NCBI GenBank assembly: GCA_951802115.1
Contig: CATOPL010000001.1
Coordinates: forward strand, 124,001 to 188,000
Direction: 5' to 3'
DNA length: 64,000 bases
DNA from: an uncultured Lachnospiraceae bacterium
GTDB taxonomy: Bacteria > Bacillota > Clostridia > Lachnospirales > Lachnospiraceae
Under the pieces are notes generated by a model. It was given only the letters and a program-made list of their open reading frames with translations, was not told the DNA's origin and did not search any database. This document shows positions 1 to 64,000 of this stretch, piece by piece (the first letter of the stretch is position 1; every line of letters begins with the position of its first letter). Both the position numbers and the translations under genes were made by a program.

Positions 1-384
1 CAGCGTCATATAAATATCTGCATCTGTTCCAGGCGCTGTACGTACATTCAGGCGCGAAACCGCATAGACTGTCTCTGTTTCCATATCTCCGGAAAATTTC
101 TCCGGCATTGCCGCCGGCACCTCTGTCTGTTCTTCCGGTTCCGAATCTGATACTGTCATCTCGTCAACATTATCATTTTCCGGTTCGAATTCTCCGGATT
201 CTGTCTTTTGCTCCTCCTCTTTTGCAGAGCTTTCTTCTGCCGGATCTGATACAGACTCCGATACGTCTGCTTCTGCCTCCGGTTGTTCGGAAACCGCGCT
301 GTCTGCTCCGCAGGCAGCCATGAAAGCAGTTATTGCCAGCACCGTCAAAAATACTGCCAGCCTTTTTACAAAACTTTTGTACAT
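1..384 (-). CDS. SH3-domain lipoprotein, partial (runs off left edge)
   Basis: An open frame of 128 codons starts at ATG 384 and is still open at base 1, so the C-terminus lies outside the window. The N-terminus has KR-rich residues, a hydrophobic stretch and a lipobox ending in Cys25 (FMAAC), so the protein is predicted to be a lipoprotein. Residues 30-95 are a Glu/Ser/Pro-rich linker. The last visible residues (VYAVSRLNVRTAPGTDADIY) match the start of a bacterial SH3 domain, which usually binds peptidoglycan. The start sits 2 nt after the livF stop, and its ribosome site (GGGAG) lies inside the end of livF, so it is probably translated as the last gene of the Liv operon. Its role in amino acid uptake, if any, is unknown. 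Confidence 0.75.
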   Translation of the reverse strand, partial: MYKSFVKRLAVFLTVLAITAFMAACGADSAVSEQPEAEADVSESVSDPAEESSAKEEEQKTESGEFEPENDNVDEMTVSDSEPEEQTEVPAAMPEKFSGDMETETVYAVSRLNVRTAPGTDADIYMTL

Positions 385-386
385 GA

Positions 387-1097
387 CTATTCTCCCAGAT
401 AAGCCTTTTTCACAGACTCGTCGTCCAAAAGCTCCTGCGCTTTGCCCTCCAGTACGATCTTTCCGGTTTCCAGAACGTAACCTCTGTCAGCGATTGACAG
501 CGCTTTTTTTGCATTTTGCTCAACAAGAAGAACTGTGGTTCCGCCGGCACTGACCTGCTTGATAATATCAAAAATTTCATTTACAAAAATTGGAGAAAGC
601 CCCATGGATGGTTCATCCATCAGGATAATCCTTGGTTTGGACATAAGAGCTCTTCCCATGGCAAGCATCTGCTGTTCGCCGCCGGAAAGCGTACCCGCAA
701 GCTGATTTTTACGCTCTTCCAACCTCGGGAAACGCGTATACACCATCTTCAGAGAATCTTCAATTTCTTCCTTATTACTTCTTGTATAAGCTCCCATTTT
801 CAGGTTATGAAACACACTCAGAGAGGCAAAAACTCTTCTTCCTTCCGGCACATGCGCCATCCCATAGGACACAATCTTATGAGCAGGTGTCTTCGTAATG
901 TCCTTCCCTTCGAAGGTGACTGTTCCCGCCCTGGGTGAAAGCAGGCCCGAAACCGTATGAAGCGTTGTCGTTTTTCCCGCGCCGTTCGCTCCGATCAGCG
1001 CGATTACTTCTCCTTCGTTGACTTCAAAGGATATCCCCTTGATTGCCTGGATCATCCCGTAACAGACTTCCAGGTTCTTAACTTCAAGCATAGCCAT
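387..1097 (-). CDS. livF: Branched-chain amino acid ABC transporter, ATPase LivF
   Basis: Cytoplasmic ATPase of the high-affinity Leu/Ile/Val uptake system. The 236 residues are normal for LivF. Walker A (GANGAGKT) is at residues 36-43, the ABC signature (LSGGEQQ) at 137-143, and Walker B (ILMDEP) at 158-163; the HVPEGRRVF stretch near 82-90 is typical of LivF. GGAGG lies 8 nt before the ATG. It follows livG by 12 nt and is coupled to the lipoprotein gene downstream. With LivG it forms the ATPase pair under LivH/LivM. Substrate preference within the branched-chain or hydrophobic amino acids cannot be read from sequence. Confidence 0.95.
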   Translation of the reverse strand: MAMLEVKNLEVCYGMIQAIKGISFEVNEGEVIALIGANGAGKTTTLHTVSGLLSPRAGTVTFEGKDITKTPAHKIVSYGMAHVPEGRRVFASLSVFHNLKMGAYTRSNKEEIEDSLKMVYTRFPRLEERKNQLAGTLSGGEQQMLAMGRALMSKPRIILMDEPSMGLSPIFVNEIFDIIKQVSAGGTTVLLVEQNAKKALSIADRGYVLETGKIVLEGKAQELLDDESVKKAYLGE

Positions 1098-1109
1098 CTT
1101 CCGTTCCTC

Positions 1110-1874
1110 CTATTCCCCAAGATATGCTGTAATCACTTCCGGATTTTTCAGCACTTCGGAAGTATCCCCATTTGCCAGAACCTGCCCGAAATTCAATACA
1201 GTCAGCCTCTCGCAAATACCTGCCACCAGCTTCATATCATGTTCGATCAGAAGAATCGTCATATGGAATTCGTCGCGCACAAAACTGATCGTATCCATCA
1301 GCTCCTGCGTCTCATTGGGATTCATGCCCGCCGCCGGTTCGTCCAGAAGCAGAAGCTTCGGGTTCGTGGCAAGCGCACGGGCAATCTCCAGCTTTCTCTG
1401 CTTTCCATAAGGGAGATTGGAAGCCATATGCTCTGCTTCTTTTTCCAGTTCAAACACTTTCAGAATCTCCAGCGCGCGCTCATCCATCTCCCGCTCCGCT
1501 CTGCGGTATGCAGGAAGGCGAAGGATTCCCGTAAATGCAGAATAAGTATACTCTTTCTGGTTGTGTAATCCCACTTTTACATTGTCCAGCACTGTAAGCC
1601 CGGAAAAAAGCCGGATATTCTGGAATGTCCTTGCAATTCCCGATTTATTGATTTCTATATTACTTTTTCCGGTAATATCTTCTCCATCCAGATATATTTT
1701 CCCATCCGTAGGTTTATAGACGCCGGTCAGCAGATTGAATACGGTGGTTTTTCCTGCTCCGTTCGGCCCGATCAGGCCATAGAGTTGCCCCTGTTCAATC
1801 TTCAGATTAAAGTCGTCCACTGCGCGCAGACCGCCAAAAGAAATACCCAGATTTTTCACTTCCAGTAATGCCAT
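1110..1874 (-). CDS. livG: Branched-chain amino acid ABC transporter, ATPase LivG
   Basis: Second ATPase of the Liv importer, 254 residues. Walker A (GPNGAGKT) is at 36-43. The signature is the LivG variant LPYGKQRKLEIARA, and Walker B is LLLLDEPAAGMNP followed by the H-loop IEHDM. The GIARTFQNIRLF block near 77-90 is the usual LivG Q-loop region. GGAGG lies upstream of the ATG inside the end of livM; the livM stop and this start are 1 nt apart, so the two are translationally coupled. Confidence 0.95.
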   Translation of the reverse strand: MALLEVKNLGISFGGLRAVDDFNLKIEQGQLYGLIGPNGAGKTTVFNLLTGVYKPTDGKIYLDGEDITGKSNIEINKSGIARTFQNIRLFSGLTVLDNVKVGLHNQKEYTYSAFTGILRLPAYRRAEREMDERALEILKVFELEKEAEHMASNLPYGKQRKLEIARALATNPKLLLLDEPAAGMNPNETQELMDTISFVRDEFHMTILLIEHDMKLVAGICERLTVLNFGQVLANGDTSEVLKNPEVITAYLGE

Positions 1875-1875
1875 C

Positions 1876-2940
1876 CTATTGTTCCTCCTTCCCTTCTTTT
1901 GTCCGTCCCAGCAGTCTTTTTAAAGAAAAACGCTCTCTGAACGCCTTACCTGCCGGACTGGAGGTAAAGAGCATCATCGCAATCAGCACGATGGCATAGA
2001 TAAGCATCCGATAGTCATTCAGCGCTCTTAACAGTTCCGGAAGAAGCGTCAGCACCACCGCCGCGATAATGGAGCCGCGGATATTCCCAATCCCGCCCAG
2101 AACTACAAATACCAGCACCAGAATAGAAGTATTAAAACCGAATTTTGAGGCCTGCAAAGACGCCAGATTATGCGAATAGAGTACGCCTGCCGCCCCTGCA
2201 AGGGACGCAGAGACAGAAAACGCCATCAGCTTATACTTGGTAATATTGATGCCTACAGATTCTGCAGCGATCCGGTTATCGCGAATCGCACGGATTGCGC
2301 GTCCGTCCCGGGAATGGATCAGATTCAATACAATAAACAGCGTAACCAGAATCAGAAGAACACCGATTGTAAAACTGGAATCTTTCGGAGTGCCGGTAAT
2401 TCCCTGTGGCCCATTGATAATCACTTTGCCGTCTGCAGCCATTCCCAGAGACATTTTGTCTTTCATGGAAATGTGAATACCACTGCCATCAATGCCGATG
2501 AAAAAAACATTCATTACATTCTTTATGATCTCGCCAAATGCCAGTGTCACAATCGCGAGATAATCTCCCCGCAGGCGAAGTACCGGAATCCCGATCAGAA
2601 GTCCGAACACAGCAGCAGCAACAGCCCCCACCAGCAGCGCCAGAAGAATCCTTACACTGCCCACCGTGATCAAATCTTTCACACAGTTAGAAAAGAAAGC
2701 TCCTGCAAATGCCCCCACACACATAAAACCCGCATGACCAAGGCTCAGTTCTCCGGATATCCCGACCACCAGATTCAGAGAGACGGCCAGAACCACATAG
2801 ACGCACAACGGCACCAGCAGCCCCTGAAGCAGACTTGAGATCATCCCTGCCTTCAGCAATATTTCCACCATCAGATAGGCGACAATCACCATTCCATATG
2901 TAATCAGATTTTCTTTTGTCGTTTTATTCATATTTTTCAT
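1876..2940 (-). CDS. livM: Branched-chain amino acid ABC transporter, permease LivM
   Basis: Integral membrane subunit with eight or more hydrophobic helices. It carries the LivM hallmark GISGELSLGHAGFMCVGAFAGA and the cytoplasmic EAA-like loop GRAIRAIRDNRIAAESVGIN that contacts the ATPases. The frame is open from a GTG at 2949, but an AGGTG site fits the ATG at 2940 better; ATG 2931 is also possible. The stop of livH lies directly before it. It pairs with LivH to form the pore. Confidence 0.93.
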   Translation of the reverse strand: MKNMNKTTKENLITYGMVIVAYLMVEILLKAGMISSLLQGLLVPLCVYVVLAVSLNLVVGISGELSLGHAGFMCVGAFAGAFFSNCVKDLITVGSVRILLALLVGAVAAAVFGLLIGIPVLRLRGDYLAIVTLAFGEIIKNVMNVFFIGIDGSGIHISMKDKMSLGMAADGKVIINGPQGITGTPKDSSFTIGVLLILVTLFIVLNLIHSRDGRAIRAIRDNRIAAESVGINITKYKLMAFSVSASLAGAAGVLYSHNLASLQASKFGFNTSILVLVFVVLGGIGNIRGSIIAAVVLTLLPELLRALNDYRMLIYAIVLIAMMLFTSSPAGKAFRERFSLKRLLGRTKEGKEEQ

Positions 2941-2949
2941 CTTCCGCAC

Positions 2950-3834
2950 CTACACCTTCTCCTGTACGGCTTTGCCCAAAAGTCCGGTGGGTTTTACAAG
3001 CAGCACGATAATCAGAACCGCAAACACAATCGCATCCGCAAGCTGAGAGGAAATATACGCTCTGCCGAGAATCTCAATGACCCCCAGCAAAATCCCGCCG
3101 ATAAACGCGCCGGGAATCGAACCGATCCCTCCAAATACCGCGGCTACGAAAGCTTTGATACCGGGCATCGATCCCGTATATGGCGTCAAGGACGGGTATG
3201 AAGATAACAGAAGAATTCCGGCCACCGCCGCCAGTCCGGAACCAATAGCAAAAGTCAGCGCAATCGTCCCGTTTACATTGATTCCCATAAGTCTTGCCGC
3301 CCCTTTGTCCTCCGACACCGCCTGCATGGCCTGTCCTGCCTTTGTCTTGCTGATAAACAGCGTCAGACCTACCATAATCACTACACAGCTCACAATCGTC
3401 ACAATGGCTTCATCCGATATGACCAGCCCCCCACCTGCCAGCTGCAGGTCTCCAAAGGTAACTGCTGACTGAAAACTCTTGGGGTTGGAGCCAAAAATCA
3501 GAAGTACAACATTCTGCAGAAAATAGCTGACACCGATTGCCGTAATCAGCACCGCCAGAGGAGAAGCCGCTCCCAGAAGCGGACGATAGGCAATCGTTTC
3601 AATACAGATTCCCAGCACTGTACATACCACAATCGCCACCAGAATCGCTACAAACGGATTCATATTCAGGTTCAGCATCATAGTCAGGGCCGCATAGCCA
3701 CCTACCATAATGACATCGCCGTGGGCAAAATTCAGCATTTTGGCAATACCATACACCATGGTATAGCCCAGTGCGATTATGGCATATACACTACCGAGAC
3801 TGATGCCGTTGATTAAATAAGATAAAAAACTCAT
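2950..3834 (-). CDS. livH: Branched-chain amino acid ABC transporter, permease LivH
   Basis: Integral membrane permease of 294 residues, the usual LivH length. It shows GISLGSVYAIIALGYTMVYG at the N-terminus, MLNFAHGDVIMVGGY near 33-47, and the coupling loop SKTKAGQAMQAVSEDKGAARLMGIN. GAGGTG lies before the ATG. It is the first membrane gene after the binding protein and is separated from it by a perfect 10-bp hairpin at 3861-3884, which probably lowers its expression relative to the binding protein. Confidence 0.95.
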   Translation of the reverse strand: MSFLSYLINGISLGSVYAIIALGYTMVYGIAKMLNFAHGDVIMVGGYAALTMMLNLNMNPFVAILVAIVVCTVLGICIETIAYRPLLGAASPLAVLITAIGVSYFLQNVVLLIFGSNPKSFQSAVTFGDLQLAGGGLVISDEAIVTIVSCVVIMVGLTLFISKTKAGQAMQAVSEDKGAARLMGINVNGTIALTFAIGSGLAAVAGILLLSSYPSLTPYTGSMPGIKAFVAAVFGGIGSIPGAFIGGILLGVIEILGRAYISSQLADAIVFAVLIIVLLVKPTGLLGKAVQEKV

Positions 3835-3860
3835 GAGACACCTCGCTATATTTCAAAACA

Positions 3861-3884
3861 GGGGGGTTGCTTTTGCAACCCCCC
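3861..3884 (-). terminator. Intra-operon hairpin between Liv binding protein and livH
   Basis: GGGGGGTTGC, a 4-base loop, then GCAACCCCCC: a perfect 10-bp stem located 21 nt after the binding-protein stop and 26 nt before livH. On the minus strand it is followed only by TGTTTTG, so it is a weak or partial terminator, or an mRNA-end stabiliser. Such elements commonly keep binding proteins in excess over permeases. Confidence 0.6.
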
Positions 3885-3905
3885 ATTGGGTTCCGTAATT
3901 ATATT

Positions 3906-5171
3906 TTACATCCCGACGTAAACGCCGCCTTCGATCACAACTGCCTTCGGACTCTTGGACGGTTCTCCGTCCGCAGACCAGGTCATTCCGGAACCGGTCA
4001 GACCGTCTACCGTGATCTCTGTCATGGCTGTCTTCAGCGCATCGCAGATATCGGAAGCAGACATATCCGGCGTACAGCCTGCCTGCTCAAGAGCCGCCTT
4101 TATGATATAGATACCATCATAAGCGTCCGCCGCAAACTGGTTCGGTATTTCGCCATTATGCAGCTCGCCGTACTTGGCAACAAAATTCTTGGTCAGCTCG
4201 TCTTCTGCATCAGCGGAGAACGGAGTCAGAAGCATAACGCCTTCTGCCAGAGACGCGTCAAAACCTTCCACACCGCTTAAAATACCGTCCATGCCGTCCA
4301 CTCCGAACCACTTGGGAGCGAAGTTCATGCCCGCAGCCTGGGTGAATACCAGCGCTGCTTCATTATAGTAGAACGGAAGAAATACCAGATCTGCTCCGGA
4401 ATCCTTTGCCTTCTGAAGCTGTACAGAGAAATCAGTCTTACTGTCCGCCGTAAAGGCCTCGGAAGCGACGATCTCAAACGGCTGGTTTGCCGCCTCGGTT
4501 ACAAATGTCTCATAAATACCGGAAGAATACACATCCGAGCTGTCGTAGATGACCGCAACCTTCTCTGCCAGCCCGTTCTCGCCGATATACTGTGCGGACG
4601 CCGTACCCTGATCCGGGTCGGCAAAGCAAACACGGAACGCGTTTTCGCCGGAAATACAGTCAACCGCGGAACCTGACGGTGTCAGCAAGAACATATTATC
4701 TGCAGACGCCTCTGCTTCCACCGCGATACACGGAGCGGATGTAACCGTTCCGAGCAGAAGCTGCATCCCCCAGTCCTTCAGTGTATTATATGCATTCACG
4801 GATTTCTCCTGATCATGCTCGTCGTCCTGCGGATTGAACTCAATCTGATAACCATTGACACCGCCCGCCGCATTGATCTCATCAACCGCAATCTGAGCTG
4901 CGTTCATAACTGCGGTACCATAAGCAGAAGCCGCTCCCGTCATCGGTCCGATCGCACCGATCTTGAATGCACCACCATCTGCCGAAGCGCTTTCGGTTCC
5001 TTCGCTTTCAGTTCCGGTACTTTCTGTGCTTTCAGCCTCTGTACCGGCTTCTGTTCCTGCCGCAGATGCGTCAGAATCACCAGCGTCTGCATTATTGCTG
5101 CCGGAATTTCCGCAGGCTGTTGCAGAAACAGCAAGAACTGCCGCCAGGGAAAGACTAAGTAACTTTTTCAT
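3906..5171 (-). CDS. livJ: Branched-chain amino acid ABC transporter, substrate-binding lipoprotein
   Basis: Extracellular binding protein (Peripla_BP_6 fold) that captures amino acids for LivHMGF. The signal peptide MKKLLSLSLAAVLAVSATAC ends in a lipobox Cys, followed by an Asp/Glu/Ser/Thr-rich tether of about 45 residues. The mature domain starts at FKIGAIGPMTGAASAYG, typical of LivJ/LivK. The frame opens upstream at 5195, but GAGGAGG sits 8 nt before ATG 5171, and the signal peptide starts there. First gene of the operon, directly downstream of the promoter at 5232-5260. Ligand specificity is not certain; relatives bind Leu/Ile/Val or other small amides. Confidence 0.93.
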   Translation of the reverse strand: MKKLLSLSLAAVLAVSATACGNSGSNNADAGDSDASAAGTEAGTEAESTESTGTESEGTESASADGGAFKIGAIGPMTGAASAYGTAVMNAAQIAVDEINAAGGVNGYQIEFNPQDDEHDQEKSVNAYNTLKDWGMQLLLGTVTSAPCIAVEAEASADNMFLLTPSGSAVDCISGENAFRVCFADPDQGTASAQYIGENGLAEKVAVIYDSSDVYSSGIYETFVTEAANQPFEIVASEAFTADSKTDFSVQLQKAKDSGADLVFLPFYYNEAALVFTQAAGMNFAPKWFGVDGMDGILSGVEGFDASLAEGVMLLTPFSADAEDELTKNFVAKYGELHNGEIPNQFAADAYDGIYIIKAALEQAGCTPDMSASDICDALKTAMTEITVDGLTGSGMTWSADGEPSKSPKAVVIEGGVYVGM

Positions 5172-5198
5172 AATCATTTCCTCCTCTATATACAATAA

Positions 5199-5231
5199 GA
5201 TATCCGATACAAAAAGAATGTATCGGATATC
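5199..5231 (-). promoter_or_regulatory. 12-bp inverted repeat at the Liv transcription start
   Basis: GATATCCGATAC and GTATCGGATATC are perfect inverted copies separated by 9 bases. The repeat begins directly after the -10 box of the Liv promoter and covers the expected start site, which is where a repressor operator would lie. It would also form a stable hairpin near the 5' end of the mRNA, or end transcripts of the upstream NlpC gene. I cannot tell which. Confidence 0.55.
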
Positions 5232-5260
5232 ATGATAAACATTGAAATTCAGTTTGTCAA
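5232..5260 (-). promoter_or_regulatory. Promoter of the Liv operon
   Basis: Minus strand: TTGACA (5255-5260), 17 bases, TATCAT (5232-5237). The -35 is perfect and the -10 matches 5 of 6 bases of the vegetative consensus. It lies 61 bases upstream of the binding-protein ATG. Confidence 0.75.
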
Positions 5261-5304
5261 TTCATTTTTCGACTTTTCCAAATTTTTTGCAGTTTTACGG
5301 GCTT

Positions 5305-6582
5305 TTACCAGTACCTTCGAATGCCCAGTATACTTCGGTAATACATATTTGTCACTTTGATGCCGCTCGACGGCGTACTTGCATGTACAATCTGGTTATT
5401 CCCTATGTAAATACCTACATGTCCCTGATAGCAGACAACGTCTCCCGGCTGCTTGTCCGAATCACTGACCGCTCTGCCGCCGCCCGCCAGAGAACTGGAC
5501 TGACGCGGCGTCGAAATACCAAAATGCGCATGTACCAGATTTACAAATCCGGAGCAGTCCGTACCGTTTGTCAGGCTGTTCCCGCCAAGAACATATGGGC
5601 GCCCTACGAACTGAAGACCGTAGGAAGCAATCGATCCGCCTCCGCCCGAAGAACTGCTTCCTCCAGATGCTCCGGAAGAACTACCGCCCCCTGAGGAACC
5701 GGTAGAACCGCTGTCGGAACTCCCCGACGAACCCGTGGACGAACCTGACGAGCCGTCTCCGGACGAACCTCCGTTTCCCATGGCCCCATCACCGGAATTG
5801 CCGTTTGACGGTTTTGACGAATTTTTTGCAGCCGCTTTTGCCGCTGCCGCCGCCCGTGCCGCTTCTTCCTGAAGTCTTTTGATCTGTGTATTCTGTTCTT
5901 TGATCCGCTGCTGATATTCGCTGGCTTTCGCTCTTGCAGCGCTCAAAAGGCTGTTAAAATTCTCCACCTCTGTCTGTTTCTTTGCAATCATCGACTGTAG
6001 GTTAGCCTTTTCCTCTTCAAGCTGCTCCTGCATTTCCAGAAGTTCAGATTTCTCTTCCTCAAGCCTTTTCTGAAGATCAATCACCGCCTGTTTGGCTGCT
6101 TTATATTCATCCAGAAGCCGGTTATCATACTCCTGAAGTTCTTCTGCATAATCTACTTTGTTCATCAGCTCCGCCATACTGTCTGAAGTCAGCAGAAGCT
6201 CCAGATAGCTCTCACTGCCTGCTTCATAAAGGTACTGAATCCGCAGTTTCATAGCTTCATACTGCTGCTCTTCTGTTGCCTTTGCTTCTTCATATGCGAT
6301 CTGAGCCTCTTCAATCTGGACTTCCTTGTCTGCCAGATCACTCTCCAGTACCGCAATATTCAGGAGGGTCTCTGTAAGCTCGTCGTTCAATCCGCTGATT
6401 TCACTGCTGAGCGCACTTTTTTTACCTTCCAGCCCGCTGATCTGAGACTGAATATTTTTCAGCTCTTTTTCATTTTGTGATTTCTGACTCTGCAGACTTT
6501 TAATATTTGAAGCCGACGCAGAAATGCCGGAAACCCATATCAGTGCCGCCAGAAATATGCACCCTGTTTTCTTCCACCTCAT
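5305..6582 (-). CDS. Secreted NlpC/P60 peptidoglycan hydrolase with coiled-coil N-terminus
   Basis: A 425-residue exported protein. A signal peptide (about 1-26) precedes a long PcsB/CwlO-like coiled coil (about 27-250) rich in Glu, Gln, Lys and Leu. Residues 254-317 are an almost pure Gly/Ser linker. Residues 318-425 form the NlpC/P60 domain: the catalytic Cys343 in TDCSGF, His388 in GHVGIY and His400 in IVHAS are all present. The family cuts D-Glu-diamino-acid stem peptides during cell division or wall growth, often under control of FtsEX acting on the coiled coil. GGAGG lies 8 nt before the ATG. Single gene with its own promoter (6602-6630). Confidence 0.92.
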   Translation of the reverse strand: MRWKKTGCIFLAALIWVSGISASASNIKSLQSQKSQNEKELKNIQSQISGLEGKKSALSSEISGLNDELTETLLNIAVLESDLADKEVQIEEAQIAYEEAKATEEQQYEAMKLRIQYLYEAGSESYLELLLTSDSMAELMNKVDYAEELQEYDNRLLDEYKAAKQAVIDLQKRLEEEKSELLEMQEQLEEEKANLQSMIAKKQTEVENFNSLLSAARAKASEYQQRIKEQNTQIKRLQEEAARAAAAAKAAAKNSSKPSNGNSGDGAMGNGGSSGDGSSGSSTGSSGSSDSGSTGSSGGGSSSGASGGSSSSGGGGSIASYGLQFVGRPYVLGGNSLTNGTDCSGFVNLVHAHFGISTPRQSSSLAGGGRAVSDSDKQPGDVVCYQGHVGIYIGNNQIVHASTPSSGIKVTNMYYRSILGIRRYW

Positions 6583-6601
6583 CTATATAACCTCCAGTCT
6601 C

Positions 6602-6630
6602 AGGATAGCACAAAACACGTTCCTTTTCAA
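6602..6630 (-). promoter_or_regulatory. Promoter of the NlpC/P60 gene
   Basis: Minus strand: TTGAAA (6625-6630), 17 bases, TATCCT (6602-6607), with an extended -10 TG dinucleotide. The ATG lies about 20 nt downstream of the -10. Confidence 0.6.
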
Positions 6631-6784
6631 CTGCTTATTAACCGCTGATGTCAAACGACCGCAGTCAGCCGCTGCCAATTCCATCCGGTCTGCACAGTAA
6701 ACGAAATAAACGCTCCGGCACTGTCACATTTTACAGCCGCCTATTTTAAGCCGAGACAGAAATGACTCGCAGTACCACAAGTAT

Positions 6785-7825
6785 TCAGTAAACTGCATGA
6801 ACGCTATCCTGAGATATGATCAACACTTCCGTCACCCGCTGTTGCTCAAGCCAGGAAGGAATATCTGCACGAAAATACCTCGGATCCAGAACCGTGATAT
6901 CCCGATAATGCGCTGTCAGAAACGGAATCAGACAATTAGCGAAAGAATCCTTCAGAACCACCAGATGTCCCTTCTCCTGATTGGTCCGAATCTGTATTAC
7001 CGGATGATTTCCATCCAGAAAAAAACGGTAGGCATCTTCTGATTCCAGCAGGTCGTCCTGATACAAGCCTGATCTTTGCGACTCTCCCAAATCGTAGACC
7101 ACACTGCATATGATTCCCGGATCATACAGCTCAATTACATCCTGCTGTTTTGCATAGTGGATCCTGCCGTAATGAGTTCCCAAAAAATTTTCTTTCTGTA
7201 CACTTTTCTTCACAGACTCAAGCGGCACGGGAATGATTCCCCGCTCTTCTGCCCACGCCTCGTACGCATACCATGCGCCGCGCATTGTCCAGTGATGATC
7301 TGTCCGATAATATATATATTCATCACGGTGGCTGTACAGGTTTTCCCATACTGCATCTTTTTTCACTGAAAACTTAACCGGATATGGTACTTTTTCCGTC
7401 AAAACAGCGCCTGCCGCCGGCACATGAATGCGACTGACCTTCTCTTTTCCATATTGCTCCGTCATCAGAGCTTCCATCCTGTCCCAGTCCGCAGTCGCAG
7501 TATTTTCAGAAAACAGAAAATCATCTTTCCCAAGATATATTCCGTCGATTTCCTTCTTTCCCAAAAGGATCTCACATCGGGTTTTCATGCTGACCCACTG
7601 GTCTCTTGCCGGAAACTGATCGGTAAGCCATTCCTCATATGTATGCTCATAGCTGCCATCCAGTACAGCATTGAGCTTCCATTTTGGTTTCTGCACCAGC
7701 ATCCGTTTTTCCCATTCTGAATAAAGCCGATCCTCCTGTAAAAGATCTGCCGCCCACATACCGCATAAAAACAACAGAAATGCGGCACATATTGTCATTT
7801 CTTTTTTTATTTTTCTCTGACTCAT
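6785..7825 (-). CDS. DHHW-family membrane-anchored protein (AlgJ/AlgX-like)
   Basis: 346 residues with one N-terminal membrane anchor (about 9-27) and an extracellular SGNH-like domain. DHHW is at 176-179, giving the Asp176 and His178 expected in the AlgJ/AlgX/PatB family, and LKDSFAN supplies the likely nucleophile Ser294. Partners of MBOAT proteins in this family take an acetyl group passed across the membrane and place it on a surface glycan. It lies 38 nt after the MBOAT gene, supporting that role; the glycan is unknown. Confidence 0.82.
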   Translation of the reverse strand: MSQRKIKKEMTICAAFLLFLCGMWAADLLQEDRLYSEWEKRMLVQKPKWKLNAVLDGSYEHTYEEWLTDQFPARDQWVSMKTRCEILLGKKEIDGIYLGKDDFLFSENTATADWDRMEALMTEQYGKEKVSRIHVPAAGAVLTEKVPYPVKFSVKKDAVWENLYSHRDEYIYYRTDHHWTMRGAWYAYEAWAEERGIIPVPLESVKKSVQKENFLGTHYGRIHYAKQQDVIELYDPGIICSVVYDLGESQRSGLYQDDLLESEDAYRFFLDGNHPVIQIRTNQEKGHLVVLKDSFANCLIPFLTAHYRDITVLDPRYFRADIPSWLEQQRVTEVLIISQDSVHAVY

Positions 7826-7863
7826 ATGCCCTCGGTGAACAAAAAACAGCGTGCTGTCTGTTT

Positions 7864-9183
7864 TTAAAATCTGAAATACAAAAACGGATTATAAGAAGCA
7901 TCCACAATATAAGCTACAGATAAAAAGAAAGACAGCACCCAGATCACAGGATACCTGGCCAGCCTTTTTGCCGTCCCAAAAGAAGCAAAAAGGCATACAG
8001 CCAGCAAAAGCCCATAATTGGACAAAAGCCATACGGCACCCGCATCCCACAGCCTCGGCGCCCCGCCGAACATAAGCATGACCAGGCGGATTCCGGCCTG
8101 TAGATCTTCCGATGCAAAAACCGCCATTCCGGGAATCACTGCCGCCATTGTGTAAATATGGCCACAAAAAGGCGGCTGAGCCTCGAGACATTTCAGCCAG
8201 AAACATTTTTCCAGAATCAGCAGGATTCCAAAATACAATCCCCACACCAGAAAGTTCCAGCCCTTTCCATGCCAGATTCCTGTCAGCGTCCACACAATCA
8301 GAATATTTCGTATTTGGAGCAAAAGTCCTTTCCGGTTGCCGCCAAGCGGAATATAAACATATTCCCGGAACCACTGTCCAAGAGAAATATGCCATCTTCT
8401 CCAGAATTCTGTGATACTTTTTGACCGATAGGGATATTGAAAGTTCTCCTGCAGATGAAAACCGAGCATCTGTGCCATACCTATGGCCATATCTGAATAA
8501 CCTGAAAAATCAAAATACAGCTGCAGCGCATATGCCGTACTTCCCAGCCAGGCCGTCAGCACGCTTATCTTTTCATCCGGCATACCCTGAACAGCTTCCC
8601 ACAGCAGACCGATCTGATTGGCCAGCAGAACCTTTTTACCCAGTCCGGTACAGAATCTTCCGATTCCCCTGTAACCGTCTTTCATATTCAGAAGCCGCTG
8701 TTCCAGCTCGACAGCAACCTCTTTGTATTTCACAATCGGTCCGGCAATCAACTGCGGAAACATGGATACATACGCCCCAAACGCAGGCAGGCTTCTCTGT
8801 GCAGACACCTCGCCTCGATAAACATCAATGGTATAAGACATCGTCTGAAACGTATAAAAAGAAATTCCCACAGGAAGCGGCCACAGGCCGGAATACTTAA
8901 ATGCCGCAAGCAGCGACAGATTTACAAGAATGGAGCCCATAAGCACCATTCTTGCAAGACCTGCTTTCTCATTTCGTCCGGCATATTCCAGCATCAGACC
9001 GTTACCATAATCAAAGAAGGCAGAAAACAACATCAGACAGATATAAACCGGCTCTCCCCACGCGTAAAACACAAGACTGCCCAGAAAAAGCACCAGATTG
9101 CGGTGCCTTTCCGGAACCAGTACATATACAAGCAAAAACGCTGGAAGAAAGCGAAAGATAAAAAGCAGGCTGGAAAATACCAT
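7864..9183 (-). CDS. MBOAT-family membrane O-acyltransferase (AlgI-like)
   Basis: 439-residue polytopic membrane protein. The MBOAT hallmarks are visible: the LQLYFDFSGYSDMAIG block at 221-236, the EFWRRWHISLGQWFREYVYIPLGG region at 259-282, and the invariant His305 in GIWHGKGWNF. AlgI/PatA/DltB-type enzymes move acyl groups from a cytoplasmic donor to an extracytoplasmic acceptor. The DUF4358 gene ends 3 nt before it and the DHHW gene follows it, forming a three-gene surface-glycan acetylation operon. Confidence 0.92.
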   Translation of the reverse strand: MVFSSLLFIFRFLPAFLLVYVLVPERHRNLVLFLGSLVFYAWGEPVYICLMLFSAFFDYGNGLMLEYAGRNEKAGLARMVLMGSILVNLSLLAAFKYSGLWPLPVGISFYTFQTMSYTIDVYRGEVSAQRSLPAFGAYVSMFPQLIAGPIVKYKEVAVELEQRLLNMKDGYRGIGRFCTGLGKKVLLANQIGLLWEAVQGMPDEKISVLTAWLGSTAYALQLYFDFSGYSDMAIGMAQMLGFHLQENFQYPYRSKSITEFWRRWHISLGQWFREYVYIPLGGNRKGLLLQIRNILIVWTLTGIWHGKGWNFLVWGLYFGILLILEKCFWLKCLEAQPPFCGHIYTMAAVIPGMAVFASEDLQAGIRLVMLMFGGAPRLWDAGAVWLLSNYGLLLAVCLFASFGTAKRLARYPVIWVLSFFLSVAYIVDASYNPFLYFRF

Positions 9184-9186
9184 TGC

Positions 9187-9735
9187 CTATTTCTTCAGTT
9201 CTTCTTCGATCACTGACAGCGCACGCTCATTCATCTCCTGGCACGCCTTGATCGCCTCTTCCTCATCATCTTCCATACCGTTCATATCAGCTCCAAGCTG
9301 TACAAAACAGACATAGTCTCCAAAAGTACGAATCTCAGAAGCCTGAATCTTCGGAATGTTAATCGGATACTGAAAAGTATCCTGAACCATAGATTCCCGG
9401 TAGGTATCCAGCGCCGCCTCCACATCTTCCATTTTCCCTTCAGCAGCTTTCACAACAATCAGAGAATCCACATTGGCAGAAATCATAGGCGTTTGTCCAT
9501 AGTACTCTTCATACATATCTGTGGAAATGCCATACCAGTCATCCAAATATTCCGGAGGTAGTTTTTCATCCGCCCAGTAGTCATCCCCAAGCTCCGATGC
9601 CACGGCTTCCACGAGCGCCTGTGCAGATACATTGTCTTTGTATGTTCCCTCTGTACCCGACACCAGAGAATCTGCCCGGTTGCAGCCCGTCAGGAAGCAT
9701 GCCGTCATAAACACTGTTAACCACCATCTTTTCAT
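9187..9735 (-). CDS. DUF4358 lipoprotein
   Basis: 182 residues starting at ATG 9735 behind an AGGTG site; a GTG at 9744 is also in frame. The signal peptide ends with a lipobox (FLTGC). The remaining residues (SAQALVEAVASELG..., a central MISANVDSLIVVKA, and FGDYVCFVQLG near the end) resemble DUF4358, a Clostridia family of unknown function often found beside MBOAT/DHHW pairs. First gene of the acetylation operon. It may help assemble or couple the acetyltransferase at the outer face, but that is inferred from position only. Confidence 0.75.
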   Translation of the reverse strand: MKRWWLTVFMTACFLTGCNRADSLVSGTEGTYKDNVSAQALVEAVASELGDDYWADEKLPPEYLDDWYGISTDMYEEYYGQTPMISANVDSLIVVKAAEGKMEDVEAALDTYRESMVQDTFQYPINIPKIQASEIRTFGDYVCFVQLGADMNGMEDDEEEAIKACQEMNERALSVIEEELKK

Positions 9736-9793
9736 ACGGTTCACCTCATTCTGATTTCAAATTGAACTTTCAGTACTTAATACATGTAGTTTA

Positions 9794-10564
9794 TCATCTT
9801 TTCATACAAATATTCCGGGCTTTCTTAATTTCCTGCTGATGATAACGCTCCAGATGTTCTACATCCACATCTAGAGCTCTCAAAATCAGTTCCTGAAACT
9901 CCAGATTCTGCATGGAGCCTTCTCCTGACATCGTTTTCCATAACATATGCCTGCAGCATTGTTTCAGCCTCTGTACGTCAAACACCGTCAGGTCCCCCTT
10001 CTGCATACTTATATGAAGTGCTCCCACTATATCACGTATTACGAAAGATTTCAACGCCTCCTGCCTTTCTTCTGTAGATTCTGCTTCTACCGCAAAACAG
10101 TAGAACAAAAAAGGCAAAAACAGAATCAGTCCATTCTCTTCGAGTTTCCATGCTGAACGGTCGTTAAGAGTAATTTCATAAATCGGCAGAATAATCTGTC
10201 CATGTCCGGCAAATTCCAGTTTGGTACAGTAGACTTCTTTTTTATTTTTACCAAAATAGGTCATCTGCGGGTCCCGAATCTGTACAGCAGAATGTTCTGC
10301 TGCGTCTTCAAACTGAAACAGGCACCCCCTGTCTTCCGCCTGGATCTGAAGGCAATCACCAAAACGGCGCATCTGAAATTCATAACGGTTCGCACAGCCC
10401 ACAGTCACACAGACACTGATAATTCCCGATTTTCTCCACTCCCTGCGTATATATTCTTTTTCACCATACTCTGTCTGAAAAAGACGATTCATCATTCGAA
10501 TCAGGGCATAATCCGAAATCTCGAATATCTTTTTCATCATCCATGCATCGCTGCTCAAATACAC
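9794..10564 (-). CDS. Hypothetical protein, weakly Rpn/PD-(D/E)XK-like
   Basis: 256 residues with no signal peptide or membrane segment. It starts at GTG 10564 behind AAGGAG with 7-nt spacing. I do not recognise it firmly. The N-terminal part (ISDYALIRMMNRLFQTEYGEKE..., then NRYEFQMRR) resembles the start of Rpn/PD-(D/E)XK-like proteins common in Lachnospiraceae, where an E-x-Q element follows a short beta strand, but the usual Asp is not clear. The C-terminal third is helical and basic. It has its own promoter (10612-10640) and stands between HPr and the DUF4358 operon. Confidence 0.6.
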   Translation of the reverse strand: MYLSSDAWMMKKIFEISDYALIRMMNRLFQTEYGEKEYIRREWRKSGIISVCVTVGCANRYEFQMRRFGDCLQIQAEDRGCLFQFEDAAEHSAVQIRDPQMTYFGKNKKEVYCTKLEFAGHGQIILPIYEITLNDRSAWKLEENGLILFLPFLFYCFAVEAESTEERQEALKSFVIRDIVGALHISMQKGDLTVFDVQRLKQCCRHMLWKTMSGEGSMQNLEFQELILRALDVDVEHLERYHQQEIKKARNICMKR

Positions 10565-10611
10565 GTAAGTTCTCCTTTCTCCTACAAACCATGCATACGA
10601 ACGATGTTATT

Positions 10612-10640
10612 ATTATATTCGAATCTGGAAGTTTCGTCAT
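10612..10640 (-). promoter_or_regulatory. Promoter of the 9794-10564 gene
   Basis: Minus strand: ATGACG (10635-10640), 17 bases, TATAAT (10612-10617). The -10 is perfect, the -35 matches 4 of 6. Confidence 0.55.
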
Positions 10641-10721
10641 GGAATAATGACAGATAAAAGACTAATCTTTGATCTTAGACTCCTTCAGCATATAAAATTC
10701 TCTCTGTTCTGTCAAGAAAAA

Positions 10722-10750
10722 CAAAAAAAGACACATCCTATAAGGATGTG
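10722..10750 (-). terminator. Terminator of the HPr gene
   Basis: Minus strand: CACATCC, 5-base loop, GGATGTG, followed by TCTTTTTTTG. The hairpin begins 13 nt after the HPr stop and has the shape of an intrinsic terminator. Confidence 0.78.
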
Positions 10751-10762
10751 CCGCGCCCTGCG

Positions 10763-11026
10763 TTACAAGGCTTTCAGGAAAGTAACAACCCGTTCGAGCG
10801 CCTGTACTTCGTCTTCCCCATAGCATTCCACAATCACTTCGTCGCCGGGACAGACAGGGAATGCAAGCAGGCTCATCAGACTTTTGCAGTTCATCGTATG
10901 CTCGCCGCAGGTCATCATAATATGGGAACTGCATTTATTTGCCACAGTTACCAGCCTTCCTGCCGGACGCAGGTGCAGCCCGTTCTCATTCTTAATCGTT
11001 ACACTTTCTCTGACCACAAAAATCAC
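10763..11026 (-). CDS. HPr-family phosphocarrier protein
   Basis: 87 residues, the normal HPr length. His18 in GLHLRPAG corresponds to the PEP/EI-phosphorylated His15. Ser49 in NCKSLMSLL corresponds to the regulatory Ser46 of Firmicutes; both sites are offset by the same three residues, so both PTS transfer and HPr-kinase control could operate. It starts at GTG 11026 behind GGAG; a second in-frame GTG four codons on is possible. No EI or EII gene is nearby. Flanked by its own terminator and a likely extended -10 promoter, so it is monocistronic. It could be the general HPr or a Crh-like paralogue, although Crh normally lacks the active His. Confidence 0.85.
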   Translation of the reverse strand: MIFVVRESVTIKNENGLHLRPAGRLVTVANKCSSHIMMTCGEHTMNCKSLMSLLAFPVCPGDEVIVECYGEDEVQALERVVTFLKAL

Positions 11027-11130
11027 CCCTCTCCTTCTCTATGTATCGTCTGATCCTCTTACAGCCCCAATTTCTATAAGTCAGATGCAGACCGGCAATC
11101 AGAATGACTTTTACTCATTGCCTACTTTGG

Positions 11131-11136
11131 AGTATA
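11131..11136 (-). promoter_or_regulatory. Extended -10 promoter of the HPr gene
   Basis: Minus strand TGGTATACT: a TG dinucleotide one base before a TATACT hexamer, placed directly after the T-tract of the upstream terminator. No good -35 is visible; the leader would be about 100 nt. Confidence 0.42.
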
Positions 11137-11140
11137 CCAC

Positions 11141-11165
11141 AAAAAAAGGGCTGTATACACAGCCC
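11141..11165 (-). terminator. Terminator of the monosaccharide ABC operon
   Basis: Minus strand: GGGCTGT, GTAT loop, ACAGCCC, then seven T. A strong intrinsic terminator about 75 nt after the permease stop. Confidence 0.87.
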
Positions 11166-11241
11166 CTGTAAAAAATTAACATATTGTTCACATTCGCCCG
11201 GTACATGCGGCTTTGCTGTGCTGAAACAGAATGCTTATCTT

Positions 11242-12435
11242 TTATTTGCCGCTTTTACGGTTCGATACCACATCAAATATGACTGCCACCAGAAGCACGC
11301 CGCCCTTTACCACATACTGCCAGGAATCGCCGATACCCATAATGGACATTCCCATATTGATGACACCCAGAAGGAGTGCTCCGATAATAACTCCCGGAAC
11401 TGTACCACTGCCGCCATAAGCAGAAGCTCCGCCAATAAAACAGGAACCGATCGCATCCATCTCAAAGGAAGTACCAGTAGAACCGGTCACAGAACCTACG
11501 CGCGCCAGACAGAGCAAACCACACAGACCAGCCAGCAGCCCCATATTGGCGTAGGCGATAAAATACACTTTATTGGTATTGATGCCGGAAAGCTGCGTCG
11601 CCTTCTCGTTGCCGCCTACTGCATAAAAATAACGTCCAAATGCAGTCTTGGAGGTAATAAAATGATAAATCAGACAGATCGCCACCACCCACAGAAGCAT
11701 GACGGAGACTCCTTTATACTGACTCAGCAGGTAACAGTATGCCAGAAGAGCTGCCGAAATCAGGGCCGCGCGGCCAAAATCCGCCAGCGCACTGTTCTGA
11801 CGATATCCTTTTTTGGCCTTATTGGCGCGGGAGGAGATCGTATTATAGAAGATGAACACGACAACCAGCGCTCCGATCACCAGCGGAGAAAGGATGCGTG
11901 TGTCGGTATCCAATCCCGGAATCTTGATATAAGCCGTGAAAATATTTAAAAATGTTGCCTCCTGAACAGATACGGTCTTGCTGTCCAGAATCAGACGACC
12001 GAAGCCGCGGAAAATAAACATGCCGCCCAGAGTTGTAATAAACGGCGGTATCCGCACATAGCCGATCCAGTATCCCTGCCATACGCCTGCAGCCACACCG
12101 ATCAGCAGACAGACCAGAATTGTCAGATAAATATTAAAGCCATGGTTGGTGATCATGACCGCAGCCACACCGCCCACCATACAGATTACAGATCCTACGG
12201 ACAGATCAATATTACCGCCGGTCAGGATACACAGAAGCATACCGCATGCCATAACCAGCACATAGCCGTTCTGCAAAAGCAGATTTGACATATTCTGCGC
12301 ATACAGAAGACGTCCATCCGTCAGAAAATAAAACAGAATAAATACGATGACAAGAGCGATAACCATGCTGTATCTGGTCAGAAATTCTCCCAGATTGAAC
12401 GGCGCGCCGCTCTGATTTTCTTTCTTCGTTGACAT
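11242..12435 (-). CDS. mmsB: Monosaccharide ABC transporter permease (MmsB/GguB/XylH type)
   Basis: 397-residue inner-membrane permease of the ribose/xylose/galactose importer class (BPD_transp_2). It shows NGYVLVMACGMLLCILTGGNIDLSVGS and GGNEKATQLSGINTNKVYF, the usual coupling-loop motif, and ends with GGVLLVAVIFDVVSNRKSGK. Long central insertion (about 200-240), as in MmsB/XylH proteins. Third gene of the operon, 21 nt after the ATPase. The family transports aldoses such as xylose, galactose, glucose or arabinose; which one cannot be read here. Confidence 0.9.
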   Translation of the reverse strand: MSTKKENQSGAPFNLGEFLTRYSMVIALVIVFILFYFLTDGRLLYAQNMSNLLLQNGYVLVMACGMLLCILTGGNIDLSVGSVICMVGGVAAVMITNHGFNIYLTILVCLLIGVAAGVWQGYWIGYVRIPPFITTLGGMFIFRGFGRLILDSKTVSVQEATFLNIFTAYIKIPGLDTDTRILSPLVIGALVVVFIFYNTISSRANKAKKGYRQNSALADFGRAALISAALLAYCYLLSQYKGVSVMLLWVVAICLIYHFITSKTAFGRYFYAVGGNEKATQLSGINTNKVYFIAYANMGLLAGLCGLLCLARVGSVTGSTGTSFEMDAIGSCFIGGASAYGGSGTVPGVIIGALLLGVINMGMSIMGIGDSWQYVVKGGVLLVAVIFDVVSNRKSGK

Positions 12436-12456
12436 TTACACAACACTCCTTTCGTT

Positions 12457-13992
12457 TTAATTGTCCGCGCTGATGATAAAACTCATGATTTTTTCCTGAG
12501 TCGCTTCCTTCGCATCCAGCTCCCCTTTAAGTTCACCTTCGTTCATGATATAGATCCGATCGCACATACCGATCAGCTCCGGCATCTCCGATGATATCAT
12601 GATCACGGATTTTCCCTCTTCCACCATCTGATTAATCAGACAGTATATATCATATTTGGCACCCACATCAATGCCGCGCGTAGGTTCGTCCAGAATCAGT
12701 ACTTCCGGTTCTGTAAACATCCATTTACCCAGCAGCGCTTTCTGCTGATTACCGCCGGACAGATTACCCACCTTCTGCTCTATAGAAGGGGTCTTGGTTC
12801 CCATGGCTTCCGTCATATCCTCCGCCACTTTCTGTTCCGCCGTTGTATCAATGACGCCGTTTCCACAGACTTTATCCAATCTGGCCAGCGTCGTATTAAA
12901 ACGAATTGATTCCCCCAGAATCAGCCCGTTGGTTTTTCTGTCTTCTGTCACATAAGCAAGCCCGTGACGAATCGCCTGTTCTGTACTTTTAAGCTCTGTT
13001 TTTTCTCCGTTCAGATACAGTTCTCCGCTGATATTGAAACCATAGCTCCTGCCGAAAATAGACATCGCAAGCTCTGTACGTCCTGCACCCTGCAGCCCGG
13101 AAAAGCCGACTACTTCTCCCTTATGTACTTTAAAAGATATCTGATTGTCAACCACCTTCTCGTGATAGAGCGGATGATAGACCGTCCAGTTCTTTACTTC
13201 CAGTCCCACTTCTGTTCGAACTTTGTGTTCACGCGACGGATAACGGTCGTCCATCGGACGTCCCACCATTCCTTTGATAATCCGATCCTCACTGAACTCG
13301 TCGACCCCTTTTACCAGCGTCTCAATCGTGGAACCGTCGCGAACGATGGTTGCTTTATCCGCGCAGTAGATAATTTCATTCAGTTTATGTGTAATGATGA
13401 TGGATGTCAGACCGTTTTTCTTAAACTCCATCAGCAGATCCAGAAGCATCTTTGCATCCTCGTCATTCAAGGAAGATGTAGGCTCATCCAGAATCAGCAG
13501 TTTTACATTTTTGGAAAATGCTTTTGCAATCTCCACCAGCTGCTGCTTACCGGTTCCGATGTCCTTGATCAAAGTCTGAGCCGACTCATAAAGTCCCACC
13601 TGACGCATATGCTTTTCTGCTTCATTAAAAGTCATATCCCAGTCAATATGTCCCATTTTATTTTTCTTTTCATTTCCCAGGAACATATTTTCGCCGATTG
13701 TCAGAAGCGGAATCAACGCCAGCTCCTGATGGATAATAACAATCCCCTTTGCCTCACTGTCTTTCAGCGTCTTAAACTGACACAGTTCTCCGTTATAGTA
13801 GATTTCCCCCGTATAACTGCCTGCCGGATAAGTTCCTGACAGTACGTTCATCAATGTGGATTTTCCTGCGCCGTTCTCACCGATCAGCGCATGAATTTCC
13901 CCGCGCTCCACAACCAGATTCACATTATCCAGCGCTTTCACTCCCGGGAATTCCTTGGTGATGGATTTCATCTCCAGAATAATATCAGCCAA
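12457..13992 (-). CDS. mmsA: Monosaccharide ABC transporter, double ATPase (MmsA/GguA)
   Basis: 511-residue cytoplasmic protein with two ABC domains. The first has Walker A GENGAGKST and Walker B LLILDEPTSSL. The second has a degenerate Walker A (GLQGAGRTEL), signature LSGGNQQKALLGKWM and Walker B VLILDEPTRGID. This asymmetric pair is normal for the RbsA/MglA/XylG family. The start codon is TTG 13992, supported by a strong GGAGGAGG and by alignment of the first residues to relatives. It follows a 10-bp hairpin after the binding-protein gene. Confidence 0.92.
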   Translation of the reverse strand: MADIILEMKSITKEFPGVKALDNVNLVVERGEIHALIGENGAGKSTLMNVLSGTYPAGSYTGEIYYNGELCQFKTLKDSEAKGIVIIHQELALIPLLTIGENMFLGNEKKNKMGHIDWDMTFNEAEKHMRQVGLYESAQTLIKDIGTGKQQLVEIAKAFSKNVKLLILDEPTSSLNDEDAKMLLDLLMEFKKNGLTSIIITHKLNEIIYCADKATIVRDGSTIETLVKGVDEFSEDRIIKGMVGRPMDDRYPSREHKVRTEVGLEVKNWTVYHPLYHEKVVDNQISFKVHKGEVVGFSGLQGAGRTELAMSIFGRSYGFNISGELYLNGEKTELKSTEQAIRHGLAYVTEDRKTNGLILGESIRFNTTLARLDKVCGNGVIDTTAEQKVAEDMTEAMGTKTPSIEQKVGNLSGGNQQKALLGKWMFTEPEVLILDEPTRGIDVGAKYDIYCLINQMVEEGKSVIMISSEMPELIGMCDRIYIMNEGELKGELDAKEATQEKIMSFIISADN

Positions 13993-14022
13993 AAGCTCCT
14001 CCTCCTTTCCCTCTCTTCATAC

Positions 14023-14050
14023 AAAGGGCGGGACAGACGCCCCGCCCTTT
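14023..14050 (-). terminator. Intra-operon hairpin between chvE and mmsA
   Basis: AAAGGGCGGG, 8-base loop, CCCGCCCTTT: a perfect 10-bp GC-rich stem between the binding-protein and ATPase genes. On the minus strand the T-tract is only three bases, so it probably acts as a partial terminator or 3'-end protector, as at 3861-3884. Confidence 0.6.
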
Positions 14051-14115
14051 ATTAAGGTCCTGCATATATAATTGTTTTTATCCCCGCGCGGTGAGCCGGC
14101 GGCTTTCGTGCGCAG

Positions 14116-15348
14116 TTAGTTCGTTGCGGACAGATATCCGTCGTCTCCCATCGTATACAGGCCAGTATCGACCAGATCCTGCAGATTGTCCTTGGTGATC
14201 ACGTTCGGTACGAGCAGGAAGGACGGGCATTTGTTGCCTGCAGAAGTCTCATAAGACTCGGTGTCAAATGCACACTCAATCCCAAAGGACGGGATCAGGG
14301 ACTCATCAATGCTCTCGCCTGCCAGAATCGCCTTTGCCAGCGCCAGCGTGACGACGGACTCGTTACTTACATTTTTGTAAACCGTCATAGTCTGCGTTCC
14401 GTCAACGATATTCTTCAGGTTCGCCTCATCTCCGTCCTGGCCGGTGATTACAACCGTGTTGGAGCCTGCATAGTCAGAAGTCACTGCCTGCGTTACGCCC
14501 AGAGCAGTGGAGTCGTTAGAGCAGAGCCATGCATCCAGCTGTGTTCCGTCTGCATAGTAGGAGGAGAGAACATTCTGTGCTCTTCCAAGAGCAGTATCTG
14601 TTTTCCAGCCCGGAGTTGCAACCGCATCAAAATCTTTCTGACCAGATACGATGTTCAGCGCGCCGTTGTCCAAATACGGCTGGATAGCATCGATAGCACC
14701 CTGATAGAAATAAGTCGCGTTGTTGTCAGCCGGATCACCTGCCGTAATCTCGATGTTGTAGGTCTTGTCACCCGCATTCTCAAGATCAAGCGCTTTTACA
14801 ATATACTCGCCCTGAAGTTTACCAACGGTATAATTATCAAAAGATACATAATAAGAAGCTGCATCATTCAGGATCAGACGGTCATAGGAGATAACCGGGA
14901 TGTTCTGCTCTGCTGCACCTTCGAGCGCGGTATTGAGCGCATTTCCGTCGATTGCTGCGATTACGAGCATATCCACGCCGTCTGCCAGCATGTTCTGAAT
15001 ATCGTTCACCTGCTGCTCCGTCTTGTCATCGGAATAGGTCAGGATGGTCTCAAAGCCCGCTGCCTTGAACTGCTCATCCAGATATGCGCCGTCGCGATTC
15101 CAGCGCTCCAGAGACTGCGTCGGCATGGAGATACCGATCTTGCCGCCTGCTGCAGGTGCAGCATCATCTGCGTCTGCTGTTGCATCTTCTGCCGGAGTCT
15201 CTGCCTCCGCAGGAGTCTCGGTCTCTGCCGGAGCCTCCGTCTCTGCCGGGGCATCTGCAGGTGCAGCATCATTTCCGCCGCCGCATCCGACTGCCAGTGA
15301 AGCAACCATTGCCGTGCTCAGTAAAGCACCAAGTAATTTTCTTTTCAT
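14116..15348 (-). CDS. chvE: Monosaccharide-binding lipoprotein (ChvE-like)
   Basis: 410-residue exported sugar-binding protein (Peripla_BP_4). The signal peptide MKRKLLGALLSTAMVASLAV leads to a lipobox Cys (VGCGGG). Residues about 23-58 are an acidic Ala/Glu/Thr/Pro tether with near-repeats of PAETE. The mature domain begins KIGISMPTQSLERWNRDG, which is characteristic of the ChvE/multiple-sugar group. GGGAGG lies 10 nt before ATG 15348; the longer frame from 15393 lacks such a site. First gene of the ABC operon. Confidence 0.9.
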   Translation of the reverse strand: MKRKLLGALLSTAMVASLAVGCGGGNDAAPADAPAETEAPAETETPAEAETPAEDATADADDAAPAAGGKIGISMPTQSLERWNRDGAYLDEQFKAAGFETILTYSDDKTEQQVNDIQNMLADGVDMLVIAAIDGNALNTALEGAAEQNIPVISYDRLILNDAASYYVSFDNYTVGKLQGEYIVKALDLENAGDKTYNIEITAGDPADNNATYFYQGAIDAIQPYLDNGALNIVSGQKDFDAVATPGWKTDTALGRAQNVLSSYYADGTQLDAWLCSNDSTALGVTQAVTSDYAGSNTVVITGQDGDEANLKNIVDGTQTMTVYKNVSNESVVTLALAKAILAGESIDESLIPSFGIECAFDTESYETSAGNKCPSFLLVPNVITKDNLQDLVDTGLYTMGDDGYLSATN

Positions 15349-15462
15349 TTTGAAAATTCCTCCCTTAAACTTTTTATGATATGAATATACCACATTCCGG
15401 ACAGGATAAACTTGTCATTTTCTGTACATTTTGTATAGTATAACATCCTGGCCCCAAACAAA

Positions 15463-15514
15463 AACTGGATATTTTTGCGGTTGATACAGAAAATCTCCGC
15501 AAAAAAATCCAGTT
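15463..15514 (-). terminator. Long hairpin downstream of the Fe-S gene
   Basis: Two 18-nt arms (15463-15480 and 15497-15514) pair with one T/T mismatch around a 16-nt loop. On the minus strand TTTGTTTGG follows. Probably ends transcription of the Fe-S gene before the chvE operon. Confidence 0.5.
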
Positions 15515-15573
15515 ATATATTGTGTTTCAAAATTCATTTGTCCGGTTTTGTACAATCTTTCATATCTCAGAAA

Positions 15574-16878
15574 CTATTTCTGATTTTTCTTCTGCATCGA
15601 CAGCAGCCTGTCCAGATATACAGATTTGAACTGTCTGCTCGCCAGAGCCTGTTTCAGTGGTGGAAGCTTCAGGATCGCTCCGAACACAGCTGCCATGGCC
15701 CGATGGTTGGCAAATGCCTGATTATCAAAAATCAGATTCTGCAGAGTTCCTTTTTCAATCGCCTGCAGCACAAAGCGATGCGTACTGTTGACCGGTGTGA
15801 TTACCTGCACCGGACGATGCTTCAGTTCAATCGCCTTCGTCGGGCAGTTCCGCGCACAGACCCCGCAGCCGAGACAAATCTCTGTGTCAATCTTCGGATG
15901 CTTCCTGACCTTTCTTCCGCCGGAGCTTTTCTTCTCCTCTTCCATGGTAATTGCCAGAATCGGACAGACTTTTGCGCATTTTCCGCAGCTGACACAATTT
16001 TCTGCAGCTATCTCCGGAATATAATTCGTTGTCGCCACCGGCTGCATGGGACTGAATTTTCTTGCCGCCTGCAAAGCTTCACAGCAGCACCCGCAGCAGT
16101 TACAAATAAATGCCGGATGTTCCCGTACATTTTCTCCAATCTGCACCAGGTTGCTTTCATAAGAACGTTCCAGAACTTCTTTTGCCTCTTCTTTGGAGAT
16201 CAGCCGCGCATATTCCCCATGCTCAGACAGAGAACGCGCCACATTGTCAAAAGTCAGACATACATCCCAGGGAGCGTCTATCTCGCATGGATGCCCTGCA
16301 TGGTACGCCTTGTGACGGCAGTAACAGGTCCCCAGTCCGATATAGCTGGCTTCCTCCACAATGTGAGTGGCACGTTCATAATCCAGAATATGGTTTGTTT
16401 TATCATTGGTCAGTACCGGCTCCTGCACAAAGACCCGGCCAAGTCTGGTCTGCGTGGCAAAGAACAGATCTTTGACAAAATCTTCTTCTACATTCATGTA
16501 CTGCCAGTACAGCTCGCTTAAATATTTCTGATCAATATCTCCTCTGGTACGCATCAGGGCAAATTCGATAAAACCCGCCATGGGAGGCGGCATCACAAAC
16601 TGCCGCTGTCCTTTGTATTCCGAATCTACCAGAAGCGCTTTTTCACAAAGACGGTCCAGCAGTTTTTCTGCCTTTGCCTCTGTCGTGCCCCAGATCTTTG
16701 CCGCCTTTTTGAGCGTAAACGGGCGCACCGGAAGAAGCGCCACCCATTTGGCCTCTTTCTCCGTGTACAGCACCTGCAGGATTTTGTATAATGTATCCGA
16801 AGGCGGAGCTCCCTGAGTAAACCAGTTGATCCGCTCTTCCAGATTTTTATAGGCATCTCTTGTTGTCAAATGTCCCAT
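15574..16878 (-). CDS. 4Fe-4S binding protein with N-terminal winged-helix region
   Basis: 434 residues. The N-terminal third (about 50-105) looks like a winged helix (FTLKKAAKIWGTTEAKAEKLLDRL). The middle has Cys-rich stretches (GTCYCRHKAYHAGHPCE and FICNCCGCCCEAL). Two ferredoxin-type CxxCxxCxxxCP motifs follow near 291-304 (CVSCGKCAKVCP) and 333-345 (CLGCGVCARNCP), enough for two [4Fe-4S] clusters. The family is common in anaerobes, but its electron partner is not established. It is read divergently from cbiL across 238 bp and has a good promoter. AGGAG precedes the ATG. Confidence 0.8.
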   Translation of the reverse strand: MGHLTTRDAYKNLEERINWFTQGAPPSDTLYKILQVLYTEKEAKWVALLPVRPFTLKKAAKIWGTTEAKAEKLLDRLCEKALLVDSEYKGQRQFVMPPPMAGFIEFALMRTRGDIDQKYLSELYWQYMNVEEDFVKDLFFATQTRLGRVFVQEPVLTNDKTNHILDYERATHIVEEASYIGLGTCYCRHKAYHAGHPCEIDAPWDVCLTFDNVARSLSEHGEYARLISKEEAKEVLERSYESNLVQIGENVREHPAFICNCCGCCCEALQAARKFSPMQPVATTNYIPEIAAENCVSCGKCAKVCPILAITMEEEKKSSGGRKVRKHPKIDTEICLGCGVCARNCPTKAIELKHRPVQVITPVNSTHRFVLQAIEKGTLQNLIFDNQAFANHRAMAAVFGAILKLPPLKQALASRQFKSVYLDRLLSMQKKNQK

Positions 16879-16932
16879 ACAGTCATTCTCCTTTCTTGCT
16901 CTTAATGAACAAAACCATCTGCTCTGCGATCC

Positions 16933-16961
16933 ATTTTATCACAAAAGCATGCCCGTTGCAA
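16933..16961 (-). promoter_or_regulatory. Promoter of the Fe-S gene
   Basis: Minus strand: TTGCAA (16956-16961), 17 bases, TAAAAT (16933-16938), with an upstream TG at the extended -10 position. Confidence 0.65.
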
Positions 16962-17049
16962 AATACATTTAATGCTCAAAATTCAACTGCCAACCACTGT
17001 CTGAGACTCTTTCTTTGTTTTACAAAAACTCCAACTTGCCACTTTTATA

Positions 17050-17077
17050 TTGAAAATTTTTCTCCAGTTAGTATAAT
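17050..17077 (+). promoter_or_regulatory. Promoter of the cbiL-ABC operon
   Basis: TTGAAA (17050-17055), 16 bases, TATAAT (17072-17077). The start site would be about 30 nt before the cbiL ATG, leaving no room for a cobalamin riboswitch. The ribosome site is AAAGGAG at 17099-17105. Confidence 0.7.
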
Positions 17078-17116
17078 AGAGACATTGACACAAAGCACAA
17101 AGGAGACAAAGATACT

Positions 17117-17815
17117 ATGGCAGGAATATTATACGGCGCAGGCGTTGGGCCTGGAGATCCGGAGCTTATGACACTGAAAGCAGTGCGCCTGATCAAAGAA
17201 AATGAAATTATTGCACTTCCGGGAACGGATGCCAAAGAAACCGTCGCTTACCAGATCGCAGTGCAGGCAGTTCCGGAACTGGCGGACAAGACTCTCGTCC
17301 CTGTTGAAATGCCCATGACTCACGACCAGGAAAAAATGAATCAAAACCACGACATGGCAGCGGACACACTCGAAAACTATTTAAAAGAAGGACAAAATGT
17401 TGTTTTTCTGACGCTGGGAGACCCCACTATCTACTCTACTTATCTGTATGTACAGAAAAGAATTGCTGCCCGCGGCTACGAAACCCGTCTTGTCAGCGGC
17501 ATCACTTCCTTCTGCGCAGCCGCGGCCAGGACAAACACTCCGCTGGTGGAATGGAGTGAGCAGCTTCATATCCTTCCTGCCGTTCACCGTCTGGACAACC
17601 GCCTTGAGCAGCCCGGCAACTATGTATTGATGAAATCCGGGAAAAAAATGAATCAGGTTAAGGAGATTCTTGGCGCCAGCGGAAGAGACGTGGTTATGGT
17701 AGAAAACTGCGGCATGGAAAATGAGCGTATTTACCGGAGCGTGGATGAAATACCCGACGATGCCGGATACTACTCCCTGATTATCGCAAAGGAAAACACG
17801 GCTGCACATGATTGA
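17117..17815 (+). CDS. cbiL: Precorrin-2/cobalt-factor II C20-methyltransferase
   Basis: 232 residues, full length for CbiL/CobI. It transfers a methyl group from SAM to C20 of precorrin-2 or cobalt-sirohydrochlorin in corrin-ring synthesis. The SAM site GAGVGPGDPELMTLKA is at 7-22, GDPTIYSTY near 101-109, and VSGITSFCAAAA near 125-136. No other corrin gene is visible in the window. It overlaps the next ABC ATPase gene by 8 bases, so the two are translationally coupled. The operon partner suggests export or import of a tetrapyrrole or metal-linked compound, but this is inference. Confidence 0.9.
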   Translation: MAGILYGAGVGPGDPELMTLKAVRLIKENEIIALPGTDAKETVAYQIAVQAVPELADKTLVPVEMPMTHDQEKMNQNHDMAADTLENYLKEGQNVVFLTLGDPTIYSTYLYVQKRIAARGYETRLVSGITSFCAAAARTNTPLVEWSEQLHILPAVHRLDNRLEQPGNYVLMKSGKKMNQVKEILGASGRDVVMVENCGMENERIYRSVDEIPDDAGYYSLIIAKENTAAHD

Positions 17816-18644
17816 ACTAAAAGATCTGACAAAAACTTTTGAATCTTTTACAGCTGTGGACTCCTTAAATCTGCGGATTGAATCCGGCGAATTTTTTGGA
17901 CTTCTGGGTCCTAACGGCGCCGGAAAAACCACCACCATCGGCATGCTGTCCACTCTGCTTCTTCCCACCAGAGGAGAGATCCTCATAAACGGAGAACGGC
18001 TTACGCGCAAAAGAAAAGACATGAAACGTAAAGTCAGCGTGATCACGCAGGAATATTCCATGCGACAGGATATGGATATGGATGAAATCATGGAATATCA
18101 GGGACGTCTGTATTTTATACCGGTAAAGCAGATCCGTTCCCGTACCGAGGAACTTTTTCATTTTGCCGGACTGACCGAACACCGGTATAAAACAATCCGA
18201 AAGCTTTCCGGCGGAATGAAGCGAAAGCTGATGGTCTGCCGCGCTCTTTTGACAGAACCGGAGATTCTTCTGCTGGATGAACCGACTGCAGGTATGGACG
18301 CCATTTCCAGACGGCAGATGTGGAATCTGCTCCGCCAGCTGAACGAACAGGGGCTGACAATTCTTCTGACCACTCATTATATAGAAGAGGCGCAGGCGCT
18401 CTGCCACCGGGTGGCGCTTATGAACAGCGGCAGACTCAACGACCTGGACACCCCAAAAAATCTGATCGACAAGCTTGGTGCGTACGCAGTCGACGAACAC
18501 CGGACGGACGGTATCCACAGCCGGTATTTTTCCGACAGAGAACAGGCGATTGCACATCTGTCCGCTCTCCGGGGTCAGTGTACTTTAAGAGATACGACTC
18601 TGGAGGATGTTTTTGTAGAACAGGCCGGCAAACGGCTGTCCTGA
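17808..18644 (+). CDS. ABC-2 type transporter, ATPase (DrrA/CcmA-like)
   Basis: 278 residues. Walker A GPNGAGKT at 34-41, signature LSGGMKRK, Walker B LLLDEPTAGMD, and H-loop LTTHY. The C-terminal extension (about 210-278) with TLEDVFVEQAGK is typical of DrrA-like exporter ATPases. The ATG overlaps the cbiL stop. Paired with the permease at 18731. Substrate unknown. Confidence 0.9.
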   Translation: MIELKDLTKTFESFTAVDSLNLRIESGEFFGLLGPNGAGKTTTIGMLSTLLLPTRGEILINGERLTRKRKDMKRKVSVITQEYSMRQDMDMDEIMEYQGRLYFIPVKQIRSRTEELFHFAGLTEHRYKTIRKLSGGMKRKLMVCRALLTEPEILLLDEPTAGMDAISRRQMWNLLRQLNEQGLTILLTTHYIEEAQALCHRVALMNSGRLNDLDTPKNLIDKLGAYAVDEHRTDGIHSRYFSDREQAIAHLSALRGQCTLRDTTLEDVFVEQAGKRLS

Positions 18645-18730
18645 ACATAAGTAATACAAATCCTCTGCCGGGATAGAACGTGCTGTCGGCGCACAGCACC
18701 CCGCGGAATTATCTATGGAGTATCTGTACT

Positions 18731-19462
18731 ATGGGAATTATAACAATTTTATGGGAAAAATGGAGAGAATTTGTCCGGGATTTTTCCCGCATTACGCTTG
18801 CCGCCATGGTTGCACCGCTGATGTATCTGATTGTATTTGGCTGGGGCATCCGAACTACTATGAATGGCCAGCCTTATCTGTATTTTTTAATTCCGGGCGT
18901 TGTCTCCCTGACTACCATGAACGGCAGTTTTAATGCCATTGCTCAGAATCTGAATGTTCAGCGTCTGTATGAAAAGGCCTTTGACCAGGTCATTATCTCT
19001 CCCACCCCACTCTGGCAGTTTATCACCGGACAGATTCTGGCCGGAGCACTGCGGGGATTATACGCGGGCTTTATCATCCTTTTTCTGGTCTTCCCGGTGA
19101 AAACCGGTCTGGTATTTAATGCTCTGTCTTTTTTTATCCTGTTTTTAAACGGAGCTGTATTTTCTTCCATCGGAATTGTAGTCTCGTTTCTGGCCAGGAA
19201 CCATGCGGACGTCCCCCGCTTTTCCAATTATTTTATTATGCCTATGGCCTACCTGTGCAATACTTTTTTTGCCACTGACAATATACCCCACGGCGCCCGC
19301 GAATTCATTGCCGCTCTTCCCCTCTCTCAGACCAGCCGCATGATCCGCAGTATCTCCTTCGGAGAGCCCTGTTCTTTTGGAGGAATTCTGGTTCTGCTCG
19401 CTTATCTGACTGTTTTCACAGCAGTCGGACTGTACTTCGTATACCAGAAGAAAAATCTGTAA
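18731..19462 (+). CDS. ABC-2 type transporter, permease
   Basis: 243 residues with about six membrane helices, typical of ABC2_membrane proteins. The frame is open from 18680, but GGAG 10 nt before ATG 18731 and the start of the hydrophobic protein (MGIITILWEKWREFVRDFSR) mark this codon. Conserved features: PGVVSLTTMNGSFNAIAQNL, FDQVIISPTPLWQFITGQ, and NYFIMPMAYLCNTFFATDNIP, as in NodJ/DrrB-type exporters. An 86-bp gap before it holds a small hairpin (18680-18699). Confidence 0.87.
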   Translation: MGIITILWEKWREFVRDFSRITLAAMVAPLMYLIVFGWGIRTTMNGQPYLYFLIPGVVSLTTMNGSFNAIAQNLNVQRLYEKAFDQVIISPTPLWQFITGQILAGALRGLYAGFIILFLVFPVKTGLVFNALSFFILFLNGAVFSSIGIVVSFLARNHADVPRFSNYFIMPMAYLCNTFFATDNIPHGAREFIAALPLSQTSRMIRSISFGEPCSFGGILVLLAYLTVFTAVGLYFVYQKKNL

Positions 19463-19466
19463 ACGA

Positions 19467-19496
19467 CATAAGACCATAATTTTTATGGTTCTTATG
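19467..19496 (+). terminator. Hairpin after the ABC-2 permease
   Basis: CATAAGACCAT and ATGGTTCTTATG pair with one bulged T around a T-rich loop. No T-run follows, so this is at best a weak terminator. Confidence 0.35.
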
Positions 19497-19504
19497 CATG
19501 TTTA

Positions 19505-19534
19505 TTGACACTTTTCCTTTGTATTTGTTAAAAT
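19505..19534 (+). promoter_or_regulatory. Promoter of dapL
   Basis: TTGACA (19505-19510), 18 bases, TAAAAT (19529-19534). The ribosome site AAAGGAAC lies before ATG 19582. Confidence 0.7.
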
Positions 19535-19581
19535 ACTTCCGGAAGAAATTCCGTAATTATAAAAGCAAAGGAACAAGATAA

Positions 19582-20787
19582 ATGCCCAGACTCAATGAAA
19601 ATTATCTGAACCTGAAAGAAAGCTATCTGTTTTCGGAGATTGCCCACCGGACTTCTGCCTATATAGAAAAGAATCCCCAAAAGGGCAGACAGATCATCCG
19701 GCTTGGCATCGGAGATGTGACAAGACCTCTTGGAAGAACTGTGTTAGACGCTCTTCACGAAGGAGTAGACGCCATGTCGTCCGCAGATACGTTTAAAGGC
19801 TATGGACCGGAACAGGGCTATGAAGCGACCAGAAATGCTATTGCCGCTTATTATAAAAGAAACGGCATCCATGTCGAACCTGACGATATTTTTATCTCCG
19901 ACGGAGCCAAAAGCGATACAGGGAATATTACGGAGCTGTTTGGTCCCGGCAATACTATCCTTATTCCGGATCCTGTCTATCCGGTCTATGTAGACACCAA
20001 TATTATGTGCGGTAACAAAATCACCTATTTGTCCGGCAATGCAGAGAATAATTTTCTTCCCATGCCGGATCACAACCGGCATGCAGATATTATCTATTTG
20101 TGCTCCCCCAACAATCCTACCGGAGCATGCTACAGCAGGGAACAGCTGCAGGAATGGGTAGATTACGCGCTTGCAAATCAGGCTGTCATCCTGTTTGACT
20201 CCGCCTATGAAGCGTTTATCTCTGACCCGGAGCTTCCCAGAAGTATTTTTGCCATCAAGGGCGCCAGAAAATGTGCGGTTGAGTTCTGTTCTCTGTCCAA
20301 GACCGCAGGTTTTACCGGAACCCGTTTTGGATACACTGTCGTACCAAAAGAACTGACTTTCCCCTCTTCTGCAGGCGTCGCAATGTCTTTAAACGCCATG
20401 TGGAACCGCCGTCAGTGTACAAAGTTCAACGGTACTTCCTACATTGTACAAAAAGGCGCAGAAGTTGTGTTCTCTGAGGACGGAATCAGAGAATGCCAGC
20501 AAAATATTCAGTATTACAAAACAAATGCAAAGGTGATCGCAGACACACTGACAGAACTTGGAATTCGTTTCTTCGGCGGTGTGAATTCTCCCTATATCTG
20601 GTTTGAATGCCCGAATGGAATGGATTCCTGGACCTGCTTTGACTATCTTCTGGAACAGATTCAGGTAGTCGGAACACCCGGCGCCGGTTTTGGAGAAAAC
20701 GGAAAGAACTTTTTCCGTCTGACCGCTTTTGGCACTTATGAAAACACCGTAACCGCAATGGAACGATTTAAACATTTATTTACCTGA
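19582..20787 (+). CDS. dapL: LL-diaminopimelate aminotransferase
   Basis: 401 residues, a class I PLP aminotransferase that makes LL-diaminopimelate from tetrahydrodipicolinate and glutamate in one step for lysine and peptidoglycan. The PLP Lys240 sits in FCSLSKTAGFTGTRFGY. Substrate-fit motifs of DapL are present: IGDVTRPL near 43-50, KGYGPEQGY at 72-80, and SDGAKSDTGN at 106-115. Monocistronic, with a strong promoter upstream and a long hairpin downstream. Confidence 0.94.
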   Translation: MPRLNENYLNLKESYLFSEIAHRTSAYIEKNPQKGRQIIRLGIGDVTRPLGRTVLDALHEGVDAMSSADTFKGYGPEQGYEATRNAIAAYYKRNGIHVEPDDIFISDGAKSDTGNITELFGPGNTILIPDPVYPVYVDTNIMCGNKITYLSGNAENNFLPMPDHNRHADIIYLCSPNNPTGACYSREQLQEWVDYALANQAVILFDSAYEAFISDPELPRSIFAIKGARKCAVEFCSLSKTAGFTGTRFGYTVVPKELTFPSSAGVAMSLNAMWNRRQCTKFNGTSYIVQKGAEVVFSEDGIRECQQNIQYYKTNAKVIADTLTELGIRFFGGVNSPYIWFECPNGMDSWTCFDYLLEQIQVVGTPGAGFGENGKNFFRLTAFGTYENTVTAMERFKHLFT

Positions 20788-20792
20788 AAATC

Positions 20793-20843
20793 GACAGGCT
20801 CTGTCTGTTTGAGGTGTCACATCCCCAAACGACAGAGCCTGTC
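20793..20843. terminator. Terminator between dapL and the sensor kinase gene
   Basis: GACAGGCTCTGTC and GACAGAGCCTGTC form a 13-bp stem, extended by GTTTG/CAAAC around one bulge. It lies between converging genes. The T-tract is poor in both directions (TTCTGTCC on the plus strand). Confidence 0.6.
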
Positions 20844-20908
20844 TTCTGTCCGGAAGATTCCGGATCAATGTCGGCCGCCCAAAACAGCCTTCCTTATATG
20901 CCCTCTTT

Positions 20909-22237
20909 TCATTTCTTTACAGCAGGCAGAAGCGGAAGTCCCAGTTCCACATGAAAGTATTCTTTTTCCTGGCGCCATGTAAAGATACCTTTGTGCTCTT
21001 CTATAATCCTCCTGCAGGTCCGAAGACCGATCTGTGTGCTTTCTCTCGTATCTTTCCCAGGTCTTATGCGGTTTCGAATACAGATATGCAGCATTTTTCC
21101 TCTTTCATATGCCTCAATCTCCAACGGCGCACTCAAATCTCCGTATTTTTTCAGGTTGGAGCTCAAATTATCTATTACTCTCTGCAGATATTCACTGTCT
21201 ACCTGGATAGTACCCGGAAGTTTTCCAATCCTGCACTCCAGGTTTCCTCCCTGTTCCTGCCAGTCAAAAAACTGACTGTTGCAGAGATCTTCCAGAAGAG
21301 TTTCACAGGGAATTTCATGAAACTGATACTGATAATCCCGTTTCCCATATACGAGAAAATACTCAAACAGCCGGTCCGACATCCGTTTCAGCTGAAATGC
21401 CTTTTCCCGGCAGTGTGCCAGATATTTCTGCCTCTGCGCCTCATCTTCATACCGTTCCATGGTGAGAAGCTCCAGATACCCAATCAGCGAAGTAAGCGGT
21501 GTCCGCAGGTCATGGGACATGGCAGTTACCAGTTCCATATTTGCTTTCTCGGCTTCATCTTTCATCAGCTGCTGATCCAGAATCCCGTTTTTCAGACTCT
21601 CAATCCCCTCCGCCAGTCCGGTGATCTCGTCATTCCCACGTATGCTCATAGGATATTCCAGATTGCCGCTGCCCAGAATCTTCAGTTCATAATCCAGTCG
21701 ATTGATATAACGGATCTTCTGGTGAATCAGAAGGAACAAAAGAATAATAAAAACGATACCGCCCGCCATATAACCCGCTATATCCATTACATAAAACATC
21801 TGCATATCCATGTAGCATTCCAGTTCCGCTTTGATCATCGTACCGTCCGCCAGTGTTACATCATAGTATGGAAGGCTGCTGCCGTTGAGCGGAATCTCAG
21901 CCTCCTCATCCGCATCAGGAATCATATTGCTGCTGAACAGCGCGTCTACGTCCCGGTAAAACACGACATACACATTTTTTTCCTTCTGGGCCCAGGAAAC
22001 AAGCAGTTCAATATTATCTTCTGTCACCTGCCGTTCCTGTATAAAGGCATGCAGACGGTCCAGGCAGTCCTGTGTCTGATACTCATAATAGTCATCATCC
22101 CCCATCTTATCCATCATGTACCGCAGACCGACATCTTCCAGAACCTGCGCTGTCAATACGCCTGCGATCAGAGATACCAAAGTCATCATGATCAACTCCA
22201 GCGTAAGCCTGCGTCTTCTTTTTCTTTTAATTAACAC
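20909..22237 (-). CDS. Sensor histidine kinase with shortened ATPase domain
   Basis: 442 residues. Two membrane helices (about 11-33 and 157-178) flank an extracytoplasmic domain of about 120 residues, followed by a HAMP-like segment. The phospho-acceptor H-box is MSHDLRTPLTSLIGYLELL. The ATPase N-box is LQRVIDNLSSNLKKYGDL. The usual DxGxG G1 box is missing; the sequence passes from ICIRNRIRP to QIGLRTCRRIIEEHKG. This lid-poor form occurs in VanS-like kinases of Clostridia, so it may still be active. It starts at GTG 22237 behind GGGGAAGAGG and overlaps the response-regulator gene by 11 bases. Confidence 0.86.
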   Translation of the reverse strand: MLIKRKRRRRLTLELIMMTLVSLIAGVLTAQVLEDVGLRYMMDKMGDDDYYEYQTQDCLDRLHAFIQERQVTEDNIELLVSWAQKEKNVYVVFYRDVDALFSSNMIPDADEEAEIPLNGSSLPYYDVTLADGTMIKAELECYMDMQMFYVMDIAGYMAGGIVFIILLFLLIHQKIRYINRLDYELKILGSGNLEYPMSIRGNDEITGLAEGIESLKNGILDQQLMKDEAEKANMELVTAMSHDLRTPLTSLIGYLELLTMERYEDEAQRQKYLAHCREKAFQLKRMSDRLFEYFLVYGKRDYQYQFHEIPCETLLEDLCNSQFFDWQEQGGNLECRIGKLPGTIQVDSEYLQRVIDNLSSNLKKYGDLSAPLEIEAYERGKMLHICIRNRIRPGKDTRESTQIGLRTCRRIIEEHKGIFTWRQEKEYFHVELGLPLLPAVKK

Positions 22238-22913
22238 AATAACCTCTTCCCCAGATATTCTGTATATAGGACTCTCCGTTCTTCTCCAGTTTGCGCCGGA
22301 TATTTCGGATATGCACCATCACTGTATTTCCGGAATTCGGAAAAAACATTTCTTTCCAGATCGTCTCGTAAATTTCTTTCACAGAAAAAACCTTCCTCGG
22401 ATTGGAGATCAAAAGCAGAAGAATCTGATATTCCATCTCGGTCAGAGTGACATCCTGTCCGTGAATCTGTACCGACTGAAGTTCTTGATCAATCGTAAGA
22501 TCGCGGTAAAAAATCAGCTTTTCTGTTCTCTCATCAGATTTCTGATATACCCGATATCGACGGATCAGCGCTTTTACCCGGGAGAGAAGTTCCATATAAG
22601 AAAAAGGTTTTACAAGATAATCATCTCCGCCGGCCGAAAATCCCATTACTTTATCATGTTCTCCGGATTTTGCCGTCAGAAACAAAATGGGCACATTTGT
22701 CTTTTCCCGGATTTTTGTGCATGCCTGAATTCCCGACTCGCCCGGCATCATAATATCCAGGATTATAAGATCTACTCCTTCAGCCTGTCCGACTGCTTCC
22801 TGCGCATTCACTGCCTCAAGGATCTCATACCCTTCGCTTCCAAGCATCATCCGCAGCACTTCCCGGATCTCCGGTTCGTCATCCGCAACTAATATTCTCT
22901 GTTTTTCCTGCAT
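22227..22913 (-). CDS. OmpR/PhoB-family response regulator (VanR-like)
   Basis: 228 residues from ATG 22913, which has AGGTGAAAG upstream; a longer frame to 22967 lacks support. Receiver domain 1-120: acidic pocket ADDE, phospho-acceptor Asp in LIILDIMMPG, switch Lys in LVKPF. C-terminal winged helix ends with TVMVHIRNIRRKLEKNGESYIQNIWGRGY, the usual DNA-recognition helix and wing. Partner kinase lies downstream. No target gene is evident next to the pair. Confidence 0.93.
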   Translation of the reverse strand: MQEKQRILVADDEPEIREVLRMMLGSEGYEILEAVNAQEAVGQAEGVDLIILDIMMPGESGIQACTKIREKTNVPILFLTAKSGEHDKVMGFSAGGDDYLVKPFSYMELLSRVKALIRRYRVYQKSDERTEKLIFYRDLTIDQELQSVQIHGQDVTLTEMEYQILLLLISNPRKVFSVKEIYETIWKEMFFPNSGNTVMVHIRNIRRKLEKNGESYIQNIWGRGYCVN

Positions 22914-23010
22914 TCTTTCACCTGTCCTGTTCTGTAACCTGCTCTCAGTGTAACATGTCAGATTCATTCTTACGAGTAGTCTGACTCACAATTAAGATTT
23001 CTTAAGAATT

Positions 23011-23036
23011 AAAAGGAGCTACAATACTGTAGCCCC
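23011..23036 (-). terminator. Terminator overlapping the galK stop codon
   Basis: Minus strand: GGGGCTACA, 4-base loop, TGTAGCTCC, then TTTTAATTCTT. The stem contains the galK stop codon. Confidence 0.62.
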
Positions 23037-24185
23037 ATTACCGGTCTCCACCACATAGAATTCTGCATGAAGTCCTGTCCTTTTTTCATAATTCTGACCG
23101 ACCTTCTGAATAAATTCATTCACTGCGCCGTTCTCTACGATACTGACGGTACACCCGCCAAAACCGGCCCCCATCATACGGGACCCCAGTACCCCTTCGA
23201 TCTCCCATGCCTCTTCCACCAGAATATCCAGCTCTTCGCAAGACACCTCATAGTCTTCTTTCAGGGACAGATGCGAAGCATTCATAAGCTGTCCGAATTC
23301 TTCAATGTCTCCCCGCTTCAACGCCTCTACCGCCTGAATCGTACGCTGGTTCTCTGTTACTGCATGGCGCGCTCTTCGCAATCGGACAGGGCTGACGATC
23401 ATCTCCTGCACCTGTTCAAACACTTCTGCTGTCAGTTCTCCCAGATCCCGGATGGCAATCACCTTTTGAAGCTCTTCCAGCGCCTGTCTGCACTCGGACC
23501 GCCTTTCCTGATAACGCGCGTCCACCGCATGCCGTACTTTCCCGCTGTTTGTAATGATAATCTTTTCATGTGGAAGCCGGAGCGGCGCATAGATATAAGA
23601 AAGATCACTTGTATCCAGAAATATGGCGTGATCTTTTTTTCCCACGGCAATCGTAAACGGATCCATAATTCCGCTGCCCGCACCTATATATTCGTTCTCC
23701 GTAAGCCGGACAAACAGAGCGATATCCACCAGATTGATATCCGTCAGTCCCATCAGGTCTTTCAGAATCAGACCTGTCACCACGCCAATGGAAGCAGAAG
23801 AGCCGATCCCAAGTCCTTTCGGTATATCTCCATAATAAAGAATATCTACTCCCTGGGAAATCCGGCAGCCTTTACTTATGAAAGTCTGAATCACTCCTTT
23901 GGGATAATTTCCCCATCCATCTTTCTGCCGGTAATCAAGGTCCGCAAGAGACGCTTTCACCATCCCGTTCTCCTGATAATTCAGAGAATAAAGCCTGATT
24001 AGCGAATCTGTCCTCCGCCTCGCCGCCGCATAAGTGCCCACGGTTATTGCACACGGGAACACATGTCCGCCATTATAATCCGTATGCTCTCCAATAAGAT
24101 TGATACGTCCCGGAGCAAAATAAACGCTTACTTCGTCTCCCTCTCCATAAATTTCCAGAAATTTGTCTACCAGCTGCTGTTTCAT
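23019..24185 (-). CDS. galK: Galactokinase
   Basis: 388 residues of the GHMP kinase family; phosphorylates galactose at C1 with ATP in the Leloir pathway. Motif 1 is PGRINLIGEHTDYNGG, the ATP loop is KGLGIGSSASIGV, and motif 3 is GAGFGGCTVSIV near the end. GGGAGAG lies before ATG 24185; the longer frame from 24200 is less likely. No galT or galE is adjacent. The likely promoter is far upstream, giving a leader of about 180 nt. Confidence 0.95.
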   Translation of the reverse strand: MKQQLVDKFLEIYGEGDEVSVYFAPGRINLIGEHTDYNGGHVFPCAITVGTYAAARRRTDSLIRLYSLNYQENGMVKASLADLDYRQKDGWGNYPKGVIQTFISKGCRISQGVDILYYGDIPKGLGIGSSASIGVVTGLILKDLMGLTDINLVDIALFVRLTENEYIGAGSGIMDPFTIAVGKKDHAIFLDTSDLSYIYAPLRLPHEKIIITNSGKVRHAVDARYQERRSECRQALEELQKVIAIRDLGELTAEVFEQVQEMIVSPVRLRRARHAVTENQRTIQAVEALKRGDIEEFGQLMNASHLSLKEDYEVSCEELDILVEEAWEIEGVLGSRMMGAGFGGCTVSIVENGAVNEFIQKVGQNYEKRTGLHAEFYVVETGNGATVL

Positions 24186-24237
24186 AATTCTCTCCCTCAT
24201 AAATTTCCGAAACTGACATTACAGTACTGCAACGAAC

Positions 24238-24279
24238 ATTTACCAGGCAACATTCTGACGCAAATGTATTTTGGTAAAT
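24238..24279. repeat. Inverted repeat in the galK leader
   Basis: ATTTACCA (24238-24245) and TGGTAAAT (24272-24279) are 8-bp inverted copies 26 bases apart. They could be two half-sites of a regulator or a leader hairpin. The rest of the 308-bp galK/uppP gap is AT-rich; apart from the two promoters I see nothing else in it. Confidence 0.3.
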
Positions 24280-24372
24280 ATAAAAGCCAATAAATATTTT
24301 TCTGTTGAGAATCACTGTTTCTATCTTGTTGTATATTTATTTTCATCATCTGCATTCATTCAACTTTAAAAT

Positions 24373-24401
24373 ATCATAGCATATTTTGTCGTTTTTGTTA
24401 A
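24373..24401 (-). promoter_or_regulatory. Promoter of galK
   Basis: Minus strand: TTAACA (24396-24401), 17 bases, TATGAT (24373-24378), with a TG at the extended position. The leader to the galK ATG would be about 180 nt. Confidence 0.55.
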
Positions 24402-24433
24402 TACACTATCATAGAAATCCTTCTCTGATATGA

Positions 24434-24462
24434 TTGACTTTTCTCTGTTTCCTGAGTAAAAT
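24434..24462 (+). promoter_or_regulatory. Promoter of uppP
   Basis: TTGACT (24434-24439), 17 bases, TAAAAT (24457-24462). About 25 nt leader to the uppP start, with AAAAGGAG as ribosome site. Confidence 0.72.
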
Positions 24463-24493
24463 GAAAGATAATCTTTTAAAAGGAGTATTTACA

Positions 24494-25312
24494 ATGTTAG
24501 AGTTTTTAAAAGTCATTTTTCTGGGTATTGTGGAGGGCATCACAGAATGGCTCCCCATCTCCAGCACCGGACATATGATTCTTGTGGAAGAATTTATGCA
24601 GCTTAATGTATCTGCTGATTTCATGGAAATGTTCCGGGTTGTCATACAACTCGGAGCCATCCTGGCAGTAGTTATTCTGTATTTTCCGAAACTGTGGCCT
24701 TTTTGCTCCCCAAGAAACGGATGGATCCGCAGAGACACATGGGCGCTCTGGTTCAAAGTGCTTGCCGCCGTGCTTCCTGCCGCGGTCATCGGTATTCCCT
24801 TTGATGATACGCTGGACGCAATGTTCTATAATTATCAGACAGTGGCTGTCACTCTGATTGTCTATGGTATATTGTTTATTATTGTAGAAAATTATAATCG
24901 AAGAAAACATCCGAAGGTCACTTCCTTTCAAGACATGAGCTTTTCTCTCGCTGTTGGTATCGGTATCTTTCAGGTATTGTCCCTGATCCCAGGAACCTCC
25001 CGTTCGGGAGCCACGATCCTGGGAGCAATTCTTCTGGGAACTTCAAGAAGTATTGCTGCAGAGTTCAGCTTTTTCCTTGGTATTCCGGTTATGTTCGGCG
25101 CCAGCCTTTTAAAACTGATTAAATTTGGCTTTGCATTTTCCGGAATTGAGATCCTGCTTCTGATCGCCGGCATGGCGACAGCTTTTCTGGTATCGATTTT
25201 TGCTATTAAGTTTTTGATGGGATATATCAAACGCAACGATTTTAAACCGTTTGGGTATTACCGTATTGTTCTTGGTATTCTTGTTTTATTCTATTTTATT
25301 TTTATGAAATAA
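24494..25312 (+). CDS. uppP: Undecaprenyl-diphosphatase
   Basis: 272-residue polytopic membrane enzyme (BacA/UppP). It removes a phosphate from undecaprenyl diphosphate to recycle the lipid carrier for wall polymers; extra copies give bacitracin tolerance. Both family motifs are present: [20 protein letters not shown] at the N-terminus and [20 protein letters not shown] in the middle. The start was set at ATG 24494 because AAAAGGAG lies before it and the earlier in-frame ATG overlaps the promoter. Confidence 0.96.
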
Positions 25313-25341
25313 GATCAAAACTGTGAACAGACTGCCTCCGT

Positions 25342-25411
25342 GGTTGTCGGGAAACGCCGGCCTGGCTGTATCATACAGCCGGACAGCCGTATTTCCCGAC
25401 AACCTCGTTTT
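25342..25411 (+). terminator. Nested hairpin after uppP
   Basis: GGTTGTCGGGAAA (25342-25354) and TTTCCCGACAACC (25392-25404) form a 13-bp stem. Inside it GGCTGTA-TCA-TACAGCC (25364-25380) forms a second 7-bp hairpin. TCGTTTTTC follows. It either ends uppP transcripts or attenuates the next gene. Confidence 0.55.
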
Positions 25412-25430
25412 TCAAAAGAAAGGAATTCAT

Positions 25431-26738
25431 ATGTACAGAGATATTGCAAAACTCATTCTTTATCGCGACCTGGGCGAAGACAGCATCCTCTTAAAGCTCT
25501 CCGCCATTTTCGAAGATTTTGATTTAAAGAGAAAAACTCCCGCCGAACTGACAACAAGAATCTATGAACAGATGAAAGCTCTTTTAGATCTTGCCACCAA
25601 GTATGGTTTTGACAAAAATCTATGGCATAACTATCTGACCTTTATTCTTCTGACCAACGAGAATTCTTTCAGCATGACGAGTGAAAAGATCGGCGCCAAC
25701 AAAGGAACTGTCAATCATTTTGCCAAAGGTGATTTTTCTATTTTCAAAAAACTGTTTGATTTTGATTTCGGTCCAATCGAAGAAGCGCTTGGAATCGACT
25801 GTTTTTCCACCATCTGCAGCTATCGCTCCATTCAGAAAAAAGAGAGGATGTACAATAAAAATGTCAGTGAAAAAGTCAGAATGGTCAGCGAACAGCTGGA
25901 ACAGGCACAGGACGCAGAAGAAATTTTCCGCATCGTCACAGATTTTTATGCCGCTTACGGCGTTGGCATGTTCGGACTGAACCGCGCTTTTCGCATTCGT
26001 CATCTGGAGAACGGAGTAGAATTCCTTCCCATCAACAACACAGAACGCGTACTGTTAAATGATCTGATCGGATATGAGATTCAGAAAAAGAAGCTGATCG
26101 ACAACACAGAGGCTTTTATCCAGGGACTCCCCTGCAACAACGTACTGCTCTGCGGGGATGCGGGCACCGGAAAGTCAACCAGTATCAAGGCTTTGTTAAA
26201 CGAATATTATGACCAGGGACTGCGCATGATCGAAATCTACAAGCATCAGTTCCAGGATCTGTCCAGCATTATTGCACAAGTAAAAAACCGGAACTACCGG
26301 TTCATCATTTATATGGACGATCTGTCTTTCGAAGAATTTGAGATCGAATATAAATACCTGAAAGCAGTTATTGAAGGCGGTATGGAGACAAAACCGGACA
26401 ACATTCTGATCTATGCCACCTCCAACCGCCGGCATCTGATCAAGGAGACCTGGAATGACCGGGATGATATGGAGATTGACAACGGCATGCACCGTTCTGA
26501 TACCATGCAGGAAAAGCTGTCTCTGGTGGCAAGATTCGGTGTGACGATCTATTATGGAAAACCATCACCGAAGGAATATTTTACGATCGTAAAAGAACTC
26601 CGGAAACGTTATCCGTCCATCACCTGTTCTGATGAAGAGCTGTGCGCAGAGGCAAACAAATGGGAGTTAAGCCATGGCGGCATCTCCGGACGGACGGCAC
26701 AGCAGTTTATCAACTATATGGCGGGAAAGAAAATTTAA
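25431..26738 (+). CDS. DUF815-family AAA+ ATPase
   Basis: 435 residues starting at ATG 25431 behind AAAGGAATT; the frame extends upstream to 25323 but that part lies in the hairpin. The N-terminal 200 residues are helical and of unknown role. The ATPase domain has Walker A LLCGDAGTGKSTS (about 248-260) and Walker B FIIYMDDLSFEEFE (about 301-314). Sensor and R-finger regions follow (ATSNRRHLIKE...). DUF815 proteins are found widely in bacteria, with no agreed function. No partner gene is adjacent. Confidence 0.86.
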   Translation: MYRDIAKLILYRDLGEDSILLKLSAIFEDFDLKRKTPAELTTRIYEQMKALLDLATKYGFDKNLWHNYLTFILLTNENSFSMTSEKIGANKGTVNHFAKGDFSIFKKLFDFDFGPIEEALGIDCFSTICSYRSIQKKERMYNKNVSEKVRMVSEQLEQAQDAEEIFRIVTDFYAAYGVGMFGLNRAFRIRHLENGVEFLPINNTERVLLNDLIGYEIQKKKLIDNTEAFIQGLPCNNVLLCGDAGTGKSTSIKALLNEYYDQGLRMIEIYKHQFQDLSSIIAQVKNRNYRFIIYMDDLSFEEFEIEYKYLKAVIEGGMETKPDNILIYATSNRRHLIKETWNDRDDMEIDNGMHRSDTMQEKLSLVARFGVTIYYGKPSPKEYFTIVKELRKRYPSITCSDEELCAEANKWELSHGGISGRTAQQFINYMAGKKI

Positions 26739-26760
26739 AAAGCTCAACGTATTTAAAAAA

Positions 26761-26792
26761 CAGCCTGTCCACGGCAAACGCCGGACAGGCTG
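26761..26792. terminator. Bidirectional terminator between DUF815 and alsT genes
   Basis: CAGCCTGTCC and GGACAGGCTG pair as a 10-bp stem around a 12-base loop. On the minus strand TTTTTTAAAT follows, a strong signal for alsT. On the plus strand TATATTAATAAAAAAA follows, weaker. It separates converging genes. Confidence 0.8.
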
Positions 26793-26835
26793 TATATTAA
26801 TAAAAAAACGAGTCAGTACTACCCACAAAATCGTT

Positions 26836-28221
26836 TTATTTACTTCTCTGATATTCTTTTACCAGTTTCACCACGGTTCCCGACAGCAGGAATATCGCGA
26901 TCAGGTTGGGAATCGCCATTAAACCATTAAAGGTATCTGCAATGCTCCAGAGCAGCCCCAGATCCATAGTCGCTCCCACAATCGCCATCAGGGAATAAAT
27001 AACCATAAACGCCTTGTTGTATTTTGTACCGAACAGAAACTCACAGCATCGTGTTCCATAAAGTCCCCAGCCGATAATCGTCGAAAATGCAAAACAACAC
27101 ATGGCAACGGCCGTAAAAATCGAGATCCAGCTGCCGTATACCTTGGTAAATCCGCTGATCGTCAGCTCCGCGCCCGCCGCTGCTCCATAGCTGATCTCCA
27201 CACCGCTGCACAAAATCACCATCGCAGTCAGCGTACAGATTACAATCGTATCTGCAAACACTTCAAAGATTCCCCAGTAGCCCTGCTGTACCGGCTCCTT
27301 TGTATCCGCTGCCGCATGTGCGATAGAACCGGTTCCAAGACCTGCCTCATTGGAAAAGATTCCTCTGGATACCCCTCTTTTCATACTGGTTAACATACTT
27401 CCTATCAGTCCTCCGGTAAATGCCGCCGGTGAAAATGCACTCTGTACGATCATGGCGAAAACTCCCGGAACCTTTCCTGCATTCAGAATCATCACGCCCA
27501 GTCCCAGAAGCACATAAAGCAGCGCCATAAAAGGTACCAGACGCTCCGTCACCATGCCGATTCTGCGGATACCTCCGACCAAAACCAGAAGCACAACCGC
27601 CGTAATCAGAATACCGATTCCAAGATTCACAGCGCCTTTCATTTCTTCACTGATCACTCCATAATTCAGAAGCGCCGAATTCACAGCCGCCGTAATCGTA
27701 TTTACCTGTGTGGCATTTCCAGTTCCAAACACCGTCAGAATTCCCAGAGCCGAATATATAAATGCAAGCCACATGAAATTCTTCCCCAGCCCGTTTTTCA
27801 TGTAATACATGGGACCGCCTACATAATCGCCCTTTTCGTTCTTCTCCCGATAATGTACAGCCAGCGTAACTTCTGAGAATTTTGTACACATACCGAGAAA
27901 CGCCGACACCCACATCCAGAACACGGCGCCTGGTCCGCCGATCGCAATGGCTCCTGCCACTCCCGCAATATTTCCGGTACCAACCGTCGCTGCCAGCGCT
28001 GTACAGACCGCCTGGAACGGCGTCATGGCGCCCTCTTTTGCCTCCTTTTTATGGAACATCCTGCCAATCGTTACCCGCAGCATATACGGGAATTCCCGAA
28101 TCTGCAGAAACCCTGTCCGAATGCTCAGCAAAAGACCGACTCCGATGATACAGATCATCGCCGGAACGCCCCATACGAAGTTATTGACTGCCGAATTTAC
28201 CTGTTCTATCATTTGCAACAT
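26836..28221 (-). CDS. alsT: Sodium:alanine symporter family protein (AgcS)
   Basis: 461-residue polytopic carrier of the alanine or glycine:cation symporter family. Characteristic blocks: ALAATVGTGNIAGVAGAIAIGGPGAVFWMWVSAFLGM near 71-107, GPMYYMKNGLG, SNEAGLGTGSIAHAAADTKEP, and ATIIGWGLYGTRC-type C-terminal segment. GGAGGGAG lies 6-7 nt before the ATG. Imports alanine, glycine or similar amino acids with Na+; the exact substrate is not readable. Own promoter and terminator. Confidence 0.94.
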   Translation of the reverse strand: MLQMIEQVNSAVNNFVWGVPAMICIIGVGLLLSIRTGFLQIREFPYMLRVTIGRMFHKKEAKEGAMTPFQAVCTALAATVGTGNIAGVAGAIAIGGPGAVFWMWVSAFLGMCTKFSEVTLAVHYREKNEKGDYVGGPMYYMKNGLGKNFMWLAFIYSALGILTVFGTGNATQVNTITAAVNSALLNYGVISEEMKGAVNLGIGILITAVVLLVLVGGIRRIGMVTERLVPFMALLYVLLGLGVMILNAGKVPGVFAMIVQSAFSPAAFTGGLIGSMLTSMKRGVSRGIFSNEAGLGTGSIAHAAADTKEPVQQGYWGIFEVFADTIVICTLTAMVILCSGVEISYGAAAGAELTISGFTKVYGSWISIFTAVAMCCFAFSTIIGWGLYGTRCCEFLFGTKYNKAFMVIYSLMAIVGATMDLGLLWSIADTFNGLMAIPNLIAIFLLSGTVVKLVKEYQRSK

Positions 28222-28256
28222 AGAATACTCCCTCCATTAGACACGAATTCATTTAA

Positions 28257-28286
28257 ATTGTATCATGTCATCAGGAATACGTGCAA
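28257..28286 (-). promoter_or_regulatory. Promoter of alsT
   Basis: Minus strand: TTGCAC (28281-28286), 18 bases, TACAAT (28257-28262), with an upstream TG at the extended -10 position. Confidence 0.65.
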
Positions 28287-28301
28287 TAAATTTTCCTGTT
28301 T

Positions 28302-29585
28302 TTATTTGCTCTGCAGAAATTTTTCCACACTTACCAGCTTCACACAGAGTGCAAACAATTCTCCTGTAATTTTCAGCTCTTCCAGTGTAGGATAAGATGG
28401 AGCAATCCGGATATTACTGTCATGAGGATCTTTCTTATAAGGATAGGTCGCTCCCGCTCCTGTCATGGTCACGCCTGCCTCTTTACATTTTTCCACGATC
28501 GCTTTTGCACAGCCATCCAGAGACTGAAAGGATATAAAGTATCCGCCGCGCGGTCTGGTCCAGGTTCCGATCTCCAGTCCTCCCAGTTCTCTCTCCAGAA
28601 TTTCCAGCACCAGTTCAAACTTAGGACGCATAATAGCCGCATGCTTTCTCATATGCTCTCTGATTCCGTCCAGATTTTTAAAGTAAAGTACATGACGGAA
28701 CTGATTGATCTTATCATGACTGATAATCTGAATCGTCATCGACTTTTTCACCCACTCCAGATTGCCCAGAGACGCTGCAATACAGCTGATGCCGGCTCCG
28801 GCAAAACTGATCTTGGAAGTAGACGCAAATATCAGTACCATATCTTCTTTTCCGTTTTCCCTGCACATGGAAAGGATCTCTGGCAGTGTATCCTGTCTGT
28901 CGTCATACAGATGATGAACGCAGTATGCATTATCCCAGTAAACGCGGAAATCGTCTGCTGCCGGACACAGATCCGCCATTCTTCTGCATACTTCCTCTGA
29001 ATAGGTAATCCCCAGAGGATTTGTGTACATGGGCACACACCAGATGCCTTTTACTGCCGGGTCTTTTACATACTCTTCTACCAGATCCATATCCGGGCCG
29101 TCTTCATTCATCGGAATCGTAATCATTTCAATACCGAAATGCTCTGTGATTGCAAAATGGCGGTCATAACCCGGCGCCGGGCACAGAAATTTCACTTTTT
29201 CGAGTCTGCACCAAGGGGTGCTGCCCATCACACCGTGCGTCACGGAACGGGAAATCGTATCATACATCACACTCAGACTGGCGGTTCCGAATACGATGAC
29301 ATGTTCCGGGTCTACTCCCAGCATATCGCCGAGCAGCCTGCGCGCTCCGAGAATACCTTCCAGATGTCCGTAATTTCTCACGTCCACCCCCTGCTCGTCC
29401 CTCATGTCAAAGTCTTTGTTGAAAATATCCATCATGGGCATTGTCATATCCAGCTGCTCCGCCGCAGGTTTTCCCCTGGACATATCCAGCTTCAGCCCTT
29501 TCCCTTTTGCATCTTCATATTGAGCCTGGAACTGATCTCTTAACGCGAGCAGCTCCTCTTTTCCAAGTTCACAGTATGGTGTCAT
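28302..29585 (-). CDS. PLP aminotransferase, aspartate type Ic
   Basis: 427 residues from ATG 29585, placed 8 nt after GGAGG. The sequence fits the Asp_aminotransf (type Ic) group: LDMSRGKPAAEQLDMTMPM near the N-terminus, CPAPGYDRHFAITEHFGIEM, WCVPMYTNPLGITYSEE, and the PLP Lys in FASTSKISFAGAGISC. The C-terminal TGAGATYPYKKDPHDSNIRIAPSYP holds the carboxylate-binding Arg. Likely interconverts aspartate/glutamate and oxo-acids. It stands between alsT and the HD gene with no clear operon partner. Confidence 0.88.
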   Translation of the reverse strand: MTPYCELGKEELLALRDQFQAQYEDAKGKGLKLDMSRGKPAAEQLDMTMPMMDIFNKDFDMRDEQGVDVRNYGHLEGILGARRLLGDMLGVDPEHVIVFGTASLSVMYDTISRSVTHGVMGSTPWCRLEKVKFLCPAPGYDRHFAITEHFGIEMITIPMNEDGPDMDLVEEYVKDPAVKGIWCVPMYTNPLGITYSEEVCRRMADLCPAADDFRVYWDNAYCVHHLYDDRQDTLPEILSMCRENGKEDMVLIFASTSKISFAGAGISCIAASLGNLEWVKKSMTIQIISHDKINQFRHVLYFKNLDGIREHMRKHAAIMRPKFELVLEILERELGGLEIGTWTRPRGGYFISFQSLDGCAKAIVEKCKEAGVTMTGAGATYPYKKDPHDSNIRIAPSYPTLEELKITGELFALCVKLVSVEKFLQSK

Positions 29586-29714
29586 AATCATGTCCTCCTT
29601 CAGCTTTCTATAAAAATCCGGCACTTAAAAATTGTACGCAGAATATGTGAAACAACACCGCGTCCATACTTCATGAGTGCAGGAATGAAATGTCCTGTAT
29701 ATAAACATATAACA

Positions 29715-29740
29715 GGAGACTGTAAATATCTACAGTCCCC
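29715..29740 (-). terminator. Hairpin after the HD gene
   Basis: GGGGACTGTA, 6-base loop, TACAGTCTCC on the minus strand, a 10-bp stem 4 nt after the HD stop. The following TGTTATATGTTTA is only moderately T-rich. Confidence 0.45.
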
Positions 29741-29743
29741 CGG

Positions 29744-30361
29744 TCATTGTTTTTCTTCAAATACTTTCCGAACCAGCCAGTCGTACTCCCGCCATGCCGG
29801 AAATTCTTTCAGCTCCTCCAGAGCTTCTGCAACCTTTCGGTACATCCAGCCATGCATGGACTTGTCCTTCTGGTGAAATCGCTCCCACAGCCTGTCTCCG
29901 AGAACTGCCGTATCTCTTGCAACAGAACGCATATTGGAAAGCTTGTCGGCCAGCGCCAGCATCTTTGCCCCCCGGTCAGCACGGGTTTTTAAAAAGTCAA
30001 TCGTCTCCTGCTTACGCAGCCTCCACGTACTCTCAGGCGGAAGTCCCGGTCTTTTGTCTTCCGATTCGCAGCCCACATAGAAAGCAATCCGGCTGCCAAA
30101 ATACTTCTCAATTTCCGGAAGCGTCACTTCTGTGTCCTCTACCACATCATGCAGTACAGCCGCTGCCATCAGCTCCTGGTCGTCCGTCATCTCCGCAACA
30201 ATCGCCGCTGCCTCCATCGGATGAACCAGATATGGAATCCGGTTTCCTTTGCGCGTCATTCCCCGGTGAGCCGCCGCTGCAAAAACAGCTGCACGTTCAA
30301 ACAGAGGCAGTTCCTCCGCAGACAGCATGTATTCCAATTCCTTTGACATCTTCATTGTCAT
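29744..30361 (-). CDS. HD-domain protein, (p)ppGpp hydrolase-like
   Basis: 205 residues. It carries the hydrolase motifs of RelA/SpoT small hydrolases: AAAAHRGMTRKGNRIPYLVHP at 28-48, the HD pair in AAVLHDVVEDTEVT, and LALADKLSNMRSV. The metal-binding His/HD/Asp set is intact and no synthetase domain follows. Members of this group act on (p)ppGpp or related nucleotides, and they buffer stress signalling. A strong promoter lies upstream at 30409-30437. In-frame ATGs at codons 1, 3 and 5 leave the exact start open. Confidence 0.86.
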   Translation of the reverse strand: MTMKMSKELEYMLSAEELPLFERAAVFAAAAHRGMTRKGNRIPYLVHPMEAAAIVAEMTDDQELMAAAVLHDVVEDTEVTLPEIEKYFGSRIAFYVGCESEDKRPGLPPESTWRLRKQETIDFLKTRADRGAKMLALADKLSNMRSVARDTAVLGDRLWERFHQKDKSMHGWMYRKVAEALEELKEFPAWREYDWLVRKVFEEKQ

Positions 30362-30408
30362 ATTGTAAAATACCTGTTCCCCTTAATTCCCCACTCTAGT
30401 ACGTGTGT

Positions 30409-30437
30409 ATCATATCACAGATAACTTCAAATGGCAA
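30409..30437 (-). promoter_or_regulatory. Promoter of the HD gene
   Basis: Minus strand: TTGCCA (30432-30437), 17 bases, TATGAT (30409-30414), with an extended -10 TG. Confidence 0.66.
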
Positions 30438-30552
30438 CTCTCGAAATATGTTTTTCTGACCCTTATATTGCAACTGAAACGCACTTTTTGTCAGCTGTAT
30501 TGCACAGTTTTTAAAAATCTGCTCCCAATGAGCCTGTCAAGGCGTAAGCTCA

Positions 30553-30585
30553 CTGCAGAAAATGAATGTATCAGGCTTTCTGCAG
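30553..30585 (-). terminator. Possible hairpin at the end of the YkgJ gene
   Basis: CTGCAGAAA and TTTTCTGCAG pair across the YkgJ stop region around a 14-base loop. No T-run follows on the minus strand, so this may only be an mRNA-end structure. Confidence 0.3.
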
Positions 30586-31212
30586 TCGTTGATAAAACTG
30601 CCCGTAAAAATCCCCGTCCATATGATAAGGCATTACATAAAACCGATTCAGAAGTTCCATACTGACCGGTTTGATCTGTTCCGGATCCGCCAGCACCTTC
30701 TGCTTCTGCTTTTTCAAATATGCATGCCAGTCGCAGATAAACGTTTCATAACGTTTCAGGTCTGGAATATCCAGCCACTTCTTCACTTTTACCTTGCCGC
30801 GATCCCGTTTCGGACATTCATGAACCTGCAGAAAATACCGAAACGCATCCCCTTCATAAAACCGTCCCAGCGGAAACAGCCGGCACATGCCCGGGCGGAT
30901 CCCGTGAATGCTGCAGCGTTCCTGCTCATCCAGAAATGTACAGCTCTCCCCGGGTCCTGTCATCCGAAGGTTCGGCAGAATCAGACTGTCGGCAATGTTC
31001 AGTTCTATTCTGTCCGTCATCAGCGCTTCAAATCCGGTTTTCAATCCCCGGCACAGCTGATAGACGTCCAACGGATCCAGCGTGACAGAATTCCCCATTC
31101 CCCGGCAGCACAAAGAGCAGCCGTGACATCCCCGGCAATCCGCTTTTACCAGGTCATTTGCTGCATACAGTTTTCCGTCCGACACTTCCCTCATGTCAAT
31201 CTCACGTTCCAT
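30571..31212 (-). CDS. YkgJ-family cysteine cluster protein
   Basis: 213 residues. The Cys cluster CRGCHGCSLCCRG is near the N-terminus, and CTFLDEQERCSIHGIRPGMCRLFPLG in the middle completes the zinc- or iron-sulfur-binding pattern of YkgJ (Fe-S oxidoreductase-like) proteins, whose function is not settled. It begins 3 nt after the GTPase-NYN stop and is surely cotranscribed with it, a hint that it works in the same translation or RNA process. Confidence 0.87.
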   Translation of the reverse strand: MEREIDMREVSDGKLYAANDLVKADCRGCHGCSLCCRGMGNSVTLDPLDVYQLCRGLKTGFEALMTDRIELNIADSLILPNLRMTGPGESCTFLDEQERCSIHGIRPGMCRLFPLGRFYEGDAFRYFLQVHECPKRDRGKVKVKKWLDIPDLKRYETFICDWHAYLKKQKQKVLADPEQIKPVSMELLNRFYVMPYHMDGDFYGQFYQRLQKA

Positions 31213-31215
31213 AGT

Positions 31216-33930
31216 TTACTCCTGTTCATCACTGATATCTCTGCGGCCAAGCCGTACTTCATTCAGCTTCTCTGCCAGCTCATCAGAGAGGTGATCAAAC
31301 AGATAATTTCTGCTTCCCGGAAACTGTCCCACATATTCCTCGCGAATTTCCTTATCAATCCGTTCCATCTCCTCTTTTAGTTCTCTTGCCGACATCATCA
31401 TACATCCCTGTCCCCGGATGATGATTTGCTCCAGCCCGTCTGAAGTCGCCACTGTAACCTGATATTTTTTCCCGATCTCATGAGCTGTTCTTTCAATATA
31501 CTGATCTGCCGTCTCCGCCTCTTTTGTATAGACTACATGGATATTATGATATTTCACCACTTCTTCCGCATGTCCTTCCACCCGGTAGGCGTCAAAAACG
31601 AGAATCAGGCTGCATCTGCGGTATCCCTGATAATTGCACATCATATCCATCAGACGATCTCTGGCACTGTCAATATTTATCTTTGCCAGCTCCTTCAGTT
31701 CCTGCCAGGCGAATATAATATTGTAGCCGTCTACCAGCAAATATTCCGGCAGTTTTTCCCTGGGTTTATGATAACGTACTTTTTCTTCTTTTTCTGTTCC
31801 AAAAACTTTTGTACGGACATGACTGTTTTTTGCATGGTTCTTCGGCGCTCCGAATGTGCGGACAAAAATCTCCTCCAGCTCCTTTTCTTCTTCTGCAGTT
31901 CCCAAAGCAGCACGAAGTTTTCTGTGCGCAGCCGGCTGAAGGGCTTCCTGCTTTTTCTCTGTATCGGACAGAAAACCTGCCAGATGCATATGCTCCTGTA
32001 CCTCATACCAGGGAATAATGGTTCCCGCACCGTGATAACAGAAAACCGAATCCGGAGTATTCTCAACATCCGCTTCCGGATCATAACCACACCGGGCCAC
32101 AATCTCCTCTGCGTTGCGGCAGGGCCTGTAGCCTTTCAGACTGCAGAAAAGACGGCCTCTGCCCTTTGTATAGGCTGTGACTTCCTGCTGATAATTCCGC
32201 ATGGCAGACACAGGCGCCGTGCCTGTCAGTATTGACATTGCGCCTTCCAGTTCCGGCTGTTCAAAAGAACCTTGCATCTTCTCCACATCCATCATGGCGC
32301 GCCCTGTAAGATCCTGCGGAATCTCCAGACGGAAGTCATACCACGGTTCCAGCAATACACTCTGCGCCTGCATCAGTCCCTGACGGACCGCCCGGAATGT
32401 CGCCTGTCGAAAATCACCGCCTTCTGTATGTTTCAAATGCGCTTTCCCGCAGACAAGCGTAATTTTCATATCTGTAAGCTCAGCTCCTGTCAGTACCCCT
32501 CTGTGAGCTTTTTCTTCCAGATGCGTCAAGACCAGATGCTGCCAGTTCCGGCTCAGTATATCTTCACTGCAGGCAGTTGCAAACTGCATCCCGCTGCCCG
32601 GTTCCCCCGGTTCCAGCAAAAGATGCACTTCCGCGTAATGTCTGAGCGGCTCAAAATGTCCCACACCCTCCACAGTATCGGCGATTGTTTCTTTATACAC
32701 AATATTCCCCTCGCCGAAATCCACAGATACGCCAAAACGTTCCCGGATCAGATTTTTCAGAATCTCTGTCTGAACTTCGCCCATAAGCTGTACCTGGATC
32801 TCCTGCAGACGCTCGTCCCACCGGATATGAAGCTGAGGTTCTTCCTCTTCCAGAAGACGCAGCTTTAAAAGTATCTGTCTTGGATTGCATTCCTCAGGAA
32901 GCAGCATCCGGCAGGTCAGCACCGGCTCCAGAAGCGGAACGGCGATATTCTGTTCCACTCCCAGTCCTTCTCCCGGACTGGTCGTCGTAAGCCCGGTTAC
33001 CGCACAGATTGTTCCCGCCTGCACCTCTTTCGCCGTTTCATATTTAATACCGGAATAAATCCGGATCTGGTTCACTTTTTCTTCCCAGTCTGTCTCTTTT
33101 CTCCCTCCAGACAGAAGCGTCTTAACTTTCAGGCTGCCTCCGGTCACTTTCAGCCAGGTCAGACGCTGCCCCTGCTCATCCCGGCTGATCTTAAACACTC
33201 TTGCGCCAAAATCTTGCCTATATGAAGGACTGACCATATAGGCTTTCATCCCCTGCACAAAAGCGTCAAATCCGTTTCCTTTTCCGTCTTCATCCTTCAG
33301 CGCCGAACCAAAAAAACAGGGAAACACTTCCCGCCCGGCAATCATTTTCTGAATCTGTTCCGGCTCCACATTTCCGCTGTCCAGATACCGCTCCAGCGCC
33401 TCCTCACTGCACATGGCTATATGTTCCATAAAGTCTTCTGACGTCCGGTCCGTATAGAAATTGACACAACGGTCATCCAGACGGTTTTTCAGCTCTTCCA
33501 TCAGCCGCTTCTGATCTGTTCCCGCCTGGTCCATTTTGTTGACAAAGAAAAATACCGGTATCTCATACCGTTTCAAAAGCTTCCATAACGTTTCTGTATG
33601 CCCCTGTATTCCGTCCGCTCCGCTGATAATCAGCACCGCATAGTCCAGAACCTGAAGCGTCCGCTCCGTTTCTGCTGAAAAATCCACATGTCCCGGTGTA
33701 TCCAGAAGCGTAAACAGCTTCTCACCCAGACAGAACATCGCCTGTTTCGAAAATATGGTGATTCCTCTCGCCCGCTCCAGTTCATGATGATCCAGAAACG
33801 TATCTTTAGTATCTACTCTGCCTATCTGCCTGATCGCACCGCCCGCATACAAAAGCCGTTCTGATAGAGTTGTTTTTCCTGCATCCACATGGGCCACCAT
33901 GCCGATGCAGATACGATTATCACTGTTCAA
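31216..33930 (-). CDS. TetM/EF-G-like ribosomal GTPase fused to a C-terminal NYN ribonuclease domain
   Basis: 904 residues, about 260 longer than TetM-type proteins. Residues 1-640 have the EF-G/TetM layout: G1 AHVDAGKT at 13-20, RGITI near 55, DTPGHVDF, NKMD, then domains II-V. The tail from about 727 is an NYN/PIN-like domain: LLVDGYN with Asp734, VFDA with Asp780, TADQYIE with Asp809, TSDGLEQ with Asp831, the acidic set expected for the Rae1/YacP family. Rae1 is a ribosome-dependent mRNA endonuclease acting in the A site, which is also where TetM-like GTPases bind. The fusion therefore suggests cutting of mRNA on stalled or modified ribosomes (inference). It starts at TTG 33930 behind AAGGAAC. 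YkgJ follows. Confidence 0.9.
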   Translation of the reverse strand: MNSDNRICIGMVAHVDAGKTTLSERLLYAGGAIRQIGRVDTKDTFLDHHELERARGITIFSKQAMFCLGEKLFTLLDTPGHVDFSAETERTLQVLDYAVLIISGADGIQGHTETLWKLLKRYEIPVFFFVNKMDQAGTDQKRLMEELKNRLDDRCVNFYTDRTSEDFMEHIAMCSEEALERYLDSGNVEPEQIQKMIAGREVFPCFFGSALKDEDGKGNGFDAFVQGMKAYMVSPSYRQDFGARVFKISRDEQGQRLTWLKVTGGSLKVKTLLSGGRKETDWEEKVNQIRIYSGIKYETAKEVQAGTICAVTGLTTTSPGEGLGVEQNIAVPLLEPVLTCRMLLPEECNPRQILLKLRLLEEEEPQLHIRWDERLQEIQVQLMGEVQTEILKNLIRERFGVSVDFGEGNIVYKETIADTVEGVGHFEPLRHYAEVHLLLEPGEPGSGMQFATACSEDILSRNWQHLVLTHLEEKAHRGVLTGAELTDMKITLVCGKAHLKHTEGGDFRQATFRAVRQGLMQAQSVLLEPWYDFRLEIPQDLTGRAMMDVEKMQGSFEQPELEGAMSILTGTAPVSAMRNYQQEVTAYTKGRGRLFCSLKGYRPCRNAEEIVARCGYDPEADVENTPDSVFCYHGAGTIIPWYEVQEHMHLAGFLSDTEKKQEALQPAAHRKLRAALGTAEEEKELEEIFVRTFGAPKNHAKNSHVRTKVFGTEKEEKVRYHKPREKLPEYLLVDGYNIIFAWQELKELAKINIDSARDRLMDMMCNYQGYRRCSLILVFDAYRVEGHAEEVVKYHNIHVVYTKEAETADQYIERTAHEIGKKYQVTVATSDGLEQIIIRGQGCMMMSARELKEEMERIDKEIREEYVGQFPGSRNYLFDHLSDELAEKLNEVRLGRRDISDEQE

Positions 33931-33995
33931 TATATTCTTCTGTTCCTTCTCTGTAATGTCAGAGCCTGTTTCAAGCTGCTGTCTGTTTTCTCCTC

Positions 33996-34001
33996 AGTAT
34001 A
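33996..34001 (-). promoter_or_regulatory. Extended -10 promoter of the GTPase-NYN gene
   Basis: Minus strand TGTTATACT: TG one base before TATACT, directly behind the T-run of the preceding terminator. No clear -35. Confidence 0.45.
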
Positions 34002-34006
34002 ACACA

Positions 34007-34039
34007 AAAAACTTCCGAAGCACAGCCCCGGAAGTTTTG
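34007..34039 (-). terminator. Terminator of the sugar acetyltransferase gene
   Basis: Minus strand: AAAACTTCCG, 13-base loop, CGGAAGTTTT, then TTG. A 10-bp stem that begins about 11 nt after the stop codon. Confidence 0.76.
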
Positions 34040-34050
34040 GAATCAAATAT

Positions 34051-34692
34051 TCATTTTTCCGCTCTTTTCCTTACAAAATCCTCCACCTCTGCCCACGACT
34101 CTGTATCAAATTTCCGGTCTTTGTAATAATATGGTCTGTCTTCTTCCGTAATCTTTCGAATTACCCGGCATGGATTTCCGGCAGCAATCACCCAGTCCGG
34201 AATATCTTTCGTGACCACGCTCCCAGCCCCAATCACTGTATTGCTTCCGATGTGAACTCCCGGAAGAACAACGGTATTTCCTCCGATCCATACATTGTCG
34301 CCAATCGTAATGCCGATTCCGTATTCATAGAGAGAATTTCTCGTATCCGGATGGACCGGGTGCCCCGCTGTATAGATCGAAACGCCCGGCGCCAGCTGAC
34401 AGTTGTCGCCGATGACCACTTTTGCCACATCGATAATCGTACAGTTATAATTTGCAAAAAAATTCTTTCCCACTTCAATATGACTTCCATAGTCGCAGTA
34501 AAAAGGCGGATTGATAAATGCCTCTTCTGATTTTCCCAAAAGCTCCTTTACAATCTTTCCGATCGCCTCAAAATCAGACCGGTCCACAGTATTAAGTCGC
34601 TGCAGAATCCTTCTGCATACTTTCTGTTCCTCCATCACTGCGTCATCAGAAATGTACGGCAGTTCATGATCTCTTCTCTCCAAATGGTTCAT
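34051..34692 (-). CDS. Sugar O-acetyltransferase (Maa/LacA family)
   Basis: 213 residues from ATG 34692, which has GGAAAGGAG in front; the frame is open to 34794 without support. Left-handed beta-helix hexapeptide repeats run from about residue 70 to 185 (IEVGKNFFANYNCTIID, IGDNCQLAPGVSIYTAGHP, VWIGGNTVVLPGVHIG, IGAGSVVTKDIPD). The His in TAGHPVHP is the usual catalytic base. The family acetylates maltose, galactosides or related sugars from acetyl-CoA in the cytoplasm. Monocistronic. Confidence 0.9.
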   Translation of the reverse strand: MNHLERRDHELPYISDDAVMEEQKVCRRILQRLNTVDRSDFEAIGKIVKELLGKSEEAFINPPFYCDYGSHIEVGKNFFANYNCTIIDVAKVVIGDNCQLAPGVSIYTAGHPVHPDTRNSLYEYGIGITIGDNVWIGGNTVVLPGVHIGSNTVIGAGSVVTKDIPDWVIAAGNPCRVIRKITEEDRPYYYKDRKFDTESWAEVEDFVRKRAEK

Positions 34693-34874
34693 TTTTGGTC
34701 TCCTTTCCTGAACATCAAGTACTGCATTGTAAAAATAACAGTCAATATAGTGCCTGATCTCTTCGTCAGCTGTGCGTCTGCAAAGCGGCGGCACAGATAT
34801 ATTCTATATATGATAAATTATCGGAGAAAAAATTGCCACCATTATTTTAGCAGGTCCTTATAATAACTGTATTT

Positions 34875-37427
34875 TCACTCTCCTTCCCGCAGCCGCTCTA
34901 CAACACTCTGTTTTTCTACTGTCCTGAGCATTACCGCCGGGAGCACAATCCCCACTGCCAGCAGTACCGGAACAGTCAGAGCCAGCGGCAGTACCGTAAA
35001 ATGATAACTGAAAAACCAAATATCGCCTGCAAGATTCCGAACCGCCAGCAAGGAGAGAATGATGCCCAGCATCAGAGATACCAGACCCGACGCTGCGCCG
35101 TACCAGGCGCCCTCCGTCATCAGCATCTGCAAAAGCTGCTTTCTGGTCATGCCAATGGACTGGAGCATGGCAAACTCCCTGCGTCTGGTAAGGATGCTGG
35201 TCATTACGGAATTGATAAAATTCAGAATCCCGATCATGCCGATGACCAGACTTAAGACACCTCCCACTGCCAGCACCATATTTTTCATACCTGAAAATTC
35301 GGCTTCTCTCGTGGACTTGGAACTGTAGTTCATAAGCGGCTCCACATTTTCCGTATAATTCTGAAGAAATGCTTCCATCTCCTTTTCCCCGCCGTCCCGG
35401 ACATTGAACGCGTAACTCATGATGCCCGGATCCGCCACCATCTCTGTATACACCTCTGCCGGAAGATACCAGGAAAAATCCCAGCCTACCATGCAGGTGT
35501 TGGTATAGTGTTTCATGCGCACCTTTGCCATGACTTCAAATTCCCATTCCATCTGCTCATTTTCCAGGCGGCTTTCCGAGCTTCCCCGGTAATTTACGAG
35601 AGTCACTTTCTCCCCGATGTCATATTTTGACGTTTCCCACCGAATTTCCCCGTTGTCATCCTCCATTACCCCTTCCAGAATATAATTTCCGGATCTTAAT
35701 TTTTCCGGATCAATCTCGCCTTCCACCACATCCAGCCGGGACAGGGGCAGCTCCTCCAGCCCGTAGACTGCACATGCCACGCCCCCTGTGTCCGGTTTTT
35801 GTTCCGGAAAGGCATTCTTCATGCTGTCCGGCAAAATCGTATCAAAACACTCCTCATCCCGGATATTGGCATACAGACGCCCGCCTTCCAGAAATTCCGG
35901 TTCCTGTTCGATGGCCTCAATCATGCTCTCCGACATGGCATTATCCGGACCGGCATACTGATAATTAAAATAATCTGCATGACCCGCAAGAAAATCCGTA
36001 TCCACAAATTTTGCCAGATATTTATCCATGTCAAAACCAATGCTGAAGGTGTAGAGGGTGTTGAACAGCACGAGGCTTAAGGACATGGAGAGAATGACGA
36101 GAACTGTCCGCTTCCGGTTCCGTCCCAGATTGGCCAGAGCCATGCCTGTCACCTTCGCTCCCCGACCGGACCTGCGTTTCTTTCTTTTCACCTGACTGTC
36201 ATTGTCCGTATACCGGACCGCCTCTACCGGAGACACCTTTGCAGCGATCCTCCCCGGTTTTGCTGTACTGATAAAAACCGTTACCAGTGCAAACAGAATG
36301 CTGCCTGCAAAGATCCGGAGATCCGCCGTCGTCTGTACAAATCCCGATCCGCCATATGTCTGCGCCATGACGGCCGGAACCATCGCACAACCGATCAACC
36401 AGCCCAGAACAAGTCCCAGAGGGATCCCCATGCAGGACAAAAAAAGCGCCTGTCTGCGGATGATCGCCCGAATCTGCTTTCCGGTCGTTCCAATCGTCTT
36501 CAGAAGACCATAAAAGCGGATGTCACGAAGAACAGAAATCTGAAAGATATTGTAGATAATCAGATATCCCGCCAGAGTGATCAGCAGGACCAGCGCCGCC
36601 ACTCCCGCAATCGTTTCCGGATCTGCCTTCATACCGGCGGACAGATACGCCCAGTTTACGTTGTACGCAATATAGTCCGGCCCGGTCTCTTCCAGATCAA
36701 AACCGCTCTCTGTAATTACCTGCTGAAGCTTCTGTTCCAGACCCGCAGAATTTTCAAACATCACATAACAGTTGATCACGCCGGTCAGGTCATAATTTTC
36801 TTTATAGCTGTTATACAGCTCATCCATATGGGCGTCCACATAGGCACGGCTTGTCACCAGTATGGATACGTTGAACACCGGATCCGCTTCCCACCATCCG
36901 CACAGCCGGAACGTTCTTACCACCTGCTGTCCATGGACTGTGAGTTTCAGACTGACCGGAGCGCCCACGGTGAGTTCCACGCCCAGAAGCTTCGCCGTCT
37001 TCGTATCCATCATCAGATCATCCTCTGCCTGAGGAATGGTCCCCTCCACCGGTTCACAAAAACCAAGCCGGATCCCGGTCTCATCCATATAATAGAGCTC
37101 GCCGTGGCGTTTTAGCAGTTCTTCATTGTCCACACTGCTGCTTAAGAGCCGGTTATAACTGATCTCCCTGATAAGAGCATGATCTTTCACCTGTTCATAC
37201 TGTTCGTCGGTCACATATTTCAAGACCGCCATGCCGTCGCCGCCCGCCTGACGCATGGTCTGTCTCTGCAGATTTTCGATCAGTCCGCTGCCGATGGTAA
37301 AAAGCGCTGTGAAGAGCAGTGCTGTCAATGCAATCGCCAGCACCGCGATGATATTTCTGGATCTGGAAGCTCGGAAGCTTCGCTCTGCCAGCCGTCTGAC
37401 AGCTTTTTGATTATTCACCCTGTACAT
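34875..37427 (-). CDS. FtsX-like ABC transporter permease (two FtsX domains)
   Basis: 850 residues from ATG 37427 (GGAGG 5 nt before). A first helix at about 28-50, a large extracellular domain, and a set of helices around 280-400 form one FtsX unit; a second unit repeats this from about 440 to 850, ending with three helices. ITLAGYLIIYNIFQISVLRDIRFYGLLKTIGTT and NFINSVMTSILTRRREFAMLQSIGMTRKQL are the typical FtsX loops. The gene overlaps the ATPase gene by 17 bases. Such transporters export or sense peptides or antibiotics and often work with a neighbouring two-component system, which is present here at 38324-39957. Confidence 0.91.
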   Translation of the reverse strand: MYRVNNQKAVRRLAERSFRASRSRNIIAVLAIALTALLFTALFTIGSGLIENLQRQTMRQAGGDGMAVLKYVTDEQYEQVKDHALIREISYNRLLSSSVDNEELLKRHGELYYMDETGIRLGFCEPVEGTIPQAEDDLMMDTKTAKLLGVELTVGAPVSLKLTVHGQQVVRTFRLCGWWEADPVFNVSILVTSRAYVDAHMDELYNSYKENYDLTGVINCYVMFENSAGLEQKLQQVITESGFDLEETGPDYIAYNVNWAYLSAGMKADPETIAGVAALVLLITLAGYLIIYNIFQISVLRDIRFYGLLKTIGTTGKQIRAIIRRQALFLSCMGIPLGLVLGWLIGCAMVPAVMAQTYGGSGFVQTTADLRIFAGSILFALVTVFISTAKPGRIAAKVSPVEAVRYTDNDSQVKRKKRRSGRGAKVTGMALANLGRNRKRTVLVILSMSLSLVLFNTLYTFSIGFDMDKYLAKFVDTDFLAGHADYFNYQYAGPDNAMSESMIEAIEQEPEFLEGGRLYANIRDEECFDTILPDSMKNAFPEQKPDTGGVACAVYGLEELPLSRLDVVEGEIDPEKLRSGNYILEGVMEDDNGEIRWETSKYDIGEKVTLVNYRGSSESRLENEQMEWEFEVMAKVRMKHYTNTCMVGWDFSWYLPAEVYTEMVADPGIMSYAFNVRDGGEKEMEAFLQNYTENVEPLMNYSSKSTREAEFSGMKNMVLAVGGVLSLVIGMIGILNFINSVMTSILTRRREFAMLQSIGMTRKQLLQMLMTEGAWYGAASGLVSLMLGIILSLLAVRNLAGDIWFFSYHFTVLPLALTVPVLLAVGIVLPAVMLRTVEKQSVVERLREGE

Positions 37428-38097
37428 GTCTGCCTCCTGCAATCTTCCCGTCTTCGATGCGGATAATCCGATCCGCCAGCTGTGCGATCTCTTCGTTATG
37501 CGTGATCATGACCATGGTCTGCCGGAACTTTTCACTGGTCACCTTTAAAAGCCCCAGCACGTCCGCGCTGGTTTTGCTGTCCAGATTCCCGGTCGGTTCA
37601 TCCGCCAGGATGATGGCCGGCTTTGACGCCAGCGCCCGGGCAATGGCAACCCTCTGCTGCTGCCCGCCGGAAAGCTGGTTGGGAAGACTGTCCACCTTCT
37701 CTGTCAAACCCAGGGTCTTTATGATCCGGTCGATATGCCGCTTATCCACCTTTCCCCCGTCCAGCTCGATGGGCAGGACAATATTTTCATATACCGTCAG
37801 CACCGGTACCAGATTGTAATTCTGAAAGACAAATCCGATCTTCCGCCTGCGAAAGACGGTCAGTGCATCATCCTTCAGAGAAAAAATATCCTTTCCCGCC
37901 ACAGTCACCGTCCCTTTCGTGGGCCGGTCCAGACCGCCGATCATGTGCAGAAGTGTGGATTTCCCGCTTCCGGATGTGCCTACGATGGCCACGAACTCTC
38001 CTTCCTCCACTGCAAGATCCACCCCGTCCAACGCTTTCACGCAGGTGTCGCCGCTGCCGTAATACTTCCGAAGCTCCTTTGTCTTCAAGATCGCCAT
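37411..38097 (-). CDS. ABC transporter ATPase (MacB/LolD/BceA type)
   Basis: 228 residues from ATG 38097, which has GGAGG at 10-nt spacing. Walker A GTSGSGKST, signature LSGGQQQRVAIARAL, Walker B IILADEPTGNLD, and MITHNEE H-loop are all present. The FVFQNYNLVPVLTVYEN Q-loop block is typical of the FtsX-partner ATPases. First gene of the transporter operon. Promoter elements lie at 38199-38252. Confidence 0.93.
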   Translation of the reverse strand: MAILKTKELRKYYGSGDTCVKALDGVDLAVEEGEFVAIVGTSGSGKSTLLHMIGGLDRPTKGTVTVAGKDIFSLKDDALTVFRRRKIGFVFQNYNLVPVLTVYENIVLPIELDGGKVDKRHIDRIIKTLGLTEKVDSLPNQLSGGQQQRVAIARALASKPAIILADEPTGNLDSKTSADVLGLLKVTSEKFRQTMVMITHNEEIAQLADRIIRIEDGKIAGGRHVQGE

Positions 38098-38198
38098 AAC
38101 TTTTCTACCTCCAGAAAATAATAAGATCATCCCTGAAACTGCCCCGTCCCCCGGAAATTCCCGACCTCCGGCGGATGTACAGCTTATGTGATGATCCT

Positions 38199-38252
38199 AC
38201 TATAATGTATGATTCTTTCCACAATCTTTCTCAAATCTTACAGTTTTGAAAG
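38199..38252 (-). promoter_or_regulatory. Promoter and conserved upstream box of the FtsX transporter operon
   Basis: Minus strand: a -10 TATAGT at 38199-38204 with no good -35. The box TTTCAAAACTGTAAGATT (38234-38251) lies 29 nt upstream. A 17/18-identical copy stands before the ECF sigma gene at 43009-43026. A near repeat (AGAAAGATTG) follows the box, as expected for an OmpR-type regulator that binds direct repeats. Confidence 0.48.
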
Positions 38253-38323
38253 AATGATCTGTCGATTTCCGGAATCCCATGCCGCATACTGCTACTCTTC
38301 CAGCCCACCTGCCGGCTCTGTAT

Positions 38324-39229
38324 TCACTCCCCTGTCTCCTTTGGCAGAAACACAGAAAACACCGATCCTTCCCCTGGCACAGAAGCTACCTTAATATATC
38401 CGTCTTCTCGGTGCAGGATCTCTCTTGCCAGATACAGACCAAGCCCCACTCCTTTTTCCTCCTGTACATGAGAAGAACGGTAAAACCGAGCAAAAACCTT
38501 CGCCGTCTCCTCCTCCTGAATTCCGATTCCGGTATCCGTTACATTGATCCGCACGAACATCTCGTATTCCTGCACGGATACTGTGACTTTTCCACCGGAT
38601 GGCGTATATTTGACCGCATTATCCACCAGATTGGACAGGGCTTCCACAGTCCATTTCTTGTCAAAACAGGCACAGATATCCGGCACCTCTTCTGCAACAG
38701 TGTATTCCACGTCTTTTGCCCGCGCCTGTGCCGGAAAAGGCAGATCATGAATCAGTTCCCTGATCCGGTTCTTTTTCGGAATCACCGCCACGATCCCGTT
38801 CTCCAGACGGGACGTCCGGATTAGAGACTGAATCAGAAAATTCAGCTTCTCCGTCTGCATCTCGATCTGCCCGGCAAGCTGTCTGGGTCCTTCATCCAGA
38901 CTTTTATTCTCCAGCAGGAGCTGACTGTACAGGAGAATATTTGCCACCGGCGTCTTCGTCTGATGGGAGATATCGCTGACCAGCGACTTCACCGCATCCC
39001 GCTCCTTTGCCGTCTCCCTGCGGTCCTGACGGTCCTTGGACAGGTACTGATACATCCTGGCCTCCAGTCTTGACAACATGTCTTCCGTATATTCCGACTC
39101 TGAGAAACATCCGTTCACGGCGGATTCCAGCATACAGTCCAGCCGCCCCAGAAGCCTTCTGGTCCTCCAGTACAGGATTGCTGCGGCAAGGAACGCCGCA
39201 GCAGTCAGGATAATATATAAGATTGTCAT
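38324..39229 (-). CDS. Sensor histidine kinase
   Basis: 301 residues from ATG 39229 (GGGAGAGAG in front); a GTG at 39319 overlaps the regulator gene but has no ribosome site. One N-terminal membrane helix and almost no extracellular part, so the signal is probably sensed through the membrane or the neighbouring FtsX transporter. H-box SDISHQTKTPVANILLYSQLL; N-box LSNLVDNAVKYTP; G1 DTGIGI and G2 GVGLGLYLA are intact. Second gene after the response regulator. Confidence 0.92.
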   Translation of the reverse strand: MTILYIILTAAAFLAAAILYWRTRRLLGRLDCMLESAVNGCFSESEYTEDMLSRLEARMYQYLSKDRQDRRETAKERDAVKSLVSDISHQTKTPVANILLYSQLLLENKSLDEGPRQLAGQIEMQTEKLNFLIQSLIRTSRLENGIVAVIPKKNRIRELIHDLPFPAQARAKDVEYTVAEEVPDICACFDKKWTVEALSNLVDNAVKYTPSGGKVTVSVQEYEMFVRINVTDTGIGIQEEETAKVFARFYRSSHVQEEKGVGLGLYLAREILHREDGYIKVASVPGEGSVFSVFLPKETGE

Positions 39230-39306
39230 TCTCACTCTCTCCCATACATATGTGATCTCATCCGTCTGCCAAATCAATGCCCCAAAAACCCACGCCGCAT
39301 CACCGT

Positions 39307-39957
39307 TTATTTCTCCCACACATACCCGATCCCATACACAGTGCGGACCGGTATGCCGGGCAGCTTTTCCCTCAGACGGCGCATGGTCACGGACAGGGCG
39401 TTTTCATCCACAAACTGCGCCCCGTCCGACCAGATGCGGTCGATCAGAAGCTCCCTGGACATGGTCTGCCCCGCATTGACAACCAGCAGCTTCAGAAGTT
39501 TCTGTTCCGTCTTACTGAGCTCCACCGCCGTACCATCCGCCTGATACACCATATTTTCAAAATCAAAGAAAAATTCCCCCTGCACACAGGCAGATGGACC
39601 GGAATGTTTCCTTCGGAGCACCGCATGGACTCTGGCACGCAGCACCATCAGAGAAAAAGGCTTGGTAATATAGTCATCCGCCCCGCTCTCCAGGCCTGTG
39701 ACGATATCGATCTCCAAATCATTGGCTGTCAGAAAGATCACCGGTATCCTGCCTGCCGCCCGGATCTCCCGGCAAAGCGAAAGGCCGCTGCCATCCGGCA
39801 GATTCATATCAAGGATCACCAGATCCACCCCTTCTGCAAACAGCTTTCTGGCCTCCGCCAGAGTATAAGCCTGCAGCGTTACATCCGCATCCGCCTTCAG
39901 GGACAGGGCAATCCCGTCGTTCAGCGCACGATCATCTTCTACAATCAGCAGTTTCAT
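39307..39957 (-). CDS. OmpR/PhoB-family response regulator
   Basis: 216 residues. The receiver domain has EDD at the N-terminus, phospho-acceptor Asp in LVILDMNLPDGSG, and switch Lys in YITKPFS. The winged helix ends with ENALSVTMRRLREKLPGIPVRTVYGIGYVWEK. It pairs with the kinase downstream and probably controls the transporter operon; the box at 38234-38251 is the likely site. Confidence 0.93.
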   Translation of the reverse strand: MKLLIVEDDRALNDGIALSLKADADVTLQAYTLAEARKLFAEGVDLVILDMNLPDGSGLSLCREIRAAGRIPVIFLTANDLEIDIVTGLESGADDYITKPFSLMVLRARVHAVLRRKHSGPSACVQGEFFFDFENMVYQADGTAVELSKTEQKLLKLLVVNAGQTMSRELLIDRIWSDGAQFVDENALSVTMRRLREKLPGIPVRTVYGIGYVWEK

Positions 39958-40071
39958 AAAATAGTTTCCCTTTCTGCATATTTCAGAATTTCTGCTTTAC
40001 AAAAATCAGAACTTGCCGTTTTTCCAGTCTGACAAAACAGATGTTCCTGCCGGCTGTTCTTCGGCTAACCC

Positions 40072-40995
40072 TCACTCCCGGTAAAATGCTTCCAGATTGC
40101 GCCGGTACAGCTTTGCCGGCCGGTGGCCCGCACCGTCTGACATCTGCTCTGTCTCCGTCACATACCCGGAGATCTTCCTTCGGAAATTGGGGGTTAAAAG
40201 CGGCTTCCCCTGTATTGTTTCATAAGCCCTTTGAAGCCCTGTCAGTGTAAAGTTTTCCGGCATCAGGTCAAACACAATCTTCCCGGTATCGCCGGCCTGA
40301 CGCTGAAGCTCCAGATATGCGCACAGAATGATCCTGGCATGGTCAAAAGCCAGTCCGTCCTCCTCCAGGATCTCATAATTCACTGTCTCGTGATAATTAC
40401 AGAAATGTTTCCGTTCCCGGATCACTGCTTTTAACTTCACGGGAACTTCACGTTCATCCACAAGCTGAAGTTCATAATCATTCTCAACCTCTGCAGAAGC
40501 TTCCTGAACTACTTTTTTTACCTGTTTTTTCTCAAAGGAGATGCCAAACCACCTTGCCGCCCACGCATCCGACCCTCCCCGGACCTGATAGCGGTCTCCG
40601 TCAATCAGCGCGAGAAATGCATGGGATATGATCCATCCGCGCGGATCCCGGCCGGGATGGCTGAAAATGTCAAAAAGCTCCAGATAAGCTTCCTCTACCC
40701 CTGTCTCTTCCCGAAGCTCTCTTCTGGCTGTATCTTCCACACATTCCCCCGGGCGGCAGAATCCGCCGGGAAGTGCCCAGCAGTTTCTATAGGGAAAAGC
40801 CCCCCGTTGGATCAGCAGAAGCTTCAGCCTCTTTTCCGGGTCTTTTCGGTAATTCTCTTCCGATTCTCTCTCTGCCTGTATATCCATAATCGAAAAGACC
40901 GCCATATCCGCTGCCACAGACGGCCGGTCAAACCGGGAGATATCGTAAGACGAAAGGTATGTTTTTTCTTCCTCTGAGATTCTGTAAGCTCCCAT
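40072..40995 (-). CDS. Nudix protein with C-terminal winged helix (NrtR-like)
   Basis: 307 residues from ATG 40995. The Nudix box is complete: GGFCRPGECVEDTARRELREETGV. The C-terminal part (about 170-300) resembles the winged helix of NrtR/AraR-type Nudix regulators, with KPLLTPNFRRKISGYVTETEQM near the end. NrtR proteins sense ADP-ribose and repress NAD or sugar genes; others of this shape are active hydrolases. No NAD gene is next to it. Its own promoter overlaps an AT-rich repeat (41016-41040), so self-control is possible. Function as an enzyme or repressor is left open. Confidence 0.85.
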   Translation of the reverse strand: MGAYRISEEEKTYLSSYDISRFDRPSVAADMAVFSIMDIQAERESEENYRKDPEKRLKLLLIQRGAFPYRNCWALPGGFCRPGECVEDTARRELREETGVEEAYLELFDIFSHPGRDPRGWIISHAFLALIDGDRYQVRGGSDAWAARWFGISFEKKQVKKVVQEASAEVENDYELQLVDEREVPVKLKAVIRERKHFCNYHETVNYEILEEDGLAFDHARIILCAYLELQRQAGDTGKIVFDLMPENFTLTGLQRAYETIQGKPLLTPNFRRKISGYVTETEQMSDGAGHRPAKLYRRNLEAFYRE

Positions 40996-41031
40996 ATTTC
41001 CTGTTCCTGCCTTTCCTATGATATAATTTAT

Positions 41032-41060
41032 ATGATAATATCTCAGTGCAGAATCGTCAA
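41032..41060 (-). promoter_or_regulatory. Promoter of the Nudix gene
   Basis: Minus strand: TTGACG (41055-41060), 17 bases, TATCAT (41032-41037). TATCATATAAATTATATCAT covers the -10 as a near repeat, a possible operator. Confidence 0.66.
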
Positions 41061-41116
41061 CCCCCACATCCAAGACAGGCTGACAGGAGCTTTGAGCTTT
41101 TCATTAATCGTTGAAC

Positions 41117-41246
41117 AAAAACGCCCCCTGTCTGTTCTCTCAGTCAAACCGTCACCTGGCAAAGGCACACATGCCTTTGTCAAGTAATGATATCGTGTGG
41201 AGCGTATCGGACTGAGAACAGATTCCCTTTCCGATACACGCCATAC
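41117..41246 (-). other. Structured RNA-like intergenic region, probable terminator or attenuator
   Basis: Within the 295-bp gap before the Nudix gene. Stem 1: 41195-41210 with 41231-41246 (16 bp, two mismatches and one G-U). Stem 2: 41132-41145 with 41210-41221 (CTGTTCTC/GAGAACAG type) around an inner 8-bp hairpin 41160-41167/41172-41179. Stem 2 uses the loop of stem 1, so the two compete or form a pseudoknot. On the minus strand stem 2 is followed by GGGGGCG and five T (41117-41121). It could end the sigma/anti-sigma operon, or be a switching leader. Confidence 0.5.
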
Positions 41247-41290
41247 AATTTCTGAGTAAACAGGCAGAAGACGCTTATAGTTTCAACTGT

Positions 41291-42340
41291 TTACAGTTTT
41301 ATCTCAAATGCCTCTCCGATCTGCACATAATCGTGACTCATCTGTCCGCTCTCTTTTGGAATCTCCACTGCGTTCAACGTCATAGTCACAACAGAAGCAT
41401 CATCTGAGATTCTGCCGTCAAAGATAATCTCTTCATTGGACATATAACCTGACGTTTTATCTGCAAACCGAGTTCCAAACTCTGCCTGATTTCCGGCGTT
41501 ATCTTCTGCCATCACCTGCAGAATATATTCCGCGGGAGCGTCGGTCCTGTAAATGATCGTCTGCTCCAGTTCGTTCATTGTGAGTTCCTCCAATATAAGA
41601 GTCACACCATCGGGCAGCGTAAATTCCTTGTCAATAGGTACGTGTTTTGTATCCACAAACAGTTCCTCTCCATCAGCAGTGAAGGCAAATCCCCAGCTGC
41701 CTTTTACCCTGTCTTTTCCCCCGATTTCACTCACCTCAATCCGGAATTCATGCTCCAGAGTCGGATCCAGGTCCGGGATCTCATATGTCAGTTCCATCCC
41801 CAGGACTGTCTGTTCTTCATCCAGAAATTCAGAACCTCCTCCGGCTCCGACTGAAGACCTCTTTCCGTCCACATATACACTTTCGGACAGACTCAGCATT
41901 TGATCCAGAGGCTGCCCGTCTTCCCGCTGAATCGTATAATTTACCGCCAGTTTTTTTTCTGCCACAATCGCTTCCTGCAGCGTAATCACATACCCTTTGT
42001 CTGTCGATGAGGTCTGAATCACATCCCGGTAATCCGCCAGATCCCCGGACAGTCCCAAAGCGCTGCTGATACTCCAGGTGATCTGCTTTACAGCCGCATG
42101 CACTTCACTGCCAAACACGGTTGTTCCCATAAAAAGCGCAGCAGCAGCACAGGCTGCCGCCGTCATTTTACCCAAACTTTTCCTTCCCTCTTTCTTCTCT
42201 TTTCTGATCTCCTTTAACACGTTTGTCTCATATCTTTTCATTTCCATATCCTCAGGGCATTCCATGAGACAATCCCCGTCCGTCCGACAGTCCGTTCTGA
42301 TTTTATTTGCCAGTTTGTATGCTTCTCTGTTCATGCTCAT
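41291..42340 (-). CDS. DUF4179 membrane-anchored anti-sigma factor
   Basis: 349 residues. The first 55 are cytoplasmic and charged, then one membrane helix (about 57-78), then an extracellular domain. The early extracellular part (VHAAVKQITWSISSALGLSGDLADYRDVIQTSSTDKGY) matches DUF4179, a domain found beside ECF sigma factors in Clostridia. The ATG overlaps the sigma stop (ATGA), so the two are made together. Likely holds the sigma factor at the membrane until a signal releases it; the signal is unknown. Confidence 0.82.
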   Translation of the reverse strand: MSMNREAYKLANKIRTDCRTDGDCLMECPEDMEMKRYETNVLKEIRKEKKEGRKSLGKMTAAACAAAALFMGTTVFGSEVHAAVKQITWSISSALGLSGDLADYRDVIQTSSTDKGYVITLQEAIVAEKKLAVNYTIQREDGQPLDQMLSLSESVYVDGKRSSVGAGGGSEFLDEEQTVLGMELTYEIPDLDPTLEHEFRIEVSEIGGKDRVKGSWGFAFTADGEELFVDTKHVPIDKEFTLPDGVTLILEELTMNELEQTIIYRTDAPAEYILQVMAEDNAGNQAEFGTRFADKTSGYMSNEEIIFDGRISDDASVVTMTLNAVEIPKESGQMSHDYVQIGEAFEIKL

Positions 42341-42894
42341 GCCCTTTTCCTTTCTCCAAATTTACTGAGGATCTTCTTCTTTCCCCGAAAAATACGCACA
42401 TACACATTGTCTCTGCTCATGCCCATGGCCCGCCCTGCTTCTTCCGGCTCTTCCTCCATCAAGAAGATCCTGCAGAACAGTTCCCGGTCTTTCGGCGACA
42501 GACACTGTAATATTTTTTCTGTTTCTTTTGAAAGTTCCTGTTCTGTCAGCCTGAGCAGTTCCGTGTCTTCTCTGGGAATCTCAAGTTCCGTCTCTTCCAA
42601 AGATAATGAAGGATGCTCTCTTTGAATCTTCCGCAAAGTATCAATGGCTTCTAACCGGGCCACTCCGGCAGCCCAATTCACAAAAGATCCTCTGGTCTCA
42701 TCATAACAGTCGATATTTTTCCAGATCCCCAGGAAAATATCATTCATGCATTCTTCTACTCTGTCCGGTGAAGTGAACAGCCTTTTTTTCACAATGGATT
42801 TTAAAAGTCCGCCGTAGGTTCGGATCACGTACACGATCCCTTCCTCCCGCCGCCTTCTGATCAGATCCACAAAATTATTCTCGTTTGCTTTCAT
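42337..42894 (-). CDS. ECF-type RNA polymerase sigma factor
   Basis: 185 residues. Region 2 (about 20-90) shows VEECMNDIFLGIWKNIDCYDETRGSFVNWAAGVARLEAIDTLRK; region 4 (about 125-180) shows LQCLSPKDRELFCRIFLMEEEPEEAGRAMGMSRDNVYVRIFRGKKKI. No sigma3 region. It is stopped by the ATGA that starts the anti-sigma gene. A leader of about 90 nt precedes it, with -10 TATAGA at 42983-42988 and the box at 43009-43026. Confidence 0.89.
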   Translation of the reverse strand: MKANENNFVDLIRRRREEGIVYVIRTYGGLLKSIVKKRLFTSPDRVEECMNDIFLGIWKNIDCYDETRGSFVNWAAGVARLEAIDTLRKIQREHPSLSLEETELEIPREDTELLRLTEQELSKETEKILQCLSPKDRELFCRIFLMEEEPEEAGRAMGMSRDNVYVRIFRGKKKILSKFGERKRA

Positions 42895-42982
42895 AACAGT
42901 TACCTCAAAAAATACAACTTTACAGACTCTGCAGTGTCTTTGACGGGACCTTTTGGATTATGGTTCCATCGGGTCCCTTCAT

Positions 42983-43026
42983 TCTATAATTCCGTATATG
43001 ATTTTTTGAATCTTACACTTTTGAAA
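42983..43026 (-). promoter_or_regulatory. Promoter region and conserved box of the sigma/anti-sigma operon
   Basis: Minus strand: -10 TATAGA (42983-42988) and, 20 nt upstream, the box TTTCAAAAGTGTAAGATT (43009-43026), identical at 17 of 18 positions to the box before the FtsX transporter operon. Here it sits at the -35 position, so it could be the recognition element of the sigma factor itself or a regulator site. Confidence 0.42.
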
Positions 43027-43079
43027 AAATAAATATTTTTTTATCAGGAATCACTGTTTGGCTCTGGTATATGTTCCAT

Positions 43080-43904
43080 CTATATACTGTTTCTTCTGCC
43101 CAGCTCCCAGAACGCAACCGCACTGGCGGCCGCCACATTCAAAGAGTCTACTCCATGCGCCATGGGAATACGTACTTTATAGTCACAGTCCGCTATGGTA
43201 TCTGCTGCCAGTCCATCTCCCTCTGTCCCCAGTATCACCGCCAGTTTTTTCTCCGCCAGCAAAACCGGATCATCCACAGCCACCGAATTTTCTGTCAGAG
43301 CCATAGCTACAGTCCTGAATCCCATCCTGCGAAGATACGCCATTGCGGCCTGCGGCCATGCGTCCAGCCAGCACCACGGAATCTGAAATACTGTTCCCAT
43401 ACTTACCCGAACCGAACGGCGGTATAACGGATCGCAGCAGGCCGGCGTCAGAAGCACCGCATCCATATTCAGCGCAGCAGCTGAACGGAAAACAGCTCCG
43501 ACATTCGTAGGATTCACCACATTTTCCAGTATGACGATCCTGCTGCTGTCAGCGCAGATCTCTTCTATACTCCGAAGCGGAGGTCTTCTCATTGCACACA
43601 GCATCCCTCTGGTCAGTTTATAACCGGTAATCTGCGTCAACACATCCATATTCGCTGTATAAACCGGGATATCTCCGCATCTTTCCAGGATTTTCTTCGC
43701 TTCCTTTTCTATCTGTCTTTCCTCTGTCAGAAATGACAGCGGAACGCAGCCAAAATCCAGCGCCCGTTCTATAACTCTCGGACTCTCAGCAATAAAAATA
43801 CCCTTCTCCGGTTCATGACAGTTCAAAAGCTGGACCTCCCGGAGCCTGGCAAACACATCCAGTTCCGGAGCGTTAAAATCAGTAATCCGAATCACTTCAG
43901 ACAT
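43080..43904 (-). CDS. SpoU/TrmH-family RNA methyltransferase
   Basis: 274 residues from ATG 43904 (GGAAGGAG in front). The N-terminal substrate-binding part (about 10-110) is followed by the SPOUT knot: motif 1 ENVVNPTNVGAVFRSAAAL, motif 2 LAVILGTEGDGL, motif 3 IPMAHGVDSLNVAAASAVAFWEL. Makes 2'-O-methyl ribose in rRNA or tRNA with SAM. Which RNA is not evident. Monocistronic. Confidence 0.9.
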   Translation of the reverse strand: MSEVIRITDFNAPELDVFARLREVQLLNCHEPEKGIFIAESPRVIERALDFGCVPLSFLTEERQIEKEAKKILERCGDIPVYTANMDVLTQITGYKLTRGMLCAMRRPPLRSIEEICADSSRIVILENVVNPTNVGAVFRSAAALNMDAVLLTPACCDPLYRRSVRVSMGTVFQIPWCWLDAWPQAAMAYLRRMGFRTVAMALTENSVAVDDPVLLAEKKLAVILGTEGDGLAADTIADCDYKVRIPMAHGVDSLNVAAASAVAFWELGRRNSI

Positions 43905-44001
43905 CTTGCGTTTTCTCCTTCCTGTTATAAACATGAACATTTGAGATTATTTTCAGACATACCGGCGCGCACCCTGACGCACCGGCTTTGTATCATTCAC
44001 T

Positions 44002-45366
44002 TTAATCGGTAATATAAACAATCTTTCTCTGTGCATCTTCTATAGAAGCCGCCGCGCCGACAGCCGTCATCGCACAGAGCGCCGCACCGCAGGCAGCTTC
44101 TTCTTCACAGGCCGTCACCTTTAAAGGAAGACCAAACATCTCTTCTGCCAGTCGGCGCATCAGCATATTTTTACGCAGGCCGTTGCCTGAACCAACCAGA
44201 TGAACCGCATGCCGTCCGGTGACTTTGCACATTTCTTTGTAATACTGATGCAGTTCTTCCAGAATACCAAGCAGCATCCCTGCTGTCATCGCGCCCGGAT
44301 GAAAATTCTCCGCACGGATTTCCCCCATGCTTCCGCATTCTCGTGGGTTTTCTCTGGTACCCGAAAAAGCCGTATGAATCTTCCAGGCTCTGTCCTTTCC
44401 GTATTCTTCCAGAAACTTCTGCGCCTGACATAACATTCTGTCATACAGATTTGCGGAAGAAACTCCTGACGCTTCCCGGTAAAACTGTTCCAGCATAGCA
44501 TACGCTCTTCCGCCGCACAGACCTGCCCCGACCATAATATAATGCCCCGAAAGACAGGGGCGAAGCTCTATATTTCCGCCGCACTGCACATACTTTGATG
44601 ATCCCATGGACACCTGACTCCCGGTCCCTACATTGATCAGAACCGAATCCTCCAGGCTCTGTACGGAACCGATCACACTTACCTGATTATCCCCCAGTGA
44701 ACATATCACCGGGACGCCCTGCGCCGTTCTTCCCACAATACCGTGTTCTTTACAGGTCCGCGGAAGATAAGATATATCCACGCCTGCCGCACGCAGCGCA
44801 TCCATACAGAATTCATGTTTCTGCAGATCAAAGCAGCCCCATCCCGCCGCCATATCCGCCGCAATTACCGGTTCTTGACTTCCGGTCAGCTTCATCGCGA
44901 TATAATCGCTGATGGTCGTCATTTTCACTGCTTCTTTTGGTATGCGGTTATTCTGCTGCAGGTAATAATGAGTTGTAATCCCATAACCCGACGCTGCATA
45001 GCCTGCATGTTCTTTTAAAAATTCTGCTGATGTCCGTCCGTTTTTCAGAGGAAGATTTCCACACCCGTCCTGCCAGGTATATAAAGGACTGACTGCTTCC
45101 CCCAATACATCCACATAAAGCATCCCGTGCATCTGTCCTGTCAGGCCGATTCCATACGGCCTTCCATAAGTTTCAGTAAGCTCCTGCACCGCGCACCTGG
45201 TCAGACGCCAGATCTTTGCCGGATCCTGGATCCGGCTTTCCGGCCATTCTCCCCTGCAGAACGCACAGTGTTCGACCGTTTTCTTTCCCGTAAGCGTTCC
45301 GCTTTCTCCATCCAGCAAAACAATGCTGATCGTCGTTGTACCGATGTCAATTCCCATAAGATACAT
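44002..45366 (-). CDS. FGGY-family carbohydrate kinase (sedoheptulokinase-like)
   Basis: 454 residues from ATG 45366 behind AAGGAGG. ATP-binding loop 1 is MGIDIGTTTISIVLLDGESG; GLTGQMHGMLYVD and the phosphate loop NVGTGSQVSMG are typical of FGGY kinases; TWQDGCGN is the sugar-binding Asp region of the sedoheptulokinase-like group. It phosphorylates a ketose or polyol with ATP; sedoheptulose is the best guess by likeness. No transporter or other sugar gene is adjacent. Confidence 0.88.
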   Translation of the reverse strand: MYLMGIDIGTTTISIVLLDGESGTLTGKKTVEHCAFCRGEWPESRIQDPAKIWRLTRCAVQELTETYGRPYGIGLTGQMHGMLYVDVLGEAVSPLYTWQDGCGNLPLKNGRTSAEFLKEHAGYAASGYGITTHYYLQQNNRIPKEAVKMTTISDYIAMKLTGSQEPVIAADMAAGWGCFDLQKHEFCMDALRAAGVDISYLPRTCKEHGIVGRTAQGVPVICSLGDNQVSVIGSVQSLEDSVLINVGTGSQVSMGSSKYVQCGGNIELRPCLSGHYIMVGAGLCGGRAYAMLEQFYREASGVSSANLYDRMLCQAQKFLEEYGKDRAWKIHTAFSGTRENPRECGSMGEIRAENFHPGAMTAGMLLGILEELHQYYKEMCKVTGRHAVHLVGSGNGLRKNMLMRRLAEEMFGLPLKVTACEEEAACGAALCAMTAVGAAASIEDAQRKIVYITD

Positions 45367-45506
45367 ACTGTACCCTCCTTCTTTTTTGTCACGCCGTATG
45401 TTTATCCTTGATTTTGCAGGAGCATTTAAATCCATATGACTGCTTTTAACTATATCAAATTTTTCAAAAGATGGAAAGTATGCCGGGCCTGAACAGCCTT
45501 TGATAT

Positions 45507-45533
45507 AAAAAAAGCTCCTGCATCTGCAGAAGC
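45507..45533 (-). terminator. Terminator after the dihydrouridine synthase gene
   Basis: Minus strand: GCTTCTGC, AGAT loop, GCAGGAGC with one G-U pair, then seven T. A strong intrinsic terminator. It lies 190 nt after the stop of the synthase gene. Confidence 0.87.
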
Positions 45534-45724
45534 GTTATCTTCGAGGGAGTGGGAGCTCTTTCGAGCCCCCTAAAGTGTTATGAATGAAATACTGATGTGT
45601 TCCTGTTACGAGTATTATCATAACAGGTAATTGTGACCAAAGTGTGGAATCCAGATTAAGGATTTCTAAAAATACGAAAGAAATATGAAACAAAAACAAA
45701 ACACTTTTTTTAGAACATCCATGT
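45534..45724 (-). other. Structured 190-nt stretch between dus stop and terminator
   Basis: No credible gene. On the minus strand it holds AATCC-GGATT, CCTGTTA-TAACAGG (45602-45627) and GGGGGCTC-GAAA-GAGCTCCC (8 bp, GNRA loop), then the terminator at 45507-45533. It could be a long 3' UTR or a small RNA with its own promoter. No RNA family was recognised. Confidence 0.32.
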
Positions 45725-46651
45725 CTACACCGGAGGACGCCACTCGCTTTCCCGAAGCAGCTTTTCCGTAATCTGTTTATATTCTGAAAGGCCTGGGGCT
45801 TTTCGAATCTGCTTTTCATATCTTTTTGTATCAGAAAACAAATGAATCTGGTAAAACCACAGCTCTTTCATCTTGAAAAGCACACTGGTTTCGGAAAGTC
45901 CCCGCTCCAGATACCCATTCAAAAGCCGTTCCTGAAATTCTGCAAACTGCTCTTTCGTACTGTGGCTGCACAGCCCCGGATTCAGAATCAGTCCGCGCCC
46001 GATCATAAGACGTTCTTCCCCTGGATTTACTCTGCAGAACTCCCGAATACGTTCTTTGGTAAACAGATCTCCATTATAGCACAGTGGATTTCTGCTCCTC
46101 TTTTGCGCTTCGCGCCAGCATTCCATCCGCGGTTCATTTTTGTAATAGTCCGCCTGCACCCGGGGATGAAGGATCAGCTCTTCCAGCGGATATTTGTTAT
46201 AAATATCCAAAAGACCGCCAAATTCCTCCGCACTGTCTTTTCCCGCCCGGGTTTTGACTGAAATTTTCATATCCAATGCATCGAAAACTTCTTCCAGAAA
46301 ATGATCCAGCTCCTCAGGAAGCGCCAGAAATCCGGCTCCTCTGTGACGGGATGTCACTGTCTTCGACGGACATCCCAGATTCAGATTGACTTCCTCATAT
46401 CCATATTTCTGCAGAGCACGCGCCGTTTTTATAAAACCTTCTGCCTTGTTCGTCAGAATCTGCGGCACCGCCCGGATTTCTTCGTTATGTTCCGGCAGAA
46501 TCTCCTGCAGTTCCCGCGTCTTAAAATCCCTCTTTTCATGAGTTTCAAGAAACGGAATAAAATATTTATCCAGTGCACCATACACCTCTGCATGCGCCTT
46601 CCGATATACCCAGGTTGTAATCCCCTCCATCGGGGCAAAATAAAACTGCAT
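45725..46651 (-). CDS. tRNA-dihydrouridine synthase family protein
   Basis: 308 residues, a TIM-barrel FMN enzyme that reduces uridine in the tRNA D-arm. It has YFAPMEGITTWVYRKAHAE at the N-terminus, NLGCPSKTVTSRHRGAGFLALP with the catalytic Cys, KTRAG, LILHPR, CYNGDLFTKE and IGRGLILNP: the standard FMN and RNA-binding motifs. AAGGAG before the ATG. It follows the helicase gene of the defence region by 123 nt in the same direction, with no visible terminator between, so it may share that transcript. Confidence 0.94.
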   Translation of the reverse strand: MQFYFAPMEGITTWVYRKAHAEVYGALDKYFIPFLETHEKRDFKTRELQEILPEHNEEIRAVPQILTNKAEGFIKTARALQKYGYEEVNLNLGCPSKTVTSRHRGAGFLALPEELDHFLEEVFDALDMKISVKTRAGKDSAEEFGGLLDIYNKYPLEELILHPRVQADYYKNEPRMECWREAQKRSRNPLCYNGDLFTKERIREFCRVNPGEERLMIGRGLILNPGLCSHSTKEQFAEFQERLLNGYLERGLSETSVLFKMKELWFYQIHLFSDTKRYEKQIRKAPGLSEYKQITEKLLRESEWRPPV

Positions 46652-46774
46652 CGATACTGTACTCCTTTCTGTCCTGCATACAAATCTTCACCGCCGATTC
46701 ATCACCAGATCAGACTTTGACGATAGGAAGCCGCCCCGGACAGATGTTCGGATTGAATGTAATATTTGCAAAAT

Positions 46775-48940
46775 TCATTGATGGCCCTGCAGCAGTTTTT
46801 TCAGAAAATCCGCCGCCCCTCTCAGATCCAGTACATCCCCGATCAGTTCTTTGTACTTCAGTTCTTCCGGCAGAATCTCAAAATATTTTCCTTCCATCCG
46901 CTCTTTTTTCAGCAGATACGCCCGGTTGATCCGACACCCGTTCTCCAGAATGCGTGCACTTTTTCTGCGCAGACTCTGTTCATCCAGTGAAAAAAAACGG
47001 ATACCATACAATAACCCGCGGAGTATCACTCTCTCGCAGGCAATTCCGTTAGAATTCCACAGATAATACAGTGTGCGGATAGTATCTGTCCCCAGAGTCG
47101 GAAAAATCAGCAGATTATTTGTCCCCGGCTCTTTAAACATCAGACGCAGAAGCCCGAACCGTCCGGCATCAGCACGAAGTTCTGCCAGAACACCGGCCGC
47201 CTCTTCATCCAGATACGGATAGTTTTCTTTGGAACTCAGTACCTGATGGAGCTTTTCCATCGTTCTTTGATCCGTGTAAAGAGCTCCTCTGCCGCCAAAA
47301 TGAATGTCTGCTCTGGCCGTTCCCGGCTCCACGTCGATCCGTCTGTGTTTTGTATCGCAGCCCAGAACCGCCCATGTCCTGCCGGCGAGAAAGAAGCTGT
47401 CGCCTGTTTTATATGCGCGGTCCACCATACCGATCTCCTGTTCGTTCCAACGGACCGAAAAAGTTTCTTCCGACTCAAAAACTGCATAAAATTCCAGACT
47501 GCTGCACAGCTTCTCTCCGGCATCGGAAATCCCCAGCGCGCCGTCTTCGTACATTTTTATATAATCTTTTTTCATCATGCAGTGAAGCACCTGCCGAAAT
47601 TCTTCCTGCGTAATATGCCGGAAAATCGACAGTTCCAAAAGCTCCGCCGCCAGCCCGGGCGGGTGCAGACAGCCTTTTTCACAAAGGATGGACAAAGTTT
47701 CATGAATCAGAAGGTTCATAGGATAGCGGGGCAGACTTGTCCTTTCCAGATATTTTTCCCGAAAATAAAGTTCGATCATGGCGATTGTCCGTACCAGACT
47801 CAGATCCAGACTCTCCATCATACCGTCTCCGGTCTTAAAATACCGCAGGTGAAATGCGATGCTGGACTGCATCGTTTTTCTGCCGCTTCTCCCCACGCGC
47901 TGCACCATACTGGAAATACGCAGGGGCTGCGAAGCCTGGATTACCTCATCCAGATCCCCGATGTCGATGCCCAGTTCCAGAGTCAGCGTCGTTCCGGTCA
48001 GGATCGGCCCCCGCCGCTGTTTCATCTGAAGCTCTGTTTCTTCCCTGAGCTCTCTGGAAATACTTCCATGATGAATATAATAGCAGTCCGGAAATCCGGA
48101 CTGCAGTGCAAGGCGTCTGACCTGCGCCACCAGGATCTCGCACTCCCGCCTGGAATTAGTAAAAAGCAGTGTACGCTTTCCCAGCGACTGCTCCAGAATC
48201 TTTTTCACGTATAATACAGGATAATCCACACTTTTAATCCGTGTCGCCGTCACAGAGATCCGATACTGCCGCCGCTCTTCCCGATATTCAATCACTGAGG
48301 CTTTCCGGGAGCTTCCGGCATTCAGATAGGAAAGCGCCTCTTTTGTATCGCCGATGGTGGCGGACAGTCCCAGGCGAACCGGCTCGCGCCGGATGATGCG
48401 CTGAATTCGTTCCAGCAGTGCAAGAAGCTGCAGGCCTCTCTGACTGGCCATAAAATAATGAATTTCGTCAATCACAATATACTGTATCTGTGAAAAAAGG
48501 ATTCTTACATTTTCCGGGTGGCAACAGAGCATCGCTTCCAGCGATTCCGGTGTTGTCTGTACAATTCCGCCCGGCATATGCAAAAGCTTTTCTTTTGCGG
48601 AAACGGCCGCATCCCCGTGCCATTTCGTGATTTTTAAATCCGTTCCTGCAAGCATCTCTTCTATCCGGTAAAACTGATCGTTGATCAGCGCTTTTAAAGG
48701 GCTGATGTACAGAATACCTGCGCTGTCAACCGGATGTTCATAAATTTCCGTCAGCGCCGGCATCAGCGCCGCCTCCGTCTTTCCCATTGCAGTTCCCGCC
48801 GTAAAAAGCAGATTGTTCTCCTTCCTCTGCACCTCTCCGACCGCGCGGATCTGCATGGAGCTTAGATGCTCCCAACCTTTATCATAAATATAATCCTGGA
48901 TAAAATCCGCAAGACGCTCATACGCCTCCTGCTCTGTCAT
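46775..48940 (-). CDS. SF2 helicase, Lhr/BrxHI-like (third gene of the triad)
   Basis: 721 residues. Walker A TAGTAMGKT at 47-55, motif II DEIH at 158-161, motif III SAT at 193-195, a second RecA domain with TLLFTNSRRECEILV near 257-271, TLTLELGIDIGD at 318-329, and motif VI QRVGRSGR at 347-354. The C-terminal 360 residues are unlike a nuclease and probably form the Lhr-type winged helix and beta region. The ATG overlaps the stop of the preceding ATPase gene (ATGA). With that ATPase it recalls the BrxD/BrxHI pair of type II BREX. No BrxC, PglZ or methylase is present, so this is not BREX. Confidence 0.9.
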   Translation of the reverse strand: MTEQEAYERLADFIQDYIYDKGWEHLSSMQIRAVGEVQRKENNLLFTAGTAMGKTEAALMPALTEIYEHPVDSAGILYISPLKALINDQFYRIEEMLAGTDLKITKWHGDAAVSAKEKLLHMPGGIVQTTPESLEAMLCCHPENVRILFSQIQYIVIDEIHYFMASQRGLQLLALLERIQRIIRREPVRLGLSATIGDTKEALSYLNAGSSRKASVIEYREERRQYRISVTATRIKSVDYPVLYVKKILEQSLGKRTLLFTNSRRECEILVAQVRRLALQSGFPDCYYIHHGSISRELREETELQMKQRRGPILTGTTLTLELGIDIGDLDEVIQASQPLRISSMVQRVGRSGRKTMQSSIAFHLRYFKTGDGMMESLDLSLVRTIAMIELYFREKYLERTSLPRYPMNLLIHETLSILCEKGCLHPPGLAAELLELSIFRHITQEEFRQVLHCMMKKDYIKMYEDGALGISDAGEKLCSSLEFYAVFESEETFSVRWNEQEIGMVDRAYKTGDSFFLAGRTWAVLGCDTKHRRIDVEPGTARADIHFGGRGALYTDQRTMEKLHQVLSSKENYPYLDEEAAGVLAELRADAGRFGLLRLMFKEPGTNNLLIFPTLGTDTIRTLYYLWNSNGIACERVILRGLLYGIRFFSLDEQSLRRKSARILENGCRINRAYLLKKERMEGKYFEILPEELKYKELIGDVLDLRGAADFLKKLLQGHQ

Positions 48941-50274
48941 AATGTAAATCCTTCATACTTTCCACCGCCCGCCGATGTCTCATCGTCCGCCGCACCGATC
49001 ATGGAATAGCTCATGGTAATTCCTTTCTGACTGTCTAGAAAGTCCTCCATCCGCTCGCCGGAACGCACTGAACTTTTCAGATCCAGAATCGTCAGGAAAT
49101 CCCGGATAAATTCCCGCGGCGTCAGATGATTCACCGCCGCGATCCGCCGGTATTCATAATCCACAAACCGGATTCTCTCGTCCTCTGAGAAGTATTCCTC
49201 CCGCTCATGGAGCAGCGCATGCATTCCCTCCAGCCGTTCCAGAAGAGCCGCGAATTCTTCCGGCGTCAGCATCGACAGACGGATAATCGGCGCGTGATAA
49301 ATCTCATCTCCCTGCAGCGCCGAATTGGACAGACGGCTTTTCAGCGCCTCATAGGAAAAAATCCCCCGCTTTCGGTCATGGATGGAAGACGGAATACCGC
49401 ACAGAATCACCCCCATATATCTGGCTTCATTTGCATAGCAGTCGTTATAGATGGAAAGCAGTCGTTCAAAATTGTGTTCTCTGGTAACCGAATGTACAAT
49501 ATTCCTTGTAATCTGCGTCAGCTCATCCAGCAATATATAGACACCGCTGTAACCGATCTCTCTGATCAGCACCGCCCAGATCTTCAGATAGGAAAACCAG
49601 TCTCCGTCGCTGATAACCGCATTCACTCCCAATGCCTTTTTTGCCTCTGTGCGGTTGCGGTATTCCCCCCGCATCCACCGCAGTGCATGGTTTTTTCTTT
49701 CGAATTCTTTTAAAAGATACCCGCGGATATATTGCAGAAGCACTTCATAAAAATCAAAACCGTGAGGCAGCGCTTCAATTTTTTTTCTAAGCGCCTGTCC
49801 GGATTCAAGAATGTCCTCCAGAATCTCATCACTTTTTGTAAATCCTTTTTCTCCGGCCCGCTCCTGACATTCATAGAAATACGTATCCAGCACTTCTTCC
49901 AGCGCATTGCCTGACGGACAGGTCCGCGTACTCATGCGGGATAAAAGGCATCGATAAGTCTCCAGCCCTTCCCTCTTCGTTCCGCACAGCTTCCGCTCCG
50001 GCGCCAGCTCACACTCCATCACCACAAAATCCCGAAGCAGCGCTTCATTTTTGATCAGCTTTGCCATAAAGCTTTTTCCGGTTCCGTAGGCCCCCTCCAG
50101 CAGACGAAAAGTGGAATATCCTTCCTCCACCTGCTCCATATCGTGAACAATCGCCGCCACTTCATCTTTTCGGCCTACTGCAATATACTGCAGACCATTA
50201 TCCGGCACCGTACCGCCTGCCAACGCATGGAGTATCGTTTTCGCAATTCTTTTATTTACCCTTTGTTCTATCAC
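48937..50274 (-). CDS. BrxC/BrxD-family (DUF2791) P-loop ATPase (second gene of the triad)
   Basis: 445 residues. Walker A GAYGTGKS at 61-68; Walker B VYILLDE near 245-251 followed by LTQI; CGIPSSIHDRKRGIFSYEALKSRLS is the sensor-like block of DUF2791 proteins; RIAAVNHLTPREFIRDFLTILD is the usual C-terminal helix. No DNA-cutting domain is seen. It starts at GTG 50274 behind GGGAG and overlaps the upstream gene by 23 bases. DUF2791 proteins are found in BREX and other defence islands, often beside an SF2 helicase, where they may load or regulate the helicase (inference). Confidence 0.84.
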   Translation of the reverse strand: MIEQRVNKRIAKTILHALAGGTVPDNGLQYIAVGRKDEVAAIVHDMEQVEEGYSTFRLLEGAYGTGKSFMAKLIKNEALLRDFVVMECELAPERKLCGTKREGLETYRCLLSRMSTRTCPSGNALEEVLDTYFYECQERAGEKGFTKSDEILEDILESGQALRKKIEALPHGFDFYEVLLQYIRGYLLKEFERKNHALRWMRGEYRNRTEAKKALGVNAVISDGDWFSYLKIWAVLIREIGYSGVYILLDELTQITRNIVHSVTREHNFERLLSIYNDCYANEARYMGVILCGIPSSIHDRKRGIFSYEALKSRLSNSALQGDEIYHAPIIRLSMLTPEEFAALLERLEGMHALLHEREEYFSEDERIRFVDYEYRRIAAVNHLTPREFIRDFLTILDLKSSVRSGERMEDFLDSQKGITMSYSMIGAADDETSAGGGKYEGFTL

Positions 50275-51910
50275 GGTATATCTCTCCCAGTATCCTGTCC
50301 GCTTCTCCCATATAGTCTTCCAGTATGCAGATGCTTCCGGTTTCTCTGGTCAGAAGCAGATCTCCGATCATCTCCAGTGCCTTATGATTGATATTTTTCA
50401 TCATAACCGGCTCCGGCATCCGCAGAGTATGAAGGTACGTTTCTGCAGCCGCGCAGTCTCCAACACGCAGATAACGAAGATACGTTTTCTCAATATCATT
50501 GAAAGTACTGGCTGCAGTAACCTCTGCCGCGGCTTTTGAAACTCTTTCCTGCTGTTTTTCAGACACATCCTCTGAATCGTATGCAATCTCGCCTTCGCTC
50601 AGTATCGCCAGAACCTGCTCCGCATCCTCTTTTGCACGTCTTAGCTTTTCCCGGTCGATCACTGTGGGAAAATCTATTTTTTCATAATCCAGATCCCGCT
50701 CAGAAGTTTTTTTTCCCGCACAACGTTTTCTCTTCGGCAGATCAACATTTTCCGCAGTCAAATAATCAAGAACTCCCGATCTGACTGCCTCGTAGAACCG
50801 ATCGTCCCGAAGCACCTCCTTGATCCGGAACGTATCCCGCTCAGGTTCCGCGCCGGCAGAATACGCTTTGTCAAGAATCCGGCTGACAGAACCTTTTCTT
50901 GCCGACACTCTCATATGGCGCCGTATCTGTCTTTCTGTTTCCTGATAGATGACACACAGAAAATCCTGTACGCTTTCATACAGCACGTAATACCGGACTT
51001 TCCAGTAATCAGAAAAATTCTGATATTCATAACACAAATATTTGCTCACCCGGACATCTTTTTGTTCTTTTGTTTCGCCGCACATGACCGGATATTCGCC
51101 AATGTACACAGATTTGTAAAAACCATTGAGGATCACATGCCGGAAATCATACGTTTTCAGTTCTGTCTCCAGCCTTAGGAACACATGCGGAAGTGCTTTC
51201 CATGCGTGAAAAACATGCACTTTGTCTGATATTTTTTCATTTTCTTTCAGCATACGTGCATTTTGCATGACAAATCTGCCGGCAGACGCATATACGCCCT
51301 TTTCCATGTCTTCAAATGCCTGTCCGCTCCAGTCGCGGCCGCTTAATTCCTCCAGACGACCGGTCATCTGCGGCATCAGTTCCTGGAACGTCAGCATAAA
51401 AAGGCTGCAGACTGTATAAAAATACTCCCTGCTTTCGTTGCTGAGTTTCCCTTTTCTGCTCCAGGCGTCCCAGAATGAAAACAGAGCCTCGCAGGCCTCC
51501 TGCGGAGTATCCTGATAGATCAGATTGGCCACTTCTAAAAGATAATATCTGGCATAAAAGACGTCTGACGGTTCTACAATGTCGTTTTGAAAACACCTTA
51601 CCAGCATATAATAGCAGACGATCTGCTCATCCGTCATTTCTTCCAGACATCGGATCTCCTTTGACAGCCGCACATGCGCATCACATTCTGTAATCAACCC
51701 TTTCATATACAGAGCTTCCTCGCGAAACAGCCGAATATCCGCCTGCCCGTCGTCCATATCGTTCAGGGCACGTCCAAAATTCCGCTGACGTTTTAATTTG
51801 ATCACATACCTGCGAAAGGCTTCCACTTTCCGCTGCGGCGTCAGCCGCTGCTCATACATCTTCTGCAGATTCAGAGAATCCTCTGTCCATCTTGTCTCAC
51901 TTTTTTTCAT
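50252..51910 (-). CDS. TerB-N-like protein (first gene of the triad)
   Basis: 552 residues; the frame is open to GTG 51928. ATG 51910 overlaps the YjbR stop (ATGA). The N-terminal part, with DEQIVCYYMLVRCFQ and FYARYYLLEVANLIYQDTPQ, resembles TerB-N domains linked to tellurium-resistance and phage-defence gene sets. The rest is helical and charged with no enzyme motif; residues 420-450 are basic (PKRKRCAGKKTSERD). A TerB-N/ATPase/helicase set has been noted in comparative genomics of Ter-linked systems. I am not sure of the domain call; it rests on pattern only. Confidence 0.6.
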   Translation of the reverse strand: MKKSETRWTEDSLNLQKMYEQRLTPQRKVEAFRRYVIKLKRQRNFGRALNDMDDGQADIRLFREEALYMKGLITECDAHVRLSKEIRCLEEMTDEQIVCYYMLVRCFQNDIVEPSDVFYARYYLLEVANLIYQDTPQEACEALFSFWDAWSRKGKLSNESREYFYTVCSLFMLTFQELMPQMTGRLEELSGRDWSGQAFEDMEKGVYASAGRFVMQNARMLKENEKISDKVHVFHAWKALPHVFLRLETELKTYDFRHVILNGFYKSVYIGEYPVMCGETKEQKDVRVSKYLCYEYQNFSDYWKVRYYVLYESVQDFLCVIYQETERQIRRHMRVSARKGSVSRILDKAYSAGAEPERDTFRIKEVLRDDRFYEAVRSGVLDYLTAENVDLPKRKRCAGKKTSERDLDYEKIDFPTVIDREKLRRAKEDAEQVLAILSEGEIAYDSEDVSEKQQERVSKAAAEVTAASTFNDIEKTYLRYLRVGDCAAAETYLHTLRMPEPVMMKNINHKALEMIGDLLLTRETGSICILEDYMGEADRILGEIYRDRTKGK

Positions 51911-52245
51911 TTCTGCTTTTTCGCGCACAGATCATAACTCTCTGCAATCATCCTGTGGATATCATCTTCCGGAATCGTCCCGTTGAGTATCAAAGAATTC
52001 CAGTGTTTCTTGTTCATGTGATATGCCGGGAGTACCGCCTCATATGCCTGCCTCCACATATCCCTCCACTCAGGATCACATTTCACATTTATCCATATCT
52101 TTTCCTCCCGCTCATATATCCAGGCAAAGATCCGATTCGTGGTCCGAATCCGCATACAGGTCCAGTTGGAATCGTGAAACGGATAATCCTCATAAGTATA
52201 AGGGAAGGAGAGACAATAGGTGATTGCTTGTTTGCGGGTTGTCAT
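51907..52245 (-). CDS. MmcQ/YjbR-family protein
   Basis: 112 residues, full length for the family. RKQAITYCLSFPYTYEDYPF, CMRIRTTNRIFAWIYEREEKIWINVKCDPEW and HMNKKHWNSLILNGTIPEDDI fit the YjbR fold (a MmcQ-type small DNA-binding-like protein of unclear role). AAAGGAC lies before the ATG. It overlaps the triad's first gene by 4 bases and follows the decayed mutT by 26, so it is translated within this transcript. Confidence 0.86.
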   Translation of the reverse strand: MTTRKQAITYCLSFPYTYEDYPFHDSNWTCMRIRTTNRIFAWIYEREEKIWINVKCDPEWRDMWRQAYEAVLPAYHMNKKHWNSLILNGTIPEDDIHRMIAESYDLCAKKQK

Positions 52246-52271
52246 GGTTTTTGCAGTCCTTTCCCATAAAT

Positions 52272-52551
52272 TTAAATCGTTTCATCGCTGTTCTTTTCTG
52301 AAACAGGCTCCTTCATTATCTCTTTCAGCTTCTCAGCTGCGATCACATCTGCTGGCAGCCAGTCCACACTGTCCAGTTCTTCTCTGGTCAGCCACTTCGC
52401 GGCCTTATGCTCTTTTAATACCGGGGCTCTCCGCCCGGTTCTATCTTGCCGCCTGGAAATTCCCAGCTGTCTTTAAATTCTCCGTAGCCGCGCTGGGTGG
52501 CAAAGATCCGACCGTTATGCGTAATGATGGCTGCAGACGTATCATCTTCAT
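52272..52551 (-). pseudogene. Decayed MutT-like Nudix gene
   Basis: Start ATG 52551 with AAGGAG begins MKMIR, but the Nudix frame (TSAAIITHNGRIFATQRGYGEF) is one base out. It then runs through WEFPGGKIEPGGEPRY and hits a stop. In another frame the true C-terminus follows at once (VLKEHKAAKWLTREELDSVDWLP...). Between them the middle of the Nudix box, about 40 residues, is gone. Thus a frameshift near the start and an internal deletion are both present. Intact relatives (8-oxo-dGTP diphosphatase) are about 130 residues. Confidence 0.87.
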
Positions 52552-52556
52552 AATTT

Positions 52557-53207
52557 TTATTCTCCTTGATTACAGTCACTTGACAGAGGAAATTGGTCAA
52601 AAACAGCCTCCGCCAGCATCCGGTGCCCCTGTACATCCAGATGCAGTCCGTCCGTCTCGCTGACTTTTGTCACTTCTGTCCCATCCAAAAAACCGCACCC
52701 GTACTTTTGAGCCAGCTTTTTATACTCCCGCGCCAGTTCTTTTGACAATTCCACTGAACGCCTGTCAAATTCCGACCCGAAACCGCTTTGTATAACCCGC
52801 TCCGTCATGGCGGCAGGAGCAACCAAAAGTATCCGGAACGAATAGTCTTTTGCTCTTCCTGCCTTTTCAAGAAGCTTTCCCAGCCCTTCTGCAATCTCCT
52901 GCGCCGATAACCCGAACTGTGTCTTGCAGTCGTTACTCCCCAGCATGATAATCAGAAGATCCAGCCGTCTGTTCCGCTCTATGGCGTCCCGGATCCCGTC
53001 CAAACCACATCTGCCAGGTTCCGACGCATCTTCAAATGCCGTCGTCCTGCCGCACAGACCTTCTTCTATTACCTCGTATGCGACGCCCAAAAGCTTCTGA
53101 AGACGCCCGGGCCAACGGGTATGCTGATCGTATCTGCCTCCTCTTCCCGGAATAAAGCCATATGTATTTGAATCTCCGTAACACAAAATTCTGATTTTTT
53201 CCATCAT
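52557..53207 (-). CDS. SGNH/GDSL hydrolase
   Basis: 216 residues, cytoplasmic (no signal peptide). Block I CYGDSNTYG with nucleophile Ser13; block II GLCGRTTAFED; block III GSNDCK; block V DGLHLDVQGH with the Asp-His pair. The family hydrolyses acyl esters; lysophospholipase, arylesterase and sugar deacetylase members exist, so the substrate is open. AGGAG precedes the ATG. It lies 65 nt after jetC. Confidence 0.9.
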   Translation of the reverse strand: MMEKIRILCYGDSNTYGFIPGRGGRYDQHTRWPGRLQKLLGVAYEVIEEGLCGRTTAFEDASEPGRCGLDGIRDAIERNRRLDLLIIMLGSNDCKTQFGLSAQEIAEGLGKLLEKAGRAKDYSFRILLVAPAAMTERVIQSGFGSEFDRRSVELSKELAREYKKLAQKYGCGFLDGTEVTKVSETDGLHLDVQGHRMLAEAVFDQFPLSSDCNQGE

Positions 53208-53272
53208 CTTTTCTCCTGCTGCATTCTTTCAGTCTCTACATTTCCGGACAGAGAATTTTCCTGTGTGCAGGA

Positions 53273-56200
53273 TCAGAAAATCAGCTCCTGCTGCTCCACC
53301 ACCTCAATCTGAGAAACAACCATCGTCTCCGGCTCATCGCCCCGGAGATGTTCCGCCCGCAGATACTGCATCCCGCTTCTTAAGCTGGCCTCAATCAGAT
53401 TCAGTACATAGATATTGTCAAACCGGCTGTAGATGGATTCTCCGCCCAGGCCGGTCAGACAAATGAGCTGGGTATTCGTCTTTTTCGCCATATCCATCAA
53501 AGGTTTCAGAAGATGCGCCGCATTGGTCTGTGCAAACGGATTATCCATCAGCAGTACCTTACCCTCATTCCTGTCGGCAAAAAGATCGCTCTCATCTGTG
53601 CGCATATAATAGAGCAGACTGGACAGAATCACAAACGCCGACAGGAACCCTTCTCCGCCGGAATTTTTTGCCACCTCCGCCCAGGTGATCGGATATTCCC
53701 GCTGAGCCTCGATCTTGTACAGGCGAATCTGCACATTTCCGATACCGATAACCGTATCATACAGATTTCTGGTGGTGAGCTGCGTCCCGAAATATTCCTG
53801 TGCGTTTCCATTCTGCGCCAGAATCTGCAGCCCTTTTCCGGCCACCTCATCAATCATATCCTGCAGCCGCAGACGATAAATATTCTCATTCTCTTCCCAG
53901 CGGGGGAGCTGAATCTTCAGCATCTTTACCGGACGCTCACGCACAGTAATCGTGGAATTTGCATCGATACGGTCCATATTCTGATGAACCTCTTTTATAT
54001 ACTCTTCCAGAAGTTCCACAATCTTCTGCTTTTCCTTTTCCACCAGAGAAATATCTACTTCCAGCTTTTCCATCAGACTTTCATAGGACTGAAGTGTTGT
54101 AGACAGCTGACGCAGGATCTGTTCCGACTCATCCGTCAGTCTCAGCATTGTCTCCAGAGGCTTGCGGTAAAAATCTTCCTGAAAAATCTCCATCCGTACC
54201 ACCCGGTTCAGTTCTTCATAAAGCTTTCCTTTTGCCTCCTGTCGTAACTGCGTGCTTCGGCGGTAGTCCCGAATACAGCCACCCTGAAATCTCCGCAGTT
54301 CTTCTCGGTCCATTTCCGCAAAGTCCTGTTCCCAGATTATCGGTTCTCCAGGCGGAAAATCACTGTATTCCGAGAGCGCAGCCAGATTTTCCTCATATGC
54401 CTGCAGACGTTCATTTAACTTCTCTGACTGTCTCTGGAGTTCCTTTTTCTGATACTCCAGCTCTTTTCTGCGCGCTGCAAAATCCTGATCCTGTATTTCG
54501 TTTTTCGGAAGCGGCGCTTCTTTTCCGCATAATTCCAGTATCCGCCTCAGACAGTCTTTTTTCCGCTGATCGGCAGCCGCAATCTGCCCGGTTACTTCCG
54601 TCAGAAGTCCCTGCTTTTTCTCTGTTTTTTTCCTGCACTCTTCCAGCAGCGATTCCTGATGCAGCTCCTCTTTTGGATTGTAAGCTGTTTTGGCCCAGGC
54701 ATTTGGCTCCAGTCGGTAACGCAGCCTTGAATGTTCCAGAGTTTCCGCAGCTGATTTGTATTTTTTCGCAGCGCGGTTCTCCTGTTCCTCCAGATCACGC
54801 AGTTCCCTGGACAGACTGCCGGTAATTGCCGTATATCTGGCTTCCATCAGTTCTACATCGTCTGCTTCCACAATTATATGTTCATCCGTTTCATCTTCCG
54901 CATATTTTTCGTATTTTTGCTGTGTTTCCTTTAGATGCGTGCTTTTTTTGTCCAGACGATCTGTTTCGCGTTCCAGACTTTTCTGCTGCCTTTCCAGCCT
55001 ATCCATACTTTCCTGCGCCAGTTTCTTCCTCTCTTCCAGACGCCGGATGGCACGCCCGCAGCGCTCCAGCTCCAGACGTTCCTGCTCATACTGCGCATAT
55101 TCCTGGCAAAGTCGTTCCAGATCCTCCTGCCGTCTCTGCAGTCGGAACAGTTCCTTTTCAGAATCCCGCAGCAGTTGCTCCAGCTGTTTCAATTCCTCCA
55201 GAAGCGTATTCTGTTCTTCCCGTCCGGAACGGATTTTCTCCTCTGTATCCTTCAGTTCGTGAGAAAGCGCCTTCAGGCTCTTCGCATTTTCTTCCCAGGC
55301 TTCTCTGCTCACAGCCTGGTTTCTCACCCGCTCCTTCCGTTCAAAAGTTTCATCATATTCTTTTTTCCGCTTACAGACAGCCTCCTGCTTTTTTTGAATC
55401 TGACGCCTTTTCTCTTCTACCAGCAGGCTCAGCTTTTCTTCATTCAGCAGATTTTCATTGAACAACAGGTAAAAATGTACATCGGACAGGTTGATAATAC
55501 CGCCGGACTGTTCAACCGGTTTTGCCTCCAGCTCCTCCCGCACGACAATAGGTACCGGAAATGAGGTACAGACTTCCCCAACATTGCGCACTAGCCTGTC
55601 AAGTTCTTTTCCTGACAGGATCAGCGCATAGGGAAGAAACGGATGACTGCGAACCAGCTTAAGATTCTCTTCTTCTGTATACCCGTTTTTCTGCAGCCAT
55701 TCCATACCGTATATAACAGGCAAACCAAGCTCCAGAAATTCCGCCTCCACTGCTTCCGGCAGTTCCAGCGTCCGTCCTTCCGTAAGCTGCCGGCATTCCT
55801 TCTTTAACTGTTCTTCCTCCCATCTCAGGCTCTGAAGCCGGCTGTCCTGTTCCTGAAGCTTTCTGCCGGAAGCCTGCAGAATCTCCTCTATCTGAAACAG
55901 CGTCTCTTCCGGCAGCCCCAGATACTGAAGCACAATTTTACGGTCTTTGAGCTCCTTCTCATATCCTTCTTTTATCTGCTCCTGCTGTCTTTTAAGCGTT
56001 TCCTTCCGAATCTGCTCCGCATACAGCCCCTGCAGGCTCCGTTCCAGGCTTTTCTGCCGCTCCAGACCGTCTTCCTGCCGCTTTTTCTGCCTCTGCCGGA
56101 TACGGATACAGGTTTCGATCTCTTTCGCTCCGGCTTTTTTCCGGATATCCAGCGTTCCAGGCTCATATTCTCCCAGAATGTTGCGGACAAGCTGCTCTCC

Positions 56201-57685
56201 ATGCATCTGATTGTATTGTCTCTCTTGTCGGTCATAAGATTCCACTTGACTTATCAGCGCTCCCTGTCTGGACGCTTCTTCCCGGAGAGACTGCTCATAG
56301 CTGTTGATCTTTTCTTTTTCCGCCGCCGTCTGTGCCGCCAGCTCACTGCACCGTTCCTGACTGCGCAGAAACACTTCTTCATTTTCCTGAAGCATTTTTT
56401 TGTAATATCTGTACAGCGTTCTGCCCAGTCGATCCCGCTCCGGTTTGAGATCTGCTTCCTCCTGTCTGGACAATGCAATCCGCTGCCGGAGTTCCAAAAG
56501 TTCCATCCGGATTTCCGACACGGTTTCCTGCTGTTTTGCACACGCCAGAAGATGGAGCCCGTGTTCGATCTCCCTCGTCTCTCTGCGCAGTGCATCCTGT
56601 TCCGCTTCGATCATGTCCCGGTTACTCACATGATAGCAAAGCTTTTCTTCCAGCTTATACAATTCTCCTGACAGCTTCTCATATTCGATTCTCGCAATCC
56701 GGTCCACAATTCGCTCGGTGTTTGAGAGAACCTCCTGATACTCTTCCTCAGACGCTCTCCTCAGACGTGTAAATTCCCTGATCAGGCAAGCCAGGAGATG
56801 CATCTGCTCCTTTTCCTTCTCTTCCTCTGCCTGATACTGTTCTGCGAATCCCCGAATCACCTCCGCCTCTTCCCGGAACCGTCGTATCGTATCCCGCCTG
56901 CGGATCTTTACCTGATTGTCCCGATACTGCGCCACATATTTTTCCAGAAGATTCTGGAATTCCTTCATCTGATTCCGCTCCCGGTTCAGCCTGTTCTCCA
57001 CCGCATCCAGAAACCATTTCTCGATCAGTCCTTTTTCATCCCGACAGTCGGAAAACAGTTCCGAAAGACCGGACTCTTTCAGATTGACTTTTTTGATAAT
57101 GGACTCCCACTCCCGGTAGTTAATCTGATACTCCATCAGCTTGTCGAAATACTGCCGTGACTGAGCGGCATTGGCGCAATCATAGCAAAAAAAGCGGAGG
57201 GAACTGTCCTTTTTATAAGCGTCAAACATCTGCCTGCACGACGCAAAATTTTTCAGGACCATTTCCTTCGCCCCTTTTTCCACTACCGGAAGATGATGAA
57301 TATCCTGCAGACATGCTTCCCGGTATTCACTGATGAATGTCACCATATCGAGCACTTCTTCCTGCTCTGTCTCCACATCCTGATTCCTGCGGACCATCAT
57401 CCCGGTCAGAACATATCCGGCTCCCTGATCCAGCGCCCACTCCACCAAAATAAAGGACGGTTTTCCGGTAGTAAAATAACTTTCAAATGCTCTGTCTTTG
57501 GCGTCCCGATAGCGTTTATGGACAAATAGCGCTGTTATCATCTGCACCAGTACCGATTTTCCGCCGCCATTGCGCAGAGACAACAATGTACTCTCTCCGT
57601 GAAAATGGAAAGTCTCATCGCTGATGCGGATCGCGTTGTTATTATAATTGATATTGATCAGCCGGACGGCGTTGATCTTACTCAT
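53273..57685 (-). CDS. jetC: Wadjet type II SMC-like ATPase JetC
   Basis: 1470 residues with ABC half-domains at both ends and very long coiled coils between (about 250-1200). N-terminal Walker A LRNGGGKSV at 38-46; C-terminal signature SGGEG at 1342-1346; Walker B KVLLMDNP at 1376-1383. The residue after the Walker B Asp is Asn, not Glu; relatives with DNPF are common in this family, so it is not a lesion. JetC drives loop extrusion on plasmid DNA in Wadjet systems. The ATG overlaps jetB by 8 bases. Confidence 0.92.
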   Translation of the reverse strand: MSKINAVRLININYNNNAIRISDETFHFHGESTLLSLRNGGGKSVLVQMITALFVHKRYRDAKDRAFESYFTTGKPSFILVEWALDQGAGYVLTGMMVRRNQDVETEQEEVLDMVTFISEYREACLQDIHHLPVVEKGAKEMVLKNFASCRQMFDAYKKDSSLRFFCYDCANAAQSRQYFDKLMEYQINYREWESIIKKVNLKESGLSELFSDCRDEKGLIEKWFLDAVENRLNRERNQMKEFQNLLEKYVAQYRDNQVKIRRRDTIRRFREEAEVIRGFAEQYQAEEEKEKEQMHLLACLIREFTRLRRASEEEYQEVLSNTERIVDRIARIEYEKLSGELYKLEEKLCYHVSNRDMIEAEQDALRRETREIEHGLHLLACAKQQETVSEIRMELLELRQRIALSRQEEADLKPERDRLGRTLYRYYKKMLQENEEVFLRSQERCSELAAQTAAEKEKINSYEQSLREEASRQGALISQVESYDRQERQYNQMHGEQLVRNILGEYEPGTLDIRKKAGAKEIETCIRIRQRQKKRQEDGLERQKSLERSLQGLYAEQIRKETLKRQQEQIKEGYEKELKDRKIVLQYLGLPEETLFQIEEILQASGRKLQEQDSRLQSLRWEEEQLKKECRQLTEGRTLELPEAVEAEFLELGLPVIYGMEWLQKNGYTEEENLKLVRSHPFLPYALILSGKELDRLVRNVGEVCTSFPVPIVVREELEAKPVEQSGGIINLSDVHFYLLFNENLLNEEKLSLLVEEKRRQIQKKQEAVCKRKKEYDETFERKERVRNQAVSREAWEENAKSLKALSHELKDTEEKIRSGREEQNTLLEELKQLEQLLRDSEKELFRLQRRQEDLERLCQEYAQYEQERLELERCGRAIRRLEERKKLAQESMDRLERQQKSLERETDRLDKKSTHLKETQQKYEKYAEDETDEHIIVEADDVELMEARYTAITGSLSRELRDLEEQENRAAKKYKSAAETLEHSRLRYRLEPNAWAKTAYNPKEELHQESLLEECRKKTEKKQGLLTEVTGQIAAADQRKKDCLRRILELCGKEAPLPKNEIQDQDFAARRKELEYQKKELQRQSEKLNERLQAYEENLAALSEYSDFPPGEPIIWEQDFAEMDREELRRFQGGCIRDYRRSTQLRQEAKGKLYEELNRVVRMEIFQEDFYRKPLETMLRLTDESEQILRQLSTTLQSYESLMEKLEVDISLVEKEKQKIVELLEEYIKEVHQNMDRIDANSTITVRERPVKMLKIQLPRWEENENIYRLRLQDMIDEVAGKGLQILAQNGNAQEYFGTQLTTRNLYDTVIGIGNVQIRLYKIEAQREYPITWAEVAKNSGGEGFLSAFVILSSLLYYMRTDESDLFADRNEGKVLLMDNPFAQTNAAHLLKPLMDMAKKTNTQLICLTGLGGESIYSRFDNIYVLNLIEASLRSGMQYLRAEHLRGDEPETMVVSQIEVVEQQELIF

Positions 57686-58394
57686 TGTTCTTTTCCCCCA
57701 GTATTTTAAGGACTCTTACGTAATTGTTCTGGTTCAGAAGATTCCAGTCCATAAAATTATCCAGCTTCTTTGTCGTCTTAATCATTTCATCCTGATCCAC
57801 ATATTCCACCAGCCCCTGTTTCTCCAGAAAGAGCAGAATATAGTGAAGAAAACCTTCTTTCGTTGTCCTCGCCCTGGACCCCCGTTCATCCGACTTCAGA
57901 GCCTCATACGCCTGCATCATGTCTGCAAAAGCGATACCCTGACGTTCTTCCTCCTCCTCATCCATACGCTCAGCTCCCTCTTTCAGGCGGCTGGAGATGC
58001 AGTTTTGCAGTTCTCCGGTACGGATATATTCTCTTGCCTTACTGCTGCTTCCCTGCCCGTCGTAAAATTCCACCAGAAGCGTCAGAATTACAAACTGCGA
58101 CAGATAATAAACCTTATCTGTCGCCCCCGACCGGCAAAGAATGCTTTTCAGCTGTCCTTTGGAAAACCCCAGATAATCATTCTCCTCTTTTGGTATCAGA
58201 TAAATCACATTTCCATACCGTTCAATATTGCTGTCCGCAATCTCTCCCTGAGATTTTACCAGATTCTGCACTTCTTCCTGCTCTGTGTACGCACGGTAAA
58301 GAGACGCTTCTTCTTCCTCTTTCAGCTCGTGATGTTTCAGAAGATAATAAAAGATCTCCTGACTCATCCGGACCACATCCAATTCGTATGCCAT
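57678..58394 (-). CDS. jetB: Wadjet type II small subunit JetB
   Basis: 238 residues from ATG 58394, with GGAGGAG in front; the longer frame from 58421 is unsupported. No enzyme motif; winged-helix-like, as expected for a KITE-type subunit between kleisin and SMC. The order (jetA 5 nt before, jetC overlapping) and the size fit JetB. Relatives in type II systems are listed as DUF6063, to the best of my memory. Confidence 0.84.
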   Translation of the reverse strand: MAYELDVVRMSQEIFYYLLKHHELKEEEEASLYRAYTEQEEVQNLVKSQGEIADSNIERYGNVIYLIPKEENDYLGFSKGQLKSILCRSGATDKVYYLSQFVILTLLVEFYDGQGSSSKAREYIRTGELQNCISSRLKEGAERMDEEEEERQGIAFADMMQAYEALKSDERGSRARTTKEGFLHYILLFLEKQGLVEYVDQDEMIKTTKKLDNFMDWNLLNQNNYVRVLKILGEKNNE

Positions 58395-58399
58395 AATCG

Positions 58400-60019
58400 T
58401 TACTCCTCCCTGACTGCCCAAAGCCGTACATTGGAACAGCAGATAGAACGAACCCCGCCAGTTTCATCCGGGATCCCCGGAAATACAACGGTTTTCCCGT
58501 CCTCCACCCGGACTGCGCGGACCCGCACAATCCGTTTTTTCCCTGCATCCGTTTCCGCACCTGCCAGTTTCAGGAGCATCTCGTTTAACTGAAAGTCTTC
58601 CGGATTATCCTGAATATACTCGCAGCGTTCCTTTTGAAGCGCTGTCAGATCAATCTCCCGGCTCTTGATCAGCTCTACCATAACCTCTTTAAAAATCTCC
58701 ACATTCGGGATCAGCTCCCTGCGCTCCTCTTCTTCCATTCGTTCATTCAGCTCCAGAAGAGAGATTCCTTCTTTCCCCGATGCATGGCGGAGCAGGCAGC
58801 CAAGACTGCTCTCATATTTCTTAAGTTTCTCCTGACGGATCCTGTCTTTTTCCCGCTTCCAGCTCTCCTCATCAAAATCCAGCTCTTCTTCGCTGTCTGC
58901 CTCTGTCTTTCTGCGAGCCGGTCGCTGAAGCTGAAAAGCTTTATTCAGGTTGTAAGCTTTATCCACATCCTGATTAAACAAAGGACGCAGAAAATAATCC
59001 AGTCTTGTAAGCGTGTCCGCATCCTTCAGCACCTTATCGTACAATCCGGTCCGAAGCGGGAATCTCTGAATCAATGACATCTGTGAGAGCTGTTCCAGCT
59101 CCCTGGTATAGAGGGATTTAAGATCAAAATGACTGCTTAATATCTTCTGATGCTCATCAATCGTCCGGGTCAGATAATTCTCAATCTCCCGCAGATAGCC
59201 GAGCTTCTCTTTCTCTTTGGACTGAAGCTGTTGCACATTGATATTTCGTTCCTCCAGTTCTCTGGCCCGGCTCTTAACCATTTCCCGGTAATCCTGAAAT
59301 TTCTGCCGGGTGTTCTGAATCGTATCCAGGTTCTCCAGAAGAATTGTCTCATAATCCCGCACGGAGTAGCTCAGAGCATTCCTGCGGATCTTTCCGCAGG
59401 CATCCTGAATCTTCTGAAGCTGAACACGCAGCAGATTAAAGACATTTTTAATCTCATCCACAGCCTTGTCATAACTCTGTTTTTCCAGATGCATCTGAAA
59501 AATCATTTCGTGGATCGTCAGTTTCATATTATTTTCAATTTCCAGAGTAGAGAGCAGCAGATTATATCCATCATCGGTCAGATAATAAGACGTGCGCCGG
59601 AATTCCTGGTCCACATAGACAATGCGGTTAGCCACATAACTGACATGCATATTTCGATATTCATTTTCTTCGAAGTCGAAACCTTCAAAGTACATTGCTT
59701 TTCCCTCATTGGAGAGAATAACATTGACAATAAAATCACCCAGCTGTTTGCACTCGTCATAATTAATGCTTTTATGAAAATGCTGCATATTGACCGTATC
59801 GATATAAGCGCCGATATCATCCATCGTACAGCGTTCTTCTTTGAGCGACTGCTCCATAATATAGAGAAGAACCGCAAAAATAAGATTGATCTGTTCCGCA
59901 CCGGAAGAAAAACCATACTGTTTCCAGGTAGTCTTCTGGATGCTGTTCTGGATCAGCATAAAATGAAGCCCGACGCTCTTCATGCGACGGGGAAAATGTT
60001 TCAGAAAATCATATTGCAT
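58400..60019 (-). CDS. jetA: Wadjet type II kleisin-like subunit JetA
   Basis: 539 residues. A winged-helix N-terminal part (1-150), a coiled coil (about 190-300), an acidic linker (about 373-390) and a winged-helix C-terminus match the MukF/kleisin plan of JetA; type II forms carry the domain I remember as DUF5716. GGAAGGA before the ATG. It starts 62 nt after jetD. JetA bridges the JetC heads and the DNA. Confidence 0.87.
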   Translation of the reverse strand: MQYDFLKHFPRRMKSVGLHFMLIQNSIQKTTWKQYGFSSGAEQINLIFAVLLYIMEQSLKEERCTMDDIGAYIDTVNMQHFHKSINYDECKQLGDFIVNVILSNEGKAMYFEGFDFEENEYRNMHVSYVANRIVYVDQEFRRTSYYLTDDGYNLLLSTLEIENNMKLTIHEMIFQMHLEKQSYDKAVDEIKNVFNLLRVQLQKIQDACGKIRRNALSYSVRDYETILLENLDTIQNTRQKFQDYREMVKSRARELEERNINVQQLQSKEKEKLGYLREIENYLTRTIDEHQKILSSHFDLKSLYTRELEQLSQMSLIQRFPLRTGLYDKVLKDADTLTRLDYFLRPLFNQDVDKAYNLNKAFQLQRPARRKTEADSEEELDFDEESWKREKDRIRQEKLKKYESSLGCLLRHASGKEGISLLELNERMEEEERRELIPNVEIFKEVMVELIKSREIDLTALQKERCEYIQDNPEDFQLNEMLLKLAGAETDAGKKRIVRVRAVRVEDGKTVVFPGIPDETGGVRSICCSNVRLWAVREE

Positions 60020-60081
60020 GGAATATCCTTCCTGCTGCTTTCAGCATCTGTTTCCGGACAGAACTGGATTCTGTAAATATT

Positions 60082-61074
60082 TTATTCATCACTGCAAAAA
60101 TCCGTTGCGTTTAAAATTTCCTGCGGGATGTATGTTCCTTTTTGCAGAATCTGTCTCATTTCTGCCGATATCTCATCCGGAAAATATTGAAAAAACATTT
60201 TTTCAATATTTCGATTCTGCCTGTCTTTCATATCCGGCAGACTCTTTACCCGGACTGCTTTTTTTAGCATGGCCTCATAGGCCGGACAAAACGGTCGAAT
60301 CTGACGCCTAGGAGCGCACAGCCTCATCAGATTTTCCCAGATTCCGATGCCCTCATAGTCCAGATCTCCAAAATACCAGATCTCATTTTGGGAATCCGTC
60401 ATATAAGGCTCCACACAGAGGTCAAAATCCCGAAAAGAACGAAGAATCCCTTTGCCGGCGCCGTAGATCAGCGTCCCTGTCTGCATACCGAAGATTGTTT
60501 TCCCCCCGTTCAGAAGATGGCGGCGCATACTGTAAAATGTATCTTTATTTTCCAGAATCAACAGATTCTGCGGAACCTTTCTGGTGTGAGAATAGTATGA
60601 CAGCGGCTCTGTAGTCTCATAGACGTTCAGTTCTTCCAGAGAAATCCCGCAGTGTTTGAGAATTTTCTTTCCCTGTTCTTTCGTCAAAAACTTCTCCCTG
60701 CCCCAGATTTCAAAGCTGCGCTCGTTCACCGACTGCGGAATATCAGAGCGCCCCTTCTTTTCCCGAAGCCAGGTATTCAGCATCTGTACCCACGCCCGTT
60801 CCTGACGGTAAACCTCCAGATGAGACAGATAATAATCAATCGAAATTGACGGAACAAGGAAAAACCTCAGTTCCTCCAAAAGCGGACCTGTTTCTTTCTT
60901 TTCTTCCGTGAGCCAGTATTCCCGGTAAAGCGCCGGTTTTTTACCATTTTTCCCGGATGCCTTCAAAGGCTTGATCCTGCCCGCTTCCAGCAGTTCTGTA
61001 ATATACTTGTATTGCTGCCCATACTCCTGCTGCTGTTTCGCCGCAAGAAGAGCTTCCAGAGTGATGCGCTTCAT
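60082..61074 (-). CDS. jetD: Wadjet nuclease subunit JetD (Toprim)
   Basis: 330 residues. The N-terminal half (1-165) is the DNA-sensing arm; the C-terminal half is a Toprim domain with Glu175 in LLILENKDTF and the DLD pair at 237-239 in YFGDLDYEGIGIW. These residues bind the metal ions that let JetD cut closed-circular plasmid DNA. First gene of the operon, right after the promoter at 61149-61177; I expected the gene last, as in the usual A-B-C-D order. Confidence 0.9.
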   Translation of the reverse strand: MKRITLEALLAAKQQQEYGQQYKYITELLEAGRIKPLKASGKNGKKPALYREYWLTEEKKETGPLLEELRFFLVPSISIDYYLSHLEVYRQERAWVQMLNTWLREKKGRSDIPQSVNERSFEIWGREKFLTKEQGKKILKHCGISLEELNVYETTEPLSYYSHTRKVPQNLLILENKDTFYSMRRHLLNGGKTIFGMQTGTLIYGAGKGILRSFRDFDLCVEPYMTDSQNEIWYFGDLDYEGIGIWENLMRLCAPRRQIRPFCPAYEAMLKKAVRVKSLPDMKDRQNRNIEKMFFQYFPDEISAEMRQILQKGTYIPQEILNATDFCSDE

Positions 61075-61148
61075 GAATGTAAATTACTCCTGTATCCGCC
61101 TTTTATCTTTCCGTCCATGCCATACGAGGATTCTTTTTTACTGCTTTC

Positions 61149-61177
61149 AGTATACTATGAAACTGTCCCCTTTTCAA
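61149..61177 (-). promoter_or_regulatory. Promoter of the Wadjet operon
   Basis: Minus strand: TTGAAA (61172-61177), 17 bases, TATACT (61149-61154). About 70 nt leader before jetD. The remainder of the 338-bp gap up to 61412 holds only a poor hairpin (GGGCTGCCAC/GTGGCCC region near 61350-61378) that probably ends the next operon; I see no gene in it. Confidence 0.72.
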
Positions 61178-61412
61178 GGCGAAAAGAGTTTTACGTCTGA
61201 TGCCTGTACAAAACTCAGAGCGTGTTTGAACATTGCCCGCAGACTAAACAAAAGGGCTTCCATAAAATGCACACCTCTCCCTGCGCGCAGCGCTTATATG
61301 GAAATACACAGACAAATAAACTGTCCGTTCCAGTCCCAAAAATGCTGTAAACACAGGGCCACAGTCACATTTTGTGGCAGCCCTTTTCTATAATCATGCC
61401 TGTAATTTTAAA

Positions 61413-62177
61413 CTATGATCCGCAGGTATGTCCTCCGCAGCCATGATTGCCGCAGTTCCCGCCGTGATGCTCTCCATGGTGATCGCAGCGCACGTTCGGA
61501 TTGTAGTCAAGTTCCCCTTTCAGCAATGCTTCCACTGCCTCATCTGCATCTCCGGATACACCGCCGTAAAGTCTGATTCCGGCTGACGCCAGCGCATTTT
61601 GTGCTCCGCCTCCGATCCCGCCGCAGATCAAAGTTTCTACCTGATGCTCTTTCAGGAAACCTGCCAGTGCTCCATGCCCGCTTCCATTCGTGTCCACGAC
61701 TTCAGAAGATATAATTTTTCCGTCCTGAACCTCATACAGCTTGAACTGCTCCGAATGCCCGAAATGCTGGAAAATCTGTCCATTTTCATAAGTTACTCCA
61801 ATTTTCATCGTCCCATAATCTCCTTTTTCTTGAAACTCTCCGGCAATCTTCATACAATGTCCGCGAAAGCAGGCTGAATGTTTCTCGCACAGCATATAAT
61901 TACCACCCGCAATGCGCAGTTCCTTTCCCTGCACCAGACAGTCCGCCAGCTTTTCTCTGGCGCTGCTGTAGATCGCCTGTACCGTAGTCCGGGCCACCCG
62001 CATCTGTACCGCACACTGTTCCTGCGTCAGATGTTCCAGGTCCATCAGCCGGATACATTCAAACTCGTCCAGTGTCATTGTGAGCCCTTCCCACGATGAC
62101 GCCTGACCGTCTGCCGGCGCAAACCGCGCACAGACAGGTTCCGCACAAATACGTCTTCTTTTGCATGGCCTTGGCAT
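61413..62177 (-). CDS. DUF134 HTH regulator fused to a NifB/NifX-type cofactor-binding domain
   Basis: 254 residues. Residues 1-105 are DUF134 (MPRPCKRRRICAEP... LTQEQCAVQMRVARTTVQAIYSSAREKLA), a helix-turn-helix domain. Residues 124-225 are the Fe-Mo-cofactor binding fold (MKIGVTYENGQIFQHFGHSEQFKLYE... ICGGIGGGAQNALASAGIRLYGGVSGDADEAVEALL). The tail is rich in His, Cys and Gly (CDHHGEHHGGNCGNHGCGG), a likely metal sensor. It probably represses its own gene at the palindrome in its promoter. Metal ligand and other targets unknown. Confidence 0.91.
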   Translation of the reverse strand: MPRPCKRRRICAEPVCARFAPADGQASSWEGLTMTLDEFECIRLMDLEHLTQEQCAVQMRVARTTVQAIYSSAREKLADCLVQGKELRIAGGNYMLCEKHSACFRGHCMKIAGEFQEKGDYGTMKIGVTYENGQIFQHFGHSEQFKLYEVQDGKIISSEVVDTNGSGHGALAGFLKEHQVETLICGGIGGGAQNALASAGIRLYGGVSGDADEAVEALLKGELDYNPNVRCDHHGEHHGGNCGNHGCGGHTCGS

Positions 62178-62265
62178 TTTCCTACCTCCGACTGCCGTCA
62201 GACACCCATGGAAGACCCCGGAGCAAACCCTTACATAACGCTCCCCGGATGTCCTCTCTAAGTCT

Positions 62266-62293
62266 ATTATAACTCGTATTTGACATATGTCAA
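62266..62293 (-). promoter_or_regulatory. Promoter with palindromic operator of the DUF134 gene
   Basis: Minus strand: TTGACA (62288-62293), 16 bases, TATAAT (62266-62271). The -35 lies inside a perfect 14-bp palindrome TTGACATATGTCAA (62280-62293), a clear candidate operator. Confidence 0.72.
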
Positions 62294-62336
62294 TAATATA
62301 CGATACATCCTTTTATCCCACATGGATATCCGTCGT

Positions 62337-63254
62337 TTAAAATCCTCTTTCTTTCAGTTCTGCCGCGATCTTTTCATACGTTGACAGTATCACGCCGTAT
62401 TTTCTGCCCATTCGTACCACCTCAAAAATCAGTCCGTCCATCTCAGAAAGCTTTCCCTGTTTTACATCACGCTGCATGGAAGTGGAGGCCTCCGGCGTCA
62501 GGCTGTCCAGAATATCCAGATTTGTATTTACTATATCCGTCTCAAAACGAATTCCCATGGCGTTTGCCAACACATCAATTTCCCGGATCAAGGCCGCAAA
62601 TGTATCCCGAATCTTACCAGGTTTCTGCATCTCTCCTGCCATCGCGTCATAATACTGCCCGCATGCCGCTGCCGGAGAAACATAGGAAAATTTCTGCAGT
62701 GCGTCTCTGCGAATATTGTCTGACAGAACTGCAGTAATCCCGCTCTCATCCAGATCTTTTTTCACCTCTGCCAGAATATCCCGGTATTCTGAAGGCTCTC
62801 TGACTCCGAATACTACGCGGAAAATATCTCCCTTCTGCCACAGACATCCCGGCTCTTTAATTTCTCCCGCAATATAGATGCAGCCATCTGTTACCAGTAT
62901 TTCCGGCAGCTGCCTTTGAAGCCTTCCCCCGGTCCCGTAAATATTCAAAAGCGGTATTACGACCGTCCCCGGCTTCGCCGCCCCGCGGATAAAAGGAATC
63001 GTCTCTTCCAGGGAATACCCTTTTACACAGACAAAAATAATATCCGGATGTCCATGATAATGCTCCATATCTGTGGCTTTGACCGGACATATCGTATAAT
63101 TCCCTTTTTTTGTTGTCTCCATATGCAGTCCTTCTGTCTGCATTGCTTTCAGATGAGCTCCTCTTGCAATCAACGTCACATCTTTTCCCGCCTCTGTCAT
63201 ACAGGCTCCCATGCAACCTCCGGTTCCTCCGGCCCCGATAATCAGATATTCCAT
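62337..63254 (-). CDS. panE: 2-dehydropantoate 2-reductase family protein
   Basis: 305 residues from ATG 63254 behind GGAGGAC; the longer frame from 63308 has no ribosome site. The Rossmann motif IIGAGGTGGCMGACM starts the protein; PLLNIYGTGG, then FSYVSPAAACGQYYDAMAGEM and TSMQRDVKQGKLSEMDGL, match ApbA/PanE. The usual catalytic Lys appears as the Lys in DALQKFSY. It reduces ketopantoate with NADPH for coenzyme A; some members act on other oxo-acids. No panB or panC is near. Confidence 0.85.
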   Translation of the reverse strand: MEYLIIGAGGTGGCMGACMTEAGKDVTLIARGAHLKAMQTEGLHMETTKKGNYTICPVKATDMEHYHGHPDIIFVCVKGYSLEETIPFIRGAAKPGTVVIPLLNIYGTGGRLQRQLPEILVTDGCIYIAGEIKEPGCLWQKGDIFRVVFGVREPSEYRDILAEVKKDLDESGITAVLSDNIRRDALQKFSYVSPAAACGQYYDAMAGEMQKPGKIRDTFAALIREIDVLANAMGIRFETDIVNTNLDILDSLTPEASTSMQRDVKQGKLSEMDGLIFEVVRMGRKYGVILSTYEKIAAELKERGF

Positions 63255-63311
63255 TCTTTTACGTCCTCCTTTTTCCGGTCTGTCATCTGTTTTCTGATAC
63301 TTCCACAAAAT

Positions 63312-64000
63312 CTATGAGGTCTCCATTCCTTCTTCATAAAATCTGCAGCCGCAGCGCCCGTGTTCTTTTACCTGATACAATGCAGCGTCCGCTTTCTGAT
63401 ACAGGTCATCTGTAAAACCACTGTCTGAAAATGCCCCGCCCACACTCAGTGAAACCTGAGGCAGTCCATCCTGCGGATTCATCAGCTGATCATTCATTTC
63501 TGTAATCTTTCTCTTAATCACAGCGCTCATTTCCTCTGTCATACTGGTCAATATAACAGCGAATTCGTCTCCTCCGATCCTCGCCGGATAATCTGTGGCG
63601 CGAAACCCGTCTTTCAGAAGTCCCGCCACCTTCTTCAGTACCTGATCCCCAACCTCATGTCCGTATCCGTCATTCACCAGTTTAAATTTATCCACATCGA
63701 CAATCAAAAATCCCAGCGGAGCATCCTGCATCCGAAACACATTTTTCAGCTGTTCAAATCCGCCTCTGTTTATAATGCCTGTCAGCGGATCATGCTCTGC
63801 ACGGTAACGAAGCATTGCCTCATTGGCATTTTTTATCTCAAAAATATCATTGTATGTTAAAGCCAGATATTTGAATTCATAGGAACCTGTAATCTCCATC
63901 ATTTTTTCTTCTCTGATACAGTTTACATAAACATGAAGCGGCTTTACGATCAGCACACTGATCATAATAAAAGTAATAATTGTTTCCACAAACAATATAC
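63312..64000 (-). CDS. GGDEF-domain diguanylate cyclase, partial (runs off right edge)
   Basis: The frame is open to base 64000, so the N-terminus lies outside. The visible part begins in a membrane helix (ETIITFIMISVLIVKPLHVYVNC), then about 45 residues of linker, then GGDEF (DPLTGIINRGGF... IGGDEFAV). The active site is intact, and the inhibitory RxxD lies five residues before it (RATD), so product feedback by cyclic di-GMP is likely. Ends 57 nt before panE. Confidence 0.9.
   Translation of the reverse strand, partial: ILFVETIITFIMISVLIVKPLHVYVNCIREEKMMEITGSYEFKYLALTYNDIFEIKNANEAMLRYRAEHDPLTGIINRGGFEQLKNVFRMQDAPLGFLIVDVDKFKLVNDGYGHEVGDQVLKKVAGLLKDGFRATDYPARIGGDEFAVILTSMTEEMSAVIKRKITEMNDQLMNPQDGLPQVSLSVGGAFSDSGFTDDLYQKADAALYQVKEHGRCGCRFYEEGMETS

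Follow-up and report, generated by a model that had tools for sequence, protein, structure and literature searches.

Three adjacent, co-directional genes in the stretch of Lachnospiraceae DNA analysed here (64,000 nucleotides, hereafter the window) almost certainly encode SngA, SngB and SngC of a divergent Shango anti-phage system, judging by sequence comparison. The best PADLOC models of the three proteins are all Shango models (SngA 53.9 bits, SngB 413 bits and SngC 612.8 bits), in the gene order sngA–sngB–sngC. The initial annotation had presented the set as a defence module not yet characterised, a description that falls; what we find is the alternative it had itself named, a described system under another name, set out in passages of Johnson et al. 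2023 (PMC10250203). Shango itself is thus already published, and what is new here is the divergent lineage, the lower conservation of SngA and the association of YjbR with SngA. A further source for Shango is Millman 2022, cited in Johnson et al. 2023. Passages of PMC10250203 report that Shango reduces the plating of many phages 10–100-fold.

Layout and identity of the triad

The genes overlap by 23 bp (sngA/sngB) and 4 bp (sngB/sngC), read directly at the junctions and as first claimed (Table 1). Position 51910, earlier given as the end of the set, is an internal ATG of sngA, whose open reading frame extends to a GTG at 51928. We consider the ATG the likelier start; it would give an overlap of 4 bp with yjbR, the GTG one of 22 bp. 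This yjbR gene, overlapping sngA upstream, had been missed. Neighbours of the triad are ordinary chromosomal genes: Dus (by Pfam), and xylulokinase-like and rRNA-methyltransferase-like genes (read by eye).

Table 1. Positions in the window of the triad, yjbR and the neighbouring Wadjet genes
Feature	Position	Strand	Description
sngC	46775..48940	-	721 aa; SF2 DEAD/DEAH helicase, BrxHI/Lhr kind
sngB	48937..50274	-	445 aa; BrxC/BrxD family ATPase
sngA	50252..51928	-	558 aa counted from GTG at 51928; divergent TerB_N/TerB_C protein
yjbR	51907..52245	-	112 aa; MmcQ/YjbR, PF04237, Pfam E 1.1e-31
Wadjet type III operon	53273..61074	-	Order JetD-A-B-C; separate system
JetC	53273..57685	-	PADLOC JetC3
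JetB	57678..58421	-	PADLOC JetB3
JetA	58400..60019	-	PADLOC JetA3
JetD	60082..61074	-	PADLOC JetD3, 419 bits

That the three genes form one module holds in other genomes, where A-B-C are adjacent in 69 of 80 loci (SngA ending no more than 1.5 kb before SngB and SngC starting no more than 1.5 kb after it, with some of the SngA counted being fragments); the grouping is therefore not a matter of chance. SngC was not found within the fetched flank of L149, L162 and L167. We also considered, and rejected, the idea that a fourth conserved gene lies between sngB and sngC, since the interrupted loci (L119, L181, L184 and L185) each carry different intervening genes. With support of 100/99, the SngB tree sets all 30 Shango rows (window clade included) apart from both a SAP-protein pair and a type II BREX locus; the SngC tree, again with 100/99, puts the window clade in a Shango group of 25 rows. 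The window shares with Shango all three proteins, their order and the tight overlaps, but departs from it in a SngA that scores merely 54 bits, an undetected TerB core, a separate yjbR overlapping sngA, and a SngB no more than 45% identical to any in the 80 loci from elsewhere (kept from at least 579 relatives).

Assignment of the ATPase to the BrxC/BrxD family was correct (PF10923 BrxC_BrxD, 386.8 bits), with PADLOC scoring BrxD at 137 bits against the 413 of SngB. Walker A (G61-x-Y-G-T-G-K67-S68) and Walker B (D250-E251) are intact, and all motif columns except T65 are invariant in the alignment; by sequence, SngB matches no solved structure at E ≤ 0.01, and a search of phage records with window SngB found nothing at E ≤ 1e-5. 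The helicase is likewise Lhr/BrxHI-like as proposed, scoring 388 bits with the PADLOC BrxHI model against 612.8 with SngC; Pfam places DEAD and Helicase_C above cut-off and the Lhr-type WH_Lhr below it. Its motifs are intact (motif I GKT with K54, DEIH 158–161, SAT 193–195 and QRVGRSGR 347–354), and the best solved relatives by sequence are YprA and two entries titled ATP-dependent DNA helicase (PDB codes 5v9x and 7lhl), which we take to be Lhr proteins. No nuclease domain was matched in the set, in agreement with the first reading. Passages of PMC12278908 group SngC with BrxHI, DruE and DpdJ in what may be a separate, defence-defined clade of helicases, and passages of PMC12839542 propose that BrxD aids the loading or activation of BrxHI, as in replicative helicase loading, a proposal that bears on SngB and SngC because they are homologues of that pair.

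SngA and its YjbR association

Window SngA itself gives no match in Pfam. All three congener orthologues match TerB_C above cut-off, and a profile of the four window-clade sequences aligns with 20 ordinary SngA across profile columns 42–560 (hhalign 99.2%, E 9.8e-20), so that the TerB-N-type call made initially is right by homology. The TerB core (PF05099) is not matched in window SngA, where the fold may still be present: this core is matched in 1 of the 97 SngA scanned (0 of 40 and 1 of 57), and a missing Pfam match does not mean an absent fold. One of three plasmid-borne SngA (L238) does match it, and the core is possibly not Shango-defining. Comparison by sequence with solved structures gave two matches, both at chance level; Foldseek with a SngA model gave none at E ≤ 0.001, so that no fold is assigned to TerB_N here. 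Among 50 matches listed separately there is no TerB structure, though SngA may still have that fold. The C-terminus (about 474–551) is predicted to be winged-helix-like. Of 2261 locus pairs, 2260 show SngA less identical than either SngB or SngC, as expected of a part that faces phage variation.

The N-terminal modules of SngA vary: 36 of 110 loci carry a YjbR 'double-wing' domain (hhalign 93.9%; profile match to PDB codes 2kfp/3h9x, E 8e-13) and single loci a TM2 membrane domain (L226) or a radical SAM module (L084). A narrow YjbR HMM built from genus genes missed these N-termini (best E 0.14), and profiles built later matched them. Besides the window, two congener loci (L079 and L081) have a standalone YjbR directly upstream of sngA; the remaining 108 of the 110 loci examined do not, with at least 400 bp of upstream sequence available in 102 of the 110. 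The gene is a possible, if unproven, fourth Shango component of the window. It is a tentative and somewhat doubtful extension that YjbR is a fourth, DNA-recognising Shango subunit. On this reading a single fusion would have joined it to SngA in one large Shango clade, and the window lineage would have taken it up independently as a gene of its own, coupled to sngA in translation; exchange or diversification at this end of the fast-evolving SngA would then decide which DNA is attacked by the loader (BrxD-like) and the helicase (BrxHI-like). A YjbR–TerB fusion as such is already reported in a passage of PMC7641849, and our literature search found no paper joining Shango and YjbR.

Relation to BREX, Hachiman and Wadjet

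As initially claimed, the BrxD/BrxHI-like pair stands without PglZ, for PF08665 has no match in the whole assembly (93.6% complete). BREX type II shares with the triad homologous proteins (BrxD and BrxHI for SngB and SngC) and, in the one BREX locus examined (L219), the same gene order. The homology would also suit a reduced or decayed type II BREX keeping just this pair. We regard such a remnant as extremely improbable and reject it: besides the lack of a PglZ match, SngB scores 135.3 bits with the NCBIfam BrxD equivalog against a cut-off of 350, a TerB_N/TerB_C partner is present instead and SngA is kept beside the pair across genomes, and both trees place the window with Shango, away from L219. 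The genome's single match to PF10923, a family that takes its name from BrxC and BrxD, is sngB itself. Hachiman (HamAB) resembles the triad in its central SF2 defence helicase but differs in that no HamA-like nuclease is matched in the window triad, and in that passages of PMC12278908 group HamB with Ski2 helicases and SngC with BrxHI, DruE and DpdJ; BrxHI is itself called Ski2-like in passages of PMC12839542.

The Wadjet system beside the triad is complete, as described at the outset, with JetA, JetB, JetC and JetD all present and of type III. A joint system, in which Shango feeds DNA to the plasmid-cleaving complex of Wadjet, would fit the 1.3 kb gap between sngA and JetC on the same strand, and a congener (G123) in which a single contig carries JetDABC, GDSL, 5.8 kb and then yjbR with the triad. 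It is nonetheless very unlikely, given that two genus genomes (G131 and G132) have JetC but no SngA match, that another (G122) carries the triad and JetC on separate contigs, and that L079, from a congener, is the single one among 100 Shango loci with the window's Wadjet type nearby, in a count that other Wadjet types would escape. On these counts a functional pair is not supported and was rejected, and the proximity of the two systems here looks incidental.

A possible division of labour

No Shango mechanism is described in the literature searched, which consisted mostly of titles, openings of abstracts and passages and included PMC10250203, PMC12278908, PMC10952713, PMC12839542 and PMC12926258. 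The reading we favour, at a little under even chances, is that SngA recognises foreign DNA, SngB loads SngC, and SngC blocks phage DNA. SngA would be the recognition part, binding invading or replicating phage DNA via its winged-helix-like C-terminus and the YjbR double-wing module, whether fused or, as in the window, encoded just upstream; SngB would be an oligomerising loader that is recruited and then loads SngC; and SngC would translocate on DNA, stripping bound proteins or unwinding, such that phage replication stalls. As no nuclease domain was matched, degradation, if any, would be left to host nucleases.

An abortive response, in which SngC and SngB survey DNA like HamB in Hachiman and SngA is an effector released or activated to kill or arrest the cell, is an unlikely alternative that draws on the grouping of SngC with other defence helicases (in passages of PMC12278908) and on the variable SngA N-termini, readable as swappable effectors. 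Against it, YjbR has a fold of the DNA-binding kind and is not a known toxin, and window SngA has no effector-naming PADLOC match or any Pfam match, a point that weighs little either way. We think it less probable still that the triad is a resident Lhr-like repair helicase plus loader with a housekeeping role, as its place among ordinary chromosomal genes and the upstream yjbR of the window and two congeners might suggest. Its spread is patchy: 4 of 17 genus genomes have the SngA clade, and of 120 family genomes 17 have SngB, which is full-length in 14; yjbR and Dus adjoin each other without the triad in G132, transposase genes lie beside two of the three plasmid-borne triads examined, and relatives block phages, according to passages of PMC10250203.

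Shango is present in many genomes, and this locus and its relatives suggest a testable division of labour among its parts. If the favoured reading is true, a variable SngA, with or without YjbR, would act as the DNA recogniser that feeds a BREX-type loader and helicase, and the recurrence of BrxD–BrxHI across systems would be explained as that of a portable helicase-loading cassette.

Assignment of the triad to Shango

The window triad is almost certainly a divergent member of Shango, the known anti-phage system SngABC, because its best PADLOC models are SngC (612.8 bits, against 388 for BrxHI), SngB (413 bits, against 137 for BrxD) and SngA (53.9 bits, the sole match of that protein). The proposal in the initial annotation of a defence module not yet characterised therefore falls; the three open reading frames do lie where it placed them, with successive overlaps of 23 bp (sngA/sngB) and 4 bp (sngB/sngC). 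In PMC10250203, Shango of Pseudomonas aeruginosa PA14 consists of a TerB-like protein, an ATPase and a DEAD/DEAH helicase, lowers the plating of many but not all phages 10–100-fold and leaves several with smaller or less clear plaques; Shango is also cited there as reported in E. coli. A 2026 review (PMC12926258) lists Shango within a grouped table row for systems of unknown mechanism, which is weak evidence because Hachiman and Wadjet share that row; no described mechanism turned up in the literature searched.

Genes of the Shango locus and the gene upstream in the window
Gene	Coordinates	Strand	Remarks
sngC	46775-48940	-	721 aa
sngB	48937-50274	-	445 aa
sngA	50252-51928	-	558 aa, GTG start at 51928
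yjbR	51907-52245	-	upstream of sngA

An ATG at 51910, the end of sngA in the initial annotation, overlaps the yjbR stop as ATGA, and since this 4-bp overlap is like that of SngB/SngC, yjbR-sngA-sngB-sngC plausibly form a unit in transcription order. SngB retains a Walker A (G61..K67-S68, T65 excepted) and a Walker B (D250-E251) invariant across 12 aligned sequences; an alignment of 10 sequences shows no variation at most residues of SngC's motif I, DEIH, SAT and QRxGRxGR.

A Pfam scan returned no match for the window SngA. TerB_C is above cut-off in all three of its congener orthologues, and the profile of this four-sequence clade matches that of 20 ordinary SngA proteins (99.2% probability, E 9.8e-20), so that the original TerB-N-type call holds by homology. 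A Pfam scan of 97 SngA (40 + 57) found TerB_N in 93, TerB_C in 95 and the TerB core in one (L230), on which grounds SngA is, within this sample, a TerB_N/TerB_C protein in which a TerB core is seldom evident; the core was also found in one of three plasmid-borne SngA (L238). Several SngA carry further N-terminal regions. In one of 889 aa in a single open frame (L084:9552-12221), the first 300 residues, ahead of TerB_N, resemble a radical SAM model of the Rv2578c type at a score below its cut-off, a possible fusion or assembly artefact, and another of 1431 aa (L232:5096-9391) has an extension of ~900 residues with no Pfam match at E≤0.01. A third (L226:11024-13003) begins with a TM2 membrane domain, and some Shango variants may therefore be membrane-anchored.

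Conservation and divergence of the three genes

The tally of co-occurrence proposed in the initial annotation was run on the best 80 of 579 confirmed relatives from one genome scan, counting as adjacent genes within 1.5 kb. SngA, SngB and SngC are neighbours in 69 of these 80 loci; six have A-B without an adjacent C, the contig ends after B in three and is missing before B in one, and one (L185) is interrupted on both sides of SngB. The interrupting genes differ at each locus, and eight SngA matches among these best 80 are shorter than 470 aa, meaning that some are fragments. At L184:3783-6813, three genes lie between SngB and SngC, one resembling a DNA methyltransferase by eye (DPPY motif). 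Among 20 family and genus loci, chosen by match to SngA or SngB, SngB directly follows an ORF of >250 aa in 18 (by that filter L082 and L098 lack one) and SngC is present in 19, the remaining locus ending inside SngB; a locus outside this set (L011) has a broken SngC. SngB matches occur in 17 of 120 family genomes sampled, at full length in 14.

The window lineage is sparse: relatives of its SngA were found in 4 of 17 genus genomes and in 10 of 397 family genomes, nine of the latter matching weakly only. Its SngB has 37–41% identity to eight other family loci and ≤45% across the best 80 of 579 relatives. In the SngB tree, 30 Shango rows including the window clade split at 100/99 from L219, a BREX locus whose pair adjoins PglZ, and from L220. 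In the latter (L220:7248-13596), a SAP-domain protein of 512 aa takes the place of SngA beside a BrxD/BrxHI-like pair, and an HD-domain protein lies downstream; the SngA profile found no match there, and Pfam gave neither TerB nor PglZ in three neighbours. The pair could be a portable cassette that serves a further system here. The SngC tree places the window clade on a long stem in a 25-row Shango group (100/99), with divergent Shango rows L221, L226 and L230 outside it, not firmly placed. In a quick 88-row SngC tree the clade (3 rows) and 80 other rows make up an 83-row group (0.956), the clade lying next to the others and not inside a subgroup; the clade's exact position differs between trees, with long branches flagged.

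SngA appears to be the fast-changing part of the triad. Comparison of 97 loci gave 3571 pairs with SngB identity of at least 60%, all three proteins being comparable in 2261; SngA identity lies below that of SngB in 2260 of these and below that of SngC in 2260, the sole exception being an identical pair (L152, L086). Mean identities in the 90–98% SngB band (27 pairs) are 91.8% for SngB, 89.1% for SngC and 65.4% for SngA. Within the genus, SngA identities of 62, 51 and 47% compare with 92 (over 322 aa only), 80 and 77% for SngB and 73 and 70% for SngC. Pairs are non-independent through shared ancestry, and linkers and alignment error depress SngA identity, but the direction is uniform.

A YjbR-like domain in many SngA and the separate yjbR gene

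By sequence comparison, the N-terminal domain of many SngA is YjbR/MmcQ-like. Pfam YjbR is found at E≤0.01 in 9 of 97 whole SngA (4/40, best 8.1e-6; 5/57, best 3.3e-4) and at E≤1 in 17 of 20 isolated N-terminal domains (best 6e-7; the match shown scores 25.6 bits, under the Pfam cut-off of 30.1). A 20-sequence profile of this domain matches the solved structure 2kfp/3h9x (PSPTO_3016; E 8e-13) and the genus yjbR profile (93.9%, E 1.5e-7); a YjbR-TerB fusion had earlier been noted in PMC7641849. Profiles built from these show the domain fused to SngA at 36 loci out of 110, and 20 of the 36 are themselves profile members. In the 88-row SngC tree, all 35 fused rows belong to a single clade of 42 rows (support 1.0) from which the window is absent, and fusion state changes 7 times against a shuffled mean of 27.4 (minimum 21). 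Several of the seven unfused rows in this clade (L121, L122, the identical L086/L152, L097, L168 and L182) start near the usual end of the YjbR domain, which suggests secondary loss or trimming.

A stand-alone yjbR at sngA, as in the window, recurs in 2 of 110 loci, both congeners; counted from the nearest ATG, the two genes overlap by 4 bp in one of the three genomes and by 14 bp in another, and are 7 nt apart in the third. Such closeness, and the two routes by which one domain has come to the same end of SngA, count for a link, and the common ancestry of the three yjbR-sngA cases counts against it. The triad may merely have landed behind a pre-existing yjbR, since the gene of this genus is a typical family member that stands alone (Pfam E 1.1e-31) and occurs in congeners without Shango. 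That YjbR is a true Shango subunit strikes us as possible, though less likely than not.

Genomic setting and a possible mechanism

The Wadjet system beside the triad is complete, as originally described, and on the present data its proximity is incidental; Jet genes were found near 1 of 100 Shango loci, the congener L079, using the window's four Jet proteins as queries, which other Wadjet types would escape. In congener G132, which has no SngA match, yjbR (79%) adjoins a dihydrouridine-synthase gene (66%), 7 nt from the aligned ATG of the latter; in the window the triad stands between these two genes. The arrangement of JetD-A-B-C and a GDSL hydrolase gene (52557-61074 in the window) is the same in congeners G123 and G132 as here, and G131 shares JetA-B-C-GDSL. 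The G131 contig starts at JetABC-GDSL-yjbR, with no SngA match, and in G123 JetDABC-GDSL is followed after 5.8 kb by yjbR-SngABC. Triad and Wadjet are on separate contigs in G122, whose retrieved sequence shows a GDSL match upstream of the triad but none after JetC. Among 72,556 plasmid records, 691 carry SngB-like sequences, Shango and BREX types not separated; the 50,697 phage records carry none. At three plasmid loci examined, the annotation gives a TerB-N protein, an ATP-binding protein and a helicase in series, and transposase genes adjoin two of these loci.

SngB and SngC are homologues of the BrxD and BrxHI pair. It is suggested in PMC12839542 that BrxD may assist the loading of BrxHI onto DNA, or its activation there, in the fashion of a replicative-helicase loader; the words Shango and TerB are absent from the main text of that paper. 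With this pair set beside a first protein that varies and frequently bears a DNA-binding-type module, the simplest reading is that SngA would recognize the target, SngB would load SngC, and SngC would translocate and thereby block phage DNA. Everything here beyond the homologous pair we infer, and hold tentatively. The window triad offers two useful clues to the unsolved mechanism of Shango.
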